Assembly (NCBI GenBank): GCA_002774635.1
Contig: PEXU01000043.1
Location: 1-43,270, forward strand
Origin: Candidatus Kerfeldbacteria bacterium CG08_land_8_20_14_0_20_40_16
Lineage (GTDB): Bacteria > Patescibacteriota > Patescibacteriia > UM-FILTER-42-10
Direction of reading: 5' to 3'
Length of the DNA: 43,270 bases
The notes beneath the pieces were generated by a model that worked only from the letters and a program-made list of their open reading frames with translations, did no database searches and was not told the origin of the DNA. Positions 1-43,270 of the stretch are shown in pieces; the first letter of the stretch is position 1; every line of letters begins with the position of its first letter. A program made the translations under genes and the position numbers.

Positions 1-328
1 CGGTTTGGTTAAAAAAAGTATATTCTTGCTTTTTTAATAAGCGTTCTAGTTGTCCATTTACAGTTCCAAAAGTACATTCTTCTATTGTGCCACTTATGTC
101 ATATTGCCAACAGTCTGAAGTTTTTTCACAAGCTTGTCCGCCCGTAACTCGTTCACGATAGGATGATTCGATTAGCTTATTTATTAATTGGCTATTTGAA
201 TTATTCACTGAATTAGAATTTGATTCTTTATTTTCCTCATAATACCAAACTACTCCAACTAACCCAATCGCCATTACAGTGATTAATATAACGACTACCC
301 AATAAACAAAACTCCTTTGATTTTTCAT
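1..328 (-). CDS. Membrane-anchored protein, partial (3' end outside window)
   Basis: Reading the minus strand from an ATG at 328 gives an open frame of 109 codons that runs off the left edge of the window. The start is MKNQRSF. A hydrophobic segment at about residues 8-28 (YWVVVILITVMAIGLVGVVW) looks like an uncleaved signal anchor. It is followed by an Asn/Ser-rich linker (about 32-48) and an exported part with at least three cysteines (in QACEKTSDCW and EECTF). Short single-span proteins with a cysteine-containing exported domain are common in Patescibacteria, but I do not recognise the family. It is divergent from the flavoprotein gene at 417, with about 90 bases between them. The frame has no stop, so it is very likely a real gene cut by the window. 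Confidence 0.75.
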   Translation of the reverse strand, partial: MKNQRSFVYWVVVILITVMAIGLVGVVWYYEENKESNSNSVNNSNSQLINKLIESSYRERVTGGQACEKTSDCWQYDISGTIEECTFGTVNGQLERLLKKQEYTFFNQT

Positions 329-381
329 AGTTTCCAAATTTAATTATCTATATATTAAGTATATAAAAAAACCGCCTATCT

Positions 382-410
382 TTCCAAACATTGTTAAAAA
401 AATGTATAAT
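382..410 (+). promoter_or_regulatory. Promoter placing transcription start at the flavoprotein start codon
   Basis: A perfect -10 box TATAAT lies at 405-410, only six bases before the ATG at 417. A weak -35 (TTCCAA, 382-387) is 17 bases upstream of it. Transcription would start at or next to the start codon, so the mRNA would be leaderless. There is no Shine-Dalgarno sequence. Confidence 0.55.
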
Positions 411-416
411 CATAAG

Positions 417-1643
417 ATGAAAAAGTGCGATATTATTATCATTGGTGGCGGGGCCGCAGGGATGATGGCCGGCATCAGTGCTTCCCGAAAAGAAGGGGCT
501 GTTTTAATTGTGGAAAAAAATCTGAAATTAGGCCGGAAAGTTCTGGCCACGGGCAACGGCCGCTGCAATGTCACCAACCGCTATGTTGATAAGTCACATT
601 ATTGTGACGCCAGCCCAGATTTTGTAGAAAAAGTATTGTCGCATTTTGACCAGCACAAAGTAATGAAATTTTTTGAAAATCTGGGCGTGTTATTGAAGGA
701 AGAGGATAATGGCCGGATTTTTCCGCGCACCAATCAGGCAGAAACCATTGTTAATGCTTTAACTGAAGAATTGGCGGCAAAAAAGGTCCAAATAATCTTA
801 AGTAATCCGGTCCGCCATTTGATCAAAGAAAAAAATCTTTTTCAAGTAAAATTGCAAAATAGCGAAGAGTTTCTTGCCGATAAAATAATTTTGACTACGG
901 GAGGCAAGGCAAGTGAACAATACGGCGCCACAGGCGACGGTTATGCGTGGGCTGAAAATTTCGGCCATCATATTACTACGCTTTATCCGGCGCTTGTCCC
1001 GCTAGAGACTAATGATCGATGGCCTAAAGCCATTCAGGGTTTGAAAATCGAAGCTAGGGTCTCTGTGACTATTAGTGAGCGAGTGCTCGCGGAAAAATCC
1101 GGCGACGTTTTATTCACCCATTATGGTCTTTCCGGATTGGCGGTGCTAGCGTTGGCTGGGAAGGCGGCACCTTTTTTAACTAAACATAAGGTCAATGTCC
1201 ATCTGGATCTTTTTCCTGAAGAAACTTATGAAAATCTTGATCGGAAAATCGCCAAAATCTTCGATTTAAAGGGAAAAAAATCCGTTAAAAACTCGCTTGC
1301 AGGAATGACACCTTCGAATTTTATTCCGATATTTTTAAACAATTTGCTTATTAATCCGGATAAAAAAGCCGCAGAAATTTCGAAAAAAGAACGTCTGAAA
1401 ATAGCGGACGGTTTTAAAAATATTGTTCTGTCCGTATCTAGAGTCCGGCCTTTTAAGGAAGCCCAGGTGACTGCCGGCGGCGTTGATACCAAAGAAGTTA
1501 ATCCCGAAACCATGGAATCAAAAATTGTGCCCGGCCTTTATCTGGCTGGAGAGATTTTAGATGTCAACGCCGACTCCGGCGGCTATAACCTCCAGTGGGC
1601 CTGGTCATCAGGGCATCTTGCCGGAGTGAGCGCGTTAAAATAA
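417..1643 (+). CDS. BaiN/HI0933-like NAD(P)/FAD-dependent oxidoreductase
   Basis: A flavoprotein of the HI0933/YhiN/BaiN family (about 400 residues, the usual length). The N-terminal dinucleotide-binding motif is IIIIGGGAAGMMAG, followed by the family motifs GRKVLATGNGRCNVTN and, near the C-terminus, GGYNLQWAWSSGHLAG, which closes the FAD site. The reaction in most members is unknown; BaiN itself was reported as a flavin-dependent reductase in bile-acid metabolism, so a specific substrate should not be assumed here. An in-frame ATG at 402 exists, but it lies upstream of the TATAAT box at 405-410. The second ATG (MKKCDIII) at 417 gives the normal family start, so I choose 417. The gene stands alone, with the cold-shock promoter downstream. 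Confidence 0.9.
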   Translation: MKKCDIIIIGGGAAGMMAGISASRKEGAVLIVEKNLKLGRKVLATGNGRCNVTNRYVDKSHYCDASPDFVEKVLSHFDQHKVMKFFENLGVLLKEEDNGRIFPRTNQAETIVNALTEELAAKKVQIILSNPVRHLIKEKNLFQVKLQNSEEFLADKIILTTGGKASEQYGATGDGYAWAENFGHHITTLYPALVPLETNDRWPKAIQGLKIEARVSVTISERVLAEKSGDVLFTHYGLSGLAVLALAGKAAPFLTKHKVNVHLDLFPEETYENLDRKIAKIFDLKGKKSVKNSLAGMTPSNFIPIFLNNLLINPDKKAAEISKKERLKIADGFKNIVLSVSRVRPFKEAQVTAGGVDTKEVNPETMESKIVPGLYLAGEILDVNADSGGYNLQWAWSSGHLAGVSALK

Positions 1644-1756
1644 TATAAATTTCCGATTTAATATTTTATTAAACCAAAGAATCATTCCTTTAATTACACT
1701 TAGGGTAAGCTTTGGGGCAATTGAAAATAGGTATTAATTTTATTTTCTTTTATCCA

Positions 1757-1785
1757 TTGACATTTAGCCAGCGTATTGATATTAT
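1757..1785 (+). promoter_or_regulatory. Consensus promoter of the cold-shock gene
   Basis: TTGACA at 1757-1762, exactly 17 bases, then TATTAT at 1780-1785. The predicted start is near 1792, about 128 bases before the cold-shock start codon. Confidence 0.8.
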
Positions 1786-1791
1786 ATATAG

Positions 1792-1919
1792 TAACCACGC
1801 TGCATGATGATATACATTTAATTTTAAGCATGCGGTTGATGAGAAAAGTATAGTAAGCACGGAAATAAAGTCGAATTTCATGATTACTATATACTAAATT
1901 AATCTTATTATTCACATTT
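1792..1919 (+). promoter_or_regulatory. Long 5' leader of the cold-shock gene, closed by a long-range stem
   Basis: The untranslated leader is about 128 nt long. TATATAGTAA (1785-1794, partly within the promoter and reaching the start of the RNA) is the exact reverse complement of TTACTATATA (1884-1893). The leader also contains the palindrome GCATGC. No Shine-Dalgarno sequence precedes the ATG. Long structured leaders that respond to temperature are known for cspA-type genes; that this one does so is inference. The stem partly overlaps the predicted start point, so only part may be available in the RNA. A TTATTAT just before the ATG could alternatively serve as a second, leaderless -10 box. 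Confidence 0.45.
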
Positions 1920-2117
1920 ATGCAAGGTACAATCAAAAAATTGACTGACAAGAATTTTGGTTTTATCATCGCAGATGGTGACCAAAAGGATTTGTTTTTT
2001 CACGCCAATGAGCTAGTGGGAGTGACGTTTCAGGATCTCCATGAAGGTGACGCGGTCAGCTTCGAGATTTCGGATACGCCCAAGGGCCCAGCCGCGGTCA
2101 AAGTCAGCAAAGCCTAA
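1920..2117 (+). CDS. Cold-shock domain protein (CspA family)
   Basis: A 65-residue single cold-shock domain, the normal family length. The RNA-binding motifs are visible: RNP1-like KNFGFI at about residues 11-16 and RNP2-like LFFHA at 25-29. The protein begins MQGTIKKL and ends in VSKA. Such proteins bind single-stranded RNA or DNA and act as RNA chaperones or antiterminators in the cytoplasm. The gene has its own promoter, a long leader and its own terminator, so it is a single-gene unit. Individual csp paralogues cannot be told apart from sequence alone. Confidence 0.93.
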   Translation: MQGTIKKLTDKNFGFIIADGDQKDLFFHANELVGVTFQDLHEGDAVSFEISDTPKGPAAVKVSKA

Positions 2118-2140
2118 ATTTTCTTAGGTAAGAAAAATAA

Positions 2141-2172
2141 AAAATACTTGTCGCGAGACGGGTATTTTTTTA
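2141..2172 (+). terminator. Rho-independent terminator after the cold-shock gene
   Basis: Stem AAAATAC/GTATTTT with an inner GTC-gcga-GAC, followed by a run of T. It lies 24 bases after the cold-shock stop codon. Confidence 0.8.
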
Positions 2173-2189
2173 TAATAATTTTATTAATT

Positions 2190-2216
2190 AAAAACACCTC
2201 CTACTTGGGAGATGTT
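2190..2216 (-). terminator. Terminator after tRNA-His
   Basis: On the minus strand, AACATCTCC pairs with GGAGGTGTT (one G-U pair) and is followed by a T run. It lies just after the CCA end of tRNA-His and faces the cold-shock terminator. Confidence 0.6.
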
Positions 2217-2220
2217 CTTT

Positions 2221-2296
2221 TGGGGTGCCTGATGGGAATCGGACCCATCCCGCGACTGCCACAGAGTCGTGTGCGAACCACTACACCACAGGCACC
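2221..2296 (-). tRNA. tRNA-His (GTG)
   Basis: A cloverleaf can be drawn by hand. Acceptor GTGCCTG pairs with CAGGCAC. The extra G at -1 opposite C73, diagnostic for histidine, is encoded, and so is the 3' CCA. The anticodon stem CGACT/AGTCG holds the loop CTGTGGC, so the anticodon is GTG. T stem ATGGG/CCCAT. The T loop reads TCCGATT, so position 55 is C instead of the nearly universal T. Confidence 0.9.
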
Positions 2297-2302
2297 ACGT
2301 CC

Positions 2303-2358
2303 TTTTTATGCTTCAGGTTTCGTCCCGCGGCCGCGGGACTTCACCTTCCGCATAAAAA
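2303..2358. repeat. 56-bp symmetric palindrome upstream of tRNA-His
   Basis: Outer arms TTTTTATGC/GCATAAAAA and inner arms GTCCCGCGG/CCGCGGGAC are exact. The 10 bases between them in each arm pair only partly. The whole element is symmetric about 2330.5. It begins seven bases upstream of the tRNA-His 5' end. No gene is seen between it and 2459. Confidence 0.7.
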
Positions 2359-2458
2359 CTCCTTTCCTCGTGCAGCCTGCTCCGCGGCGCTTTACGGGTC
2401 TCGCTCGCTACACTCGCTTAACCCTACGCCTTGTGTGCTCCTGCTGCACTCGGTCTTT

Positions 2459-2722
2459 TTATTTTTCTTTTCGCTCTTCTTTTAATCTTCTTTCAATCTC
2501 TTCAACTGCTTTATTACGGTCAGTTCGGATTAGCTCTATTATATCAGGTTCTTGGACAATTATTCTGAATCTTTCGGCATTCTTTGCTATCCATGCTTGC
2601 TTTTCTTTATTAGTATTACCCGCTCTTCCGATTAACTCTCGCTCGATCTCTAGTTCAGCATCGAGTAATTCCTTACCTTCATTTGGATTTCTTTCAGGAT
2701 TTATATTTTCAAATTCTGGCAT
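2459..2722 (-). CDS. Small acidic helical protein of unknown function
   Basis: An 87-residue frame beginning MPEFENINPERNPNEG. It is rich in Glu, Arg and Lys and predicted to be almost wholly helical (KELLDAELEIERELIG; AVEEIERRLKEERKEK). There are no cysteines and no membrane segment. I do not recognise a family. The overlapping plus-strand frames read low-complexity Ser/Arg text and are less protein-like, which is why this one is kept. It lies between tRNA-His and tRNA-Arg, on the same strand, within repeat-rich DNA. The initiation context is weak. It may be expressed, but this rests on composition alone. Confidence 0.5.
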   Translation of the reverse strand: MPEFENINPERNPNEGKELLDAELEIERELIGRAGNTNKEKQAWIAKNAERFRIIVQEPDIIELIRTDRNKAVEEIERRLKEERKEK

Positions 2723-2744
2723 GTTGTCGATAAGAATTAATTAG

Positions 2745-2768
2745 GTCTGGTACCCTCGGTAGGAATCC
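2745..2768 (-). repeat. Partial copy of the 3' end of tRNA-Arg(TCT)
   Basis: On the plus strand, GTCTGGTACCCTCG at 2745-2758 matches 2893-2906 exactly, and matching continues through AGGAATC with two changes between. This region covers the CCA end, discriminator, acceptor strand and part of the T arm of tRNA-Arg(TCT). It is a direct repeat of a tRNA 3' end 148 bases away. Confidence 0.65.
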
Positions 2769-2892
2769 CCGCCTACGGCGGATCCGCCTACCTTACATAT
2801 TTTTACATTATTGAGGCGGGAGAACCTACATCTGCGGCTTACCCGCCCGTCCGATCATCCCGTACTGCGGGATGGACGGGCCCGCCTGACTC
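2769..2892. repeat. GC-rich hairpin cluster between tRNA 3'-end copies
   Basis: No gene. It contains the palindrome GGCGGATCCGCC and a strong hairpin with CCCGTCC/GGACGGG outside and ATCCCG/CGGGAT inside (about 2845-2881). It lies directly downstream of tRNA-Arg(TCT) on the minus strand and could cap its transcript, but lacks a T run. Confidence 0.55.
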
Positions 2893-2895
2893 GTC

Positions 2896-2970
2896 TGGTA
2901 CCCTCGAGAGGAATCGAACCCCTATCCGCGGCTTAGAAGGCCGCTGTTCTATCCGTTGAACTACGAGGGC
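2896..2970 (-). tRNA. tRNA-Arg (TCT)
   Basis: Acceptor GCCCTCG pairs with CGAGGGT (first pair G-U), discriminator A, encoded CCA. Anticodon stem GCGGC/GCCGC with loop CTTCTAA, so the anticodon is TCT. T stem AGGGG/CCTCT, with the normal T loop TTCGATT. The bases after CCA, GACGAGTCAGGCGGGC, are identical to those following tRNA-Arg(CCG) at 42067. Confidence 0.93.
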
Positions 2971-3064
2971 ATATACTTATAGTTTTATTATATCTATTTG
3001 TCCGAATAATAATAAGATCCATTGCCCCGCCATACTAATTTTAATTTATTAAGGAAGGGCGGGG

Positions 3065-3145
3065 TCCGTTGAATCCCGATGCCCCGACGTTTCAGTCGGG
3101 GATCGGGATCCCGACTTCCGACATAAAGTCGGAACGTCGGGACTA
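3065..3145 (+). repeat. Double-hairpin dispersed repeat, copy 1
   Basis: The order is TCCGTTGAATCCCGAT, a hairpin (CCCGAT-CCCCGAC/GTCGGGG-ATCGGG), the join CGGGATCCCG, a second hairpin (CCCGAC-CCGAC/GTCGG-GTCGGG), then GGGACTA. A second copy with the same layout is at 41908-41970 on the minus strand. The rest of 2971-3227 holds no gene that I can see. Confidence 0.75.
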
Positions 3146-3227
3146 TGAGAGCATGTTTATGAAAAGTTGCAATTTAATCTAGCAAGAAACAGTTCAAAAG
3201 TCAATCATATTATTATAGTTTGTCCGT

Positions 3228-4175
3228 TCACTCCTTGTCCTTTTGTCTTCCTTTGGCATGAAAGGCCTTATGAACATCCCTTAACTGTTGGTTGGTAAGG
3301 TGGGTGTAAATTTGAGTGGTGGTGATGGAAGCGTGACCCAGCATTACCTGCACACTTCTAATATCCGCTCCATTTATTAATAAGTCAGTGGCAAAACTGT
3401 GCCTTAAGGTATGGGGGGTTACGTTTTTTGTGATGCCTGCCGCTTTAGCATATTTCTTGATTAGCCTTTGGATGGAACGGGGAGTAATCGCTTCCACTCC
3501 TTCTTTATTTCTTTTAACCGCTCGGTCATGGCGGACAAACATGCTCAGGGAAACATCCTGCCGGGCATCTAAATATTGTTTCAACCAGTATTTGGCTTGC
3601 GGAGAAAGAAAAACGATTCGCAACTTATCGCCTTTTCCCCGCACTGAAAATTCATCCTTTTTTAAATTTATTTGATCAGTTTTCAAATTAGCCAGCTCGG
3701 AAACTCTTAGTCCAGTAGAAAAAAACAGTTCCAGAATTGCCTTGTCTCTTTTTTGGATAATCGGATTCTCCTCGGTTTTCAGCGGTGCCTCCAGCATCCG
3801 TTCTAAATCCTGTCCCTCTAAAAAATCAACTTGCCGGTCAGGCATTTTGGCCAGCTCGATTTTTTCCGGCGCAGTAGTTTTAATATCCTGTTTGGCCAGA
3901 TATTTCAAAAATGATCTTAAAGCAATAACGTGGTAATTCTGTGTGCTTTTTTTCAACGGTTGTTTTTTTTGGTTGACCAGTCGATTTAAATACAGCCGGA
4001 AATCTTTTATTAATTGAGGAGTAATTTGCTCTGGCCGATCTATTTTAGCCCAGTTAAAAAATCGTTGTAGGTAAAAGTCATAATTCCGGATTGTCGCTTG
4101 GCTCCGGTTTTTCTCTATCTCCAGATAATCCAGAAAATCCTGTTTTAGTTGTTTGATGTCTTTAGCCATTTTCAA
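3228..4175 (-). CDS. Tyrosine recombinase XerC/XerD family
   Basis: A 315-residue integrase of Xer size. The N-terminal SAM-like DNA-binding domain spans about residues 8-100. The catalytic domain shows all the expected residues: Arg157 in STGLRVSEL, Lys181 in RGKGDKLR, His255 and Arg258 in TPHTLRHSFA, His281 in LGHAS and the nucleophile Tyr290 in IYTHL. These enzymes cut and rejoin DNA through a 3'-phosphotyrosine intermediate; Xer proteins resolve chromosome dimers at dif. No dif site was recognised nearby, so the enzyme could be either the housekeeping recombinase or one acting on an element. It reads away from rpsO, and an AT-rich inverted repeat lies just upstream. The start at 4175 (MKMAKD) is a choice; an ATG two codons in is equally possible. 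Confidence 0.93.
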   Translation of the reverse strand: MKMAKDIKQLKQDFLDYLEIEKNRSQATIRNYDFYLQRFFNWAKIDRPEQITPQLIKDFRLYLNRLVNQKKQPLKKSTQNYHVIALRSFLKYLAKQDIKTTAPEKIELAKMPDRQVDFLEGQDLERMLEAPLKTEENPIIQKRDKAILELFFSTGLRVSELANLKTDQINLKKDEFSVRGKGDKLRIVFLSPQAKYWLKQYLDARQDVSLSMFVRHDRAVKRNKEGVEAITPRSIQRLIKKYAKAAGITKNVTPHTLRHSFATDLLINGADIRSVQVMLGHASITTTQIYTHLTNQQLRDVHKAFHAKGRQKDKE

Positions 4176-4181
4176 GCTTAT

Positions 4182-4263
4182 TAGGAAGTAGCTTATTAGC
4201 TTCTTAGCTTTTTAGTTATGAAAGGATTTCCCTAAACAGCTAATGCCTAAGAAGCTACAAGCT
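4182..4263. repeat. AT-rich inverted repeat of the AGCTTCTTAG family
   Basis: TTAGCTTCTTAGCTTTTTAG (about 4197-4216) is imperfectly complementary to CTAAGAAGCTACAAGCTAA (about 4247-4265). Related text occurs at 16566-16605, 33898-33925 and 34500-34542. No ORF lies inside. It is probably a small dispersed element. Confidence 0.55.
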
Positions 4264-4311
4264 AAATATATTGTACGACACTACTAAGATTAGAGCAATT
4301 GCTAATCAAAA

Positions 4312-4340
4312 TTGACATAGACAAAAAAATCTGTTATTTT
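4312..4340 (+). promoter_or_regulatory. Promoter of rpsO
   Basis: TTGACA at 4312-4317, a 17-base spacer, then TATTTT at 4335-4340. The predicted start is near 4347, giving a leader of about 89 nt. Confidence 0.8.
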
Positions 4341-4362
4341 ATCCTTACCTAACTAATTAATC

Positions 4363-4416
4363 TGCGGTTCTCCGGTATTCCCCGCCTAGTTTTGAGGGGG
4401 TACTCGGGAATCCGCG
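4363..4416 (+). promoter_or_regulatory. rpsO leader hairpin, possible S15 autoregulatory site
   Basis: The leader folds into a long imperfect hairpin: GCGG with CCGC, CCG with CGG, GTA with TAC and CCCC with GGGG, with mismatches between. The AGGA Shine-Dalgarno sequence at 4423-4426 follows it. S15 is known to control its own mRNA through varied leader structures in other bacteria; that this hairpin does so is inference. Confidence 0.5.
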
Positions 4417-4435
4417 TATTCCAGGAAGCAAAACC

Positions 4436-4705
4436 ATGACTCTTTCCAAAGAAAAAAAAGACGAAATAATTAAAAGTTTTAAAACTCACAATTCGGACAC
4501 TGGATCGGCCGAAGTCCAAATTGCCATTCTGACGGGAGAAATTGACGAGTTGTCGGAGCATTTAAAGAAACACAAAAAGGATTATTCTTCCCGCCGCGGG
4601 CTTCTGAAAAAAGTAGGGCAAAGAAGAAGATTCTTTCGGTATCTAGAAAAAGAGAATCCGGAAAGCTATCAAAAGTTGATTAGGAAACTAAAAATTAAGA
4701 AATAG
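4436..4705 (+). CDS. rpsO: 30S ribosomal protein S15
   Basis: 89 residues, exactly the normal S15 length. Family motifs are clear: DTGSAEVQIA at about residues 20-29 and DYSSRRGLLKKVGQRRRFFRYL at about 49-70. S15 binds the 16S rRNA three-way junction early in assembly of the small-subunit platform. It has its own promoter and a leader hairpin, and an AGGA about nine bases upstream of the ATG. As in many bacteria it lies close to pnp, but here two other genes come between. A short GC hairpin (GCCGGGCTTAAGCTCGGC) follows its stop codon and may reduce read-through into the next gene. Confidence 0.97.
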   Translation: MTLSKEKKDEIIKSFKTHNSDTGSAEVQIAILTGEIDELSEHLKKHKKDYSSRRGLLKKVGQRRRFFRYLEKENPESYQKLIRKLKIKK

Positions 4706-4737
4706 TAACCTGCCGGGCTTAAGCTCGGCTTATTCTT

Positions 4738-5319
4738 ATGACCACTAAACATAAAGAACAACGAGTAGGAATATTTGTCGATGTCCAAAACATGTACCAT
4801 ACCGCCAAGCACTTATACAGCGCAAACGTTAACTTTGGTAAGATTTTGGAAGTAGCGGTAGAAGGAAGGAAATTAATCCGTGCCTTAGCCTATGTCGTCC
4901 GTTCTCAAAGCGTAGAAGAAGAGATTTTTTTTGAAGCTCTTTACAATCAGGGATTCGAATTAAAAATAAAAGATTTGCAGGTTTTTATTGGCGGAGCCAA
5001 AAAAGGCGATTGGGATGTCGGGATTGCCATGGATATTATGCGCCTCGCTTCAAAGTTAGATGTGATCGTGCTGGTTTCCGGAGATGGCGATTTTACGGAG
5101 CTTTTAAAACACGTTAAGTCGTTTGGTTGCCGCACCGAAGTGATAGCATTTGCCAAATCCGCCTCTGCTCACCTGATTCAAGAAGCGGATAACTTCATTG
5201 ATCTTAGCAAGTACAAAGAGAAATTTCTTTTCATTAAAAACAGAAGAGCAATTCCCTTAAATATTGATAATAAAAAGATCAAGCGTAGTCCTAGAATAGT
5301 CCGAAAAAATAATGGTTGA
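4738..5319 (+). CDS. LabA/DUF88-type NYN domain protein, predicted ribonuclease
   Basis: A 193-residue NYN (PIN-like) domain protein. The first acidic motif is GIFVDVQNMYH (about residues 11-21) and the second is VLVSGDGDFTELLKHVKSFG (about 111-130), followed by TEVIAFAKSASAHLIQEADNFIDL, the LabA-type end of the fold. The conserved Asp residues fit metal-dependent RNA cleavage; that is family knowledge, not shown for this protein. A basic tail (KIKRSPRIVRKNN) could bind RNA. It lies between rpsO and pnp, so a role in RNA decay or processing is plausible. Its last codons overlap the start of the next gene by eight bases, which suggests translational coupling. Confidence 0.85.
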   Translation: MTTKHKEQRVGIFVDVQNMYHTAKHLYSANVNFGKILEVAVEGRKLIRALAYVVRSQSVEEEIFFEALYNQGFELKIKDLQVFIGGAKKGDWDVGIAMDIMRLASKLDVIVLVSGDGDFTELLKHVKSFGCRTEVIAFAKSASAHLIQEADNFIDLSKYKEKFLFIKNRRAIPLNIDNKKIKRSPRIVRKNNG

Positions 5320-5860
5320 TAAGAATAAAAAAACCGGAATCCCTTTTATTATCTTTTTAGTAGTAGTAACCGCTTTTTTAAGCTACTGGTTTCTGAAACA
5401 GAAAGAAGAAATTTCTCAAGAATCCGAACTTCCCGGGATAGTCAATCTTAATCAAAGTCAAACGGTGGTCAATAATAGCAATTCCGAAATTGCCGACAGC
5501 ACCGTGCCAGAAACTGACTCCTTTCAAAATTCCGATTACCACTTTAAGGTTACCAATACAACGGGGGATGAAATAAAAGAAATTCCCTCGGGAAACATTT
5601 ACACCGTGTATTTTAATGAAGACAAAATCAGCGTGCTGGACGAAACTAGTGAAGGGGTAATTCGAAATTCAGTATCATTGGTTACGGAAAACGAAATATC
5701 AGTTTCCGGCCAAACAGGCGCACGAATTAAAGGCGAAAGCACCAAGGATGGCTCAGAAGTGAATCTTATTCTGGTAAAGAACGGCGGCTGGCTCTATCAA
5801 TTTCAAGGATCGGATTCCTTTTTGGACCGAATGATTAAAGACTTTACCTTTACAAATTGA
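5312..5860 (+). CDS. Single-pass membrane-anchored protein of unknown function
   Basis: 182 residues. A short basic start (MVDKNKKTG) precedes one hydrophobic segment, IPFIIFLVVVTAFLSYWFL, at about residues 10-28. A polar Ser/Asn/Glu-rich linker follows (about 33-75), then a small beta-rich exported domain ending in DRMIKDFTFTN. The end resembles small PsbP-like lipoprotein domains in style (SFLDRMIKDFTF), but I would not assign it. It overlaps the NYN gene by eight bases (ATG inside the last codons), so the two are probably co-translated. There are no cysteines in the exported part. Confidence 0.75.
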   Translation: MVDKNKKTGIPFIIFLVVVTAFLSYWFLKQKEEISQESELPGIVNLNQSQTVVNNSNSEIADSTVPETDSFQNSDYHFKVTNTTGDEIKEIPSGNIYTVYFNEDKISVLDETSEGVIRNSVSLVTENEISVSGQTGARIKGESTKDGSEVNLILVKNGGWLYQFQGSDSFLDRMIKDFTFTN

Positions 5861-5911
5861 GAGCGTTGAATAGTAATGAAACGCTCTCATCCTGAGCGAA
5901 AGCGAAGGATC
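5858..5911 (+). terminator. Hairpin at the stop codon followed by a dispersed repeat
   Basis: TGAGAGCGTT (5858-5867, containing the stop codon) pairs with AACGCTCTCA (5880-5889), a perfect 10-bp stem but without a T run. Next comes ATCCT-gagcgaaagcga-AGGAT, a palindrome seen as a dispersed repeat in many bacteria. The rest of the gap to pnp (to 6030) shows no gene. Confidence 0.5.
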
Positions 5912-6072
5912 TAATTAATATCTTTTCTGATTTTCAGACAGTTAGGCTACCAAGGAACCTATCCTTCGCAGTCTAAAGCCTGGAGGTCAGAAGAGGCTCC
6001 CTTTAATATCCTTAAAATCACTTTAAACCGGTGATAATCAGGATAGTTCGGGATAAAGAAAGGAAAATTCAG

Positions 6073-8319
6073 ATGGATTTTCAAAAGAAAACCCCTGACC
6101 CTAAAAAATTCGAAACTGAAATAGGAGGGCGGAAACTAATCATAGAAATCGGAAAGCTGGCCGGGCAAGCACACGGTAGCTGCACCGTTCAATATGGAGA
6201 CACCGTTGCTTTGGCCACGGCTGTAATAAATCCGGAAATTGACGAGGAATCCGATTTTCTCCCTTTGACCGTTGATTACGAAGAACGGCTTTACGCCGCG
6301 GGAAAAATAAAAGGATCCCGCTTTATTAAACGAGAAGGCCGGCCTTCCGATGAGGCAGTTTTAACTTCACGCATGGTCGATCGATCGATCCGGCCGTTTT
6401 TTGATCAGAAAGTTAGACAGCAGGTGCAGGTGGTATTAATGGTGTTATCTATTGATCAGGAAAACGATCCTGACATGGTGTCTTTAATTGCCGCCTCTTG
6501 CGCTTTAGGCATTTCCCCGATTCCCTGGAAAGGGCCGGTAGCCGGAGTAAGAGTAGGAATGATCGAAGGGAAATGGGTGCTTAACCCCACTTGTCAGGCC
6601 TTGGAAAAGAGCGATTTCGATCTAACCGTCGTAGGAAACCAAGAGCTGGTTTCGATGATTGAATTCGGAGGAAAAGAAATTAAAGAAGAGACCATTGCAG
6701 ACGGTATAGAGTTTGGACACAAACACATTAAGAAAATAATTTCCTTTTTAGAATCAATTCAAAAAGAGGTCGGCGAAGAAAAAATAGAAATAGAGTACGG
6801 AGAGCCAACCGAAGAAGAACAAAAAGAACTGGATCACATTAAAGGAATTGTCACTGATTTTGTGGAAAAGAATCGGGAGAAAATCTTTAGTCAGGCTCCT
6901 AAGGCAGAACAGAATAAAGAGTTGGAACTAATCAAAGAAGAATTGGAAGAAATATTGAAAGCGGATAACAAAGTGACTAAAGAGGGTCGGGCGAAAGGGT
7001 TAAAAATGGTTAGCGGGATTGTTGATGAAGAAGCCTGCCGTCTGATTATGGAAGAAAACAAACGGCCCGACGGCCGGCAGCCGGATGAAATCAGGCCGCT
7101 TTCCTGTGAAGTGGGCTTTTTGCCTCGTACCCATGGTTCCGGTCTGTTTAACCGAGGTGAAACTCAAGTGCTTTCCATTGTTACCTTAGGCGCTCCCGGT
7201 GATGAACAGCTGATTGAAGGTATGGAAGTATCGGGCAAAAAGCGCTATATGCACCATTACAACTTTCCCGGGTTTTCCGTGGGAGAGGTAAGAAGAATCG
7301 GTTCGCCCGGCCGCAGAGAAATCGGGCACGGCGCCTTGGCAGAAAAAGCGGTAATGCCCGTTTTGCCCGACAAAGAATCATTCCCTTATACTATCCGGGT
7401 TGTCTCGGAGGTGCTTTCTTCCAACGGCTCTACCTCGCAGGCATCTGTTTGCGGATCATCCTTGGCTTTAATGGATGCCGGCGTTCCCATTACTAAACCA
7501 GTAGCAGGAATTTCCATCGGCTTAATGGCTAAAGAAGACTTTTCTGATTACAAAATACTTACCGATATTCAGGGAGCGGAAGATCATATTGGAGGAATGG
7601 ATTTTAAAGTAGCCGGCACCAAAGATGGTATTACCGCCATGCAGGTGGATGTGAAAACCCATGGGCTTAACTACGAAATTATTCGGGCCGCCCTACAAAA
7701 GGCCAAAGTGGCCAGGGAAAAAATACTGGATGTGATGACGCAGGTTTTGCCGGCGCCCCGGCCGGAATTATCGCAGTATGCTCCGCGGGTGGTTACTTTA
7801 AGGATCAACCCGGAGAAAATCCGCGACCTAATTGGAACAGGCGGTAAGGTAATCAACAAAATCATTGATGAAACCGGAGTGGCTATTGATATTGAGGATG
7901 ACGGATTAGTAATGGTTACCGCCGAAAACGGCGATAAATTAGATGAAGCTTTGGAATGGATTAAAGGAATTACCCATGAACTCCAGCCCGGAGAGGTGTA
8001 CGAGGGCAAGGTGACCCAGATAATGACTGACCGCAATACCCACCGGGAAATCGGCGCGTTAGTGGAACTATTGCCCGGGCAAGACGGCATGGTTCATATT
8101 TCCCAGATCGCTTATGAGCACGTGGAAAGAGTATCCGACAAGCTGAAGGTGGGCGATAAGGTAAAAGTGAAAGTAATGAATGTTGACAACGAGCGCGGCC
8201 GGGTAGAGCTTTCCATGAAAGCATTACTGACGCCCCCTGCCGGAGCAGATAATTATCATGACGATTTCTCAAGAAGGCCCAGTCGGCAGCCCCGAGGAAA
8301 GTTTTCAAGAGGAAGATAA
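6073..8319 (+). CDS. pnp: Polyribonucleotide nucleotidyltransferase (PNPase)
   Basis: 748 residues from the ATG at 6073, close to the family norm. In order: a first RNase PH domain (from about 15), a linker helical domain, a second RNase PH domain with GLFNRGETQVLSIVTLG, a KH domain with the GTGGKVINKI loop (about residues 583-645), and a C-terminal S1 domain (about 646-715; GQDGMVHISQI, GRVELSMKALL). PNPase degrades RNA 3' to 5' with phosphate, releasing nucleoside diphosphates, and can add tails in reverse. A GTG at 6031 would add 14 residues (MIIRIVRDKERKIQ), but AGGAAA sits six bases before the ATG at 6073, which I therefore prefer. The tail is Arg/Ser-rich (FSRRPSRQPRGKFSRGR). Confidence 0.96.
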   Translation: MDFQKKTPDPKKFETEIGGRKLIIEIGKLAGQAHGSCTVQYGDTVALATAVINPEIDEESDFLPLTVDYEERLYAAGKIKGSRFIKREGRPSDEAVLTSRMVDRSIRPFFDQKVRQQVQVVLMVLSIDQENDPDMVSLIAASCALGISPIPWKGPVAGVRVGMIEGKWVLNPTCQALEKSDFDLTVVGNQELVSMIEFGGKEIKEETIADGIEFGHKHIKKIISFLESIQKEVGEEKIEIEYGEPTEEEQKELDHIKGIVTDFVEKNREKIFSQAPKAEQNKELELIKEELEEILKADNKVTKEGRAKGLKMVSGIVDEEACRLIMEENKRPDGRQPDEIRPLSCEVGFLPRTHGSGLFNRGETQVLSIVTLGAPGDEQLIEGMEVSGKKRYMHHYNFPGFSVGEVRRIGSPGRREIGHGALAEKAVMPVLPDKESFPYTIRVVSEVLSSNGSTSQASVCGSSLALMDAGVPITKPVAGISIGLMAKEDFSDYKILTDIQGAEDHIGGMDFKVAGTKDGITAMQVDVKTHGLNYEIIRAALQKAKVAREKILDVMTQVLPAPRPELSQYAPRVVTLRINPEKIRDLIGTGGKVINKIIDETGVAIDIEDDGLVMVTAENGDKLDEALEWIKGITHELQPGEVYEGKVTQIMTDRNTHREIGALVELLPGQDGMVHISQIAYEHVERVSDKLKVGDKVKVKVMNVDNERGRVELSMKALLTPPAGADNYHDDFSRRPSRQPRGKFSRGR

Positions 8320-8336
8320 TCGAAAAATATGAAGCC

Positions 8337-8364
8337 GTAGGCAAAGATGCACATCTTCGCCTAT
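8337..8364 (+). terminator. Strong hairpin between pnp and the guanylate kinase
   Basis: GTAGGCAAAGATG (8337-8349) pairs with CATCTTCGCCTAT (8352-8364) with two mismatches. There is no T run, so it may act in 3'-end protection or as a processing site instead of a true terminator. Confidence 0.5.
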
Positions 8365-8389
8365 GTTATAAACCAATAATTTTAAAATT

Positions 8390-9787
8390 GTGCCAAAAGA
8401 GAAGGGAAAACTTTTTATTATCTCCGGTCCCTCCGGAGTGGGCAAGGATTCGGTAATTGAAAAAGCCGAAGAGCTTGGCTTAGAATTTGGCCGAGTAATA
8501 ACCACCACTACCCGCAAACCCCGGATTGGTGAAAAGGAAGGAAAGCCCTATTATTTTATCAGTAAGCCCCAGTTCTTAAAACTGATTAAAGAGGGGCAGT
8601 TTTTGGAGTGGGCGGAAGTTTACGGCCATTACTACGGCAGCACTAAAAAGGAAGTAGAAAAAGCATTGGCTGACCACAAAGTGATGGTTATGAAAGTTGA
8701 TCCGCAGGGCGCCCGGGCCATTAAAAAAATGATGCCTGATGCTCAAACAATTTTCGTGGTACCGCCTTCCCCCCAATCTCTAGCTCAAAGATTAAAGTTA
8801 AGAAAAACAGATTCAGCGGAGGTAATAAAAAAGCGTTTGGCTGTAGCTAAAAAGGAAATGAAAAACTTAGCGGAATGGAACTTTGTGGTTATTAACAAAG
8901 AAGATAAATTGAAAGAGGCCGCCCTGAAGGTAAAAAAAATAGTGGAGGGTTCCGCTAATAGAATGTTGGGAAGAAAGATTCTATTTGTTTTTTTGGGGAG
9001 TTTAATCATCTTCGGTTATCTTTTTCTGCTAGGCAGTACTCATCCTGATACCAAACAAACAGTTCGAAACCTAATTCAAAAAATTACCATCCCCTTAGAG
9101 ATTAATAATCGCATCCGGCAATCGCAAGCAATGCTGAATTTGCTTCCCAACTCAGCTTATTCGGCATTCTTAGTAGATTTTAATGCTCTGGGAGATATTA
9201 CTGATTTGATTCCGGCCATAATGACCGCCCCTAATTTTGACCAGCCCTCTATTTCGAAAGCTTTAATTGTTTTTCAGAAAAACGGTAGAATTTCAGGAAC
9301 AGTTTTTAAACTCGAAAATCCGGTTGAACTAAACTGGGAAAGATTTCAGAAAGCTGTCAAGTATTTCTGGGCCAGTAAATACCCTTCCCAAGAGACCAAA
9401 ACCTTAAGTGATAATAGCGAATTTGTTGAATTAGTGCCTGATCCAGAAAAAATACCGGTTGAGTCCAGTAGTTACGAAGGGCAAGAAATAATAGTTGTGA
9501 TCGGAGAAGAAATCTCACTGGTCTATGCCCGAGTAGGAAATTACGCAGTTTTAACCGCTAATTCTTCTCTTGATCGCTCAAAACAGGATATTTACCAAAT
9601 CATTGATGCTAACGGAAAAACAGAAAAAAGAGCAAATCTTAAATCCTTGCGGAGATGTTTAGAAGAAAATTCTTATCAGCTAACTCTTTCTAGATCTGGC
9701 ATTAGCCTAAGTGAAGTTTTGGACGGAAATCCGATCCTCTCTCTTCTTTTTGGCCAAAATAAGCCAAAAAGCGAAAAATGCATCTAA
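8390..9787 (+). CDS. gmk: Guanylate kinase fused in frame to a membrane-anchored domain
   Basis: Residues 1 to about 187 are guanylate kinase, which phosphorylates GMP to GDP: GPSGVGKD P-loop at 13-20, TTTRKPRIGEKEGKPYYF, EFLEWAEVYGHYYGS (written here with Q for the first E), DPQGARAIKK and the lid region around QRLKLRKT. Position 20 of the P-loop is Asp where Ser/Thr is usual. The frame then runs on without a stop into GSANRMLGRKILFVFLGSL: a transmembrane segment (about 196-213) and some 250 residues of an exported domain that I do not recognise. The start is GTG at 8390. An ATG at 8962 has GGAGGG 13 bases upstream, so the second part could also be made alone. The kinase part is of normal full length. 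Confidence 0.85.
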   Translation: MPKEKGKLFIISGPSGVGKDSVIEKAEELGLEFGRVITTTTRKPRIGEKEGKPYYFISKPQFLKLIKEGQFLEWAEVYGHYYGSTKKEVEKALADHKVMVMKVDPQGARAIKKMMPDAQTIFVVPPSPQSLAQRLKLRKTDSAEVIKKRLAVAKKEMKNLAEWNFVVINKEDKLKEAALKVKKIVEGSANRMLGRKILFVFLGSLIIFGYLFLLGSTHPDTKQTVRNLIQKITIPLEINNRIRQSQAMLNLLPNSAYSAFLVDFNALGDITDLIPAIMTAPNFDQPSISKALIVFQKNGRISGTVFKLENPVELNWERFQKAVKYFWASKYPSQETKTLSDNSEFVELVPDPEKIPVESSSYEGQEIIVVIGEEISLVYARVGNYAVLTANSSLDRSKQDIYQIIDANGKTEKRANLKSLRRCLEENSYQLTLSRSGISLSEVLDGNPILSLLFGQNKPKSEKCI

Positions 9788-9798
9788 TTAAAACGTGC

Positions 9799-9807
9799 TG
9801 TGGATAA
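9799..9807 (-). other. Single DnaA-box-like 9-mer
   Basis: TGTGGATAA is the exact complement of the consensus box TTATCCACA. Only one copy was noticed, so it does not define an origin. Confidence 0.2.
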
Positions 9808-9809
9808 CC

Positions 9810-9850
9810 CCTGTCCCGAGACCCGCGTCTGCGGGACGAGGGATCCCCTT
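9810..9850. repeat. GC-rich hairpin repeat after gmk
   Basis: GTCCCG-aga-CCCGC with GCGGG-acgaGGGAT forms a GC-rich hairpin like those at 24618-24685. It may mark the end of the gmk transcript. There is no T run. Confidence 0.4.
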
Positions 9851-9917
9851 GGTTTGCAACAAAATACTCAATAATTTCGGCTAATATCAGCTAAATATCT
9901 GAAAAACGTGGTTTGTA

Positions 9918-9946
9918 TTGACAGGGTTGTATTAATATGATATATT
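9918..9946 (+). promoter_or_regulatory. Consensus promoter of the candidate non-coding RNA
   Basis: TTGACA at 9918-9923, exactly 17 bases, TATATT at 9941-9946. The predicted start is near 9953. No coding start of a long frame follows. Confidence 0.85.
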
Positions 9947-9952
9947 TAAGAT

Positions 9953-10322
9953 AGTCAAAGACGATTTTTTTCGGAATTTGTAAGCTATTTGCAAATCCTA
10001 TCCTTTTTGATAGTAAAGAGATTTTCCCTATAATTAGCCAAATTTTGGCCGATTATTGTAGGGAAGCGGTTCTTTACTATTTTGAAGAGAGCAAAAAACA
10101 AAAATAAAAGGGTTCTTCGTAATAAAAATATGAATGAACCACAAAAATGGTAAAGAAATCATTTTTTATCTAAAGCTCTCAAAGGATAGAAAATGCGTTT
10201 AGGGTCTTTATAAACACAATCTTCCAATTATCTTCTGATGAAAGGAAGTTGAGTAAAGGCCTTGGGCGCAACAGCGTCTATTAATAACATTGTTAAATTG
10301 GGCGCTAGTTGCGCCCTTTTTC
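9953..10322 (+). ncRNA. Candidate structured non-coding RNA, about 370 nt, unassigned
   Basis: The 605 bases between gmk and 10394 hold no plausible protein gene, but do hold a consensus promoter, several mutually compatible helices and a strong terminator. CTATCCTTT (9998-10006) pairs with AAAGGATAG (10181-10189) and closes a junction. Inside it, a tall hairpin spans 10010-10080 (10-bp ATAGTAAAGA/TCTTTACTAT, then TTCCCTA/TAGGGAA, capped by GCCAA/TTGGC). A second branch is closed by GAGAGC (10087-10092) and GCTCTC (10175-10180), with GGTTC/GAACC inside. Downstream are GTTTA/TAAAC, CTTCC/GGAAG and the terminator. I looked for landmarks of RNase P RNA, tmRNA, 6S and SRP RNA and recognised none. 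It reads toward the DksA-like gene but ends before that gene's own promoter. Confidence 0.65.
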
Positions 10323-10324
10323 TT
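10264..10324 (+). terminator. Rho-independent terminator of the candidate RNA
   Basis: GGGCGCAACAGCG (10264-10276) pairs with CGCTAGTTGCGCCC (10303-10316) with a single bulge, then a T run. The loop of 26 bases can form a small inner hairpin. Confidence 0.85.
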
Positions 10325-10351
10325 TCCAAAATTAACTTCTTACCCTATAAT
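10323..10351 (+). promoter_or_regulatory. Promoter of the DksA-like gene
   Basis: TTTCCA (10323-10328), a 17-base spacer and TATAAT (10346-10351). A second TATAAT is at 10360-10365 and a TATTTT at 10385-10390, right before the start codon. Confidence 0.55.
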
Positions 10352-10393
10352 TAGAACGATATAATAAGATGTAATTAACTAAACTATTTTAAA

Positions 10394-10753
10394 ATGGATA
10401 AAAATTTCATAAAGGAAATGGAAGCAAAGCTAAAAGAACAGCAGAAGAACTTGCGAAAGGATTTGGCTAGTTTTGCTGAGAAGAACGTCCACAAAAAGGA
10501 CGATTACAATACAAGATTTCCCAATTATGGGAACAAGGACGAAGAAAACGCCGTAGAGGTTGCGGACTTTCAAGATAACTTATCACTAGAAAACGACTTA
10601 GAAAAAAATCTAGCCGAAGTAGGCAAAGCTTTAGAAAGAATTAAAATAGGAACTTACGGCAAGTGTGAAAAGTGCGGAAAGAAAATGGGCCGGGAACGTT
10701 TAGAGGCCTTTCCTGCGGCAATTACTTGTGTCGATTGTAAAAATCTATCTTAA
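10394..10753 (+). CDS. DksA/TraR-family zinc-finger protein
   Basis: 119 residues. A helical hairpin region (about residues 5-85, rich in Lys and Glu) is followed by a C4 zinc finger, CEKCGKKMG...CVDCKN (C-x2-C-x17-C-x2-C, about residues 95-117). This is the layout of DksA/TraR and of the shorter YteA-type proteins. DksA enters the secondary channel of RNA polymerase and modulates promoters with ppGpp. Whether this short member does so is not known. It is followed 22 bases later by lspA. The start ATG is supported by nearby promoter elements rather than a Shine-Dalgarno sequence. Confidence 0.88.
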   Translation: MDKNFIKEMEAKLKEQQKNLRKDLASFAEKNVHKKDDYNTRFPNYGNKDEENAVEVADFQDNLSLENDLEKNLAEVGKALERIKIGTYGKCEKCGKKMGRERLEAFPAAITCVDCKNLS

Positions 10754-10775
10754 TTCTCTATAAAAATTTAAGAGA

Positions 10776-11246
10776 GTGAAAAAAACAACCAAGAATTTTA
10801 TTCTTATTAATCTTGGAATATTTTTTTTATTTTTAGTAGATCGATTTTCAAAATGGTATGCCGTTTCTTTTTTAGGAGAAGAGCAACACTATGTTTTTCT
10901 GAAATTCTTTAGGATTAAACTTTATTTAAATGAAGGGATTGCCTTTAGCGTTTCTTTTTACCAGCCGCTGATTTATTTAATCAATATTTCTATTCTGTTG
11001 ATATTATTTGCTTTCTTAAGAAAGGAATATCTAAATAAAAACAAAACGGCAATTGTTGGCTTAACTTTAATAATAGTAGGAGCAATCAGCAATCTTTTAG
11101 ACCGATTAGTGCAGGGAGCGGTAATTGATTTTATTAATTTACGGGTTTTGCCGATATTTAATTTTGCTGACCTGATGATTGTATCGGGGGTGTTCGTCTT
11201 GGTTTTTAAACTATTCCCTATTAAGCAGCATGAGAAAATTCATTAG
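10776..11246 (+). CDS. lspA: Lipoprotein signal peptidase (signal peptidase II)
   Basis: 156 residues with a four-segment membrane pattern. The two catalytic Asp motifs are present: ISNLLDRLVQGAVIDFI (about residues 108-124) and FNFADLMI (about 130-137). VDRFSKW near the first segment and LYLNEGIAFS are also family signatures. The enzyme cuts the signal peptide of prolipoproteins at the lipobox cysteine in the cytoplasmic membrane. A likely substrate is encoded in this window at 41333. The start is GTG at 10776, preceded by AGAG. The end overlaps the RNHCP gene by 17 bases. Confidence 0.94.
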   Translation: MKKTTKNFILINLGIFFLFLVDRFSKWYAVSFLGEEQHYVFLKFFRIKLYLNEGIAFSVSFYQPLIYLINISILLILFAFLRKEYLNKNKTAIVGLTLIIVGAISNLLDRLVQGAVIDFINLRVLPIFNFADLMIVSGVFVLVFKLFPIKQHEKIH

Positions 11247-11517
11247 AAAAAAAGAAAACTTTGAGTGCGCCAATTGCCACAGCATAGTAAAAGGCGATGG
11301 CTATACCAATCATTGTCCTAATTGTTTATTTTCCAGGCATGTTGACGAGTACCCTGGTGATCGAAAATCAAATTGTGGGGGTTTAATGAAGCCGATTGGC
11401 ATTCTCCAAAAGAACGGAGAAACGAAAATCATCCACCGCTGCGAAAAATGCAAGCAGGAGAAAATAAACCGTTTAAGCCCCGACGATAATCAAAAAGCTT
11501 TATTAAAAATCGGTTAG
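11230..11517 (+). CDS. RNHCP-domain protein
   Basis: 95 residues from the ATG at 11230; a longer frame from 11179 would only add text overlapping lspA. Recognised as the small RNHCP family: MRKFIRKKENFECANC, then TNHCPNCLFSRHVDEYPGDR and HRCEKCKQEKINR. Three CxxC pairs suggest that it binds zinc. Its function is unknown; the family is often seen in bacteria with reduced genomes. The motif NHCP, which gives the family its name, is intact. The overlap with lspA suggests translational coupling. Confidence 0.88.
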   Translation: MRKFIRKKENFECANCHSIVKGDGYTNHCPNCLFSRHVDEYPGDRKSNCGGLMKPIGILQKNGETKIIHRCEKCKQEKINRLSPDDNQKALLKIG

Positions 11518-11591
11518 TGTATTATAATAAGATTAGACTATGGAATAGGTAATCAATAGTAAAAAAGCTTTTAATAAGTGATACTTTTTCT

Positions 11592-12890
11592 ATGGTATCG
11601 TTGAATAAACAAGCTGAATTACTAAATAAAGATATCAGAGGTGCGAACAGCGCCGTTTTTGATTTGTTCACCGAAAAGGGAAAAGCCATTTTTTTCCCGC
11701 ATCAGGGCGTTCTTGGTCAAACGGCCGAGGCCAAAGGCAAAAAATTAAATGCCACTATCGGTATGGCCTATGAAGATGATGGGTCCATAATGGCGCTGGA
11801 TACCTTAATTAATAAAATAAAACTGGACAAAAATTCAGTTTTTCCCTACGCTTCCAGTTTTGGCAAGCAGGAGTTGAGAAAAGAATGGCAGAGCCAAATA
11901 TTAAAGAAGAATCCTTCCCTGGAAGAAAAAAATTTTAGTCTGCCGGTGGTAACCAATGCAGTAACTCACGGTTTAAGTATTGTTGGTTATCTTTTTGCTG
12001 ATCCGGAGACGGAAATAATAATTCCCGAACCAGCTTGGGATAACTATGAGCTGGTCTTTACTATTACTTATGGGGCAAAAATTTCTCACTTTCCTTTGTT
12101 TAGAAATAACGGTTTCAATCTGAAGGGACTAAAAGAACAACTTAATCGAAGGTCTTTTAAGAAAATTTTACTGCTGAATTTTCCCAATAACCCTACCGGT
12201 TATACTCCTAATCAGGAAGAAGTAAATCAGATTGGGGAAATAATTAATGATTTTAGCAAAAAAAATAGACTGATTGTAATTTGTGACGACGCCTATTTTG
12301 GCCTAGTTTATGAAAAGGGAATTTTCCGTGAATCAATTTTTTCCAAACTATGCTGTCTTAGCCCTAATGTTTTAGCAATGAAGGTGGATGGAGTTACTAA
12401 AGAAGATTACGCTTGGGGTTTAAGAATCGGTTTCGTCACTTTTGGAGTAAAAAATGGAAAAGAAAAATTATACTCGGCCTTAGAAGATAAAGCGGCAGGA
12501 GCGGTACGGGCTACTATCTCTAACGCTTCAAACCTTTCTCAATCGTTAATCCTTCAGGCATTATTAGCCAAGGAGTATGAAGCCGAGAAAGAGAAAAAGC
12601 GAACGACTTTACAAAAGCGGTACGAAACAGTAAAAGATATCCTTAGTAAGAATCAACAATACAAAAAATATTTCCAAGCTCTGCCGTACAACTCGGGCTA
12701 TTTTCTGTGTTTAAAATTAAGTGGTTCTCTTAAAGCAGAACAAATCAGACAGCATCTTCTTGAAAAATATGACACTGGTTTAATTGTTGTTGATAATCTT
12801 CTTAGAGTGGCTTATTCGTCTTTGACTAAAGAAAAGCTAGAAGAATTATTTAATAATATCTACTTAGCTTGCGGAGACATTAAAAGTTAA
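11592..12890 (+). CDS. Class I/II PLP-dependent aminotransferase
   Basis: 432 residues of fold-type I aminotransferase. Recognisable sites: NFPNNPTGYTP (about residues 198-208), the pyridoxal-phosphate Asp in VICDDAYFGLVYE, the Schiff-base Lys near residue 270 in VDGVTKEDYAWG, and the Arg region LRIGFVTFG just after. A C-terminal small domain includes SGYFLCLKL. Substrate cannot be read from sequence. Being three bases upstream of pckA, an aspartate-type activity that supplies oxaloacetate to PEP carboxykinase would make sense, but this is inference. The start is ATG at 11592 without a clear Shine-Dalgarno sequence. Confidence 0.88.
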   Translation: MVSLNKQAELLNKDIRGANSAVFDLFTEKGKAIFFPHQGVLGQTAEAKGKKLNATIGMAYEDDGSIMALDTLINKIKLDKNSVFPYASSFGKQELRKEWQSQILKKNPSLEEKNFSLPVVTNAVTHGLSIVGYLFADPETEIIIPEPAWDNYELVFTITYGAKISHFPLFRNNGFNLKGLKEQLNRRSFKKILLLNFPNNPTGYTPNQEEVNQIGEIINDFSKKNRLIVICDDAYFGLVYEKGIFRESIFSKLCCLSPNVLAMKVDGVTKEDYAWGLRIGFVTFGVKNGKEKLYSALEDKAAGAVRATISNASNLSQSLILQALLAKEYEAEKEKKRTTLQKRYETVKDILSKNQQYKKYFQALPYNSGYFLCLKLSGSLKAEQIRQHLLEKYDTGLIVVDNLLRVAYSSLTKEKLEELFNNIYLACGDIKS

Positions 12891-12893
12891 ATT

Positions 12894-14471
12894 ATGCCAG
12901 AAAATCACAATCTTAAAACAACAAACATTAATAGCAAGAGCAAAGTTTATTGGAATCTGGGCGTAACTGAATTAACCAATAAGGCGGTGGAGCGTGGCGA
13001 GGGAGAAATTAGCAAAGTCGGCGCTTTGACGGTGACAACCGGCAAATATACCGGCCGCTCGCCCCAGGACCGCTTCATTGTGGACGAGCTATCGGTTCAC
13101 AACCAGATTAATTGGGGAAAAATAAATATTCCGCTGGCCATTAAAGATTTTGATAAATTGTACCGGAAGATTACCAAACATCTTTCCTCCGCCGAAGAAC
13201 TCTTTGTTTTTAATGGTCTGGTCGGAGCGGATCCCAAACACTCTTTGAAAGTAACGATAGTCAATGAATTTGCTTCCCAGAATCTGGCAATCCGTCAGCT
13301 CCTGAGAAAACCTAAAGCGGATCAATTAAAAAATCACAATCCGGACTTTACCATTTTAGTCGCTCCAAACTGCCATGCCGATCCGAAAATTCATCACGTA
13401 AATTCCGAAGTCTTTGTGGTAATTAGTTTTGAAAAAAAAGTAGTACTGATCGGGGCGACAAAGTACATCGGGGAAATAAAAAAATCCATTTTCAGCATCA
13501 TGAATTACCTGTTGCCCGGACAAGGAGTTTTTCCCATGCATTGCTCGGCTAATATGGGGAAAAAGGGGGATACCGCCTTATTTTTTGGGCTTTCCGGTAC
13601 CGGTAAAACTTCTCTTTCCGCCGATCCAGAAAGAAAATTGATTGGCGATGATGAACACGGCTGGTCGCCGGATGGCGTTTTTAATTTTGAAGGAGGTTGT
13701 TATGCCAAATGCATTAATTTAAGCAAAGAACATGAGCCGCAAATCTATAATGCCATTAAATACGGTGCGGTAGCAGAAAATATAATCCTTAATCCCAAAA
13801 CTAAAGAGTATGATTTTAACAATTCTTCCCTCACGGAAAATACTAGAGCGACTTTCCCTATTGAATTTATCCCTGATGCCGAACTGACAGGGGTTGGTAG
13901 TCATCCTAAAACCATTATTTTCTTAACCGCCGATGCTTTTGGAGTCATCCCTCCGATTGCCAAACTGACTTACGAGCAAGCCATGTATCATTTTATGTCT
14001 GGTTATACCAGTAAATTAGCCGGAACCGAGCGGGGCATTATTGAACCAAAAGCCACTTTTTCTTCTTTTTTTGGCGAACCCTTTATGCCGAGGAAGCCAA
14101 TGGTTTATTCCAACCTTTTAAAAAACTACATAAAGAAATACGGCGCGGATGTTTTTCTGATTAATACCGGCTGGTCCGGAGGGCCTTACGTTATCGGTCA
14201 AAGAATTCCGATCAAACTGACCAGAATCATGGTCAAGAATGCGCTTAACCGGAATCTTGATCAAGTGGAGTATAAAAGACATCCAATATTTAATTTAATG
14301 ATGCCGGTATCTTGTCCTGATATTCCATCTGAAATACTGGATCCGATAAATACTTGGGATGATAAAAAGAAATATCTTAAACAGGCAAAAATGTTAAGTG
14401 GATTATTTAAGAAAAATTTTGAGAAATTTAAAGAAGTTCCAGACGCAGTTAGGTCAGCCGGTCCTCAATAG
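12894..14471 (+). CDS. pckA: Phosphoenolpyruvate carboxykinase (ATP)
   Basis: 525 residues, normal for the ATP-dependent type. It converts oxaloacetate and ATP to phosphoenolpyruvate, CO2 and ADP. Motifs: TGRSPQDRFIVDE near the N-terminus (about 53-65), the kinase-1 loop GLSGTGKTSLSADP (about 232-245), kinase-2 LIGDDEHGW (about 251-259) and FNFEGGCYAKC. It follows the aminotransferase by three bases and ends before a terminator at 14535, so the two form a two-gene unit. In an organism with little central metabolism this pair could route aspartate carbon into the lower glycolytic intermediates; that is inference. Confidence 0.96.
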   Translation: MPENHNLKTTNINSKSKVYWNLGVTELTNKAVERGEGEISKVGALTVTTGKYTGRSPQDRFIVDELSVHNQINWGKINIPLAIKDFDKLYRKITKHLSSAEELFVFNGLVGADPKHSLKVTIVNEFASQNLAIRQLLRKPKADQLKNHNPDFTILVAPNCHADPKIHHVNSEVFVVISFEKKVVLIGATKYIGEIKKSIFSIMNYLLPGQGVFPMHCSANMGKKGDTALFFGLSGTGKTSLSADPERKLIGDDEHGWSPDGVFNFEGGCYAKCINLSKEHEPQIYNAIKYGAVAENIILNPKTKEYDFNNSSLTENTRATFPIEFIPDAELTGVGSHPKTIIFLTADAFGVIPPIAKLTYEQAMYHFMSGYTSKLAGTERGIIEPKATFSSFFGEPFMPRKPMVYSNLLKNYIKKYGADVFLINTGWSGGPYVIGQRIPIKLTRIMVKNALNRNLDQVEYKRHPIFNLMMPVSCPDIPSEILDPINTWDDKKKYLKQAKMLSGLFKKNFEKFKEVPDAVRSAGPQ

Positions 14472-14534
14472 TCAGCCATTATTGACGGATTAAGATTGCG
14501 GTGGTAATCTAAGGTTAATTGAATAATTAAGAAT

Positions 14535-14562
14535 AAAAGGGCGTCCAAAGCGCCTTTTTTTG
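14535..14562 (+). terminator. Rho-independent terminator after pckA
   Basis: GGCG-tccaaag-CGCC stem, extended by A-T pairs, followed by seven T. Confidence 0.8.
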
Positions 14563-14601
14563 ATTAATTTTCAATTTAGCAATTTACAATCAATTTTCAA
14601 T
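14563..14601 (+). repeat. Left arm of the inverted repeat enclosing the four-helix-bundle gene
   Basis: An AT-rich arm containing TTAATTTTCA, ATTTACAAT and CAATTTTCAATG. It is the near-exact complement of the right arm at 14946-14989. The last ATG of this arm is the start codon of the enclosed gene. Confidence 0.8.
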
Positions 14602-14983
14602 GATTCAATTTTCAAACGGTTACGATTTAGAAGATAGAACGGCTAAGTTTGGTGCCGATGTTATCTTATTTTGCAGAAAAATCATACTGGATGATATAAC
14701 TAAACTTATTATTAGACAGTTAATTCGCTCCGCCACAAGCATCGGAACAAATTACATGGAAGCCAATAGAGCCAGCTCCAGAAAGGATTTTAAAAACAAG
14801 ATTTTTATATGCAAAAAGGAAACTCAAGAAACAAAGCATTGGTTGAAAATGATTCTTGTCTGCCTACCCGAAAACAAAGAAGCAATAGACCAATTACGCC
14901 AAGAATGCCACGAATTAAACTTAATATTCCAAAAGATAATCAATACATTGAAAATTGATAATTGTAAATTAAATGAAAATTAA
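14600..14983 (+). CDS. Four-helix-bundle protein (S23 / 23S rRNA intervening-sequence family)
   Basis: 127 residues. Motifs of the S23/four-helix-bundle family are plain: YDLEDRTAKFGADVILFCR, IIRQLIRSATSIGTNYMEANRASSRKDF and KKETQETKHWLKMI. Members are encoded in intervening sequences of 23S rRNA genes in some bacteria and as stand-alone genes in many Patescibacteria. Their function is unknown; a basic face may bind nucleic acid. The start codon lies in the left arm and the last ten codons (IDNCKLNEN) in the right arm of a 40-base inverted repeat, so gene and repeat move or decay together. It lies between the pckA terminator and comM. There is no Shine-Dalgarno sequence. Confidence 0.9.
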   Translation: MIQFSNGYDLEDRTAKFGADVILFCRKIILDDITKLIIRQLIRSATSIGTNYMEANRASSRKDFKNKIFICKKETQETKHWLKMILVCLPENKEAIDQLRQECHELNLIFQKIINTLKIDNCKLNEN

Positions 14984-14989
14984 AAATTG
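14946..14989 (-). repeat. Right arm of the inverted repeat enclosing the four-helix-bundle gene
   Basis: CATTGAAAATTG, ATTGTAAAT and TGAAAATTAA occur in the reverse order and complement of the left arm, with only small gaps. A GC hairpin (CCTGCCT/AAGGCAGG, to about 15011) follows. Confidence 0.8.
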
Positions 14990-15036
14990 CCTGCCTGCTG
15001 GCAAGGCAGGGAAATTGGAAATTTTAGCGAAATTAT

Positions 15037-16575
15037 ATGCCTTCTAAAATTTTATCCGCTGCTTTGGTCGGCCTAGAAAGTAAAATTGTAGAGGTAGAAG
15101 TGGATATTTCCTCCGGACTGCCTAATTTTATTATTGTTGGTTTGCCGGATATCGCTGTTCAAGAAGCCAGAGTGCGGGTTAGATCGGCGATTAAAAACAG
15201 CGGTCGGCCCTTTCCCTATACCAGAGTTGCTGTGAATTTAGCCCCTTGCGATTTAAAAAAAGAAGGTCCTTCTTACGATCTTCCCATTGCTTTAGGAATT
15301 TTTTTGGCGCACGAAAGTATTGAGTCTGAAATTCCCTTAGACTCTTCCATATTTGTTGGTGAACTTTCCTTGGATGGTCATTTAAGAAGAATCAACGGTG
15401 TACTTTCGATAGTAATGATGGCTAAACAGAATGGGATCAAAAATATTTTCTTGCCAGCGGAAAACGCTCCCGAAGCAAGCATTATTTCTGATATAAATAT
15501 TTTTCCTCTCAAAACTTTTAATCAGTTGGTAAAATTTTTAAATAACGAAGAATCGATCATTCCTCTTAAACCAAATCCTACTCATTTTGAAATCGAGGAA
15601 GATCAAGACGAAACATTTTCTTTAGTGAAAGGGCAAGAGTATGCTAAGCGGGCTTTAGAAATTGTGGCGGCCGGCGGTCATAATCTTTTTATGGTCGGTC
15701 CGCCTGGAACCGGCAAGACCTTTTTAGCGCGAAGTATTATTTCTATCCTTCCTTCCTTGGGAACAAGTGAAATGTTGGAAGTGACCAGAATTTACAGCGT
15801 GGCGGGGATGACCACGGCAAAAAAACCTCTTATTCAGAACAGACCTTTCCGCAATCCGCATCATTCTTCATCAGCCGCCGCTCTAATTGGAGGCGGCCGC
15901 TTTCCCAAACCGGGCGAAATCTCATTGTCGCACCGGGGAGTGTTATTTTTGGATGAATTGCCCGAATTCCCCCGAGCGGTTTTAGAAAGCCTGCGTCAAC
16001 CATTGGAAGACGGAGTGGTAACGGTGGCGCGCGTGTCAAGCAGCATTCAATTCCCCGCTCGGTTCATTTTAATTACCGCCGCTAATCCCTGTCCTTGCGG
16101 ATTTTTGTCTGACCCAAAGCAAACTTGCTGTTGTACCCCCAATCAAGTTTTGAAATACCAAAAAAGAATTTCCGGTCCGCTTTTAGACCGCATGGATTTG
16201 CAAGTGGAGGTTCCCCGCCTGGATTTTAACAAGCTTACTCAAGAAAATGCGAGCCAGGAAGAAATTGCAAAAATAAGAGAGAAAATTAAAAAAGCCCGCC
16301 AAATCCAAAGGGCAAGGTTTTCTAAAAAGGAGATATTAGAAAATTCAGAAATGGGTCACAAAGAGATTAGTAAATTTTGTGCTATTGATTTCGAAGGAAA
16401 AATGATTCTTAAAAAAGCGGTGGAACAAATTCCACTTTCTGCCCGAGCTTATTATCGAGTTTTAAAAGTGGCCCGCACTATTGCTGATCTTGACCAGGAA
16501 GAAAGAATAAAAATCAATCATCTAGCAGAGGCGATTCAGTATCGGATAAAGCAAATGGGAGGATTAGGAAGTTAG
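15037..16575 (+). CDS. comM: YifB/ComM-family AAA+ ATPase (Mg-chelatase-like)
   Basis: 512 residues, the normal length. The N-terminal Lon-like fold has VGLPDIAVQEARVRVRSAIKNSG (about residues 35-57) and APCDLKKEGPSYDLPIALG. The ATPase core has Walker A GPPGTGKT at about 222-229, RPFRNPHHSSSAAALIGGG, Walker B GVLFLDELPEF and a cysteine cluster NPCPCGFLSDPKQTCCCTP. ComM is a hexameric helicase that drives branch migration during natural transformation in other bacteria. Competence is plausible in CPR cells, but nothing else here proves it. A GC hairpin lies between the four-helix-bundle cassette and the start codon. Confidence 0.94.
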   Translation: MPSKILSAALVGLESKIVEVEVDISSGLPNFIIVGLPDIAVQEARVRVRSAIKNSGRPFPYTRVAVNLAPCDLKKEGPSYDLPIALGIFLAHESIESEIPLDSSIFVGELSLDGHLRRINGVLSIVMMAKQNGIKNIFLPAENAPEASIISDINIFPLKTFNQLVKFLNNEESIIPLKPNPTHFEIEEDQDETFSLVKGQEYAKRALEIVAAGGHNLFMVGPPGTGKTFLARSIISILPSLGTSEMLEVTRIYSVAGMTTAKKPLIQNRPFRNPHHSSSAAALIGGGRFPKPGEISLSHRGVLFLDELPEFPRAVLESLRQPLEDGVVTVARVSSSIQFPARFILITAANPCPCGFLSDPKQTCCCTPNQVLKYQKRISGPLLDRMDLQVEVPRLDFNKLTQENASQEEIAKIREKIKKARQIQRARFSKKEILENSEMGHKEISKFCAIDFEGKMILKKAVEQIPLSARAYYRVLKVARTIADLDQEERIKINHLAEAIQYRIKQMGGLGS

Positions 16576-16702
16576 GAGATTAGCTTGTAGCTTTTTAACT
16601 TCTTAGGTTATTGGGGTTTTAGTTCGATTGTTAGTTTTAGCTGGTAATAATAGAACAATCGAACAATAGAACCATAACGCTTAAAGAACCACCAGCTAAA
16701 AT
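16566..16702 (+). repeat. Nested inverted repeats with crossing arms
   Basis: After AGGAAGTTA/TAACTTCTT (16566-16604), two 11-base arms interleave with their complements: GTTCGATTGTT (16622-16632), TTTTAGCTGGT (16635-16645), AACAATCGAAC (16654-16664), ACCAGCTAAAA (16691-16701). The order A, B, A', B' allows a pseudoknot in RNA. No gene lies inside. Confidence 0.65.
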
Positions 16703-16740
16703 CAAGAAAATAGTATATACTATAAGGGTAACCTAAAAAA

Positions 16741-17064
16741 ATGACCTCTCGATCAGGATTTCCCCAAATTTTTTTAATCATCATCATTTCTCTTATTGCC
16801 ATTTTTGTCGTGGTAGTGATGGCTTTAGGAGTATGGTGGTATTTCCAGAACTATGTCGAACCTAATATCACTGGGGCTTCTAGTAATGTCTATACGAAGT
16901 GTGTAAAGTTTTGTCAGGATAACAAAAAATGTGAATCAAGTAAAATAATAGGACAAAAAATCGTGAATGGCCAATGCGAATGCGACTGTTTAACGATCCC
17001 TTCTCGGAATACGAATTCTGATTTAAATACCAATATCTTAAACAGTGAGCAGGAAAATGAATAG
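16741..17064 (+). CDS. Small cysteine-containing membrane-anchored protein
   Basis: 107 residues. One strongly hydrophobic segment at about 10-35 (FLIIIISLIAIFVVVVMALG) acts as a signal anchor. The exported remainder has six cysteines in CVKFCQDNKKCESSK and CECDC, suggesting two or three disulfides or metal binding. The family was not recognised; similar single-span cysteine peptides occur in CPR genomes. The start ATG follows a TATACT and the palindrome TAGTATATACTA, about 19-30 bases upstream. It converges with rsmI. Confidence 0.65.
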   Translation: MTSRSGFPQIFLIIIISLIAIFVVVVMALGVWWYFQNYVEPNITGASSNVYTKCVKFCQDNKKCESSKIIGQKIVNGQCECDCLTIPSRNTNSDLNTNILNSEQENE

Positions 17065-17067
17065 GAT

Positions 17068-17100
17068 ATAGCAGAGGGTACTTATTCTCCGCTATTTGTT
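17068..17100 (+). terminator. Hairpin terminator overlapping the end of rsmI
   Basis: ATAGCAGAG pairs with CTCCGCTAT (one mismatch), then TTTGTTTTT. It follows the plus-strand gene and overlaps the last codons of the convergent rsmI. Confidence 0.6.
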
Positions 17101-17765
17101 TTTCCTTCGATAATAATCACAAATTCTCCTCTAGTGTTTTGGGGAGTTAATTTTAAAATTACATCTTTAATTTCTCCCCGGATTATTTCCTCAAACATTT
17201 TAGTCAGCTCGCGCGCAATGACAATATTTCGGTCTTCTCCTAAAACTATTTTAAGTTCTTCTAGAGTCTTAACTACTCGGTAAGGCGATTCATAAAACAC
17301 AATTGTCCTTTTCTCTTTAGCTAACGATTCTAGCATTGTTTTTCTCCCTTTTTTTCTGGGCAAAAAACCCAAATAGACAAACTCGTCCGTCCTTAGCCCG
17401 CTAGCCGATAAAGCGGTAATCACAGCAGAAGCACCAGGAACGGGCACTACCTTAGTACCTGCCTCAATGGCTTGGGAAATTAAAACCGTACCCGGATCGG
17501 AAATTCCAGGAGTGCCAGCATCCGTAACTAAAGCAATTGATTTACCGTTTTTTAGTTCCTGAATTAAATAATCTATTCTGGTAAGTTTGCTGTGCTGGTG
17601 ATAGCTAACTAACGGTTTTTTAATATTATAATGATTCAGCAGTTTAATAGTCTGCCTAGTATCCTCGCAGGCTATTAAATTAACTTCTTTAAGTGTTTCA
17701 ATTGCCCGCAAAGTAATGTCTTTTAGATTGCCAATTGGTGTGGCTATAACGAATAGAATTCCCAT
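17082..17765 (-). CDS. rsmI: 16S rRNA (cytidine1402-2'-O)-methyltransferase
   Basis: 227 residues of the tetrapyrrole-methylase fold, slightly shorter than the E. coli enzyme, which has an extra C-terminal domain. Motifs: IGNLKDITLRAIETL (about 11-25), CEDTRQTIKLLNHY, LVTDAGTPGISDPG (about 77-90) and VPVPGASAVITALSASG. It methylates the ribose of C1402 in the decoding centre using S-adenosylmethionine. It is transcribed divergently from nothing; its promoter (TATAAT at 17791-17786) lies within the 3' end region of the peptidase gene's terminator. Confidence 0.95.
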   Translation of the reverse strand: MGILFVIATPIGNLKDITLRAIETLKEVNLIACEDTRQTIKLLNHYNIKKPLVSYHQHSKLTRIDYLIQELKNGKSIALVTDAGTPGISDPGTVLISQAIEAGTKVVPVPGASAVITALSASGLRTDEFVYLGFLPRKKGRKTMLESLAKEKRTIVFYESPYRVVKTLEELKIVLGEDRNIVIARELTKMFEEIIRGEIKDVILKLTPQNTRGEFVIIIEGKTNSGE

Positions 17766-17785
17766 AGATATGTTAGTTCCCTTTA

Positions 17786-17814
17786 ATTATACCAGGAGAG
17801 CGGAAATATCAAAA
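17786..17814 (-). promoter_or_regulatory. Promoter of rsmI
   Basis: Minus strand: TTTTGA (17814-17809), 17-base spacer ending TGG, then TATAAT (17791-17786). The extended -10 (TGG before TATAAT) supports it. The leader is about 14 nt. Confidence 0.6.
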
Positions 17815-17840
17815 AAGCGCTGCCTAGCGCGCGCTTTTTA
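17811..17840 (-). terminator. Terminator of the LysM/M23 peptidase gene
   Basis: Minus strand: AAAAAGCGC with GCGCTTTTTT around a short loop, followed by T. The stem is symmetric enough to act both ways and overlaps the -35 of rsmI. Confidence 0.7.
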
Positions 17841-17849
17841 TTCCTTAAC

Positions 17850-19193
17850 TTACAAATAATTCAACGGATTCAGTTTCCTTCCTCCTATTATTACTTCAAA
17901 ATGAAGATGGGTTCCAGTGCACCATCCGGTGCAACCCATTGTAGCAATAGTTTGTCCTCGGCTAACTGAATCGCCAACACTAACGTGCGTCTTGCTAAGA
18001 TGGCCATACAAAGTTTTGATTCCATTGCCATGATTAACGACTATTCTTAATCCGTAGCCGCTTTGCCAACCGGCCGCTTCTACACGCCCAGTATCAGCGG
18101 CATAAATAGGTGAGGTGTAGGTACCGTCAATATCCACTCCCGTATGCCGCCAACTGAAATACTGATTAATTTTTCTGCTGGGGGTAGGCCATTGCAGATT
18201 AGTTCCGTAGTTGGGAGTAGCATCCACGGCACCAGTCGGACTAAAAAAATCTTGGAGGGAAGCAAATCGGGAGCGAGGTTCGATCACTGGTGTCGGGGGA
18301 GCGGGTGGCGTTCCTCCCGGCAGAATTAAAATCTGATCGACTAAAATGGCCTCTGCGGCGGGTAGATTATTAAAATCAATTATCCCGTTGACATCCACGC
18401 TGTATTTTTGAGCAATTTTTTCTAGAGTATCCCCAGACTTTACCTGATAAGAAGCTCCAGAAGTAGGCAGAATCGTTAATTTCTGGCCAGGTTTGATGAA
18501 ATCGCGGGGTCCTAGTTTGTTTTCCCACAGAATAGTATCGGTACTAATTCCATAACGGGCCGCAATCTCACTGACCGTTTCTCCTCCCTGTACTTCATGG
18601 TAAATAACCTCTTCTCGTGGTCTTTCGCCAATCGTCGTGGCAACTAAATTAGGCTTGATAATCGCTCCCTCCTTGGTGACGGTGGCCTCTTCTTTTGGCT
18701 CGGTCCCTTCTCCCATCTTAGGAACACCCACTACATTGCCGCTGGTTTCCATAAAACTGGTAGCGGTTTGGGAAGCAGAATCTGACGTTTCGGTGATCAT
18801 TCCTTCTTGGAATGGTTGAACCAAAGAAGCTAACAAGCTAGTCTGCCCAAATTCCTCATTGGTTTCTTTAGCGTTCAAGCTATTAGTGACAACCAGGATG
18901 GCTAAAAGGATGACTAGAGCGTGAACGATATAGCGAGTAGAAAGAGGATAAAGCAACTTTCCTTTAGCGGGGCGATAAATTGCCCGGATTTGATTTTTTG
19001 CTAATAGGTAAATTTTATAAAGCCGAACAACAAAAAATTGGAAAATGAACTTTCCAATTATTTCCAGCGGTTTGATAATAAGATAACGGCACAATAAAGA
19101 GACTGCTTTTCCTAAAAATATCAGTAACTTCAAGAAAATCACTAACAGATGAACCAAATTTTTTTTCAGTTGAATACTAATTTCCTTCTCCAC
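17850..19193 (-). CDS. Membrane-anchored LysM and M23 peptidase
   Basis: 447 residues. Hydrophobic stretches near the N-terminus (about 12-58) and one at about 88-105 (IVHALVILLAILVVTNSL) anchor it. A polar linker leads to two LysM repeats (VQGGETVSEIAARYGIS at about 195-240; VKSGDTLEKIAQKYSVD at about 252-293). The C-terminal M23 domain has the zinc motif HTGVDID, GYGLRIVVNHGNG, LYGHLS and HLHFEV. Such enzymes cut peptidoglycan cross-links during growth or division. All metal ligands (H-x3-D, H-x-H) are present, so it is probably active. Transcribed from its own promoter at 19328-19300. Confidence 0.93.
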   Translation of the reverse strand: MEKEISIQLKKNLVHLLVIFLKLLIFLGKAVSLLCRYLIIKPLEIIGKFIFQFFVVRLYKIYLLAKNQIRAIYRPAKGKLLYPLSTRYIVHALVILLAILVVTNSLNAKETNEEFGQTSLLASLVQPFQEGMITETSDSASQTATSFMETSGNVVGVPKMGEGTEPKEEATVTKEGAIIKPNLVATTIGERPREEVIYHEVQGGETVSEIAARYGISTDTILWENKLGPRDFIKPGQKLTILPTSGASYQVKSGDTLEKIAQKYSVDVNGIIDFNNLPAAEAILVDQILILPGGTPPAPPTPVIEPRSRFASLQDFFSPTGAVDATPNYGTNLQWPTPSRKINQYFSWRHTGVDIDGTYTSPIYAADTGRVEAAGWQSGYGLRIVVNHGNGIKTLYGHLSKTHVSVGDSVSRGQTIATMGCTGWCTGTHLHFEVIIGGRKLNPLNYL

Positions 19194-19299
19194 AATAAAA
19201 GCTATTCCTAACTTAGAAAATAGCTGTTAAAGCTTAGATATTACATAGTATTTACTATCCTAATCAGATGCTAAATAATCCAAATTTAGGATACCCCAT

Positions 19300-19328
19300 A
19301 AACTATCACGGCGGTTTTTATTTGTCAA
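19300..19328 (-). promoter_or_regulatory. Promoter of the LysM/M23 gene
   Basis: Minus strand TTGACA (19328-19323), 17-base spacer, TAGTTT (19305-19300). The leader is about 100 nt. The rest of the divergent gap 19194-19488 holds no gene. Confidence 0.65.
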
Positions 19329-19424
19329 ATTTTGAAGCTGATTATTAGATTAATTTTAGCTAAGATTAGCCAATATTTTACTAGCAGGAGCTGTTTTAAC
19401 CCCATTTTTAAAGGATAAAATGAA

Positions 19425-19453
19425 TTTCAAAATGAGTAAAAAAATGCTAAGAT
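19425..19453 (+). promoter_or_regulatory. Promoter of leuS
   Basis: TTTCAA (19425-19430), 17-base spacer, TAAGAT (19448-19453). The leader is about 30 nt. Confidence 0.5.
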
Positions 19454-19488
19454 AACTTTGAATTCAAGCTAAAAAAGAATTTTTTAGT

Positions 19489-22400
19489 ATGGTAGAAGAA
19501 GAAAACAAATACAATCACCAAGCGATAGAACCAAAATGGCAGAGGCGCTGGGAAGAAGCCGGACTGTACCAGGCCAAAGACAATTCCCTTAGGCCAAATT
19601 TTTATTGTCTAATTGAATTCCCTTACCCTTCTTCTGACGGTTTACACGTAGGCCATCCCCGAAGCTATACGGCCTTGGATATTCTGGCCCGCAAGAAAAG
19701 AATGGAAGGGTATAATGTTTTGTTTCCGATCGGGTTTGATGCTTTTGGCCTACCGACCGAAAATTATGCCATTAAGGTCAAAAAAAATCCGGCGGAAATA
19801 ACCGAAACCAATGTTGACCGTTTTCGCCGGCAGTTAAAATCGCTGGGGCTTTCTTTTGATTGGTCGCGGGAAGTGATTACCACTGACCCCCAGTATTACA
19901 AATGGACCCAGTGGATTTTTTTGCAATTATATAAAGCTGGATTAGTCTATCAAAAAGAGATGCCCATTAATTGGTGTCCTTCTTGTAAAATTGGTTTAGC
20001 TAATGAAGAGGTGGTGGGCGGAAATTGTGAACGCTGCGGCACTCCAGTTACTAAAAAGAATCTAAAGCAATGGTTATTCAAAATAACCAAGTACGCTCAA
20101 AGATTAATTGATGATTTAGAAAAAGTGGATTACTTAGAAAAGATAAAAACCCAACAGGTAAATTGGATCGGTCGATCGGAGGGTGCTTTGATTAAATTCG
20201 AAATTCGAAATTCGAAATTCGAAACAAATTCTAAATCCGAAATTCCAAATTCCAAACATTATGTAGAAGTATTTACGACTCGGCCGGATACTTTATTCGG
20301 AGCAACCTACATGGTGGTGTCCCCGGAGCACGAGCTAGTGACAGATATCCTTGGGCAAATAGCTAATCGCAGAGAAGTAGAAGACTATGTCAAAAAAGCA
20401 AAAGCCAAATCCGATTTAGAAAGAACCGATTTAGCCAAGGAAAAAACCGGCGTGGAATTAAAAGGAATTAAAGTAATCAATCCGGTTAACCAAAAAGAAA
20501 TCCCAATCTGGGTAGCAGATTATGTATTAATGGGCTATGGTACTGGCGCGATTATGGCGGTGCCGGCGCATGATAAAAGGGATTTTGAATTTGCTAAATT
20601 AAAGAATCTAAAGATAATTTGTGTTGTTGATCCTGGTAACACAGAGAATATAAATCCTGCAAATACTTTCAAATATCCATTTAGAAAGAAGATAGAAAAA
20701 CCAGGTAAACCTGTTTTATATACAACGGGCGATGTTGGTTATAAGTGGGATGCAGAAAAAATCTATAAAGAAATACTAAATGGAGAAACATGTTATGAGG
20801 GTAATGGAATAGCTATTAACTCAAATCAATTTAATGAATTAAAGACCGAAGAATTCAAAGCGAAAATCACCAAATGGCTAGAAAAAGAAAGAGTCGGCAA
20901 AAAAGCGGTTAACTACAAATTGCGCGATTGGATTTTTTCTCGTCAGCATTATTGGGGCGAGCCGATTCCATTGGTGCATTGTGAGGAATGTAAGAAAAAT
21001 AATAAACCAATTGTTTGGATTATCCATGGTTCGCCAAGTCGTAATAAAAGTCAAGATCAAGGCTACACAGGAGAGGAAAATCAGCATTGGATTCCATGGC
21101 TCAAGGAAAGTCTTGAAGCAAAAGGAGTGGTTGTTTATAATCCACGCATGCCAAAAGCTTGGCAGCCAGATTATCAGGAGTGGAAAAAAGCAGTGGAAAA
21201 ATTAGAAATCAACGAGAATAGCGTATTAATTGGCCACAGTGCTGGTGGAGCTTTCTTACCAAGATGGCTGGGAGAAACTAAAAAGAGGATAAATAAACTT
21301 ATTTTGGTGGTTCCTGGTAAAGTAGCTAATGAGGATAATAAAAGATTGCACCATTTTTATGATTTTAAGATTGATCAAACTATTAAAGAAAGAGTTAATG
21401 AAATAATTATCTTTATTTCTGATAATGAGAAAGATTATCGCAAAAAAAGTTCTAAAATATATAGCAAGTTATTAGGAGGCAGATTAATAACAATTAAAGG
21501 CACGGGGCACTTTACTTTTGAAGACATGAAGACTAAGGAATTTCCTGAACTTTTAGATGAAATAAGCTTTCTGCCAGTGGGCGTTATCCCAGTACCTGAA
21601 AAAGATTTGCCTGTAGAACTCCCTAAAGTAAAAAATTACGAACCAACTAATACCGGCGAATCTCCTTTAGCGGCGATTAAAGATTGGGTAGATGTGAAAT
21701 GCCCTCAATGTGGCGGTAAAGGAAAAAGAGAAACCGATACCATGCCGAACTGGGCCGGATCAAACTGGTATTTTATTCGCTACACTGATCCGCGCAATGA
21801 TAAAGAGTTTGCCTCTAAAAAAAACATGAAGCACTGGCTGCCGGTAGATATTTATAACGGCGGCATGGAACATACCACGCTTCATCTTTTATATTCCCGT
21901 TTCTGGTACAAAGCGCTTTATGATTTAAAGCTGGTGCCTGGTCCGGAACCATATAGCAAAAGGATTTCCCACGGCATGGTTTTGGCCGAAGATGGCAAAA
22001 AAATGTCCAAATCTTTGGGCAATGTTATTAACCCTGATGAAGTGGTGAAAGAATACGGGGCTGATACCATGCGGATGTACGAAATGTTTATGGGTCCTTT
22101 TTCCGAAGCAATTCCCTGGGATACAAAGGGAATTGTGGGAGTGAGGAGATTCTTAGATAAGATTTGCAAGCTTAAAGTTCAAAACTTAAAATTAAAAACT
22201 ACAGCTCAAAATTCAAAGTTGGAAAGCCTATTACATAAAACAATAAAGAAAGTTACGGAAGATATAGAAAATTTTCGATTCAATACCGCTGTTTCTACTT
22301 TAATGGAGTTGGCAAATGCTATGGAAAAACAAAAAGAACTGCCCCTTACTCATTACAAAATACTTGTTACTCTCCTCTCTCCCTTCGCTCCTCATCTTTC

Positions 22401-22677
22401 CGAAGAGCTTTGGGAAAAACTGGGGCATAAAGAATCTATATTTAAAGAAGAATGGCCCAAACACGATCCTGATTTAGCAAAGGAAAGCGAAGTGGAGTTT
22501 GTCATCCAAGTGAACGGCAAGGTAAGAGACAAGATGCAGCTGCCGGCTGATATTTCGGAAGAAGAAGCAATTAGCAAAGCCGAGCAAAGCAAAAAGATTA
22601 AAAAACACCTCTCTGGAAAACAGGTGGTTAAAAAAATATTCGTTCCGGGCAAATTGTTAAATATCGTAATAAGGTAA
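19489..22677 (+). CDS. leuS: Leucyl-tRNA synthetase with an inserted serine-hydrolase domain
   Basis: 1062 residues against about 800-870 usual for bacteria. The class I core is intact: HVGH at 53-56, ZN-1 module with four Cys (CPSCKIGLANEEVVGGNCERC), a CP1 editing domain (TTRPDTLFGATYMVVSPEH; GTGAIMAVPAHDKRDFEFA), RDWIFSRQHYWGEPIP, CPQCGGKGKRETDTM, and KMSKS at 838-842. The C-terminal anticodon and tail domains end in VVKKIFVPGKLLNIVIR. Between HCEEC and GVIPVPEKDLPVELP, normally adjacent, sits an extra domain at about 505-693 (described separately). AT-rich repeat text is also read in frame at about 235-257 and 897-912. It charges tRNA-Leu; both halves of the synthetase retain their motifs, so it should be functional. 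Confidence 0.96.
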   Translation: MVEEENKYNHQAIEPKWQRRWEEAGLYQAKDNSLRPNFYCLIEFPYPSSDGLHVGHPRSYTALDILARKKRMEGYNVLFPIGFDAFGLPTENYAIKVKKNPAEITETNVDRFRRQLKSLGLSFDWSREVITTDPQYYKWTQWIFLQLYKAGLVYQKEMPINWCPSCKIGLANEEVVGGNCERCGTPVTKKNLKQWLFKITKYAQRLIDDLEKVDYLEKIKTQQVNWIGRSEGALIKFEIRNSKFETNSKSEIPNSKHYVEVFTTRPDTLFGATYMVVSPEHELVTDILGQIANRREVEDYVKKAKAKSDLERTDLAKEKTGVELKGIKVINPVNQKEIPIWVADYVLMGYGTGAIMAVPAHDKRDFEFAKLKNLKIICVVDPGNTENINPANTFKYPFRKKIEKPGKPVLYTTGDVGYKWDAEKIYKEILNGETCYEGNGIAINSNQFNELKTEEFKAKITKWLEKERVGKKAVNYKLRDWIFSRQHYWGEPIPLVHCEECKKNNKPIVWIIHGSPSRNKSQDQGYTGEENQHWIPWLKESLEAKGVVVYNPRMPKAWQPDYQEWKKAVEKLEINENSVLIGHSAGGAFLPRWLGETKKRINKLILVVPGKVANEDNKRLHHFYDFKIDQTIKERVNEIIIFISDNEKDYRKKSSKIYSKLLGGRLITIKGTGHFTFEDMKTKEFPELLDEISFLPVGVIPVPEKDLPVELPKVKNYEPTNTGESPLAAIKDWVDVKCPQCGGKGKRETDTMPNWAGSNWYFIRYTDPRNDKEFASKKNMKHWLPVDIYNGGMEHTTLHLLYSRFWYKALYDLKLVPGPEPYSKRISHGMVLAEDGKKMSKSLGNVINPDEVVKEYGADTMRMYEMFMGPFSEAIPWDTKGIVGVRRFLDKICKLKVQNLKLKTTAQNSKLESLLHKTIKKVTEDIENFRFNTAVSTLMELANAMEKQKELPLTHYKILVTLLSPFAPHLSEELWEKLGHKESIFKEEWPKHDPDLAKESEVEFVIQVNGKVRDKMQLPADISEEEAISKAEQSKKIKKHLSGKQVVKKIFVPGKLLNIVIR
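20191..20258 (+). repeat. AAATTCG tandem repeat read in frame within leuS
   Basis: Four tandem copies of the 8-mer AAATTCGA, followed by similar degenerate units, code for IRNSKFETNSKSEIPNSK between the core and the editing domain. It looks like an intergenic-type AT-rich repeat inserted in the coding sequence without breaking the frame. Confidence 0.75.
21003..21566 (+). other. RBBP9/YdeN-like alpha/beta hydrolase domain inside LeuRS
   Basis: Residues about 505-693 of LeuRS read as a whole small alpha/beta hydrolase: WIIHGSPS (oxyanion side), NQHWIPWLKESLEAKGVVV, WKKAVEKLEINENSVLIGHSAGG, LILVVPGK, IIIFISDNEKDY and ITIKGTGHFTFED. The triad candidates are Ser584 in GHSAGG, Asp645 in SDNEKDY and His674 in GTGHFTF. 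Sequence style and length match the RBBP9/YdeN family, normally free-standing. The domain is inserted without loss of flanking synthetase motifs and in frame. Confidence 0.85.
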
Positions 22678-22737
22678 CCGCAGGCGCAGAGACCTGCGGT
22701 CGAAATCTCCGAGCGCGGCTCTCTTGGCCGCGCTCGC
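22676..22737. repeat. Two GC-rich hairpins between leuS and tsaC
   Basis: ACCGCAGG/CCTGCGGT (22675-22699 region) and GAGCGCGGC/GCCGCGCTC (about 22711-22736), both perfect. No T run follows. They may separate the two transcripts. Confidence 0.65.
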
Positions 22738-22755
22738 ATGTAACGTGCAATTGGT

Positions 22756-23379
22756 ATGAAAATAATTAAAATTAAAAACAAGCACATAAGGCAATCCGAT
22801 TTAAAAAAAATAATTTTTTGTTTGAAAAAGGGCGGTATCATTATCTATCCCACCGAAACCGCTTATGCTCTCGGAGGAGACGCTTTAAATAGGGAAGTGG
22901 TCAAAAAAATTTTTTCCCTCAAATCCCGCTCCAAAAAGAATCCCTTGCCCGTAATCGTAGGTTCTCTTAATCAGGCAAAGAAGATCGCCGTTTTTGATCA
23001 ATGCTCTAGATTCCTGGCAAAGAAACATTGGCCTGGTCCTCTTACTTTAGTCTTGCCGAAAAAGAAAAACATCCCCCCTTTACTAACTGCTAATAAAAGA
23101 AAAATAGCAATTAGGATATCCGGCTTCTTATGGGCTCGAGAGATTGCTGAAAAATTAAGAAGGCCGCTAATCAGTACTAGCGCCAATGTTTCTGGTCAAG
23201 AAGAATGCTATACCGTAGGGGCTATTCTAAAACAATTTTCTCGAGTTTCAAAAGAAGTAAATCTGGCGCTGGATGCCGGAAGGCTGCCTAAGGTTAAGCC
23301 TTCTACCGTCGTGGAAGTGAAGAATGGCAAATTAAAAGTGCTAAGGGAGGGGCCGGTGAATTTAGCTGGTAGTTTTTAG
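22756..23379 (+). CDS. tsaC: L-threonylcarbamoyladenylate synthase (TsaC/YrdC/Sua5)
   Basis: 207 residues, the TsaC/YrdC core length without a Sua5 C-terminal domain. Motifs: GGIIIYPTETAYALGGDA (about 30-47), KSRSKKNPLPVIVGS (about 58-72), HWPGPLTLVLPKK and PLISTSANVSGQ. It makes threonylcarbamoyl-AMP from threonine, bicarbonate and ATP, the first step of t6A37 modification in ANN-decoding tRNAs. The partner TsaD/TsaB is not in the window. It begins shortly after the double hairpin. Confidence 0.94.
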   Translation: MKIIKIKNKHIRQSDLKKIIFCLKKGGIIIYPTETAYALGGDALNREVVKKIFSLKSRSKKNPLPVIVGSLNQAKKIAVFDQCSRFLAKKHWPGPLTLVLPKKKNIPPLLTANKRKIAIRISGFLWAREIAEKLRRPLISTSANVSGQEECYTVGAILKQFSRVSKEVNLALDAGRLPKVKPSTVVEVKNGKLKVLREGPVNLAGSF

Positions 23380-23397
23380 GAAACGAGCTGAGATAAT

Positions 23398-23540
23398 TAA
23401 AAACGAAAAAGTAAAAATTAAAAACTACAGATGAAAATTGAAAATTATTGCGAGTCAAACAAAGAAGTATAGAGAATCTAAAATAACATTACGCTTTATT
23501 TTGTAGTTTTTCATTTTTCACTTTTAATTTTTCATTGAAA
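23398..23540. repeat. ORF-less AT-rich inverted repeat
   Basis: Left arm (about 23398-23430, with ATTAAAAACTACA) and right arm (about 23500-23540, with TGTAGTTTTTCA and CTTTTAATTTTTCAT) are imperfect complements. The ~70 bases between hold no gene. The style matches the arms around the four-helix-bundle gene. Confidence 0.6.
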
Positions 23541-23560
23541 AGGTTTAATCCCAAAAAGCG

Positions 23561-24427
23561 ATGAATTCCCTCTTATCCGAAATAAAATACTTAGCCAGAA
23601 AATCGGGTCTGCGGCCGCAGCGCCAGAGCGGACAGAATTTTTTGATTAACCAATCAGTATTTGAAAAAATTATCGCCTGTTCCGATCTTTCCCCAGATGA
23701 CCGGGTGCTAGAAATTGGCGCTGGATTCGGCACCCTGACCAAAGAGTTGGCTCAGCGCGCGAAAAGAGTGTGGGCGATTGAGTTAGAAAAAAGATTTATT
23801 CCTTCTTTGACAAAATTGTCTTCAGTTTTTCCAACCATTGAAGTAATTAAAAACGATGTCAGGAAAGTGAAGATCGATTTATTAATAAATGGAGCGCCCT
23901 ATAAAATAGTGGCCAACCTTCCCTATAACATAACTTCTTATCTGCTAAGGAGATTTTTAGCGCAGGAGCCCAAGCCTTCTCTGATGGTTCTTTTGATTCA
24001 AAAAGAAGTAGCAGAAAGAATTACCGCTCTGCCCGGTGATTTAAGCCTTCTGGGAGTATCGGTGCAATTTTATGCCGAGCCTAAAATTATTCAGGTAATT
24101 AAAAAAAATAACTTTTGGCCGGAGCCAGCAGTGGACAGCGCCATCGTCAAAATAGAAAAAATAAAAACTAAAGAGAGTGTTAGGAAAGAGTTAAAGAAAT
24201 GGGGTGATCTTGACGAGCAAGATTTTTTCCAAGTGGTGCGGGCAGGATTTTCCGCTAAGAGAAAACAGATTCATAATAACCTTGCTAATAGCTTCCATAC
24301 CGAGAAAGGAAAAATAAAGGAGGTTTTTGAACAAGTAGGATTGGATTCTGCAATCCGGTCTCAGTCTCTTTCACTGGAAGATTGGAAAAGGCTTACTGCT
24401 ATCCTGGAAAAAGAAGCCATAATCTGA
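23561..24427 (+). CDS. rsmA: 16S rRNA adenine(1518/1519) dimethyltransferase
   Basis: 288 residues. Motifs of KsgA/RsmA: GQNFLINQSVFEKI (about 27-40), the SAM loop VLEIGAGFGTLT (about 50-61), AIELEKRF, ANLPYNITSYLLRRFL (about 126-141) and FSAKRKQIHNNL near the C-terminus. It dimethylates A1518 and A1519 in helix 45 late in small-subunit assembly. With rsmI and rpsO it adds to the ribosome-assembly content of the window. The AT-rich repeat at 23398-23540 lies just upstream. Confidence 0.95.
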   Translation: MNSLLSEIKYLARKSGLRPQRQSGQNFLINQSVFEKIIACSDLSPDDRVLEIGAGFGTLTKELAQRAKRVWAIELEKRFIPSLTKLSSVFPTIEVIKNDVRKVKIDLLINGAPYKIVANLPYNITSYLLRRFLAQEPKPSLMVLLIQKEVAERITALPGDLSLLGVSVQFYAEPKIIQVIKKNNFWPEPAVDSAIVKIEKIKTKESVRKELKKWGDLDEQDFFQVVRAGFSAKRKQIHNNLANSFHTEKGKIKEVFEQVGLDSAIRSQSLSLEDWKRLTAILEKEAII

Positions 24428-24435
24428 TTTGAACG

Positions 24436-24468
24436 GCGGATTTAAGCATTAAATCAACCCAAATCCGC
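24436..24468 (+). terminator. Hairpin after rsmA
   Basis: GCGGATTT (24436-24443) pairs with AAATCCGC (24461-24468). Followed by TAAAAAAG and no T run, so its role as terminator is uncertain. Confidence 0.45.
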
Positions 24469-24482
24469 TAAAAAAGCTTAAT

Positions 24483-24511
24483 TTGACACTTAGGGTAGAT
24501 TGTGATATAAT
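24483..24511 (+). promoter_or_regulatory. Perfect consensus promoter of the surface-protein operon
   Basis: TTGACA (24483-24488), 17-base spacer, TATAAT (24506-24511). The predicted start is near 24518, with a leader of about 214 nt before the first gene. It is the only fully consensus promoter (both boxes) seen in the window. Confidence 0.9.
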
Positions 24512-24525
24512 GGTGACGATTAATT

Positions 24526-24618
24526 GACGGTTTATCCTATTATTTTTCCCTTCATTCTGCTTCGGAAAAGCGATCTAAGTCAGAATTGCGATAAAGTAAC
24601 ATATAATAATAAACCGTC
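24526..24618 (+). promoter_or_regulatory. Structured leader RNA of the surface-protein operon
   Basis: Three nested helices: GACGGTTTAT (24526-24535) with ATAAACCGTC (24609-24618), ATTCTG (24554-24559) with CAGAAT (24581-24586), and CTT/AAG around CGGAA inside (24560-24571). It begins about eight bases after the predicted start. It matches no riboswitch class I recognise. From 24619 to 24731 there is a GC-rich repeat remnant and no gene. Confidence 0.6.
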
Positions 24619-24731
24619 ATCCCGAGTCTCGCGTCTACTACCAGTCTCATTTCCCTCCAATTAAAGGCGGGCGGGACAAGGGATTACCTTAGATTATAGA
24701 GGAAATTAGTCCAATTTAATGAATTTCCCAA

Positions 24732-25517
24732 ATGGAGATTTCCCCTCATCCGGATTCAGAAAAAAAGAGCCAGGATCAGATTCAAAAAAGACAAAGAATT
24801 ATCACTGGTACTCTTGTATTTGTGGGATTGGCCGCTTTTACCTTTGGAATTTTTCGGATAATTGGGACCATTAACTCTCCTTTTAAAATGAAGAGCACTG
24901 AAATTACTGAAACTTCCTTCCTTTTAAACTCTTCCCAGGAAGCAGAAATTGATCAGTTAAGAAATAAGGATACTGATAATGACGGCCTGAGCGATTTTGA
25001 CGAGCTTTACTCTTACAAAACCAGCCCCTATGTTCGTGATTCAGACAGTGACGGTTTTAATGATAAAGAAGAGGTTGACAGCGGAAACGATCCCAACTGT
25101 CCTAGAGATCAAAACTGCTCAGTTACTCAAACAACTCCTTTAGAAGAAGCAACCCTTCCTGCTCAAGGGGAATTATCATCAGAAGATCTAAGAACTACCT
25201 TGAAAAACTTAGGAGCGCCGGCCAATCTGGTTGACACTATGGATGACGCGACGCTTCAGCAGGTATACGAGCAGACTTTAGCAGAAACTGGCGTCACTAC
25301 GGATCAACTGACTAATACCGGCGAGGTTCCTTCTAATTTAGAAGAATTAGTACCCAGCGACACCTCCAGCCAGGCGATTACTTTAGAGATGCTGCAGTCT
25401 TTGGATGCTGCTCAATTAAGAAGCTTATTGCAGCAAAGCGGGGTAGATGAAGCAACCTTGAGTCAGGTTGATGACGCAACATTAGAAGCATTGTACCAAC
25501 AAGCATTAGGCGAATAA
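24732..25517 (+). CDS. Membrane-anchored TSP3-type calcium-binding protein
   Basis: 261 residues. A single membrane segment lies at about 22-46 (IITGTLVFVGLAAFTFGIF). Then come two thrombospondin-type-3/EF-like calcium repeats, DTDNDGLSDFDELYSYKTSP and DSDSDGFNDKEEVDSGNDP (about 80-120). The C-terminal part contains two copies of a helical unit of about 35 residues built on LR-x2-L...DDATL-x3-Y-x-Q-x-L (about 150-186 and 229-261). The function is unknown. As the first gene of the operon with the giant protein, it is likely part of the same cell-surface assembly, with calcium rigidifying the stalk (inference). Confidence 0.85.
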   Translation: MEISPHPDSEKKSQDQIQKRQRIITGTLVFVGLAAFTFGIFRIIGTINSPFKMKSTEITETSFLLNSSQEAEIDQLRNKDTDNDGLSDFDELYSYKTSPYVRDSDSDGFNDKEEVDSGNDPNCPRDQNCSVTQTTPLEEATLPAQGELSSEDLRTTLKNLGAPANLVDTMDDATLQQVYEQTLAETGVTTDQLTNTGEVPSNLEELVPSDTSSQAITLEMLQSLDAAQLRSLLQQSGVDEATLSQVDDATLEALYQQALGE

Positions 25518-25552
25518 TTACAGGTGACAGAATAAAAATTCTATTTTTTCAA

Positions 25553-28500
25553 ATGGAAGAGGGTAATCAACAATTCAATTCCAAGACAAAAAAAAGCTTG
25601 ATCAGCAGCTTAATTTTGTTTATTCTTATTTTTCAGATTTTATTACTTGTTCCCAGACCCGCCCAAGCCATATTTGGAGCAGGTGATGTTACTTTTTCTA
25701 CCATAGTTGCTGACATTCCCGGTAAAATTTTGGATACGATGAAAAAACTGGTAAAACAGGTTGTGGCAAGTGCTTATAAAAACGCTTTAAGAACTTTTAC
25801 TCAAAAGATTGCTTATAATACGGCGGTTAAAATCGCCAGCGGTGGCGCTGGACAAGGACCTTTATTTACTACCAAGGAATTTACTTCATTATTAAGAGAT
25901 GCTGGAGATGCTGCTATTGGGGATGCGCTGGATACGATGTCTACTGAAGCCTGGGGATTCAGTCTTTGCGATGCCGATCCTAAAATTAGAATAGATATCC
26001 AAGCCAACCTAGCGCTTGATTTGGGAATCTCGGAACCACGTCAAGCGAAATGTACCGGAAGTGAAATTTTTAATAACCTGGCCAATGCCCAGCCAATTGA
26101 GGTAACGGGCGGCTTGGGCATTGGCATTGCCGGCCAAGATCCCGCGCAAGTATCAGCCGCATTAATGAAATCTTTTCCTGAAGTCTTTAGCCCGGAGGGG
26201 AATAATTTGGGGCAGTATTTAAAAATGTATTCTCTAACCAAAGAAAAAGAGGAAAAAGCGAAAGAAAAAGCTAAAGAAGAAGCAACCTCCGAGGGTGGCT
26301 TCCTTCCTTTAAAAAGCATAATTACCGGCGATACCAAAACACCGGCCAAAACCATTGGGGGAACCCAGCTGTTTTCTTTAGAGCAGGCGATTAATCCAGA
26401 CAATACTTTTACCGGTGAACTGGCCGCTGACTTCATAGGGGTTTTTACCAATACCTTAATTAAGAAATATATGGAAACCATTTTAACCAAAGGGTTGAAT
26501 CCTGGTGCCGATACTTCTGGAGGAAATTTAACAAATTTGCTCGCTGGAGGGGGTTCCGGAATAGCAGCGGCCGAAGCCAAATTCGCCTCGTTTACCCAAC
26601 CTAATCTAGGCGGCGGCGGTTCAATAGATATTTTGAACAAACTATCCATTTGTCCGGCTCAGTATGCTGAAGTAGAAAACTGCGTGATGGATTCTAATTT
26701 TAGAACGGCCGTGGAGCAACACTTACGGGTAGAAGAAGCAATTGAAATGGGTTATTTGGATGGCGGTAAACCTTTTGGCTACGGTCAGGGCGGATCTTTG
26801 CTTGATTATCAAAGCGGCTATGCTTACCGCAATCTGGTAATTATGCGCAGACACCGGATAGTGCCGGTCACTTGGGAACTGGCCGCTCAATACATTATGG
26901 ATTATGGGGCGGGTAATTACAGTTTGAATGATTTAGTCGCTTTATACGATGATGAGACCTCTCCTTTCTACCACTTAATCGATCCGGATTGGGTGTTGAA
27001 AGCGCCGGATAACTATTGTCGCCGGCAGGGCTATGGAGAAGGAACAGTATTTGATGAATATTTCGACCACGATGGTGAAAACGTTACTCCTAAAGTCAGA
27101 GAGGTTCAAAGACAGGAAACTTGCGTGGATGATCAATCCTGTATTGCGGAAAACGTTGATGGCACCTGCCAAGCCTACGGCTACTGCATCAAAGAAGATC
27201 CCATCTGGAAATTCAGCGGAGATCAATGCCCTGATTACTATGCCAGCTGTAAAACCTATCAAAGCAGAGACGGTCAGCAAACTTCCTACCTGGAAGATAC
27301 CTTAGATTTTAACGGCTGTACCGCCGACAACGTCGGGTGTCAGTGGTATTGCAAGCTATATGATGATGCTAATGAAAGATGGAGGTGTTATTGGGATGGG
27401 GATGATTACGGTTATTACGGCAGTTCTAATCCTTGGGGCCCAGCAGCAGTAAATAATAATCAGTATTATGACTGGCTGGCTCATTTAGATGCCAGCGCCC
27501 AAACCTGTGATGCCAGCGCCGAAGGATGTCAGGAGTTTTTAAGAACCACCAGCGGCACCAATTTAATTAAGAATGACAATTTTGATTACTTTACCGGCAC
27601 CGTGGATGATGGAGTTCCAGACACCGTTAATTCTTGGGACCCGCAAGGCGCGGCTGCTCCAGAAATAGTAACAATTGATACCACCACTCCTTATCGGGGA
27701 TACAATGCGGTAAAACTTCCGCATGGGGCTCCCGCCAGCGACAGTATCCGTTATACTCACGTCAGCACCAGATCAGTGATAGGCCGTACTTTTACTTTCT
27801 CAGTCTTCGCTAAATCGGACGACAGCGCCGCTTGCGGGGGAAATGCCAGTATTAAATTGAGCACCAATTTAGGGAGCAGTCTCGTAACTCTGCCCATTGA
27901 TAATCTAAACAATAGCTGGCAAAGGTATGAGTTAAGCCAGACTTTTGATGTGAATTTTGATAATGTGGAAGTCTACCTGGGCGTTGATAGCGGATGCAAT
28001 GTATTTTTTGACTCCGCTATGTTAGAAGAAAAAGTAATCGGCGAATCGACTAATGCCGGTGAATTTATTGATTACGGCACAGTTAATAAGCTCTATCTTG
28101 CCGGCGAAAGGCTTTCTTGTTCCGACGAGGATGTCGGCTGTCAGTGGTATACCCCGCTGGCTGGCGGTGATCCGGTTCCCGCTAAAATATCTTCTGATGA
28201 TCTGTGTTTAGAAAGCGAAGTTGGCTGTAAAGCCTATGAAGAAACGCCATTAACTAATATTATTCCGGATTCGAATAATGTGAATCGAACCGGAAAATAC
28301 TGTTCCGTGGTGCCGCCGTCAGGCATACCCACACCGTGTTATTCTGATGAACCGCCTGACGATTGTCCTGGTGCTAACAATTACTGCTATCCCAGCATCT
28401 CATTAATCGCTTCTACGGGCACCCAATGCTCTGCCGCTTATGTCGGTTGCGAAGAATTTACCAATTTGGACGAAGTGGCCAAAGGGGGTGAAGGCAAAGA

Positions 28501-31500
28501 ATATTACACCTTCTTAAAACAGTGCGTTCCTTTAGACGATCCTAGTATTGCTACTTACTATGCTTGGGAGGGCGATGAAGTGGCCGGCTACCAGTTAAGA
28601 GCTTTCAAGCTGAAAGTAAGTAATTTGAACCCCTTTCCCGGTGAAAGAGGAAGAGCGCCTTGTACTCATTTAGAGATTGGGGAAGATCTTCCTCTTGATT
28701 GTAAGGATACTTCAACAAACGTTCAGGAATGTTCTTCGGTTTACGGAACCGATCCGGATTGCATAGAATTCTTTGATGCCAGTTTACGTACTTTTTACCG
28801 TTATAAATCGCAAACCATTACCGTCTCGGATAACTGCCACCCGGAAAGAAACTCACTGGATGATCAAGTTTATTACGGACTGCCTTCAGAAAGCACCAGC
28901 TGTCCGGCTTCCACGGCAGGTTGCCGGGAATATTTAGGCAATGCCGGCTATAATTATCAGGAAATATTTAATGATAATTTTGAAGGTGGAACAATTCAGG
29001 AGTGGTGGGGTGGTACATTAAGCAATGCATCCATTATTGCAGGAGGCCATTCAGTTTTCGCTACTAGCGAACTGCATAGGAATATTGATGGCCTGACCGA
29101 GGATAAAAAAACATATTTACTTACTTTTTGGGCCAAAGGCAACGGCACTCCTCTTATTCATTTTATGAATGCAATTCCCGGTCCCGGGCGCACTGGTATG
29201 TTTGCTGATGATGAGCCTAGTACCCCTGCTCCCGAAATTACTCTTGACCCAGACGAGTGGCATTCTTATACTCTTGGTCCTGTGACAATAGATATTAATG
29301 ATTCAGATAATTGGCTTAATTTTCTTCCTGCCGAGCTGTATATTCATAATTTGAGCGGAGAGAGTTTCTTTGACAATATTGTCCTAACCGAAACCACGGA
29401 CAATATCTATTTAATCAGAGGTTCGGCCACCATCTGCACCGGATCAGAAAACTGCGCGGCTTATCAAGGCGCCAACAATCAAACCTATTACTTAAAGTCA
29501 TTCACCAAACTTTGCGCTGAAGAAGTGGCCGGCTGCGAGGAATTGATTGATACCAGGAACACTTCTAATCCCTACAGTGAAACATTTGGCACGGAAACAC
29601 AGAGCATAATTTATACTTTTGATGATGTCACCGTTAATTACGTCAATAATCCTGAAGTTTACTGTGATGCTGCTGACCGCGGCTGCCGGGCATTGGGTAG
29701 ACCGGTAATTACTCCTAACGATCCCGACGTGCTGACCGATTATGAAACGGTCTACCTTAAAGACGACGCGGAACAGTATTCCACTATTTGGTGCGACCAA
29801 TCAGAAGTGGGCTGTGAGCAGTACAGTTTCAGCGGCGGATCAGGAACCGCCTACTTTAAAGATCCGGGCGCTAAAGTTTGCGAATATAAACAGCCGACTG
29901 GCTCCTTAGTTTATGATTGGTATAAGAGCGGAACAGAGGAAGAATGTCCGACCACTAATCCTCCTGATGATCCAGCACCGTTTATTCCTAATCAAGGTTG
30001 GGTCGGATTATGCACTAACCAGTACGACGGCTGTACCGCCTATCGCGATCCAAGGGATCCGGTAGGATGCAACCCGGATTATCCTTATGAAGTAGATGAA
30101 TACAGCAACCCGATTAGGCGGGTATCGTCCCCGGGCTGTGAAACCTATTATTATATCAACTACAGCGTAGACCAGAATTCCTGCAACGGAACGGTAGATG
30201 AGCAGAAAGGCTGCAAGCTGTTCTATGACACTGATGACCCCGCCAATGTTTTCACGGCCGATTTAAGCCCGGATGGGCAAAAGACGTATTGTGATGATTC
30301 CGACCCCAGTTATTATGGAGCGGTCTGTACTACCGATTCTGATTGCGGCAGTGGCACCTGTGTCGAAAACGTTGAATCGGGAATACCTTATAACTGCGAT
30401 CAAACAGTGGTTGATCCCACCGATCCTTTGTTCTGCGATTCTAATTCGGTAATTAAAGTAGAAAGAGACCGGGTCTGCGACGAGTGGCTCTATTGCAAAA
30501 CTTCTTTGCAGGTAGATGATCCAAATGATTCGGACGGTGACGGTCAGACCACGGAAGAAGCCTGCGTTGAAATTGGTACCTGCAATCAATTGGGAGCCAG
30601 CGGGCTGTGCAGTCATCCGATAGAAGAAAGCCCGGTTAACGTAACGGGCGGAATCGCCGGCTATGATCTTGATCAATTCCAAAATATGTCCGGCTTTGTC
30701 AGCGCCGGTTTGATGTACGGCTGTTCCAATGACTATGCCATCAGCTGTACCGTTGCCACCGAAGATTCCGATTGCGGATCAGGGAATCATTGTGAAATCA
30801 TTGAAGGCTATTTTCCTTATTCGGAAATGTACGAGGTGGGATTGGGCGGAGCCAGCGTTGATGACTTGGTTCCTTTCGGCGATTTTGAATCCGATTCCAC
30901 AAAAAATTTCATGGTTTGCGAGGGCGCTGGTGATCAGAAAGAAGCTTGTTTAGATGATAGCCAGTGTCCGAGTGGTGCAAGTGGTGCTTGCCACGGGTCT
31001 GATAAGTGGGGTGTCATTAGCTCTGGTCGTATCGACATAACAGAGGGTCCAGGAAATTCAGCGGCATTGGATGAAAATAATTATCTGCTTTATACCGCCG
31101 AAGACAGCAGTTCAAACGGCCAGGGAGTAAGGGTGAACTTAGGCCCCAATATTGCCAACCTTCAGGAATATACCGCTTCTTTTGAATTCAAATTTGAAGA
31201 TCCGCCCGCGGCCGGCCAGTCGGCAATAACCGTTTCGTTTGCTCAATTTGATGACGTCGTGCCGACCAGCATTATTTGGCAAGAATCTTTAGGCCAATTT
31301 GAGGGCACCACCGGCTGGCAGCAGTACATTATTGGCCCCTATGCCACTCAAAACGTTTTGGATGAAAGCAAGGATGTCTATCTTCTCTTTAAGAACAACA
31401 GCGCTAATTTATCATTCAGTTTAGAAAATGTTTCCCTAAAGCCGGTGCTGGCCGTCCAGTCCGCTGAAACCGGCGGGTTAAGAGGAGATTACTATGACTT

Positions 31501-33889
31501 AACAGGAGATATAGAAACGGGAGTTTTATTGCATCAGAGATTTGGAGCGTACAACAGCACGCTTTACAGCGATTACCTTGATTACAGTCCGTTTAATTCA
31601 GTGCTGGAAAACCAAACCGGCAATCCGAACGGCGATATGAGCGCGGTGCGCTGGACCGGCCAGGTCTTGGCCGATACCACCGGCAGCTACACTTTCTGGT
31701 TTGACGTGGATGACGGAATCAAGTTTTATATTGATGATCTGGATACGGATGTCTGGGCTGGAGCGAATTGGAATGACGGCGCCAAAGAAGTTTCTTATAC
31801 CGCCTCAAGCCTTTCCGCCGGCTGGCATAACATTAAAATAGAGTACTACCAGAATGAAACCGGCGCTAAAATGCGCTTTGGCTGGGATCCGCCCACCGGC
31901 GGCCGGGTGTATCCGGTGCCGGCTGATCATTTAACGCATGAAGGCACCCCCAGTTACCTGGCGCGTTCCTGCCGGGCCTACCCGCGGGAAGATTCTTTAG
32001 CCTGCCATTATGTGGATGATGATTTACTGGAATTCAACGGCTGGCAAGGTTACTGCATTGAAACTGATCCCACTAATCCCAACCGCTGTCTAACCTGGTG
32101 GCCGGTTGATATTATCTCCGGTGAATCTTCGGTCTTCGGCACTATTGAACAAGCAGGTTATCAGGACCGCACCTCGCTTTATATGTGTCTGGAGGCGGAG
32201 GGGAATTATAATAATATTGATACTTTTATCGCGAGTTATGGCAGCATAGCTTTCTTAGAAGCTGAGACTGGTGGATTTTCCGGCGGAGTAAATCATACCT
32301 CACCCCTAATTGGTGAAACTTTGCAATATAGGCGTCCCATCCAAACAAAAATAGATGGTGGCGTGCATTCGGCTGAACCATTTAGTTGTGGTAATATAGA
32401 AGCTTTTATACCGTGTGGAGAACTAAATGCGGCAGGGATTTGTGGCTGTAATGCAGAAGATATATATAGAGGCAGTCGACCAGTAGATCCACGAGACCAG
32501 TATTATGAGTGGGAAATAGAAAGAATTGATTGGACTCTTCAAAGATCTTCTCATGCGGATTGGGAAGTTACGCCACTTACTTTTACAATGAATGCTCCTA
32601 ATTGGGAAGTTGATTGGCATAAAGACAGTTGCGATAGTGAAAATTGTCTTTATATAAAAGCATATTTCGATTCGGATGACAAATTGGAAAGTTTTGATGT
32701 ACATATGGCAGATGGGAGCGGTGATGATGGTGGCGCGTGGTATGCCGGCATTGTTTATTTACGGGAACCCTGTACCGAAATAGCCAAAGTAGTAGATGTT
32801 GCCGAAAACAAAGCTTGGGCTAATCGCACCTCTGCTACTAGTTCGTATGAAGTGCCTGATCTTTACTATAATTACAGCAGCGATGAAGCTCCTTTTGGCG
32901 CCAGTTATGCCGGCAATGTGGATCCCCACCTGGGCGTTGAAGGAGGAGCCTGGGATGGTAAAACAGAAGATGGCCAACAGCCGGTTTATGTAGAGAACAA
33001 AGATACTACCCCGACTACTAATGCTACTAATCAGAATCGAGCCGGCCGGCCTTACAGTTGTGAGGGAGATTGTACTGGAAAGGTATGCTTAGGTGGTCCT
33101 CATGATGTAGCTAATAGTAGTACTCAATATCCTTGTGCTAATGATAGTGATTGTGAAGGCACTGATCCAGATGATCGAGGATTCTGCGTTGGGGTAGGTA
33201 CTTGTACGAAAGCTAGTCCTAGTGATCCTGATGTTGCTTGTACTAGTAATGCCGATTGTTCTGGAGAAGTCTGTGCCGGAATTCAGGCGAGCGGTTGGGG
33301 CGACGGTTTATCCGGTCCCAATACTTGGGCGATTGACCGCCTGAAGCGCCTTTTTGCCAAACCTTATGGCGCTTGGAGCTGGAATAGTAGTCTGGGAAGA
33401 TATGATCGAAACGACACCCTGATGAGTAGTTGGGTGACCGCTTTTAACAATATGGTGCTTTGCAATGGAACCGGTGTAGGTCCTCGGCCTGGTTGGTCTG
33501 CTGATTACTGTGCTATTCTTCCCCACGTGGAAAATATTGAGGTAAATGGCGTATCCGGTAATGTTACTCTTTCTAGCGGCGGCACAATCAATCTAACCTT
33601 TAACAACTTTGTTGATCCGGAACAGGAAGCTTTGAAGAAAATAACTGTTGATTGGGGCGACGATTCAGAGCTAACAAGCGTAATTTGGAACGGCGCTCCC
33701 AAAACGGATCCGGCTAATCCGCATTTGCTGTCTCATTCCTATAGTTATAATGGCAGTCCTTATACCGCCCAGATTGAGATTATGATTGAAGACAACTGGG
33801 GCTTCTGCAATGTGAATGGTCGAGATTGCAACATTGATGCTTTTAACTATGATTTCTTTGGCGGAGCAGTTGAAGTAACAGCGCCGTAG
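25553..33889 (+). CDS. Giant secreted cysteine-rich surface protein with PA14 domain
   Basis: 2778 residues with a signal segment (SLISSLILFILIFQILLLV, cleavage likely after PAQA). The N-terminal ~330 residues are low in Cys and partly helical. From about 587 to 1550 there are some eleven copies of the motif C-x5-G-C-x2-(Y/F), such as CSDEDVGCQWY, CSAAYVGCEEF, CDQSEVGCEQY. Between them lie jelly-roll, carbohydrate-binding-like segments (about 670-815, 1133-1270, 1770-1965). A PA14 domain spans about 1972-2135 (GLRGDYYDLTG; FWFDVDDGIKFYIDD). C-x-DSDC-x-SG-x-C knots occur at about 1589, 1733, 1785, 2526 and 2561. The end (about 2665-2760) is PKD-like. Function unknown; binding of glycans on a host or neighbour is a reasonable guess. 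It is followed by the DUF559 cassette and the VirB6-like gene. Confidence 0.85.
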   Translation: MEEGNQQFNSKTKKSLISSLILFILIFQILLLVPRPAQAIFGAGDVTFSTIVADIPGKILDTMKKLVKQVVASAYKNALRTFTQKIAYNTAVKIASGGAGQGPLFTTKEFTSLLRDAGDAAIGDALDTMSTEAWGFSLCDADPKIRIDIQANLALDLGISEPRQAKCTGSEIFNNLANAQPIEVTGGLGIGIAGQDPAQVSAALMKSFPEVFSPEGNNLGQYLKMYSLTKEKEEKAKEKAKEEATSEGGFLPLKSIITGDTKTPAKTIGGTQLFSLEQAINPDNTFTGELAADFIGVFTNTLIKKYMETILTKGLNPGADTSGGNLTNLLAGGGSGIAAAEAKFASFTQPNLGGGGSIDILNKLSICPAQYAEVENCVMDSNFRTAVEQHLRVEEAIEMGYLDGGKPFGYGQGGSLLDYQSGYAYRNLVIMRRHRIVPVTWELAAQYIMDYGAGNYSLNDLVALYDDETSPFYHLIDPDWVLKAPDNYCRRQGYGEGTVFDEYFDHDGENVTPKVREVQRQETCVDDQSCIAENVDGTCQAYGYCIKEDPIWKFSGDQCPDYYASCKTYQSRDGQQTSYLEDTLDFNGCTADNVGCQWYCKLYDDANERWRCYWDGDDYGYYGSSNPWGPAAVNNNQYYDWLAHLDASAQTCDASAEGCQEFLRTTSGTNLIKNDNFDYFTGTVDDGVPDTVNSWDPQGAAAPEIVTIDTTTPYRGYNAVKLPHGAPASDSIRYTHVSTRSVIGRTFTFSVFAKSDDSAACGGNASIKLSTNLGSSLVTLPIDNLNNSWQRYELSQTFDVNFDNVEVYLGVDSGCNVFFDSAMLEEKVIGESTNAGEFIDYGTVNKLYLAGERLSCSDEDVGCQWYTPLAGGDPVPAKISSDDLCLESEVGCKAYEETPLTNIIPDSNNVNRTGKYCSVVPPSGIPTPCYSDEPPDDCPGANNYCYPSISLIASTGTQCSAAYVGCEEFTNLDEVAKGGEGKEYYTFLKQCVPLDDPSIATYYAWEGDEVAGYQLRAFKLKVSNLNPFPGERGRAPCTHLEIGEDLPLDCKDTSTNVQECSSVYGTDPDCIEFFDASLRTFYRYKSQTITVSDNCHPERNSLDDQVYYGLPSESTSCPASTAGCREYLGNAGYNYQEIFNDNFEGGTIQEWWGGTLSNASIIAGGHSVFATSELHRNIDGLTEDKKTYLLTFWAKGNGTPLIHFMNAIPGPGRTGMFADDEPSTPAPEITLDPDEWHSYTLGPVTIDINDSDNWLNFLPAELYIHNLSGESFFDNIVLTETTDNIYLIRGSATICTGSENCAAYQGANNQTYYLKSFTKLCAEEVAGCEELIDTRNTSNPYSETFGTETQSIIYTFDDVTVNYVNNPEVYCDAADRGCRALGRPVITPNDPDVLTDYETVYLKDDAEQYSTIWCDQSEVGCEQYSFSGGSGTAYFKDPGAKVCEYKQPTGSLVYDWYKSGTEEECPTTNPPDDPAPFIPNQGWVGLCTNQYDGCTAYRDPRDPVGCNPDYPYEVDEYSNPIRRVSSPGCETYYYINYSVDQNSCNGTVDEQKGCKLFYDTDDPANVFTADLSPDGQKTYCDDSDPSYYGAVCTTDSDCGSGTCVENVESGIPYNCDQTVVDPTDPLFCDSNSVIKVERDRVCDEWLYCKTSLQVDDPNDSDGDGQTTEEACVEIGTCNQLGASGLCSHPIEESPVNVTGGIAGYDLDQFQNMSGFVSAGLMYGCSNDYAISCTVATEDSDCGSGNHCEIIEGYFPYSEMYEVGLGGASVDDLVPFGDFESDSTKNFMVCEGAGDQKEACLDDSQCPSGASGACHGSDKWGVISSGRIDITEGPGNSAALDENNYLLYTAEDSSSNGQGVRVNLGPNIANLQEYTASFEFKFEDPPAAGQSAITVSFAQFDDVVPTSIIWQESLGQFEGTTGWQQYIIGPYATQNVLDESKDVYLLFKNNSANLSFSLENVSLKPVLAVQSAETGGLRGDYYDLTGDIETGVLLHQRFGAYNSTLYSDYLDYSPFNSVLENQTGNPNGDMSAVRWTGQVLADTTGSYTFWFDVDDGIKFYIDDLDTDVWAGANWNDGAKEVSYTASSLSAGWHNIKIEYYQNETGAKMRFGWDPPTGGRVYPVPADHLTHEGTPSYLARSCRAYPREDSLACHYVDDDLLEFNGWQGYCIETDPTNPNRCLTWWPVDIISGESSVFGTIEQAGYQDRTSLYMCLEAEGNYNNIDTFIASYGSIAFLEAETGGFSGGVNHTSPLIGETLQYRRPIQTKIDGGVHSAEPFSCGNIEAFIPCGELNAAGICGCNAEDIYRGSRPVDPRDQYYEWEIERIDWTLQRSSHADWEVTPLTFTMNAPNWEVDWHKDSCDSENCLYIKAYFDSDDKLESFDVHMADGSGDDGGAWYAGIVYLREPCTEIAKVVDVAENKAWANRTSATSSYEVPDLYYNYSSDEAPFGASYAGNVDPHLGVEGGAWDGKTEDGQQPVYVENKDTTPTTNATNQNRAGRPYSCEGDCTGKVCLGGPHDVANSSTQYPCANDSDCEGTDPDDRGFCVGVGTCTKASPSDPDVACTSNADCSGEVCAGIQASGWGDGLSGPNTWAIDRLKRLFAKPYGAWSWNSSLGRYDRNDTLMSSWVTAFNNMVLCNGTGVGPRPGWSADYCAILPHVENIEVNGVSGNVTLSSGGTINLTFNNFVDPEQEALKKITVDWGDDSELTSVIWNGAPKTDPANPHLLSHSYSYNGSPYTAQIEIMIEDNWGFCNVNGRDCNIDAFNYDFFGGAVEVTAP

Positions 33890-34016
33890 GTTTTTTAAAC
33901 TTGTAGGAATTTAAGAAATTAGCTTGTGGGTGTTTGGTTGCTGATCATTAATTGTCAGTTGAAAGATTAAAGATAGCAGTTGTTAATTTAGAAGAAGAAA
34001 CGTGTCTCCTCTAATA

Positions 34017-34049
34017 TTCCTCCCCTTTGAGGGGAGGTGAGGAGGGGTA
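34017..34049 (+). repeat. Direct repeat left of the DUF559 gene
   Basis: A 33-base unit starting TTCCTCCCCTTTGAGGGG and ending GAGGAGGGGTA. It is identical to 34450-34482 and is itself palindromic (CCTCCCC/GGGGAGG). The region 33890-34016 before it contains AGCTTGT-family repeat text and no gene. Confidence 0.9.
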
Positions 34050-34057
34050 GAATTAAT

Positions 34058-34483
34058 ATGATTTATCCTTTTAACTGGAAATCAGAAAAAGAGAAAAGAC
34101 GTAGGTTGAGAAATAATATGTCCCAGCCAGAATACGTTCTGTGGTATTATTTAAAGAACAAACAGTTAAAGGGTTATAAATTCAGAAGACAAGTCAGTGT
34201 CGGAAAATATGTTGTGGATTTCTACTGCCCAAAATTAAAATTAGCAATTGAATTAGATGGAGATTCACATTATTATCCAGAAGCAAAAGCATACGATAGC
34301 GAAAGAAGTAATTGGATAAAAATGTTTGGAATAAAGTTTTTAAGATTTACTAATAAGGATGTTATTGAAAATAAAGAAGCGGTTATAGAAACCATTGCGC
34401 GGCATTTACCTCCCCTCACCCCTCCTAATAGGAGGGGAACCCGCAGAAGTTCCTCCCCTTTGAGGGGAGGTGAGGAGGGGTAA
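34058..34483 (+). CDS. DUF559 (Vsr-like) endonuclease-fold protein
   Basis: 141 residues from the ATG at 34058; a GTG at 34037 inside the repeat would add seven. Motifs: MSQPEYVLWYYLKNKQLKGYKFRRQVSVGKYVVDFYCPKLKL (described here in pieces: EYVLWYYL, KFRRQVSVG, YVVDFYCP), AIELDGDSHYY and IKFLRFTNKDV. Glu, Asp and the D-x-E-like pairs fit the Vsr/PD-(D/E)xK nuclease fold. The last 25 residues (PPLTPPNRRG, SSPLRGGEEG) are translated repeat DNA. The cassette sits between the giant gene and the VirB6-like gene on the same strand. The role of DUF559 proteins is unknown. Confidence 0.85.
   Translation: MIYPFNWKSEKEKRRRLRNNMSQPEYVLWYYLKNKQLKGYKFRRQVSVGKYVVDFYCPKLKLAIELDGDSHYYPEAKAYDSERSNWIKMFGIKFLRFTNKDVIENKEAVIETIARHLPPLTPPNRRGTRRSSSPLRGGEEG
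34410..34482 (+). repeat. Repeats at the 3' end of the DUF559 gene
   Basis: An inverted relative of the repeat (ACCCCTCC-taat-AGGAGGGG, about 34418-34436) precedes the second direct copy at 34450-34482. Both lie within the coding sequence, and the stop codon TAA (34481-34483) is formed by the repeat end. Confidence 0.8.
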
Positions 34484-34542
34484 AATAACCAATAACTTCA
34501 ATCCTTAACCCTAACTTCTTAATATCTTATCTTCCTACAAGC

Positions 34543-34626
34543 TGCCAGCCCGCTTCGAATCGTGACCTGCCCGACTTTGTATCGACAAAGTCGATGCGGG
34601 CGGGAGCGAGTCGGGCGGGCAAGCTA
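34543..34626. repeat. GC-rich hairpin element before the VirB6-like gene
   Basis: GACTTTGT-atcg-ACAAAGTC (34573-34592) lies inside an outer GC-rich pairing of GCCCGC with GCGGGC. GCGAGTCGGGCGGGC resembles the trailer of the tRNA-Arg genes. AT-rich repeat text precedes it (34490-34542). Confidence 0.55.
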
Positions 34627-34632
34627 AAATAA

Positions 34633-37600
34633 ATGTTTCTAAACACACTGTCTAAATCCAAAATCGCTATCAAACCCCTTGCTATTATCGGGGTGGTTGT
34701 TTTAGTGAGCGTTCTTTTAATTGCTTCAGAAACCCAAGGATGGGATGTTACTAGTATTGCAAAAGATGCGATATTGGGAGCATTGGGATGGGTTACTCAA
34801 ACGATTGTCAAGCTTTTGGGTGGTATTTTGGGTTTAGTGATTGATATGCTGGTCGCTATTGCGCAATATAACCATTTTACCGATAGTGCTGCTCCGCCCG
34901 CGATTCATATCGGCTGGGGAGTAGTCAGGGATTTTTCCAACATGCTGTTCATTATCGGTTTGATGATTATTGCTTTCGGCACCATTTTGAAAATTCAATC
35001 CTACCATGCCCGCAATGCCCTGGTAAAGCTGATTATCATGGCCGTTTTAATTAATTTCAGCAAAACCATCACCGGCGTTCTGATTGATTTCGCCCAGGTA
35101 GTGATGATGACTTTTGTGGATGCTTTTAAGAATTCTGCCCCGATTGTTATGACGGTGAGTTTCAATATCCAAAAGATGCAGAGCTATGCCGATTCGGTCG
35201 ATGTCGGTAATATTAATCTTATGGCAACGGTAGCCTCCATGATTTTAGCAGTCATCTTGCTAATCGTAGCCATAACTGTAGTTCTTGCTATGGGCGTTGT
35301 GTTATTAGCCAGGATTCTAATGCTTTGGATTTTAGTGATTCTTTCTCCCATTGCTTACATTGCCACGGTTTTGCCGAATACCCAAAGATATGCCACTGCC
35401 TGGTGGTCATCATTAGGAAAAAATTTGATTTCCGGGCCTTTGCTAGCTTTCTTTTTATGGCTTTCTTTATCAATCATCTCTACCAGCGGTGCTCAACCAA
35501 TATCGCTTACTTCTCCGTCGGCCGGAGCTTCTTTTGGGGAAGCCGATATAATGACCACCCAGAATATGTTTAATTTCATCATTACCATTGCGCTTTTAAT
35601 CATGGGCTTGATGATGACCCAATCCTTGGGGGTGATGGGCGGTTCTTTTGCGGGAAGCATGGTGGGCCAGTTAAGAAAGGCGGGGATATCTGCTTTAAAG
35701 ACACCTCTCAAAGTCGGTGCTTGGGGAACAAGAAAGATAAAAGCTGGTGCGCTTCCTGGAAGATTCTTGAAAGGAGTGGATTTTAATCCGGCCAGTATTG
35801 TTCGTACCATGCGTGCTGGTTTTGCTAAGAAAAAACAGGATGAAGAAAACAGAGGAATGATCGCAGCCGGTGAAAGACTACAAAAAGGTGGTTTTAAAGG
35901 AGCGATTGGTGGACTAGGGGCCGCCAGCTGGGTAGAGAACTATGCCCAAGGATTTTTGTATCGCAAGGGAATTCAAAAATCAGCCCCCTTTATTGCCAGA
36001 GGAAGGCAAAGTAAAATAGACAAATTGGCTAAAGATCGAGATAAACAAGTAGAGGGAGTAAAAGAAGCAGAAGCAAAAGTAGAAGAAAAAAACGCAGCTG
36101 ATATTTATCGCGATCTGCAGGGTCAGCGAGCAGCAGAAGCAAAAACAGAAGTAACGGCCATTGAAACAGAAATGGAAGCGATTAGCGCCAAAGCACAGGC
36201 ACCGGCTGAAGAGGCTAAAGAAATGCGGGTGGAAGCTGACCGAAAAGAGAAATCAGCCCAGGAAAAATTTGGCAAAGGTGAAATTTCCGGAGTAGTGCTG
36301 GAAAAAGAAAAAAAAGAGGCCGAAGAGTTAAGAAAGCAAGCGGATGAAAAGAAGAAAGATAAAAGTTATACCCAATCCAAAGAATACGCTGACGATCAAG
36401 CAAGACTAAAAGAATTAGAAACTAAAAAAATTACAGCCCAGAAAAATGCAAATAATATTGAGCAGGGATTGAAAAAATTTGACGTTCAGGATTTTGCTAC
36501 TCAAGATAAACACGCCAGAGAATTTTTACTTAAGCTATCCGGAAACAAAGACGTAGAAGCCAGAAGGCTGGCTAAAGGTGGAATGACTAAAGAACAGCGA
36601 GAAAGTAAAGAGCTGAAAGTCAAGGAGCTAGATTTAGAGGTTAAAAATTTAAATCTTGATATCAGCAAAATGAAAAGATTGGGCCAGGATAGTTCAGAAG
36701 CGGAAAAAAGGAGAAAGATTTTAGTTCATGAAAAAACCCAAGCAGAAGATCAGCTAAGAAGAGATGTCGCTGATCCCGATGATATAAAAAAGAACCAAGA
36801 ACAAGCCAAGAAATTACAAGAAGAGTCCCTTAACTTAAGTCAAGATGCGGAAAGAGAATATATTTCTCAAGAACAAAGAGTGGAGCGCAAAAAGCAAGCA
36901 GAGGAAAAACAGAAAAAATTAACTAGAATTTTAGACAAGCTAGGAAAAGAAATGTCTTTTAAGCCCATTGACTTTTTAGCCCAGCAGGAAAGAAGAAGAA
37001 GAGAGCACGAAGAGTCCAGAAAATATGATACAACTAACGAAGATGAGCTGATTGCCTATTTTAGAAATGCACTCCAGCGTGAAAACGGCACTGATGCTGC
37101 GGCAGTCGCTTTACAATCAGCTAATGTCGGGCATTTGAATGAGCTGATTAATACTACTAAAGCTACTCAAAACTGGTATGAAGATCCAGATACCAAGGAA
37201 ATAACTATTGAAGCTAAACCAGGCGCCCGAATTGTATTTAAGAAAGGTGAGGAGTTATCTTCCGGTATAGAAGGGATGCATGTGTTTATGAAAGAGGTTT
37301 TTGACAAAAAGTTAAACTATGGCAAGCAAGCCTCATTTGCTTTAGAAAACGACCTTTCCAACATTGCCGAAGATAAAGTCCATTGGACCTTTGGACAAGC
37401 GGTGGGATGGAAAGACGGCAATTTTTACCAGCGTTCTCGGCCGGAACAGCAGACGCGGTGTTATATTGAAAGATCAAAAAGAGATTTTGAACAGCTTTAC
37501 CGGGGAGGAAATCGTTTATCAATTGGTACGGAAAGTTGGAAAGATCCTGATGATCACTCTAAAGGAAGAAAGGCAATTCTTAATGAATATGCCGTTATGG

Positions 37601-37875
37601 AATTAACAAAAAAATGGGAAGGCTTAATAGGTCTTATTAATCGAGGTCGGTTCAATGCCAGCGCTTCAGAACATATTATGCAATACAACCAGCCGATTAT
37701 TAATCTAATCCAAAAAGATGTTATGCGAAAGGACGATAAAGACACTACGGACAACTGGAATAAGGTGAAAAAAGGATTAGAAATTTTGGGCGGCCAAGCC
37801 GGAAAAGAAAGAAAATACAGAGAAGAGGTTTTAGAAGCTCACGAATTACTTAAGAAACTTGGGTTAACCAAATAA
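34633..37875 (+). CDS. VirB6/TrbL-like multi-pass membrane protein with long coiled coil
   Basis: 1080 residues. The N-terminal ~340 residues contain about seven hydrophobic segments (for example IIGVVVLVSVLLIAS at 18-32; MLFIIGLMIIAFGTILKI at 103-120; ILAVILLIVAITVVLAMGVV around 205-224; FIITIALLIMGLMMTQ at 314-329), in the VirB6/TrbL style of type IV secretion systems. Residues about 455-800 are highly charged, Lys/Glu/Ala/Gln-rich and predicted coiled coil. The C-terminal ~250 residues look globular and soluble. VirB6-like proteins form the inner-membrane channel platform; no VirB4/VirD4 ATPase is in the window. The next gene starts three bases after it. Confidence 0.8.
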   Translation: MFLNTLSKSKIAIKPLAIIGVVVLVSVLLIASETQGWDVTSIAKDAILGALGWVTQTIVKLLGGILGLVIDMLVAIAQYNHFTDSAAPPAIHIGWGVVRDFSNMLFIIGLMIIAFGTILKIQSYHARNALVKLIIMAVLINFSKTITGVLIDFAQVVMMTFVDAFKNSAPIVMTVSFNIQKMQSYADSVDVGNINLMATVASMILAVILLIVAITVVLAMGVVLLARILMLWILVILSPIAYIATVLPNTQRYATAWWSSLGKNLISGPLLAFFLWLSLSIISTSGAQPISLTSPSAGASFGEADIMTTQNMFNFIITIALLIMGLMMTQSLGVMGGSFAGSMVGQLRKAGISALKTPLKVGAWGTRKIKAGALPGRFLKGVDFNPASIVRTMRAGFAKKKQDEENRGMIAAGERLQKGGFKGAIGGLGAASWVENYAQGFLYRKGIQKSAPFIARGRQSKIDKLAKDRDKQVEGVKEAEAKVEEKNAADIYRDLQGQRAAEAKTEVTAIETEMEAISAKAQAPAEEAKEMRVEADRKEKSAQEKFGKGEISGVVLEKEKKEAEELRKQADEKKKDKSYTQSKEYADDQARLKELETKKITAQKNANNIEQGLKKFDVQDFATQDKHAREFLLKLSGNKDVEARRLAKGGMTKEQRESKELKVKELDLEVKNLNLDISKMKRLGQDSSEAEKRRKILVHEKTQAEDQLRRDVADPDDIKKNQEQAKKLQEESLNLSQDAEREYISQEQRVERKKQAEEKQKKLTRILDKLGKEMSFKPIDFLAQQERRRREHEESRKYDTTNEDELIAYFRNALQRENGTDAAAVALQSANVGHLNELINTTKATQNWYEDPDTKEITIEAKPGARIVFKKGEELSSGIEGMHVFMKEVFDKKLNYGKQASFALENDLSNIAEDKVHWTFGQAVGWKDGNFYQRSRPEQQTRCYIERSKRDFEQLYRGGNRLSIGTESWKDPDDHSKGRKAILNEYAVMELTKKWEGLIGLINRGRFNASASEHIMQYNQPIINLIQKDVMRKDDKDTTDNWNKVKKGLEILGGQAGKERKYREEVLEAHELLKKLGLTK

Positions 37876-37878
37876 TTT

Positions 37879-39237
37879 ATGGCTGACAAAGACTTAAAAA
37901 ATCAACTCCCTCAATTAGAAGATCCCAAAACTCTTGAACACTACCAAGATTATTTTAGGCTGATTCAAACCAATAATTTATTCCGAGATGCTAAAGATTT
38001 AGCGGATGTCATCCTAGCTCTTTTTGGCCAAAATCCCGATTTTTCCGAAAAAAATCCTGAAATGTTCCAACGGTATCAGAACATTCTAATTCGTTGCCGC
38101 TGGATTGCCCTATCGTTATTGAAAGATTCCGAAGTACCAGAGATGTTTGAAAACTATTTTTTGGAGGGATTAGCGATGATGCCGGATATTAATCTTTGGG
38201 AAGAGTTAAAAGCGAAACTGATTGGCGTGCTTGTTTTTGAAGAAAGGGATAAGCTTAAAAAGGAAGTGAGAAAGGCATTGGAAAGAAATAATCAGCTTAT
38301 TACCGAAATCCCTCTAGAAACGGAAACCGAAAAAAGAGATCCTACGGTAGGCAACTGGATATTAGATTTTACCGCCAATCTCGGTGATAATATGTTTGAC
38401 CGGGTTAAGGAAAGTCAATATTTCATTAATGGCCGGAACACCAAACAGCTTTCCAATAAAGAAAAAGATACCTTGCGAATTCTTTTAGATATCTATCGCC
38501 GTTGCGGCCTTTCCTCCTTAGAAATAGTAGGAGTAGAAGAAGGGATTCCAGTTGATGAAGAAGATCGAAAAGGAATAATTAGAGAAGGACAATTTGAAGA
38601 GATCAAGCCATCAGAATATGAAAAAATTCTGAATGAAATTCAAAAGTTAATGCAACAAAATCTGGGCATTCCGCCAGCAGCGATGACCCAAAAAGAAGTG
38701 GATGTTCAGCGTCAAAAGTTGATCCAGGAATTTTTGGGACCAGAGCAAGAAAGAGAACTGCTTCATAAAGAAGAAAGCAATTTAGAAAAGGCAGCTGCCA
38801 GTGACTTAGCGCCTTTAAAGGGGATATTCTTAGCCGCATTGAATCAAAAAGATAAATACAAAGCAATTGCGGTCTTAAGAATCCTAGCTCAAAAAGGGAA
38901 GCTTTTAGAAGAATTAAAACAGGATGAGAAAATAAACGGCCTGTTCAAAAATTTCTTAAAGGAACAGTATCAGACGGAAATTTTAGCTGATTTCCAACGT
39001 CAAGGATTCATTGCTCCCTACTTTAGTTTATTTCTGCAAAGAGTACTGAAAAATCAGCTGGGAATGTCTGATTCTGATTCTGCCCGAATAGGAATTCAAC
39101 TGGAGAATATTTTGATCGAAAAAGGCATTACCCAGGCCCAGGGAATGGTTTACGGCGATTTGGTAACAGGCCAATATGTTTGGCAGGAAGTAAAGGATGA
39201 GGGAGTGAGGTTATCCTTGCCGAAAGAAGCGAAGTAA
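37879..39237 (+). CDS. Soluble helical protein of unknown function, VirB6-like gene partner
   Basis: 452 residues without a signal peptide or membrane segment. It is mostly helical, with charged stretches such as EERDKLKKEVRKALERNNQ and EQERELLHKEESNLEKAAASD. No known domain was recognised. There are few cysteines (in RCRWIALSLL and RRCGLSSLEIVG). It begins three bases after the VirB6-like stop codon, so the two are very probably co-translated, and it ends 14 bases before a strong terminator. It may be a cytoplasmic partner of the membrane protein (inference from position only). Confidence 0.75.
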   Translation: MADKDLKNQLPQLEDPKTLEHYQDYFRLIQTNNLFRDAKDLADVILALFGQNPDFSEKNPEMFQRYQNILIRCRWIALSLLKDSEVPEMFENYFLEGLAMMPDINLWEELKAKLIGVLVFEERDKLKKEVRKALERNNQLITEIPLETETEKRDPTVGNWILDFTANLGDNMFDRVKESQYFINGRNTKQLSNKEKDTLRILLDIYRRCGLSSLEIVGVEEGIPVDEEDRKGIIREGQFEEIKPSEYEKILNEIQKLMQQNLGIPPAAMTQKEVDVQRQKLIQEFLGPEQERELLHKEESNLEKAAASDLAPLKGIFLAALNQKDKYKAIAVLRILAQKGKLLEELKQDEKINGLFKNFLKEQYQTEILADFQRQGFIAPYFSLFLQRVLKNQLGMSDSDSARIGIQLENILIEKGITQAQGMVYGDLVTGQYVWQEVKDEGVRLSLPKEAK

Positions 39238-39250
39238 TTGATCCTTATTG

Positions 39251-39279
39251 AAAAAGACGGGCTTTATGCCCGTTTTTGT
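39251..39279 (+). terminator. Terminator of the surface-protein operon
   Basis: AAAAAG-ACGGG-ctttatg-CCCGTTTTT: a 5-bp GC stem extended by A-T pairs and followed by T-rich DNA, 14 bases after the last stop codon. Confidence 0.85.
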
Positions 39280-39355
39280 TTATCCCCCGTAGGAAGGCGC
39301 GACGTTGACCTGTTCTCCGAAGTTCTTCAGGAACGGAAGATAGTGTGGCTTCTAG

Positions 39356-39417
39356 ATGTAGGTGCAGAGCTTGCTCTGCCTTTGATATAAAAAGGCGAGT
39401 AAACTCACCACCTACAT
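39356..39417 (+). promoter_or_regulatory. Three-way-junction element upstream of the phosphoribosyltransferase
   Basis: Outer stem ATGTAGGTG (39356-39364)/CACCTACAT (39409-39417). Inside: GCAGAG-cttg-CTCTGC (39364-39379) and GG-c-GAG-taaa-CTC-a-CC (39394-39409). It lies after a terminator and just before a separate promoter, so it would belong to neither transcript unless another start exists. It may be a DNA repeat or a small RNA. The segment 39280-39355 shows no gene. Confidence 0.5.
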
Positions 39418-39421
39418 TTGT

Positions 39422-39450
39422 TTTACAAACAAAATTTAAAAAGTTAATAT
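39422..39450 (+). promoter_or_regulatory. Leaderless promoter of the phosphoribosyltransferase gene
   Basis: TTTACA (39422-39427), 17-base spacer, TAATAT (39445-39450), then six bases to the ATG at 39457. The predicted transcription start coincides with the start codon. There is no Shine-Dalgarno sequence. Confidence 0.7.
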
Positions 39451-39456
39451 AAAAGC

Positions 39457-40125
39457 ATGAATCAACGCATTGCTAAACTATTAAGTGACTTCGGATTTTT
39501 TATGTTTGGCCGGTTTTACGGATCATTAGGCTATCCTTCCCCGCTCTATATTGCCAGCAAGAAACTGTATTCTCAGCCGGATAAAATGAAAATAATCTCT
39601 GAAGAAATAGCTAAGTTTATGAAAAGAAAAAAAATAGACCTGGTGGCCGGAAACGCTGTATCCGGAACACCCTTAGCCATGGCGGTGTCACTTGCTTCTC
39701 AAAAACCATTTGTTTATCTTCGGTATAAGAAAGAAAAAGGCCACCAAACTAAGACAGTATTAGAGGGCCTGTACCGGAAAGGAGAAAGAGTATTGGTAGT
39801 AGACGACGGAATTGGCAGCGGTAGAACCAAAGAACAATTTATTAAAAAACTGAAGCGGAAAGGTTTGACAGTAAAAAATGTTCTAGTGCTTTATGACGCC
39901 GAAGTGAAAAAATTGCCTTTTTACAAAGAAAAGAGAATTAAAATACATTCTTTTGTGAAGCATAATGATCTAGTTAACTATATGGAAAGACACGGCTATA
40001 TATCTAAAGAGCTGGCCGATCAAATGCATGATTTCTGGAAAAACCTTAAGGAATGGCAAAGAGATGAGAAAAAGTGGAGAGAATTTGTGGCGCTTGCCAA
40101 GTCAGAAGGATTTGATCATCAATAA
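39457..40125 (+). CDS. pyrE: Orotate phosphoribosyltransferase-like protein
   Basis: 222 residues of type I phosphoribosyltransferase. The PRPP loop is RVLVVDDGIGSGRTKEQF (about residues 112-129). VAGNAVSGTPLAMAVSLASQKPFVYLRYKKEKGHQTK (in pieces VAGNAVSGTPLAMA and FVYLRYKKEKGH) matches the PyrE layout, including the basic loop before the glycine. It would make orotidine-5'-phosphate from orotate and PRPP, but other PRTases share these motifs. An extra C-terminal helical tail (about 170-222, WKNLKEWQRDEKKWREF) is unusual. The gene starts at its own leaderless promoter. Confidence 0.75.
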   Translation: MNQRIAKLLSDFGFFMFGRFYGSLGYPSPLYIASKKLYSQPDKMKIISEEIAKFMKRKKIDLVAGNAVSGTPLAMAVSLASQKPFVYLRYKKEKGHQTKTVLEGLYRKGERVLVVDDGIGSGRTKEQFIKKLKRKGLTVKNVLVLYDAEVKKLPFYKEKRIKIHSFVKHNDLVNYMERHGYISKELADQMHDFWKNLKEWQRDEKKWREFVALAKSEGFDHQ

Positions 40126-40130
40126 TTACG

Positions 40131-40224
40131 ACAATTTTCAATTTACAATTCTCAATTTCCAAATGTAGTAATTGAAAATTAAAAATTGAGTGAAAATTGT
40201 AAAATTAAAAATTGAAAATTTTCA
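40131..40224. repeat. ORF-less AT-rich inverted repeat
   Basis: ACAATTTTCA, ATTTACAATT and CTCAATTT on the left are complementary to AAATTGAG, AAATTGT and AATTGAAAATT on the right. The arms have the same words as those around the four-helix-bundle gene at 14563-14989, here with no gene between. Confidence 0.75.
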
Positions 40225-40228
40225 TAAA

Positions 40229-41020
40229 ATGCATCTTGTCGGACCAAAAGAAGTAAAATCTCTTAAAAAACCAAAATCCAATTCCCATAAAGGTGACAAT
40301 GGTATTTTAGTAATTATCGGCGGTTCCAAACAATACCACGGCGCTCCACTTTTGGCTGCCAAAATGGCATCCAAGATTGTAGATTTGGTTTATTTCTCCT
40401 CTGTTCCGGAAAATAATCGATTGATTAATAAAATGAAATCAAAACTTTGTGAGTTTATCACTGTATCCAGAAAAAATATTTTATCCTATTTTAATAAGTC
40501 AGATGTGATTTTAATTGGGCCGGGCCTGGGAACGGGGAACATCGAACGAAATTTAATTAATCGGCTTCTCAAAAAATATCCTCATAAAAAATTTGTCTTA
40601 GATGCCGGCGCCCTGAAAGTTCTGAATAAAAAATATCTGGGGAAAAACTGCATTATTACTCCCCATGCCCGGGAATTCCAAATCCTCTTCAAAATCAGAG
40701 CAACGGAGGCAAATGTTAAGCAAATGGCCAAAAAGTATCAATGCGTTATTGTCCTAAAAGGAAAGAAAGACTTGATTATTTCTTCCAATATGGTAAGTTG
40801 TAACACTTCTGGCAATCAAGGAATGACCAAAGGTGGAACCGGTGATGTTTTGGCCGGTCTAATTGCCGCTTTAGCCACTACCAATAATTTGTATCTCGCC
40901 GCTTGCGCCGGAACATATCTTAACGGCTTGGCCGGTAATCGTCTTAAAAAAAAGGTATCCTATTATTACAACGCTTCTGATTTAATAGAAGAAATACCAA
41001 AAACAATCAAAGCTCTTTAG
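40229..41020 (+). CDS. nnrD: ADP-dependent NAD(P)H-hydrate dehydratase
   Basis: 263 residues from the ATG at 40229; a GTG at 40190 would add 13 residues translated from the repeat and is unlikely. Motifs of the YjeF C-terminal/ribokinase-like fold: GILVIIGGSKQYHGAPLLAA (in two parts GILVIIGGS and YHGAPLLAA), VILIGPGLGTG, VLDAGALK, IITPHAREF and the ATP/ADP site NQGMTKGGTGDVLAGLIAAL. It dehydrates damaged NAD(P)H hydrate back to NAD(P)H. The epimerase domain often fused to it (YjeF N-terminal) is absent. A 53-aa ORF follows 11 bases later. Confidence 0.9.
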   Translation: MHLVGPKEVKSLKKPKSNSHKGDNGILVIIGGSKQYHGAPLLAAKMASKIVDLVYFSSVPENNRLINKMKSKLCEFITVSRKNILSYFNKSDVILIGPGLGTGNIERNLINRLLKKYPHKKFVLDAGALKVLNKKYLGKNCIITPHAREFQILFKIRATEANVKQMAKKYQCVIVLKGKKDLIISSNMVSCNTSGNQGMTKGGTGDVLAGLIAALATTNNLYLAACAGTYLNGLAGNRLKKKVSYYYNASDLIEEIPKTIKAL

Positions 41021-41031
41021 AGGAGATCTCT

Positions 41032-41193
41032 ATGAAACCCGTACCCAGCTTTTTTCACGGATCAGTGACAGCAAGAGCTTGGAAAATGGGAGGGTGGACT
41101 GGCCGTCAGCCGCATAAAATGGCCAAACCAAATATCTTCAGAATTCTGCGCTCAAGAATCATCAAAAGGGAATATCTTAGTCTTCCCAAATAG
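41032..41193 (+). CDS. Small basic protein, 53 aa, unknown
   Basis: An ATG at 41032 is preceded by the strong Shine-Dalgarno GAGGAG at a good distance and opens a frame of 53 codons ending with TAG at 41193: MKPVPSFFHGSVTARAW, then basic text with RQPHKMAKPN and RILRSRIIKREYL. It has about 13 Arg/Lys and few acidic residues. No family was recognised. A terminator follows at 41211. A strong Shine-Dalgarno is unusual in this window, which supports translation; a role cannot be given. Confidence 0.6.
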   Translation: MKPVPSFFHGSVTARAWKMGGWTGRQPHKMAKPNIFRILRSRIIKREYLSLPK

Positions 41194-41210
41194 CTCTTTG
41201 CCCTTGAATT

Positions 41211-41243
41211 CCCATTGCTTGTTAAGTGATGGGTTTTCATTTT
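41211..41243 (+). terminator. Terminator after nnrD and the 53-aa ORF
   Basis: CCCAT-tg-CTT-gtt-AAG-tg-ATGGG followed by TTTTCATTTT. Confidence 0.75.
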
Positions 41244-41250
41244 AACTTAT

Positions 41251-41278
41251 TTGACGGAATTTCAAGAAGTGTTAAGAT
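41251..41278 (+). promoter_or_regulatory. Promoter of the lipoprotein gene with palindrome at the -10
   Basis: TTGACG (41251-41256), 16-base spacer, TAAGAT (41273-41278). The perfect 14-base palindrome AAGATAATTATCTT (41274-41287) overlaps the -10 and start point and could be an operator. Confidence 0.6.
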
Positions 41279-41332
41279 AATTATCTTGTTCCTTGTAATC
41301 AAAAAAACAAAATAAAACAGTGAGGAGTAGCA

Positions 41333-41785
41333 ATGGCAAGAGTAATCGCAGTAATAATGGTGGCTAGCTTGGCGCTGATAATGTTCGCTGGTTGCGAAGA
41401 GAACACGACGGTTCTGCAGAGCGAAACGGAGAGTTATACTTACCGCTACGCTAATGTGGAGCTAATTTTCAACTTTGATTCAATCTTCGGCGAACAGCTG
41501 ACCTTGAACAATGCCAATGCGATGCCCGTCGGGGTTTATGTGGTGGACAATAACAACCCCGACCTGGTTGTTTTTACCGACAACTGGACCTGGAATGGGA
41601 GTACGAACACTACCACCGATATCAATTTTTCCGAGGGCCAGGAATTAAAGGTAATCATTGTTATCTACAGCCAGGAGGGGATTCTAGCTTTTCCCATCAT
41701 TTCGCTCTTGGGTTCTAATTTCCTCTCGGGGTTAGAAGATACCTGGATTCAGGAGAAACACGAGGAGGTAATCATTCTTCAATAA
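41333..41785 (+). CDS. Predicted lipoprotein of unknown function
   Basis: 150 residues. The signal peptide MARVIAVIMVASLALIMFAGC ends in a lipobox (FAGC), with Cys21 as the lipidation site; lspA in this window would cut here. The mature part is beta-rich with Asn/Thr repeats (NWTWNGSTNTTTDINF) and no further cysteines. The family was not recognised. A strong Shine-Dalgarno (GAGGAG) precedes the ATG, unlike most genes here. It has its own promoter and terminator, so it is a single-gene unit. Confidence 0.8.
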   Translation: MARVIAVIMVASLALIMFAGCEENTTVLQSETESYTYRYANVELIFNFDSIFGEQLTLNNANAMPVGVYVVDNNNPDLVVFTDNWTWNGSTNTTTDINFSEGQELKVIIVIYSQEGILAFPIISLLGSNFLSGLEDTWIQEKHEEVIILQ

Positions 41786-41810
41786 AAAATCTTCAATTAA
41801 AGAGGATTTT

Positions 41811-41840
41811 AGACCGTCAGGTCCCAGACGGTCTTTTTTC
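41811..41840 (+). terminator. Rho-independent terminator of the lipoprotein gene
   Basis: AGACCGTC/GACGGTCT, a perfect 8-bp stem followed by six T. Confidence 0.88.
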
Positions 41841-41907
41841 TTAGCGCTATCCATTTGTGGTATACTTTAGGCAAGAAAGTGATTAAATAAATTATTTTTT
41901 GTCCCTG

Positions 41908-41970
41908 TAGTCCCGATGTTCGCCAGAGGCGAAATCGGGATCCCGACCGTAGCGTCGGGATTCAACGGAT
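41908..41970 (-). repeat. Double-hairpin dispersed repeat, copy 2
   Basis: Read on the minus strand it has the layout of copy 1 at 3065-3145: TCCGTTGAATCCCGA, hairpin (CCCGAC/GTCGGG), CGGGATCCCG, hairpin (CCCGAT.../ATCGGG), GGGACTA. The TCCGTTGAAT end faces the tRNA 5' end, as in copy 1. Confidence 0.75.
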
Positions 41971-41990
41971 ACCCGCCCGACTCGCCTGAC

Positions 41991-42067
41991 GGCCCCGTAG
42001 CTCAGCTGGATAGAGCGTGAGATTCCGGATCTCAAGGTCGCAGGTTCAATTCCTGCCGGGGTCACCA
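41991..42067 (+). tRNA. tRNA-Arg (CCG)
   Basis: Acceptor GGCCCCG pairs with CGGGGTC (one G-U), discriminator A, CCA encoded. Anticodon stem TGAGA/TCTCA, loop TTCCGGA, so the anticodon is CCG. T arm GCAGG-TTCAATT-CCTGC. The bases after CCA are identical to those after tRNA-Arg(TCT). Confidence 0.95.
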
Positions 42068-42155
42068 GACGAGTCAGGCGGGCGGGGAGCGCAAGCTTCC
42101 GGAGCTGGGGTCGTCCCGCATTTGCGGGACTGACCACACCAATCATAGTGGGGCT

Positions 42156-42247
42156 TGTCATGCCGGACCCTGATCCGGCATCCAGGGAAAGAAAGAAAAT
42201 GGCGGAATTCTTGATTTCTGGATTCCGTGTCGTGGCACGGAATGACA
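42156..42247. repeat. ORF-less inverted repeat of the TGTCAT...ATCCAG type
   Basis: Left unit TGTCATGCCGG...CCGGCATCCAG (42156-42185), 32 bases of spacer, right unit CTGGATTCCGTG...CACGGAATGACA (42218-42247). The two units are in inverted orientation, as around the GIY-YIG gene. No gene lies in the spacer. Confidence 0.8.
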
Positions 42248-42313
42248 TAATAAATAAGTTACTATTCTAAGTTACTATTCATCGCATCTTTAATTTTTTG
42301 TCATCCTCTTAAC

Positions 42314-42369
42314 CTGTCATTCCCGCCCGCCTTGCCGGCGAGGCAGGCGGAAGCGGTAATCCAGAAATG
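42314..42369 (+). repeat. Left repeat unit of the GIY-YIG cassette
   Basis: TGTCATTCCCG, an inner GC-rich hairpin (GCCCGCCTTGCC/GGCAGGCGG-like), then GGTAATCCAG. It is the same unit type as 42156-42185. Confidence 0.75.
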
Positions 42370-42379
42370 AAGAAAGAAT

Positions 42380-42667
42380 ATGAGAACATATTACGTTTAC
42401 ATAATGACCAGTAAAAGAAATGGTACTCTATATATAGGTGTCACTAGTGACCTAATAAGAAGGGTATACGAACATAAAAATAATTTATTGGAAGGTTTTA
42501 CTAAAAGATATAAAGTGCACATGCTTGCATACTATGAAGAAACTAATGATATAAATGCCGCATTAAACAGGGAAAAGCAACTAAAAAACTGGAAAAGAAA
42601 ATGGAAATTGGAGCTTATTGAAAAGTTTAATCCAAATTGGGCAGATTTATACGATAAATTGATCTAA
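42380..42667 (+). CDS. GIY-YIG single-domain endonuclease
   Basis: 95 residues, a stand-alone GIY-YIG domain. The name motif is YYVYIMTSKRNGTLYIGVTSDLIRRVYEH (in pieces YYVYIMTS, GTLYIGVTSDLIRRVYEHK), with catalytic Tyr residues, Arg in LIRR and Glu in EGFTKRYKV region; a second part is NREKQLKNWKRKWKLELIE. Family members nick or cut DNA. Small stand-alone versions like this are common and of unknown role. It is enclosed by inverted repeat units (42314-42369 and 42668-42720). The ATG at 42380 follows GAAAGAAT and no Shine-Dalgarno. The last codon lies at the edge of the right repeat. Confidence 0.9.
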   Translation: MRTYYVYIMTSKRNGTLYIGVTSDLIRRVYEHKNNLLEGFTKRYKVHMLAYYEETNDINAALNREKQLKNWKRKWKLELIEKFNPNWADLYDKLI

Positions 42668-42720
42668 CTGGATGCCGCATTAATTCCTGCATGTCTCTGC
42701 GGGGTGAGCGCGGCATGACA
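42668..42720 (-). repeat. Right repeat unit of the GIY-YIG cassette
   Basis: CTGGATGCCGC...GCGGCATGACA, inverted relative to the left unit. It begins directly at the stop codon of the GIY-YIG gene. Confidence 0.8.
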
Positions 42721-42756
42721 GGAAAAAACGTAATTAATCATTAAAGCATCTTGAAT

Positions 42757-43180
42757 ATGAAAAGATTTTTATACTCCCTTGCCTACATTTTTTTTACTAG
42801 GTATTCCGGCTGCGATTTTGTTCTATTTCGTTAAAGAAGATTTTAACTATAAAGCCCTGCTGATAGTTATCCTAATTTGCTTAATCGTAGGCGGAATATT
42901 TGATATCTGGGCGGTGAAACAGAGAAGAAGAGATAAGTTTTTCATTTGGGAATATAATTCCAAATCTATTATTGGTTTTAAAATTTACGGCGTGCCGATT
43001 GAAGACTTTATTTTGTTTTTAGTTTTCACTCCTTTTTTTATTGTCACCGTTTGGGAATCAGTTAAAAAATTATTAATAGAAACAGAGGAGTTATTTTCAC
43101 TAATAATGCTGATTGGAGTCGTTACTTTATTCATTTCCTATTATTTTGTTTATCAGCATGCCATTAAATCAAAATACTAA
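42757..43180 (+). pseudogene. Lycopene-cyclase-domain membrane protein with an N-terminal homopolymer frameshift
   Basis: The frame ending at 43180 encodes a multi-pass protein: GIPAAILFYFV, ALLIVILICLIVGGIFDIWAV, then YGVPIEDFILFLVF and two more segments. GVPIEDF matches the PIEE-like signature of the CrtYc/d lycopene-cyclase domain, here with other neighbours, so the substrate is unknown. In this frame the only early start is a TTG at 42779. An ATG at 42757 opens MKRFLYSLAYIFF in another frame, which reaches a run of eight T at 42788-42795. With seven T the two would join as one protein with a normal start. It is either a sequencing error, a decayed gene or a phase-variable gene. Confidence 0.6.
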
Positions 43181-43181
43181 T

Positions 43182-43223
43182 ATGAAAAAGTGGGAAGTCA
43201 TTGACAGGTACCCCAAAATTTAG
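43182..43223 (+). pseudogene. Start of a gene cut off after 13 codons
   Basis: ATG at 43182 begins MKKWEVIDRYPKI and stops at TAG (43221-43223). The first words resemble the start of CPR RecJ-type proteins (MKKWEV), but this is too short to assign. The coding sense seems to end near 43199, where insertion-sequence-like DNA begins. Confidence 0.35.
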
Positions 43224-43270
43224 ACACTTTGTCCTCATGGTATAATGGTTAGAGAAAGGAGAAAATATTA
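43200..43270 (+). mobile_element. Possible left end of an insertion sequence, cut by the window edge
   Basis: TGACAGGTACCCCAAAATTT followed by AGACA has the TG...CCCC-AAAA...GACA style of IS3/IS481-type ends. TATAAT (43242-43247) follows, then AAAGGAG (43256-43262) and AAAATATTA at the edge, as if a transposase start codon came next. No reading frame of a transposase is inside the window. Confidence 0.4.

Follow-up and report, generated by a model that had tools for sequence, protein, structure and literature searches.

A probable stand-alone structured RNA gene with a covarying loop-loop core in Patescibacteria

The stretch of DNA analysed in this study (43,270 nt of a Candidatus Kerfeldbacteria genome; hereafter referred to as the window) carries, in the intergenic region that separates the guanylate kinase gene (8390-9787) from a dksA/traR-type zinc-finger gene (10394-10753), what appears to be a stand-alone, strongly transcribed and probably trans-acting structured RNA gene, which belongs to a family found across Patescibacteria. 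Based on comparative sequence analysis, we estimate the probability of this reading at about 0.8. Positions 9918-10321 have the make-up of a complete RNA gene, as judged from the sequence, i.e. a promoter, a structured transcript of approximately 370 nt and a strong terminator (Table 1). The gene makes no protein. An earlier note on this DNA had suggested that a housekeeping RNA has diverged here or that the RNA represents a new class; the lack of an Rfam match, the conservation and the covariation described below support a new class.

The RNA gene and its conserved core

Table 1. Predicted features of the RNA gene and its usual downstream neighbours in the window
Feature	Coordinates	Strand	Basis and remarks
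sigma70-type promoter TTGACA-17-TATATT	9918..9946	+	Sequence; TTGACA 9918-9923, 17-nt spacer, TATATT 9941-9946
RNA transcript	9953..10321	+	Start predicted from promoter, end from terminator; fold z = -10.8 and family conservation
S1 strand	10010..10020	+	Rivals P1 by 11-bp pairing with 10070-10080; part of tall hairpin
H1 hairpin	10023..10066	+	Directly 5' of P1; constrained fold; by eye, hairpins at same place in other families
P1 5' strand UUCUUUACUAUUUU	10070..10083	+	Pairs with 10144-10157; covariation, 99-sequence alignment A6
Loop-loop (pseudoknot) helix, 5' strand GAGAGC	10087..10092	+	Complementary to H4 loop
A-rich strand AAAACAAAAAUAAAA, almost invariant	10095..10109	+	Alignments A4, A5
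H3 hairpin GGUUC:GAACC	10110..10140	+	Fold; GGU..ACC recurs by eye, no statistical count
P1 3' strand AAAAUGGUAAAGAA	10144..10157	+	Covariation as for P1 5' strand
H4 hairpin, 12 bp	10160..10195	+	10160-10171 pairs with 10184-10195; loop holds GCUCUC (10175-10180)
H5 hairpin, lineage-variable	10201..10263	+	Fold
H6 terminator hairpin	10264..10321	+	Conserved inner stem, large AU-rich loop, U-run
dksA/traR-type zinc-finger gene	10394..10753	+	PF01258; usual downstream neighbour, outside RNA
lspA	10776..11246	+	PF01252; neighbour, outside RNA

The promoter and the strong terminator claimed in the earlier note were both located in the window, the latter also as part of the minimum-energy fold, with its final U-run at 10317-10321. 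The predicted transcript folds at -129.1 kcal/mol, whereas 100 dinucleotide shuffles averaged -76.6 ± 4.9 kcal/mol and none reached its value (0/100; z = -10.8); the RNAs of two relatives had a fold z of -6.3. The family's promoters and terminators were called from consensus matches. Upstream of the core, 72 of the 73 related loci have a predicted promoter-like site that agrees with the hexamers at 9 or more of the 12 positions (10-12 in most cases), and 68/73 loci still scored at least 10 when the re-scan was confined to plausible distances. A terminator was detected automatically in 50 of the 73, and further ones were recognised besides. In most relatives, H6 contains a second inner stem and an AU-rich loop of about 20 nt (83% A+T); the inner-stem score was 11.3 versus 7.6 ± 0.35 in shuffled sequences.

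A boxA-like motif, G[CT]TCTTT, was found near the RNA start in 20/73 leaders (e.g. L038, L048 and L091), where 1.5 were expected (approximately 13 times the shuffles), while the window's own leader carries no such motif. The boxA of rRNA leaders binds NusB-S10, and by analogy the boxA-like leaders hint at stable-RNA-like transcription.

The conserved core consists of (i) the 14-bp helix P1, (ii) an almost invariant strand with the sequence AAAACAAAAAYAAAA, (iii) the hairpins H3 and H4, and (iv) a covarying pairing between loops. The consensus of P1 is yyUUyUUUACUrUUUU, paired with AAAAyGGUAAAGrr, and 13 of its 15 pairs were changed on both sides among 73 sequences. In alignment A6 (n=99), which like A5 was fitted to the covariance model, 549 cells of P1 and H4 were changed on both sides, compared with 170 ± 16 after shuffling (0/500) and 63-162 in slid controls. 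The covariation score of P1 alone was 0.67 (shuffles, 0.25 ± 0.01; slid controls, 0.18 at most). One C-G pair of this helix is invariant, and the adjacent pair is U-G in 87 sequences and U-A in 12. All six modelled pairs of the H4 stem displayed both-side changes in A6, with 85% of the cells paired.

In most members, the strand that follows the 5' side of P1 shows complementarity to the loop of H4, although its letters vary from one member to another: GAGAGC:GCUCUC in the window, and GAGGGU:ACCCUC, UACUGGC:GCCAGUA, UGCUGAC:GUCAGCA, CUUGACU:AGUCAAG, GUUUCGAC:GUCGAAAC and others elsewhere. The mean best score of this complementarity was 14.7, compared with 12.3 ± 0.3 for swapped partners (maximum of 100, 13.2). 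Since in most families the 5' strand lies, by eye, within the loop of a hairpin of its own (H2), the pairing would be a kissing loop; in the window's family H2 has been lost. The compensatory changes seen in P1, H4 and the loop-loop helix across divergent members point to a new structured RNA family.

Two competing folds

The minimum-energy fold of the window's RNA is the three-way junction described in the earlier note, i.e. the alternative to the conserved fold, whereas the comparative data give a different topology. A 6-bp branch of that junction, GAGAGC:GCUCUC, passed the covariation check and is the only one of the proposed helices to occur in both folds and in the whole family. The tall hairpin (about 10010-10080) and the closing 9-bp helix (9998-10006:10181-10189; CUAUCCUUU:AAAGGAUAG) are also part of the minimum-energy structure, but they occupy the 5' strand of P1 (10070-10080 with 10010-10020) and the 3' strand of H4 (10181-10189 with 9998-10006). 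Both are excluded from the conserved fold, because there 10070-10083 pairs with 10144-10157, and 10160-10171 with 10184-10195. When checked for covariation, the 9-bp helix was seen in the window's family only.

The two folds are predicted to be close in energy: -125.7 kcal/mol for the three-way junction versus -117.6 kcal/mol for the conserved fold, to which the 6-bp loop-loop helix would add about -8.3 kcal/mol (estimated). Across the 73 loci, S1 and S2, the latter being its partner in the 5' strand of P1, scored 14.8 with their own partners and 13.0 ± 0.24 with swapped ones (mean duplex energy -8.8 versus -7.6 ± 0.23), and this pairing was strong in only 20/73 loci, compared with 11.4 ± 2.6 in controls. 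The competing fold, which the RNA can also adopt in the lineage of the window and in some others, may represent a co-transcriptional folding intermediate or a regulatory switch. It leaves the terminator uninvolved.

Distribution and relation to known RNAs

Plain DNA searches revealed few true relatives. Within the genus and the family they found copies of 92% and 78%, respectively, and a short match in a relative at class level proved to be the same locus. Three further matches (L005-L007) were rejected as chance. The DksA neighbour, with a match in 343 of 381 class genomes, served as an anchor, and 24 of the 30 fetched dksA-anchored loci displayed, by eye, a strong promoter, 350-450 nt and a terminator, all 5' of dksA, usually together with the sequence AAAACAAAAAYAAAA or a near variant of it. 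A covariance model of the core (R1), built from 14 sequences of dksA-anchored loci, gave one match each in at least 74 of 240 class genomes under a strict search, a lower bound reflecting the 13 candidates scored per genome.

A second model (R2), built from 73 sequences, detected the RNA in 24 of 38 class relatives under a more sensitive search. In a second class it was present in 26 of 40 genomes, and across the phylum in 33 of 380. About a third of the class genomes gave no match even in the more sensitive search, which may reflect either divergence or real absence. The copy number was almost always one per genome, with a second, weaker match in G008 (in the search of the 38 relatives) and in G647 (in the phylum and second-class searches). 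The carriers named by a DNA-pattern scan and checked with R2 are Uhrbacteria, Falkowbacteria and Komeilibacteria, which belong to the class ABY1, and other Patescibacteria; entries with non-Patescibacteria titles in the same scan had a poor R2 score or none. Its recurrence across Patescibacteria, with a strong promoter and usually as a single copy, makes it a probable, so far overlooked housekeeping RNA of these tiny bacteria.

No Rfam 15 family matched the RNA in a scan of the window, either at gathering scores or at E<=10; the window RNA itself was scored against every model, and a scan of 40 related loci was likewise negative. The only Rfam families in the whole window were two tRNAs. Matches to tracrRNA (E = 0.65) and miRNA at E<=10 fell far below the cut-off and were rejected. 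The literature searched holds no description of the family, which may have been described already in a large structured-RNA survey (NAR 2017, gkx699).

The earlier note had recognised no landmark of RNase P RNA, tmRNA, SRP RNA or 6S RNA, and the model scans agree with this. RNase P RNA and tmRNA, which are of similar length, densely structured with pseudoknots and usually encoded by one gene per genome, resemble the window RNA in all three respects. They differ in being encoded elsewhere in the same genome, by separate genes (G000:C34:18032-18337 and G000:C60:1898-2282, respectively); RF00010 and RF00023 had no match at the window locus, and none of the defining landmarks of either RNA was seen in the window RNA.

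SRP RNA was considered as both of its models (RF00169 and RF01854) failed in the class (0/38 genomes each), and was dropped as SRP54 was missing too: its M domain (PF02978) was found in 0/38 class genomes versus 14/14 controls. The joint lack of both RNA models and the M domain in 38/38 genomes excludes an SRP RNA, and the SRP helix-8 signature was present in 0/99 family transcripts. The window's class thus seems, over the 38 genomes, to do without SRP altogether.

It is unlikely that the RNA is a very diverged form of a known housekeeping RNA, the most plausible candidate being 6S RNA. In favour of such an identity, the 6S model (RF00013) detected nothing in 38/38 class genomes, although the same search finds the 6S RNAs of E. 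coli and B. subtilis; moreover, size and copy number suit a housekeeping RNA, and a DksA-type gene adjoins. According to a report on these bacteria (PMC8172020), some of their RNase P RNAs have diverged so far that they fall short of the standard threshold, so the absence of an RNA as judged by a model is generally weak evidence. Against it, no Rfam model scores the window RNA, RF00013 had no match in the window or the related loci, two of the candidate RNAs are encoded elsewhere, and SRP seems absent as a system. The core of P1, A-rich strand and loop-loop helix is also unlike 6S RNA, which is a long bulged rod. The window RNA is twice its size and has a pseudoknotted multi-helix core, in contrast to the long hairpin with a central bubble of 6S RNA. 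The likeness between the two would be one of role only, i.e. an abundant stable RNA that may act on RNA polymerase, a role that could be vacant in genomes where 6S is undetected.

OLE, ROOL, GOLLD and raiA RNA are conserved structured RNAs that were found by comparative genomics ahead of a known function. The window RNA shares this route of discovery, but it matches none of them in Rfam and differs in lineage, architecture and gene context.

Gene neighbourhood and possible function

Most copies of the RNA lie upstream of dksA-lspA, with dksA downstream within the fetched flank in 50/73 loci, a rate biased upward because the R1 sequences were first found through dksA linkage. Accordingly, the RNA could be read as a cis-acting leader that controls dksA-lspA as a riboswitch or attenuator; H6 would then terminate conditionally, and the competing folds would provide the switch. 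The same gene order outside the class and the two near-isoenergetic folds are consistent with such a leader, but we regard it as very unlikely. A cis leader would always lie directly upstream of the gene it regulates, whereas about 20 of the 73 loci (23 by count, some of them with short flanks) have no dksA in the flank and keep the promoter. In L085, L087, L096 and L103, the promoter-bearing RNA gene is followed directly by lspA, without an intervening dksA, and elsewhere the next gene is rnhB (RNase HII; L080 and L108), one for a CCA-adding-type enzyme (L052) or one for a DHH protein (L083). Furthermore, in several of the linked loci dksA has a separate near-consensus promoter past the terminator, which the competing fold does not touch. 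Since promoter-bearing copies remain where the neighbours differ, the RNA persists even where its linkage to dksA is lost. The synteny may be just old gene order, and the RNA gene is better read as standing alone, probably acting in trans.

It is hardly credible that the RNA is catalytic or serves a mobile or defence system as a guide (e.g. tracrRNA-like or omegaRNA-like): the fold is compact and pseudoknotted and there is the weak tracrRNA match mentioned above, but the RNA is nearly always single-copy and for the most part syntenic. Among the window proteins scanned, none of CRISPR or TnpB/IscB type was recognised, and there was no phage match.

As a stand-alone gene, it would produce an abundant stable RNA that scaffolds an RNA-protein particle. 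The binding platform might consist of the compact loop-loop core together with the A-rich strand, while H6 could act as terminator and possibly as a second binding site. Our leading guess for the target, a rather doubtful one, is RNA polymerase or the transcription machinery, because 6S RNA is undetected in the class (with one model), the gene often lies beside dksA and many leaders are boxA-like; each of these observations is open to other explanations. Tentatively, the particle could be a phylum-specific housekeeping RNP, of a standing like that of 6S RNA or SRP, and could govern RNA polymerase or some other core machine, with a fold switch in some lineages; its host cells seem to have neither an SRP nor a recognisable 6S RNA.

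Few housekeeping RNAs of phylum scale are known, and on the present reading a large, mostly uncultured share of bacterial diversity would have an apparently unnamed structured RNA in common. The covariance model, promoter, named carriers and precise base pairs make its role in these small-genome bacteria directly testable.

Three open frames of the window are also worth mentioning. At its C-terminus the guanylate kinase has a long extension with a membrane-segment-like stretch, and a similar one is present in a family-level relative (L003, 1946-3274, minus strand). The region 25553-33889 is a single open frame of 2778 residues. Finally, the leucyl-tRNA synthetase (19489-22677) is interrupted between its catalytic pieces, at residues about 525-678, by an entire serine-hydrolase domain (PF06821) that bears a GHSAGG motif.
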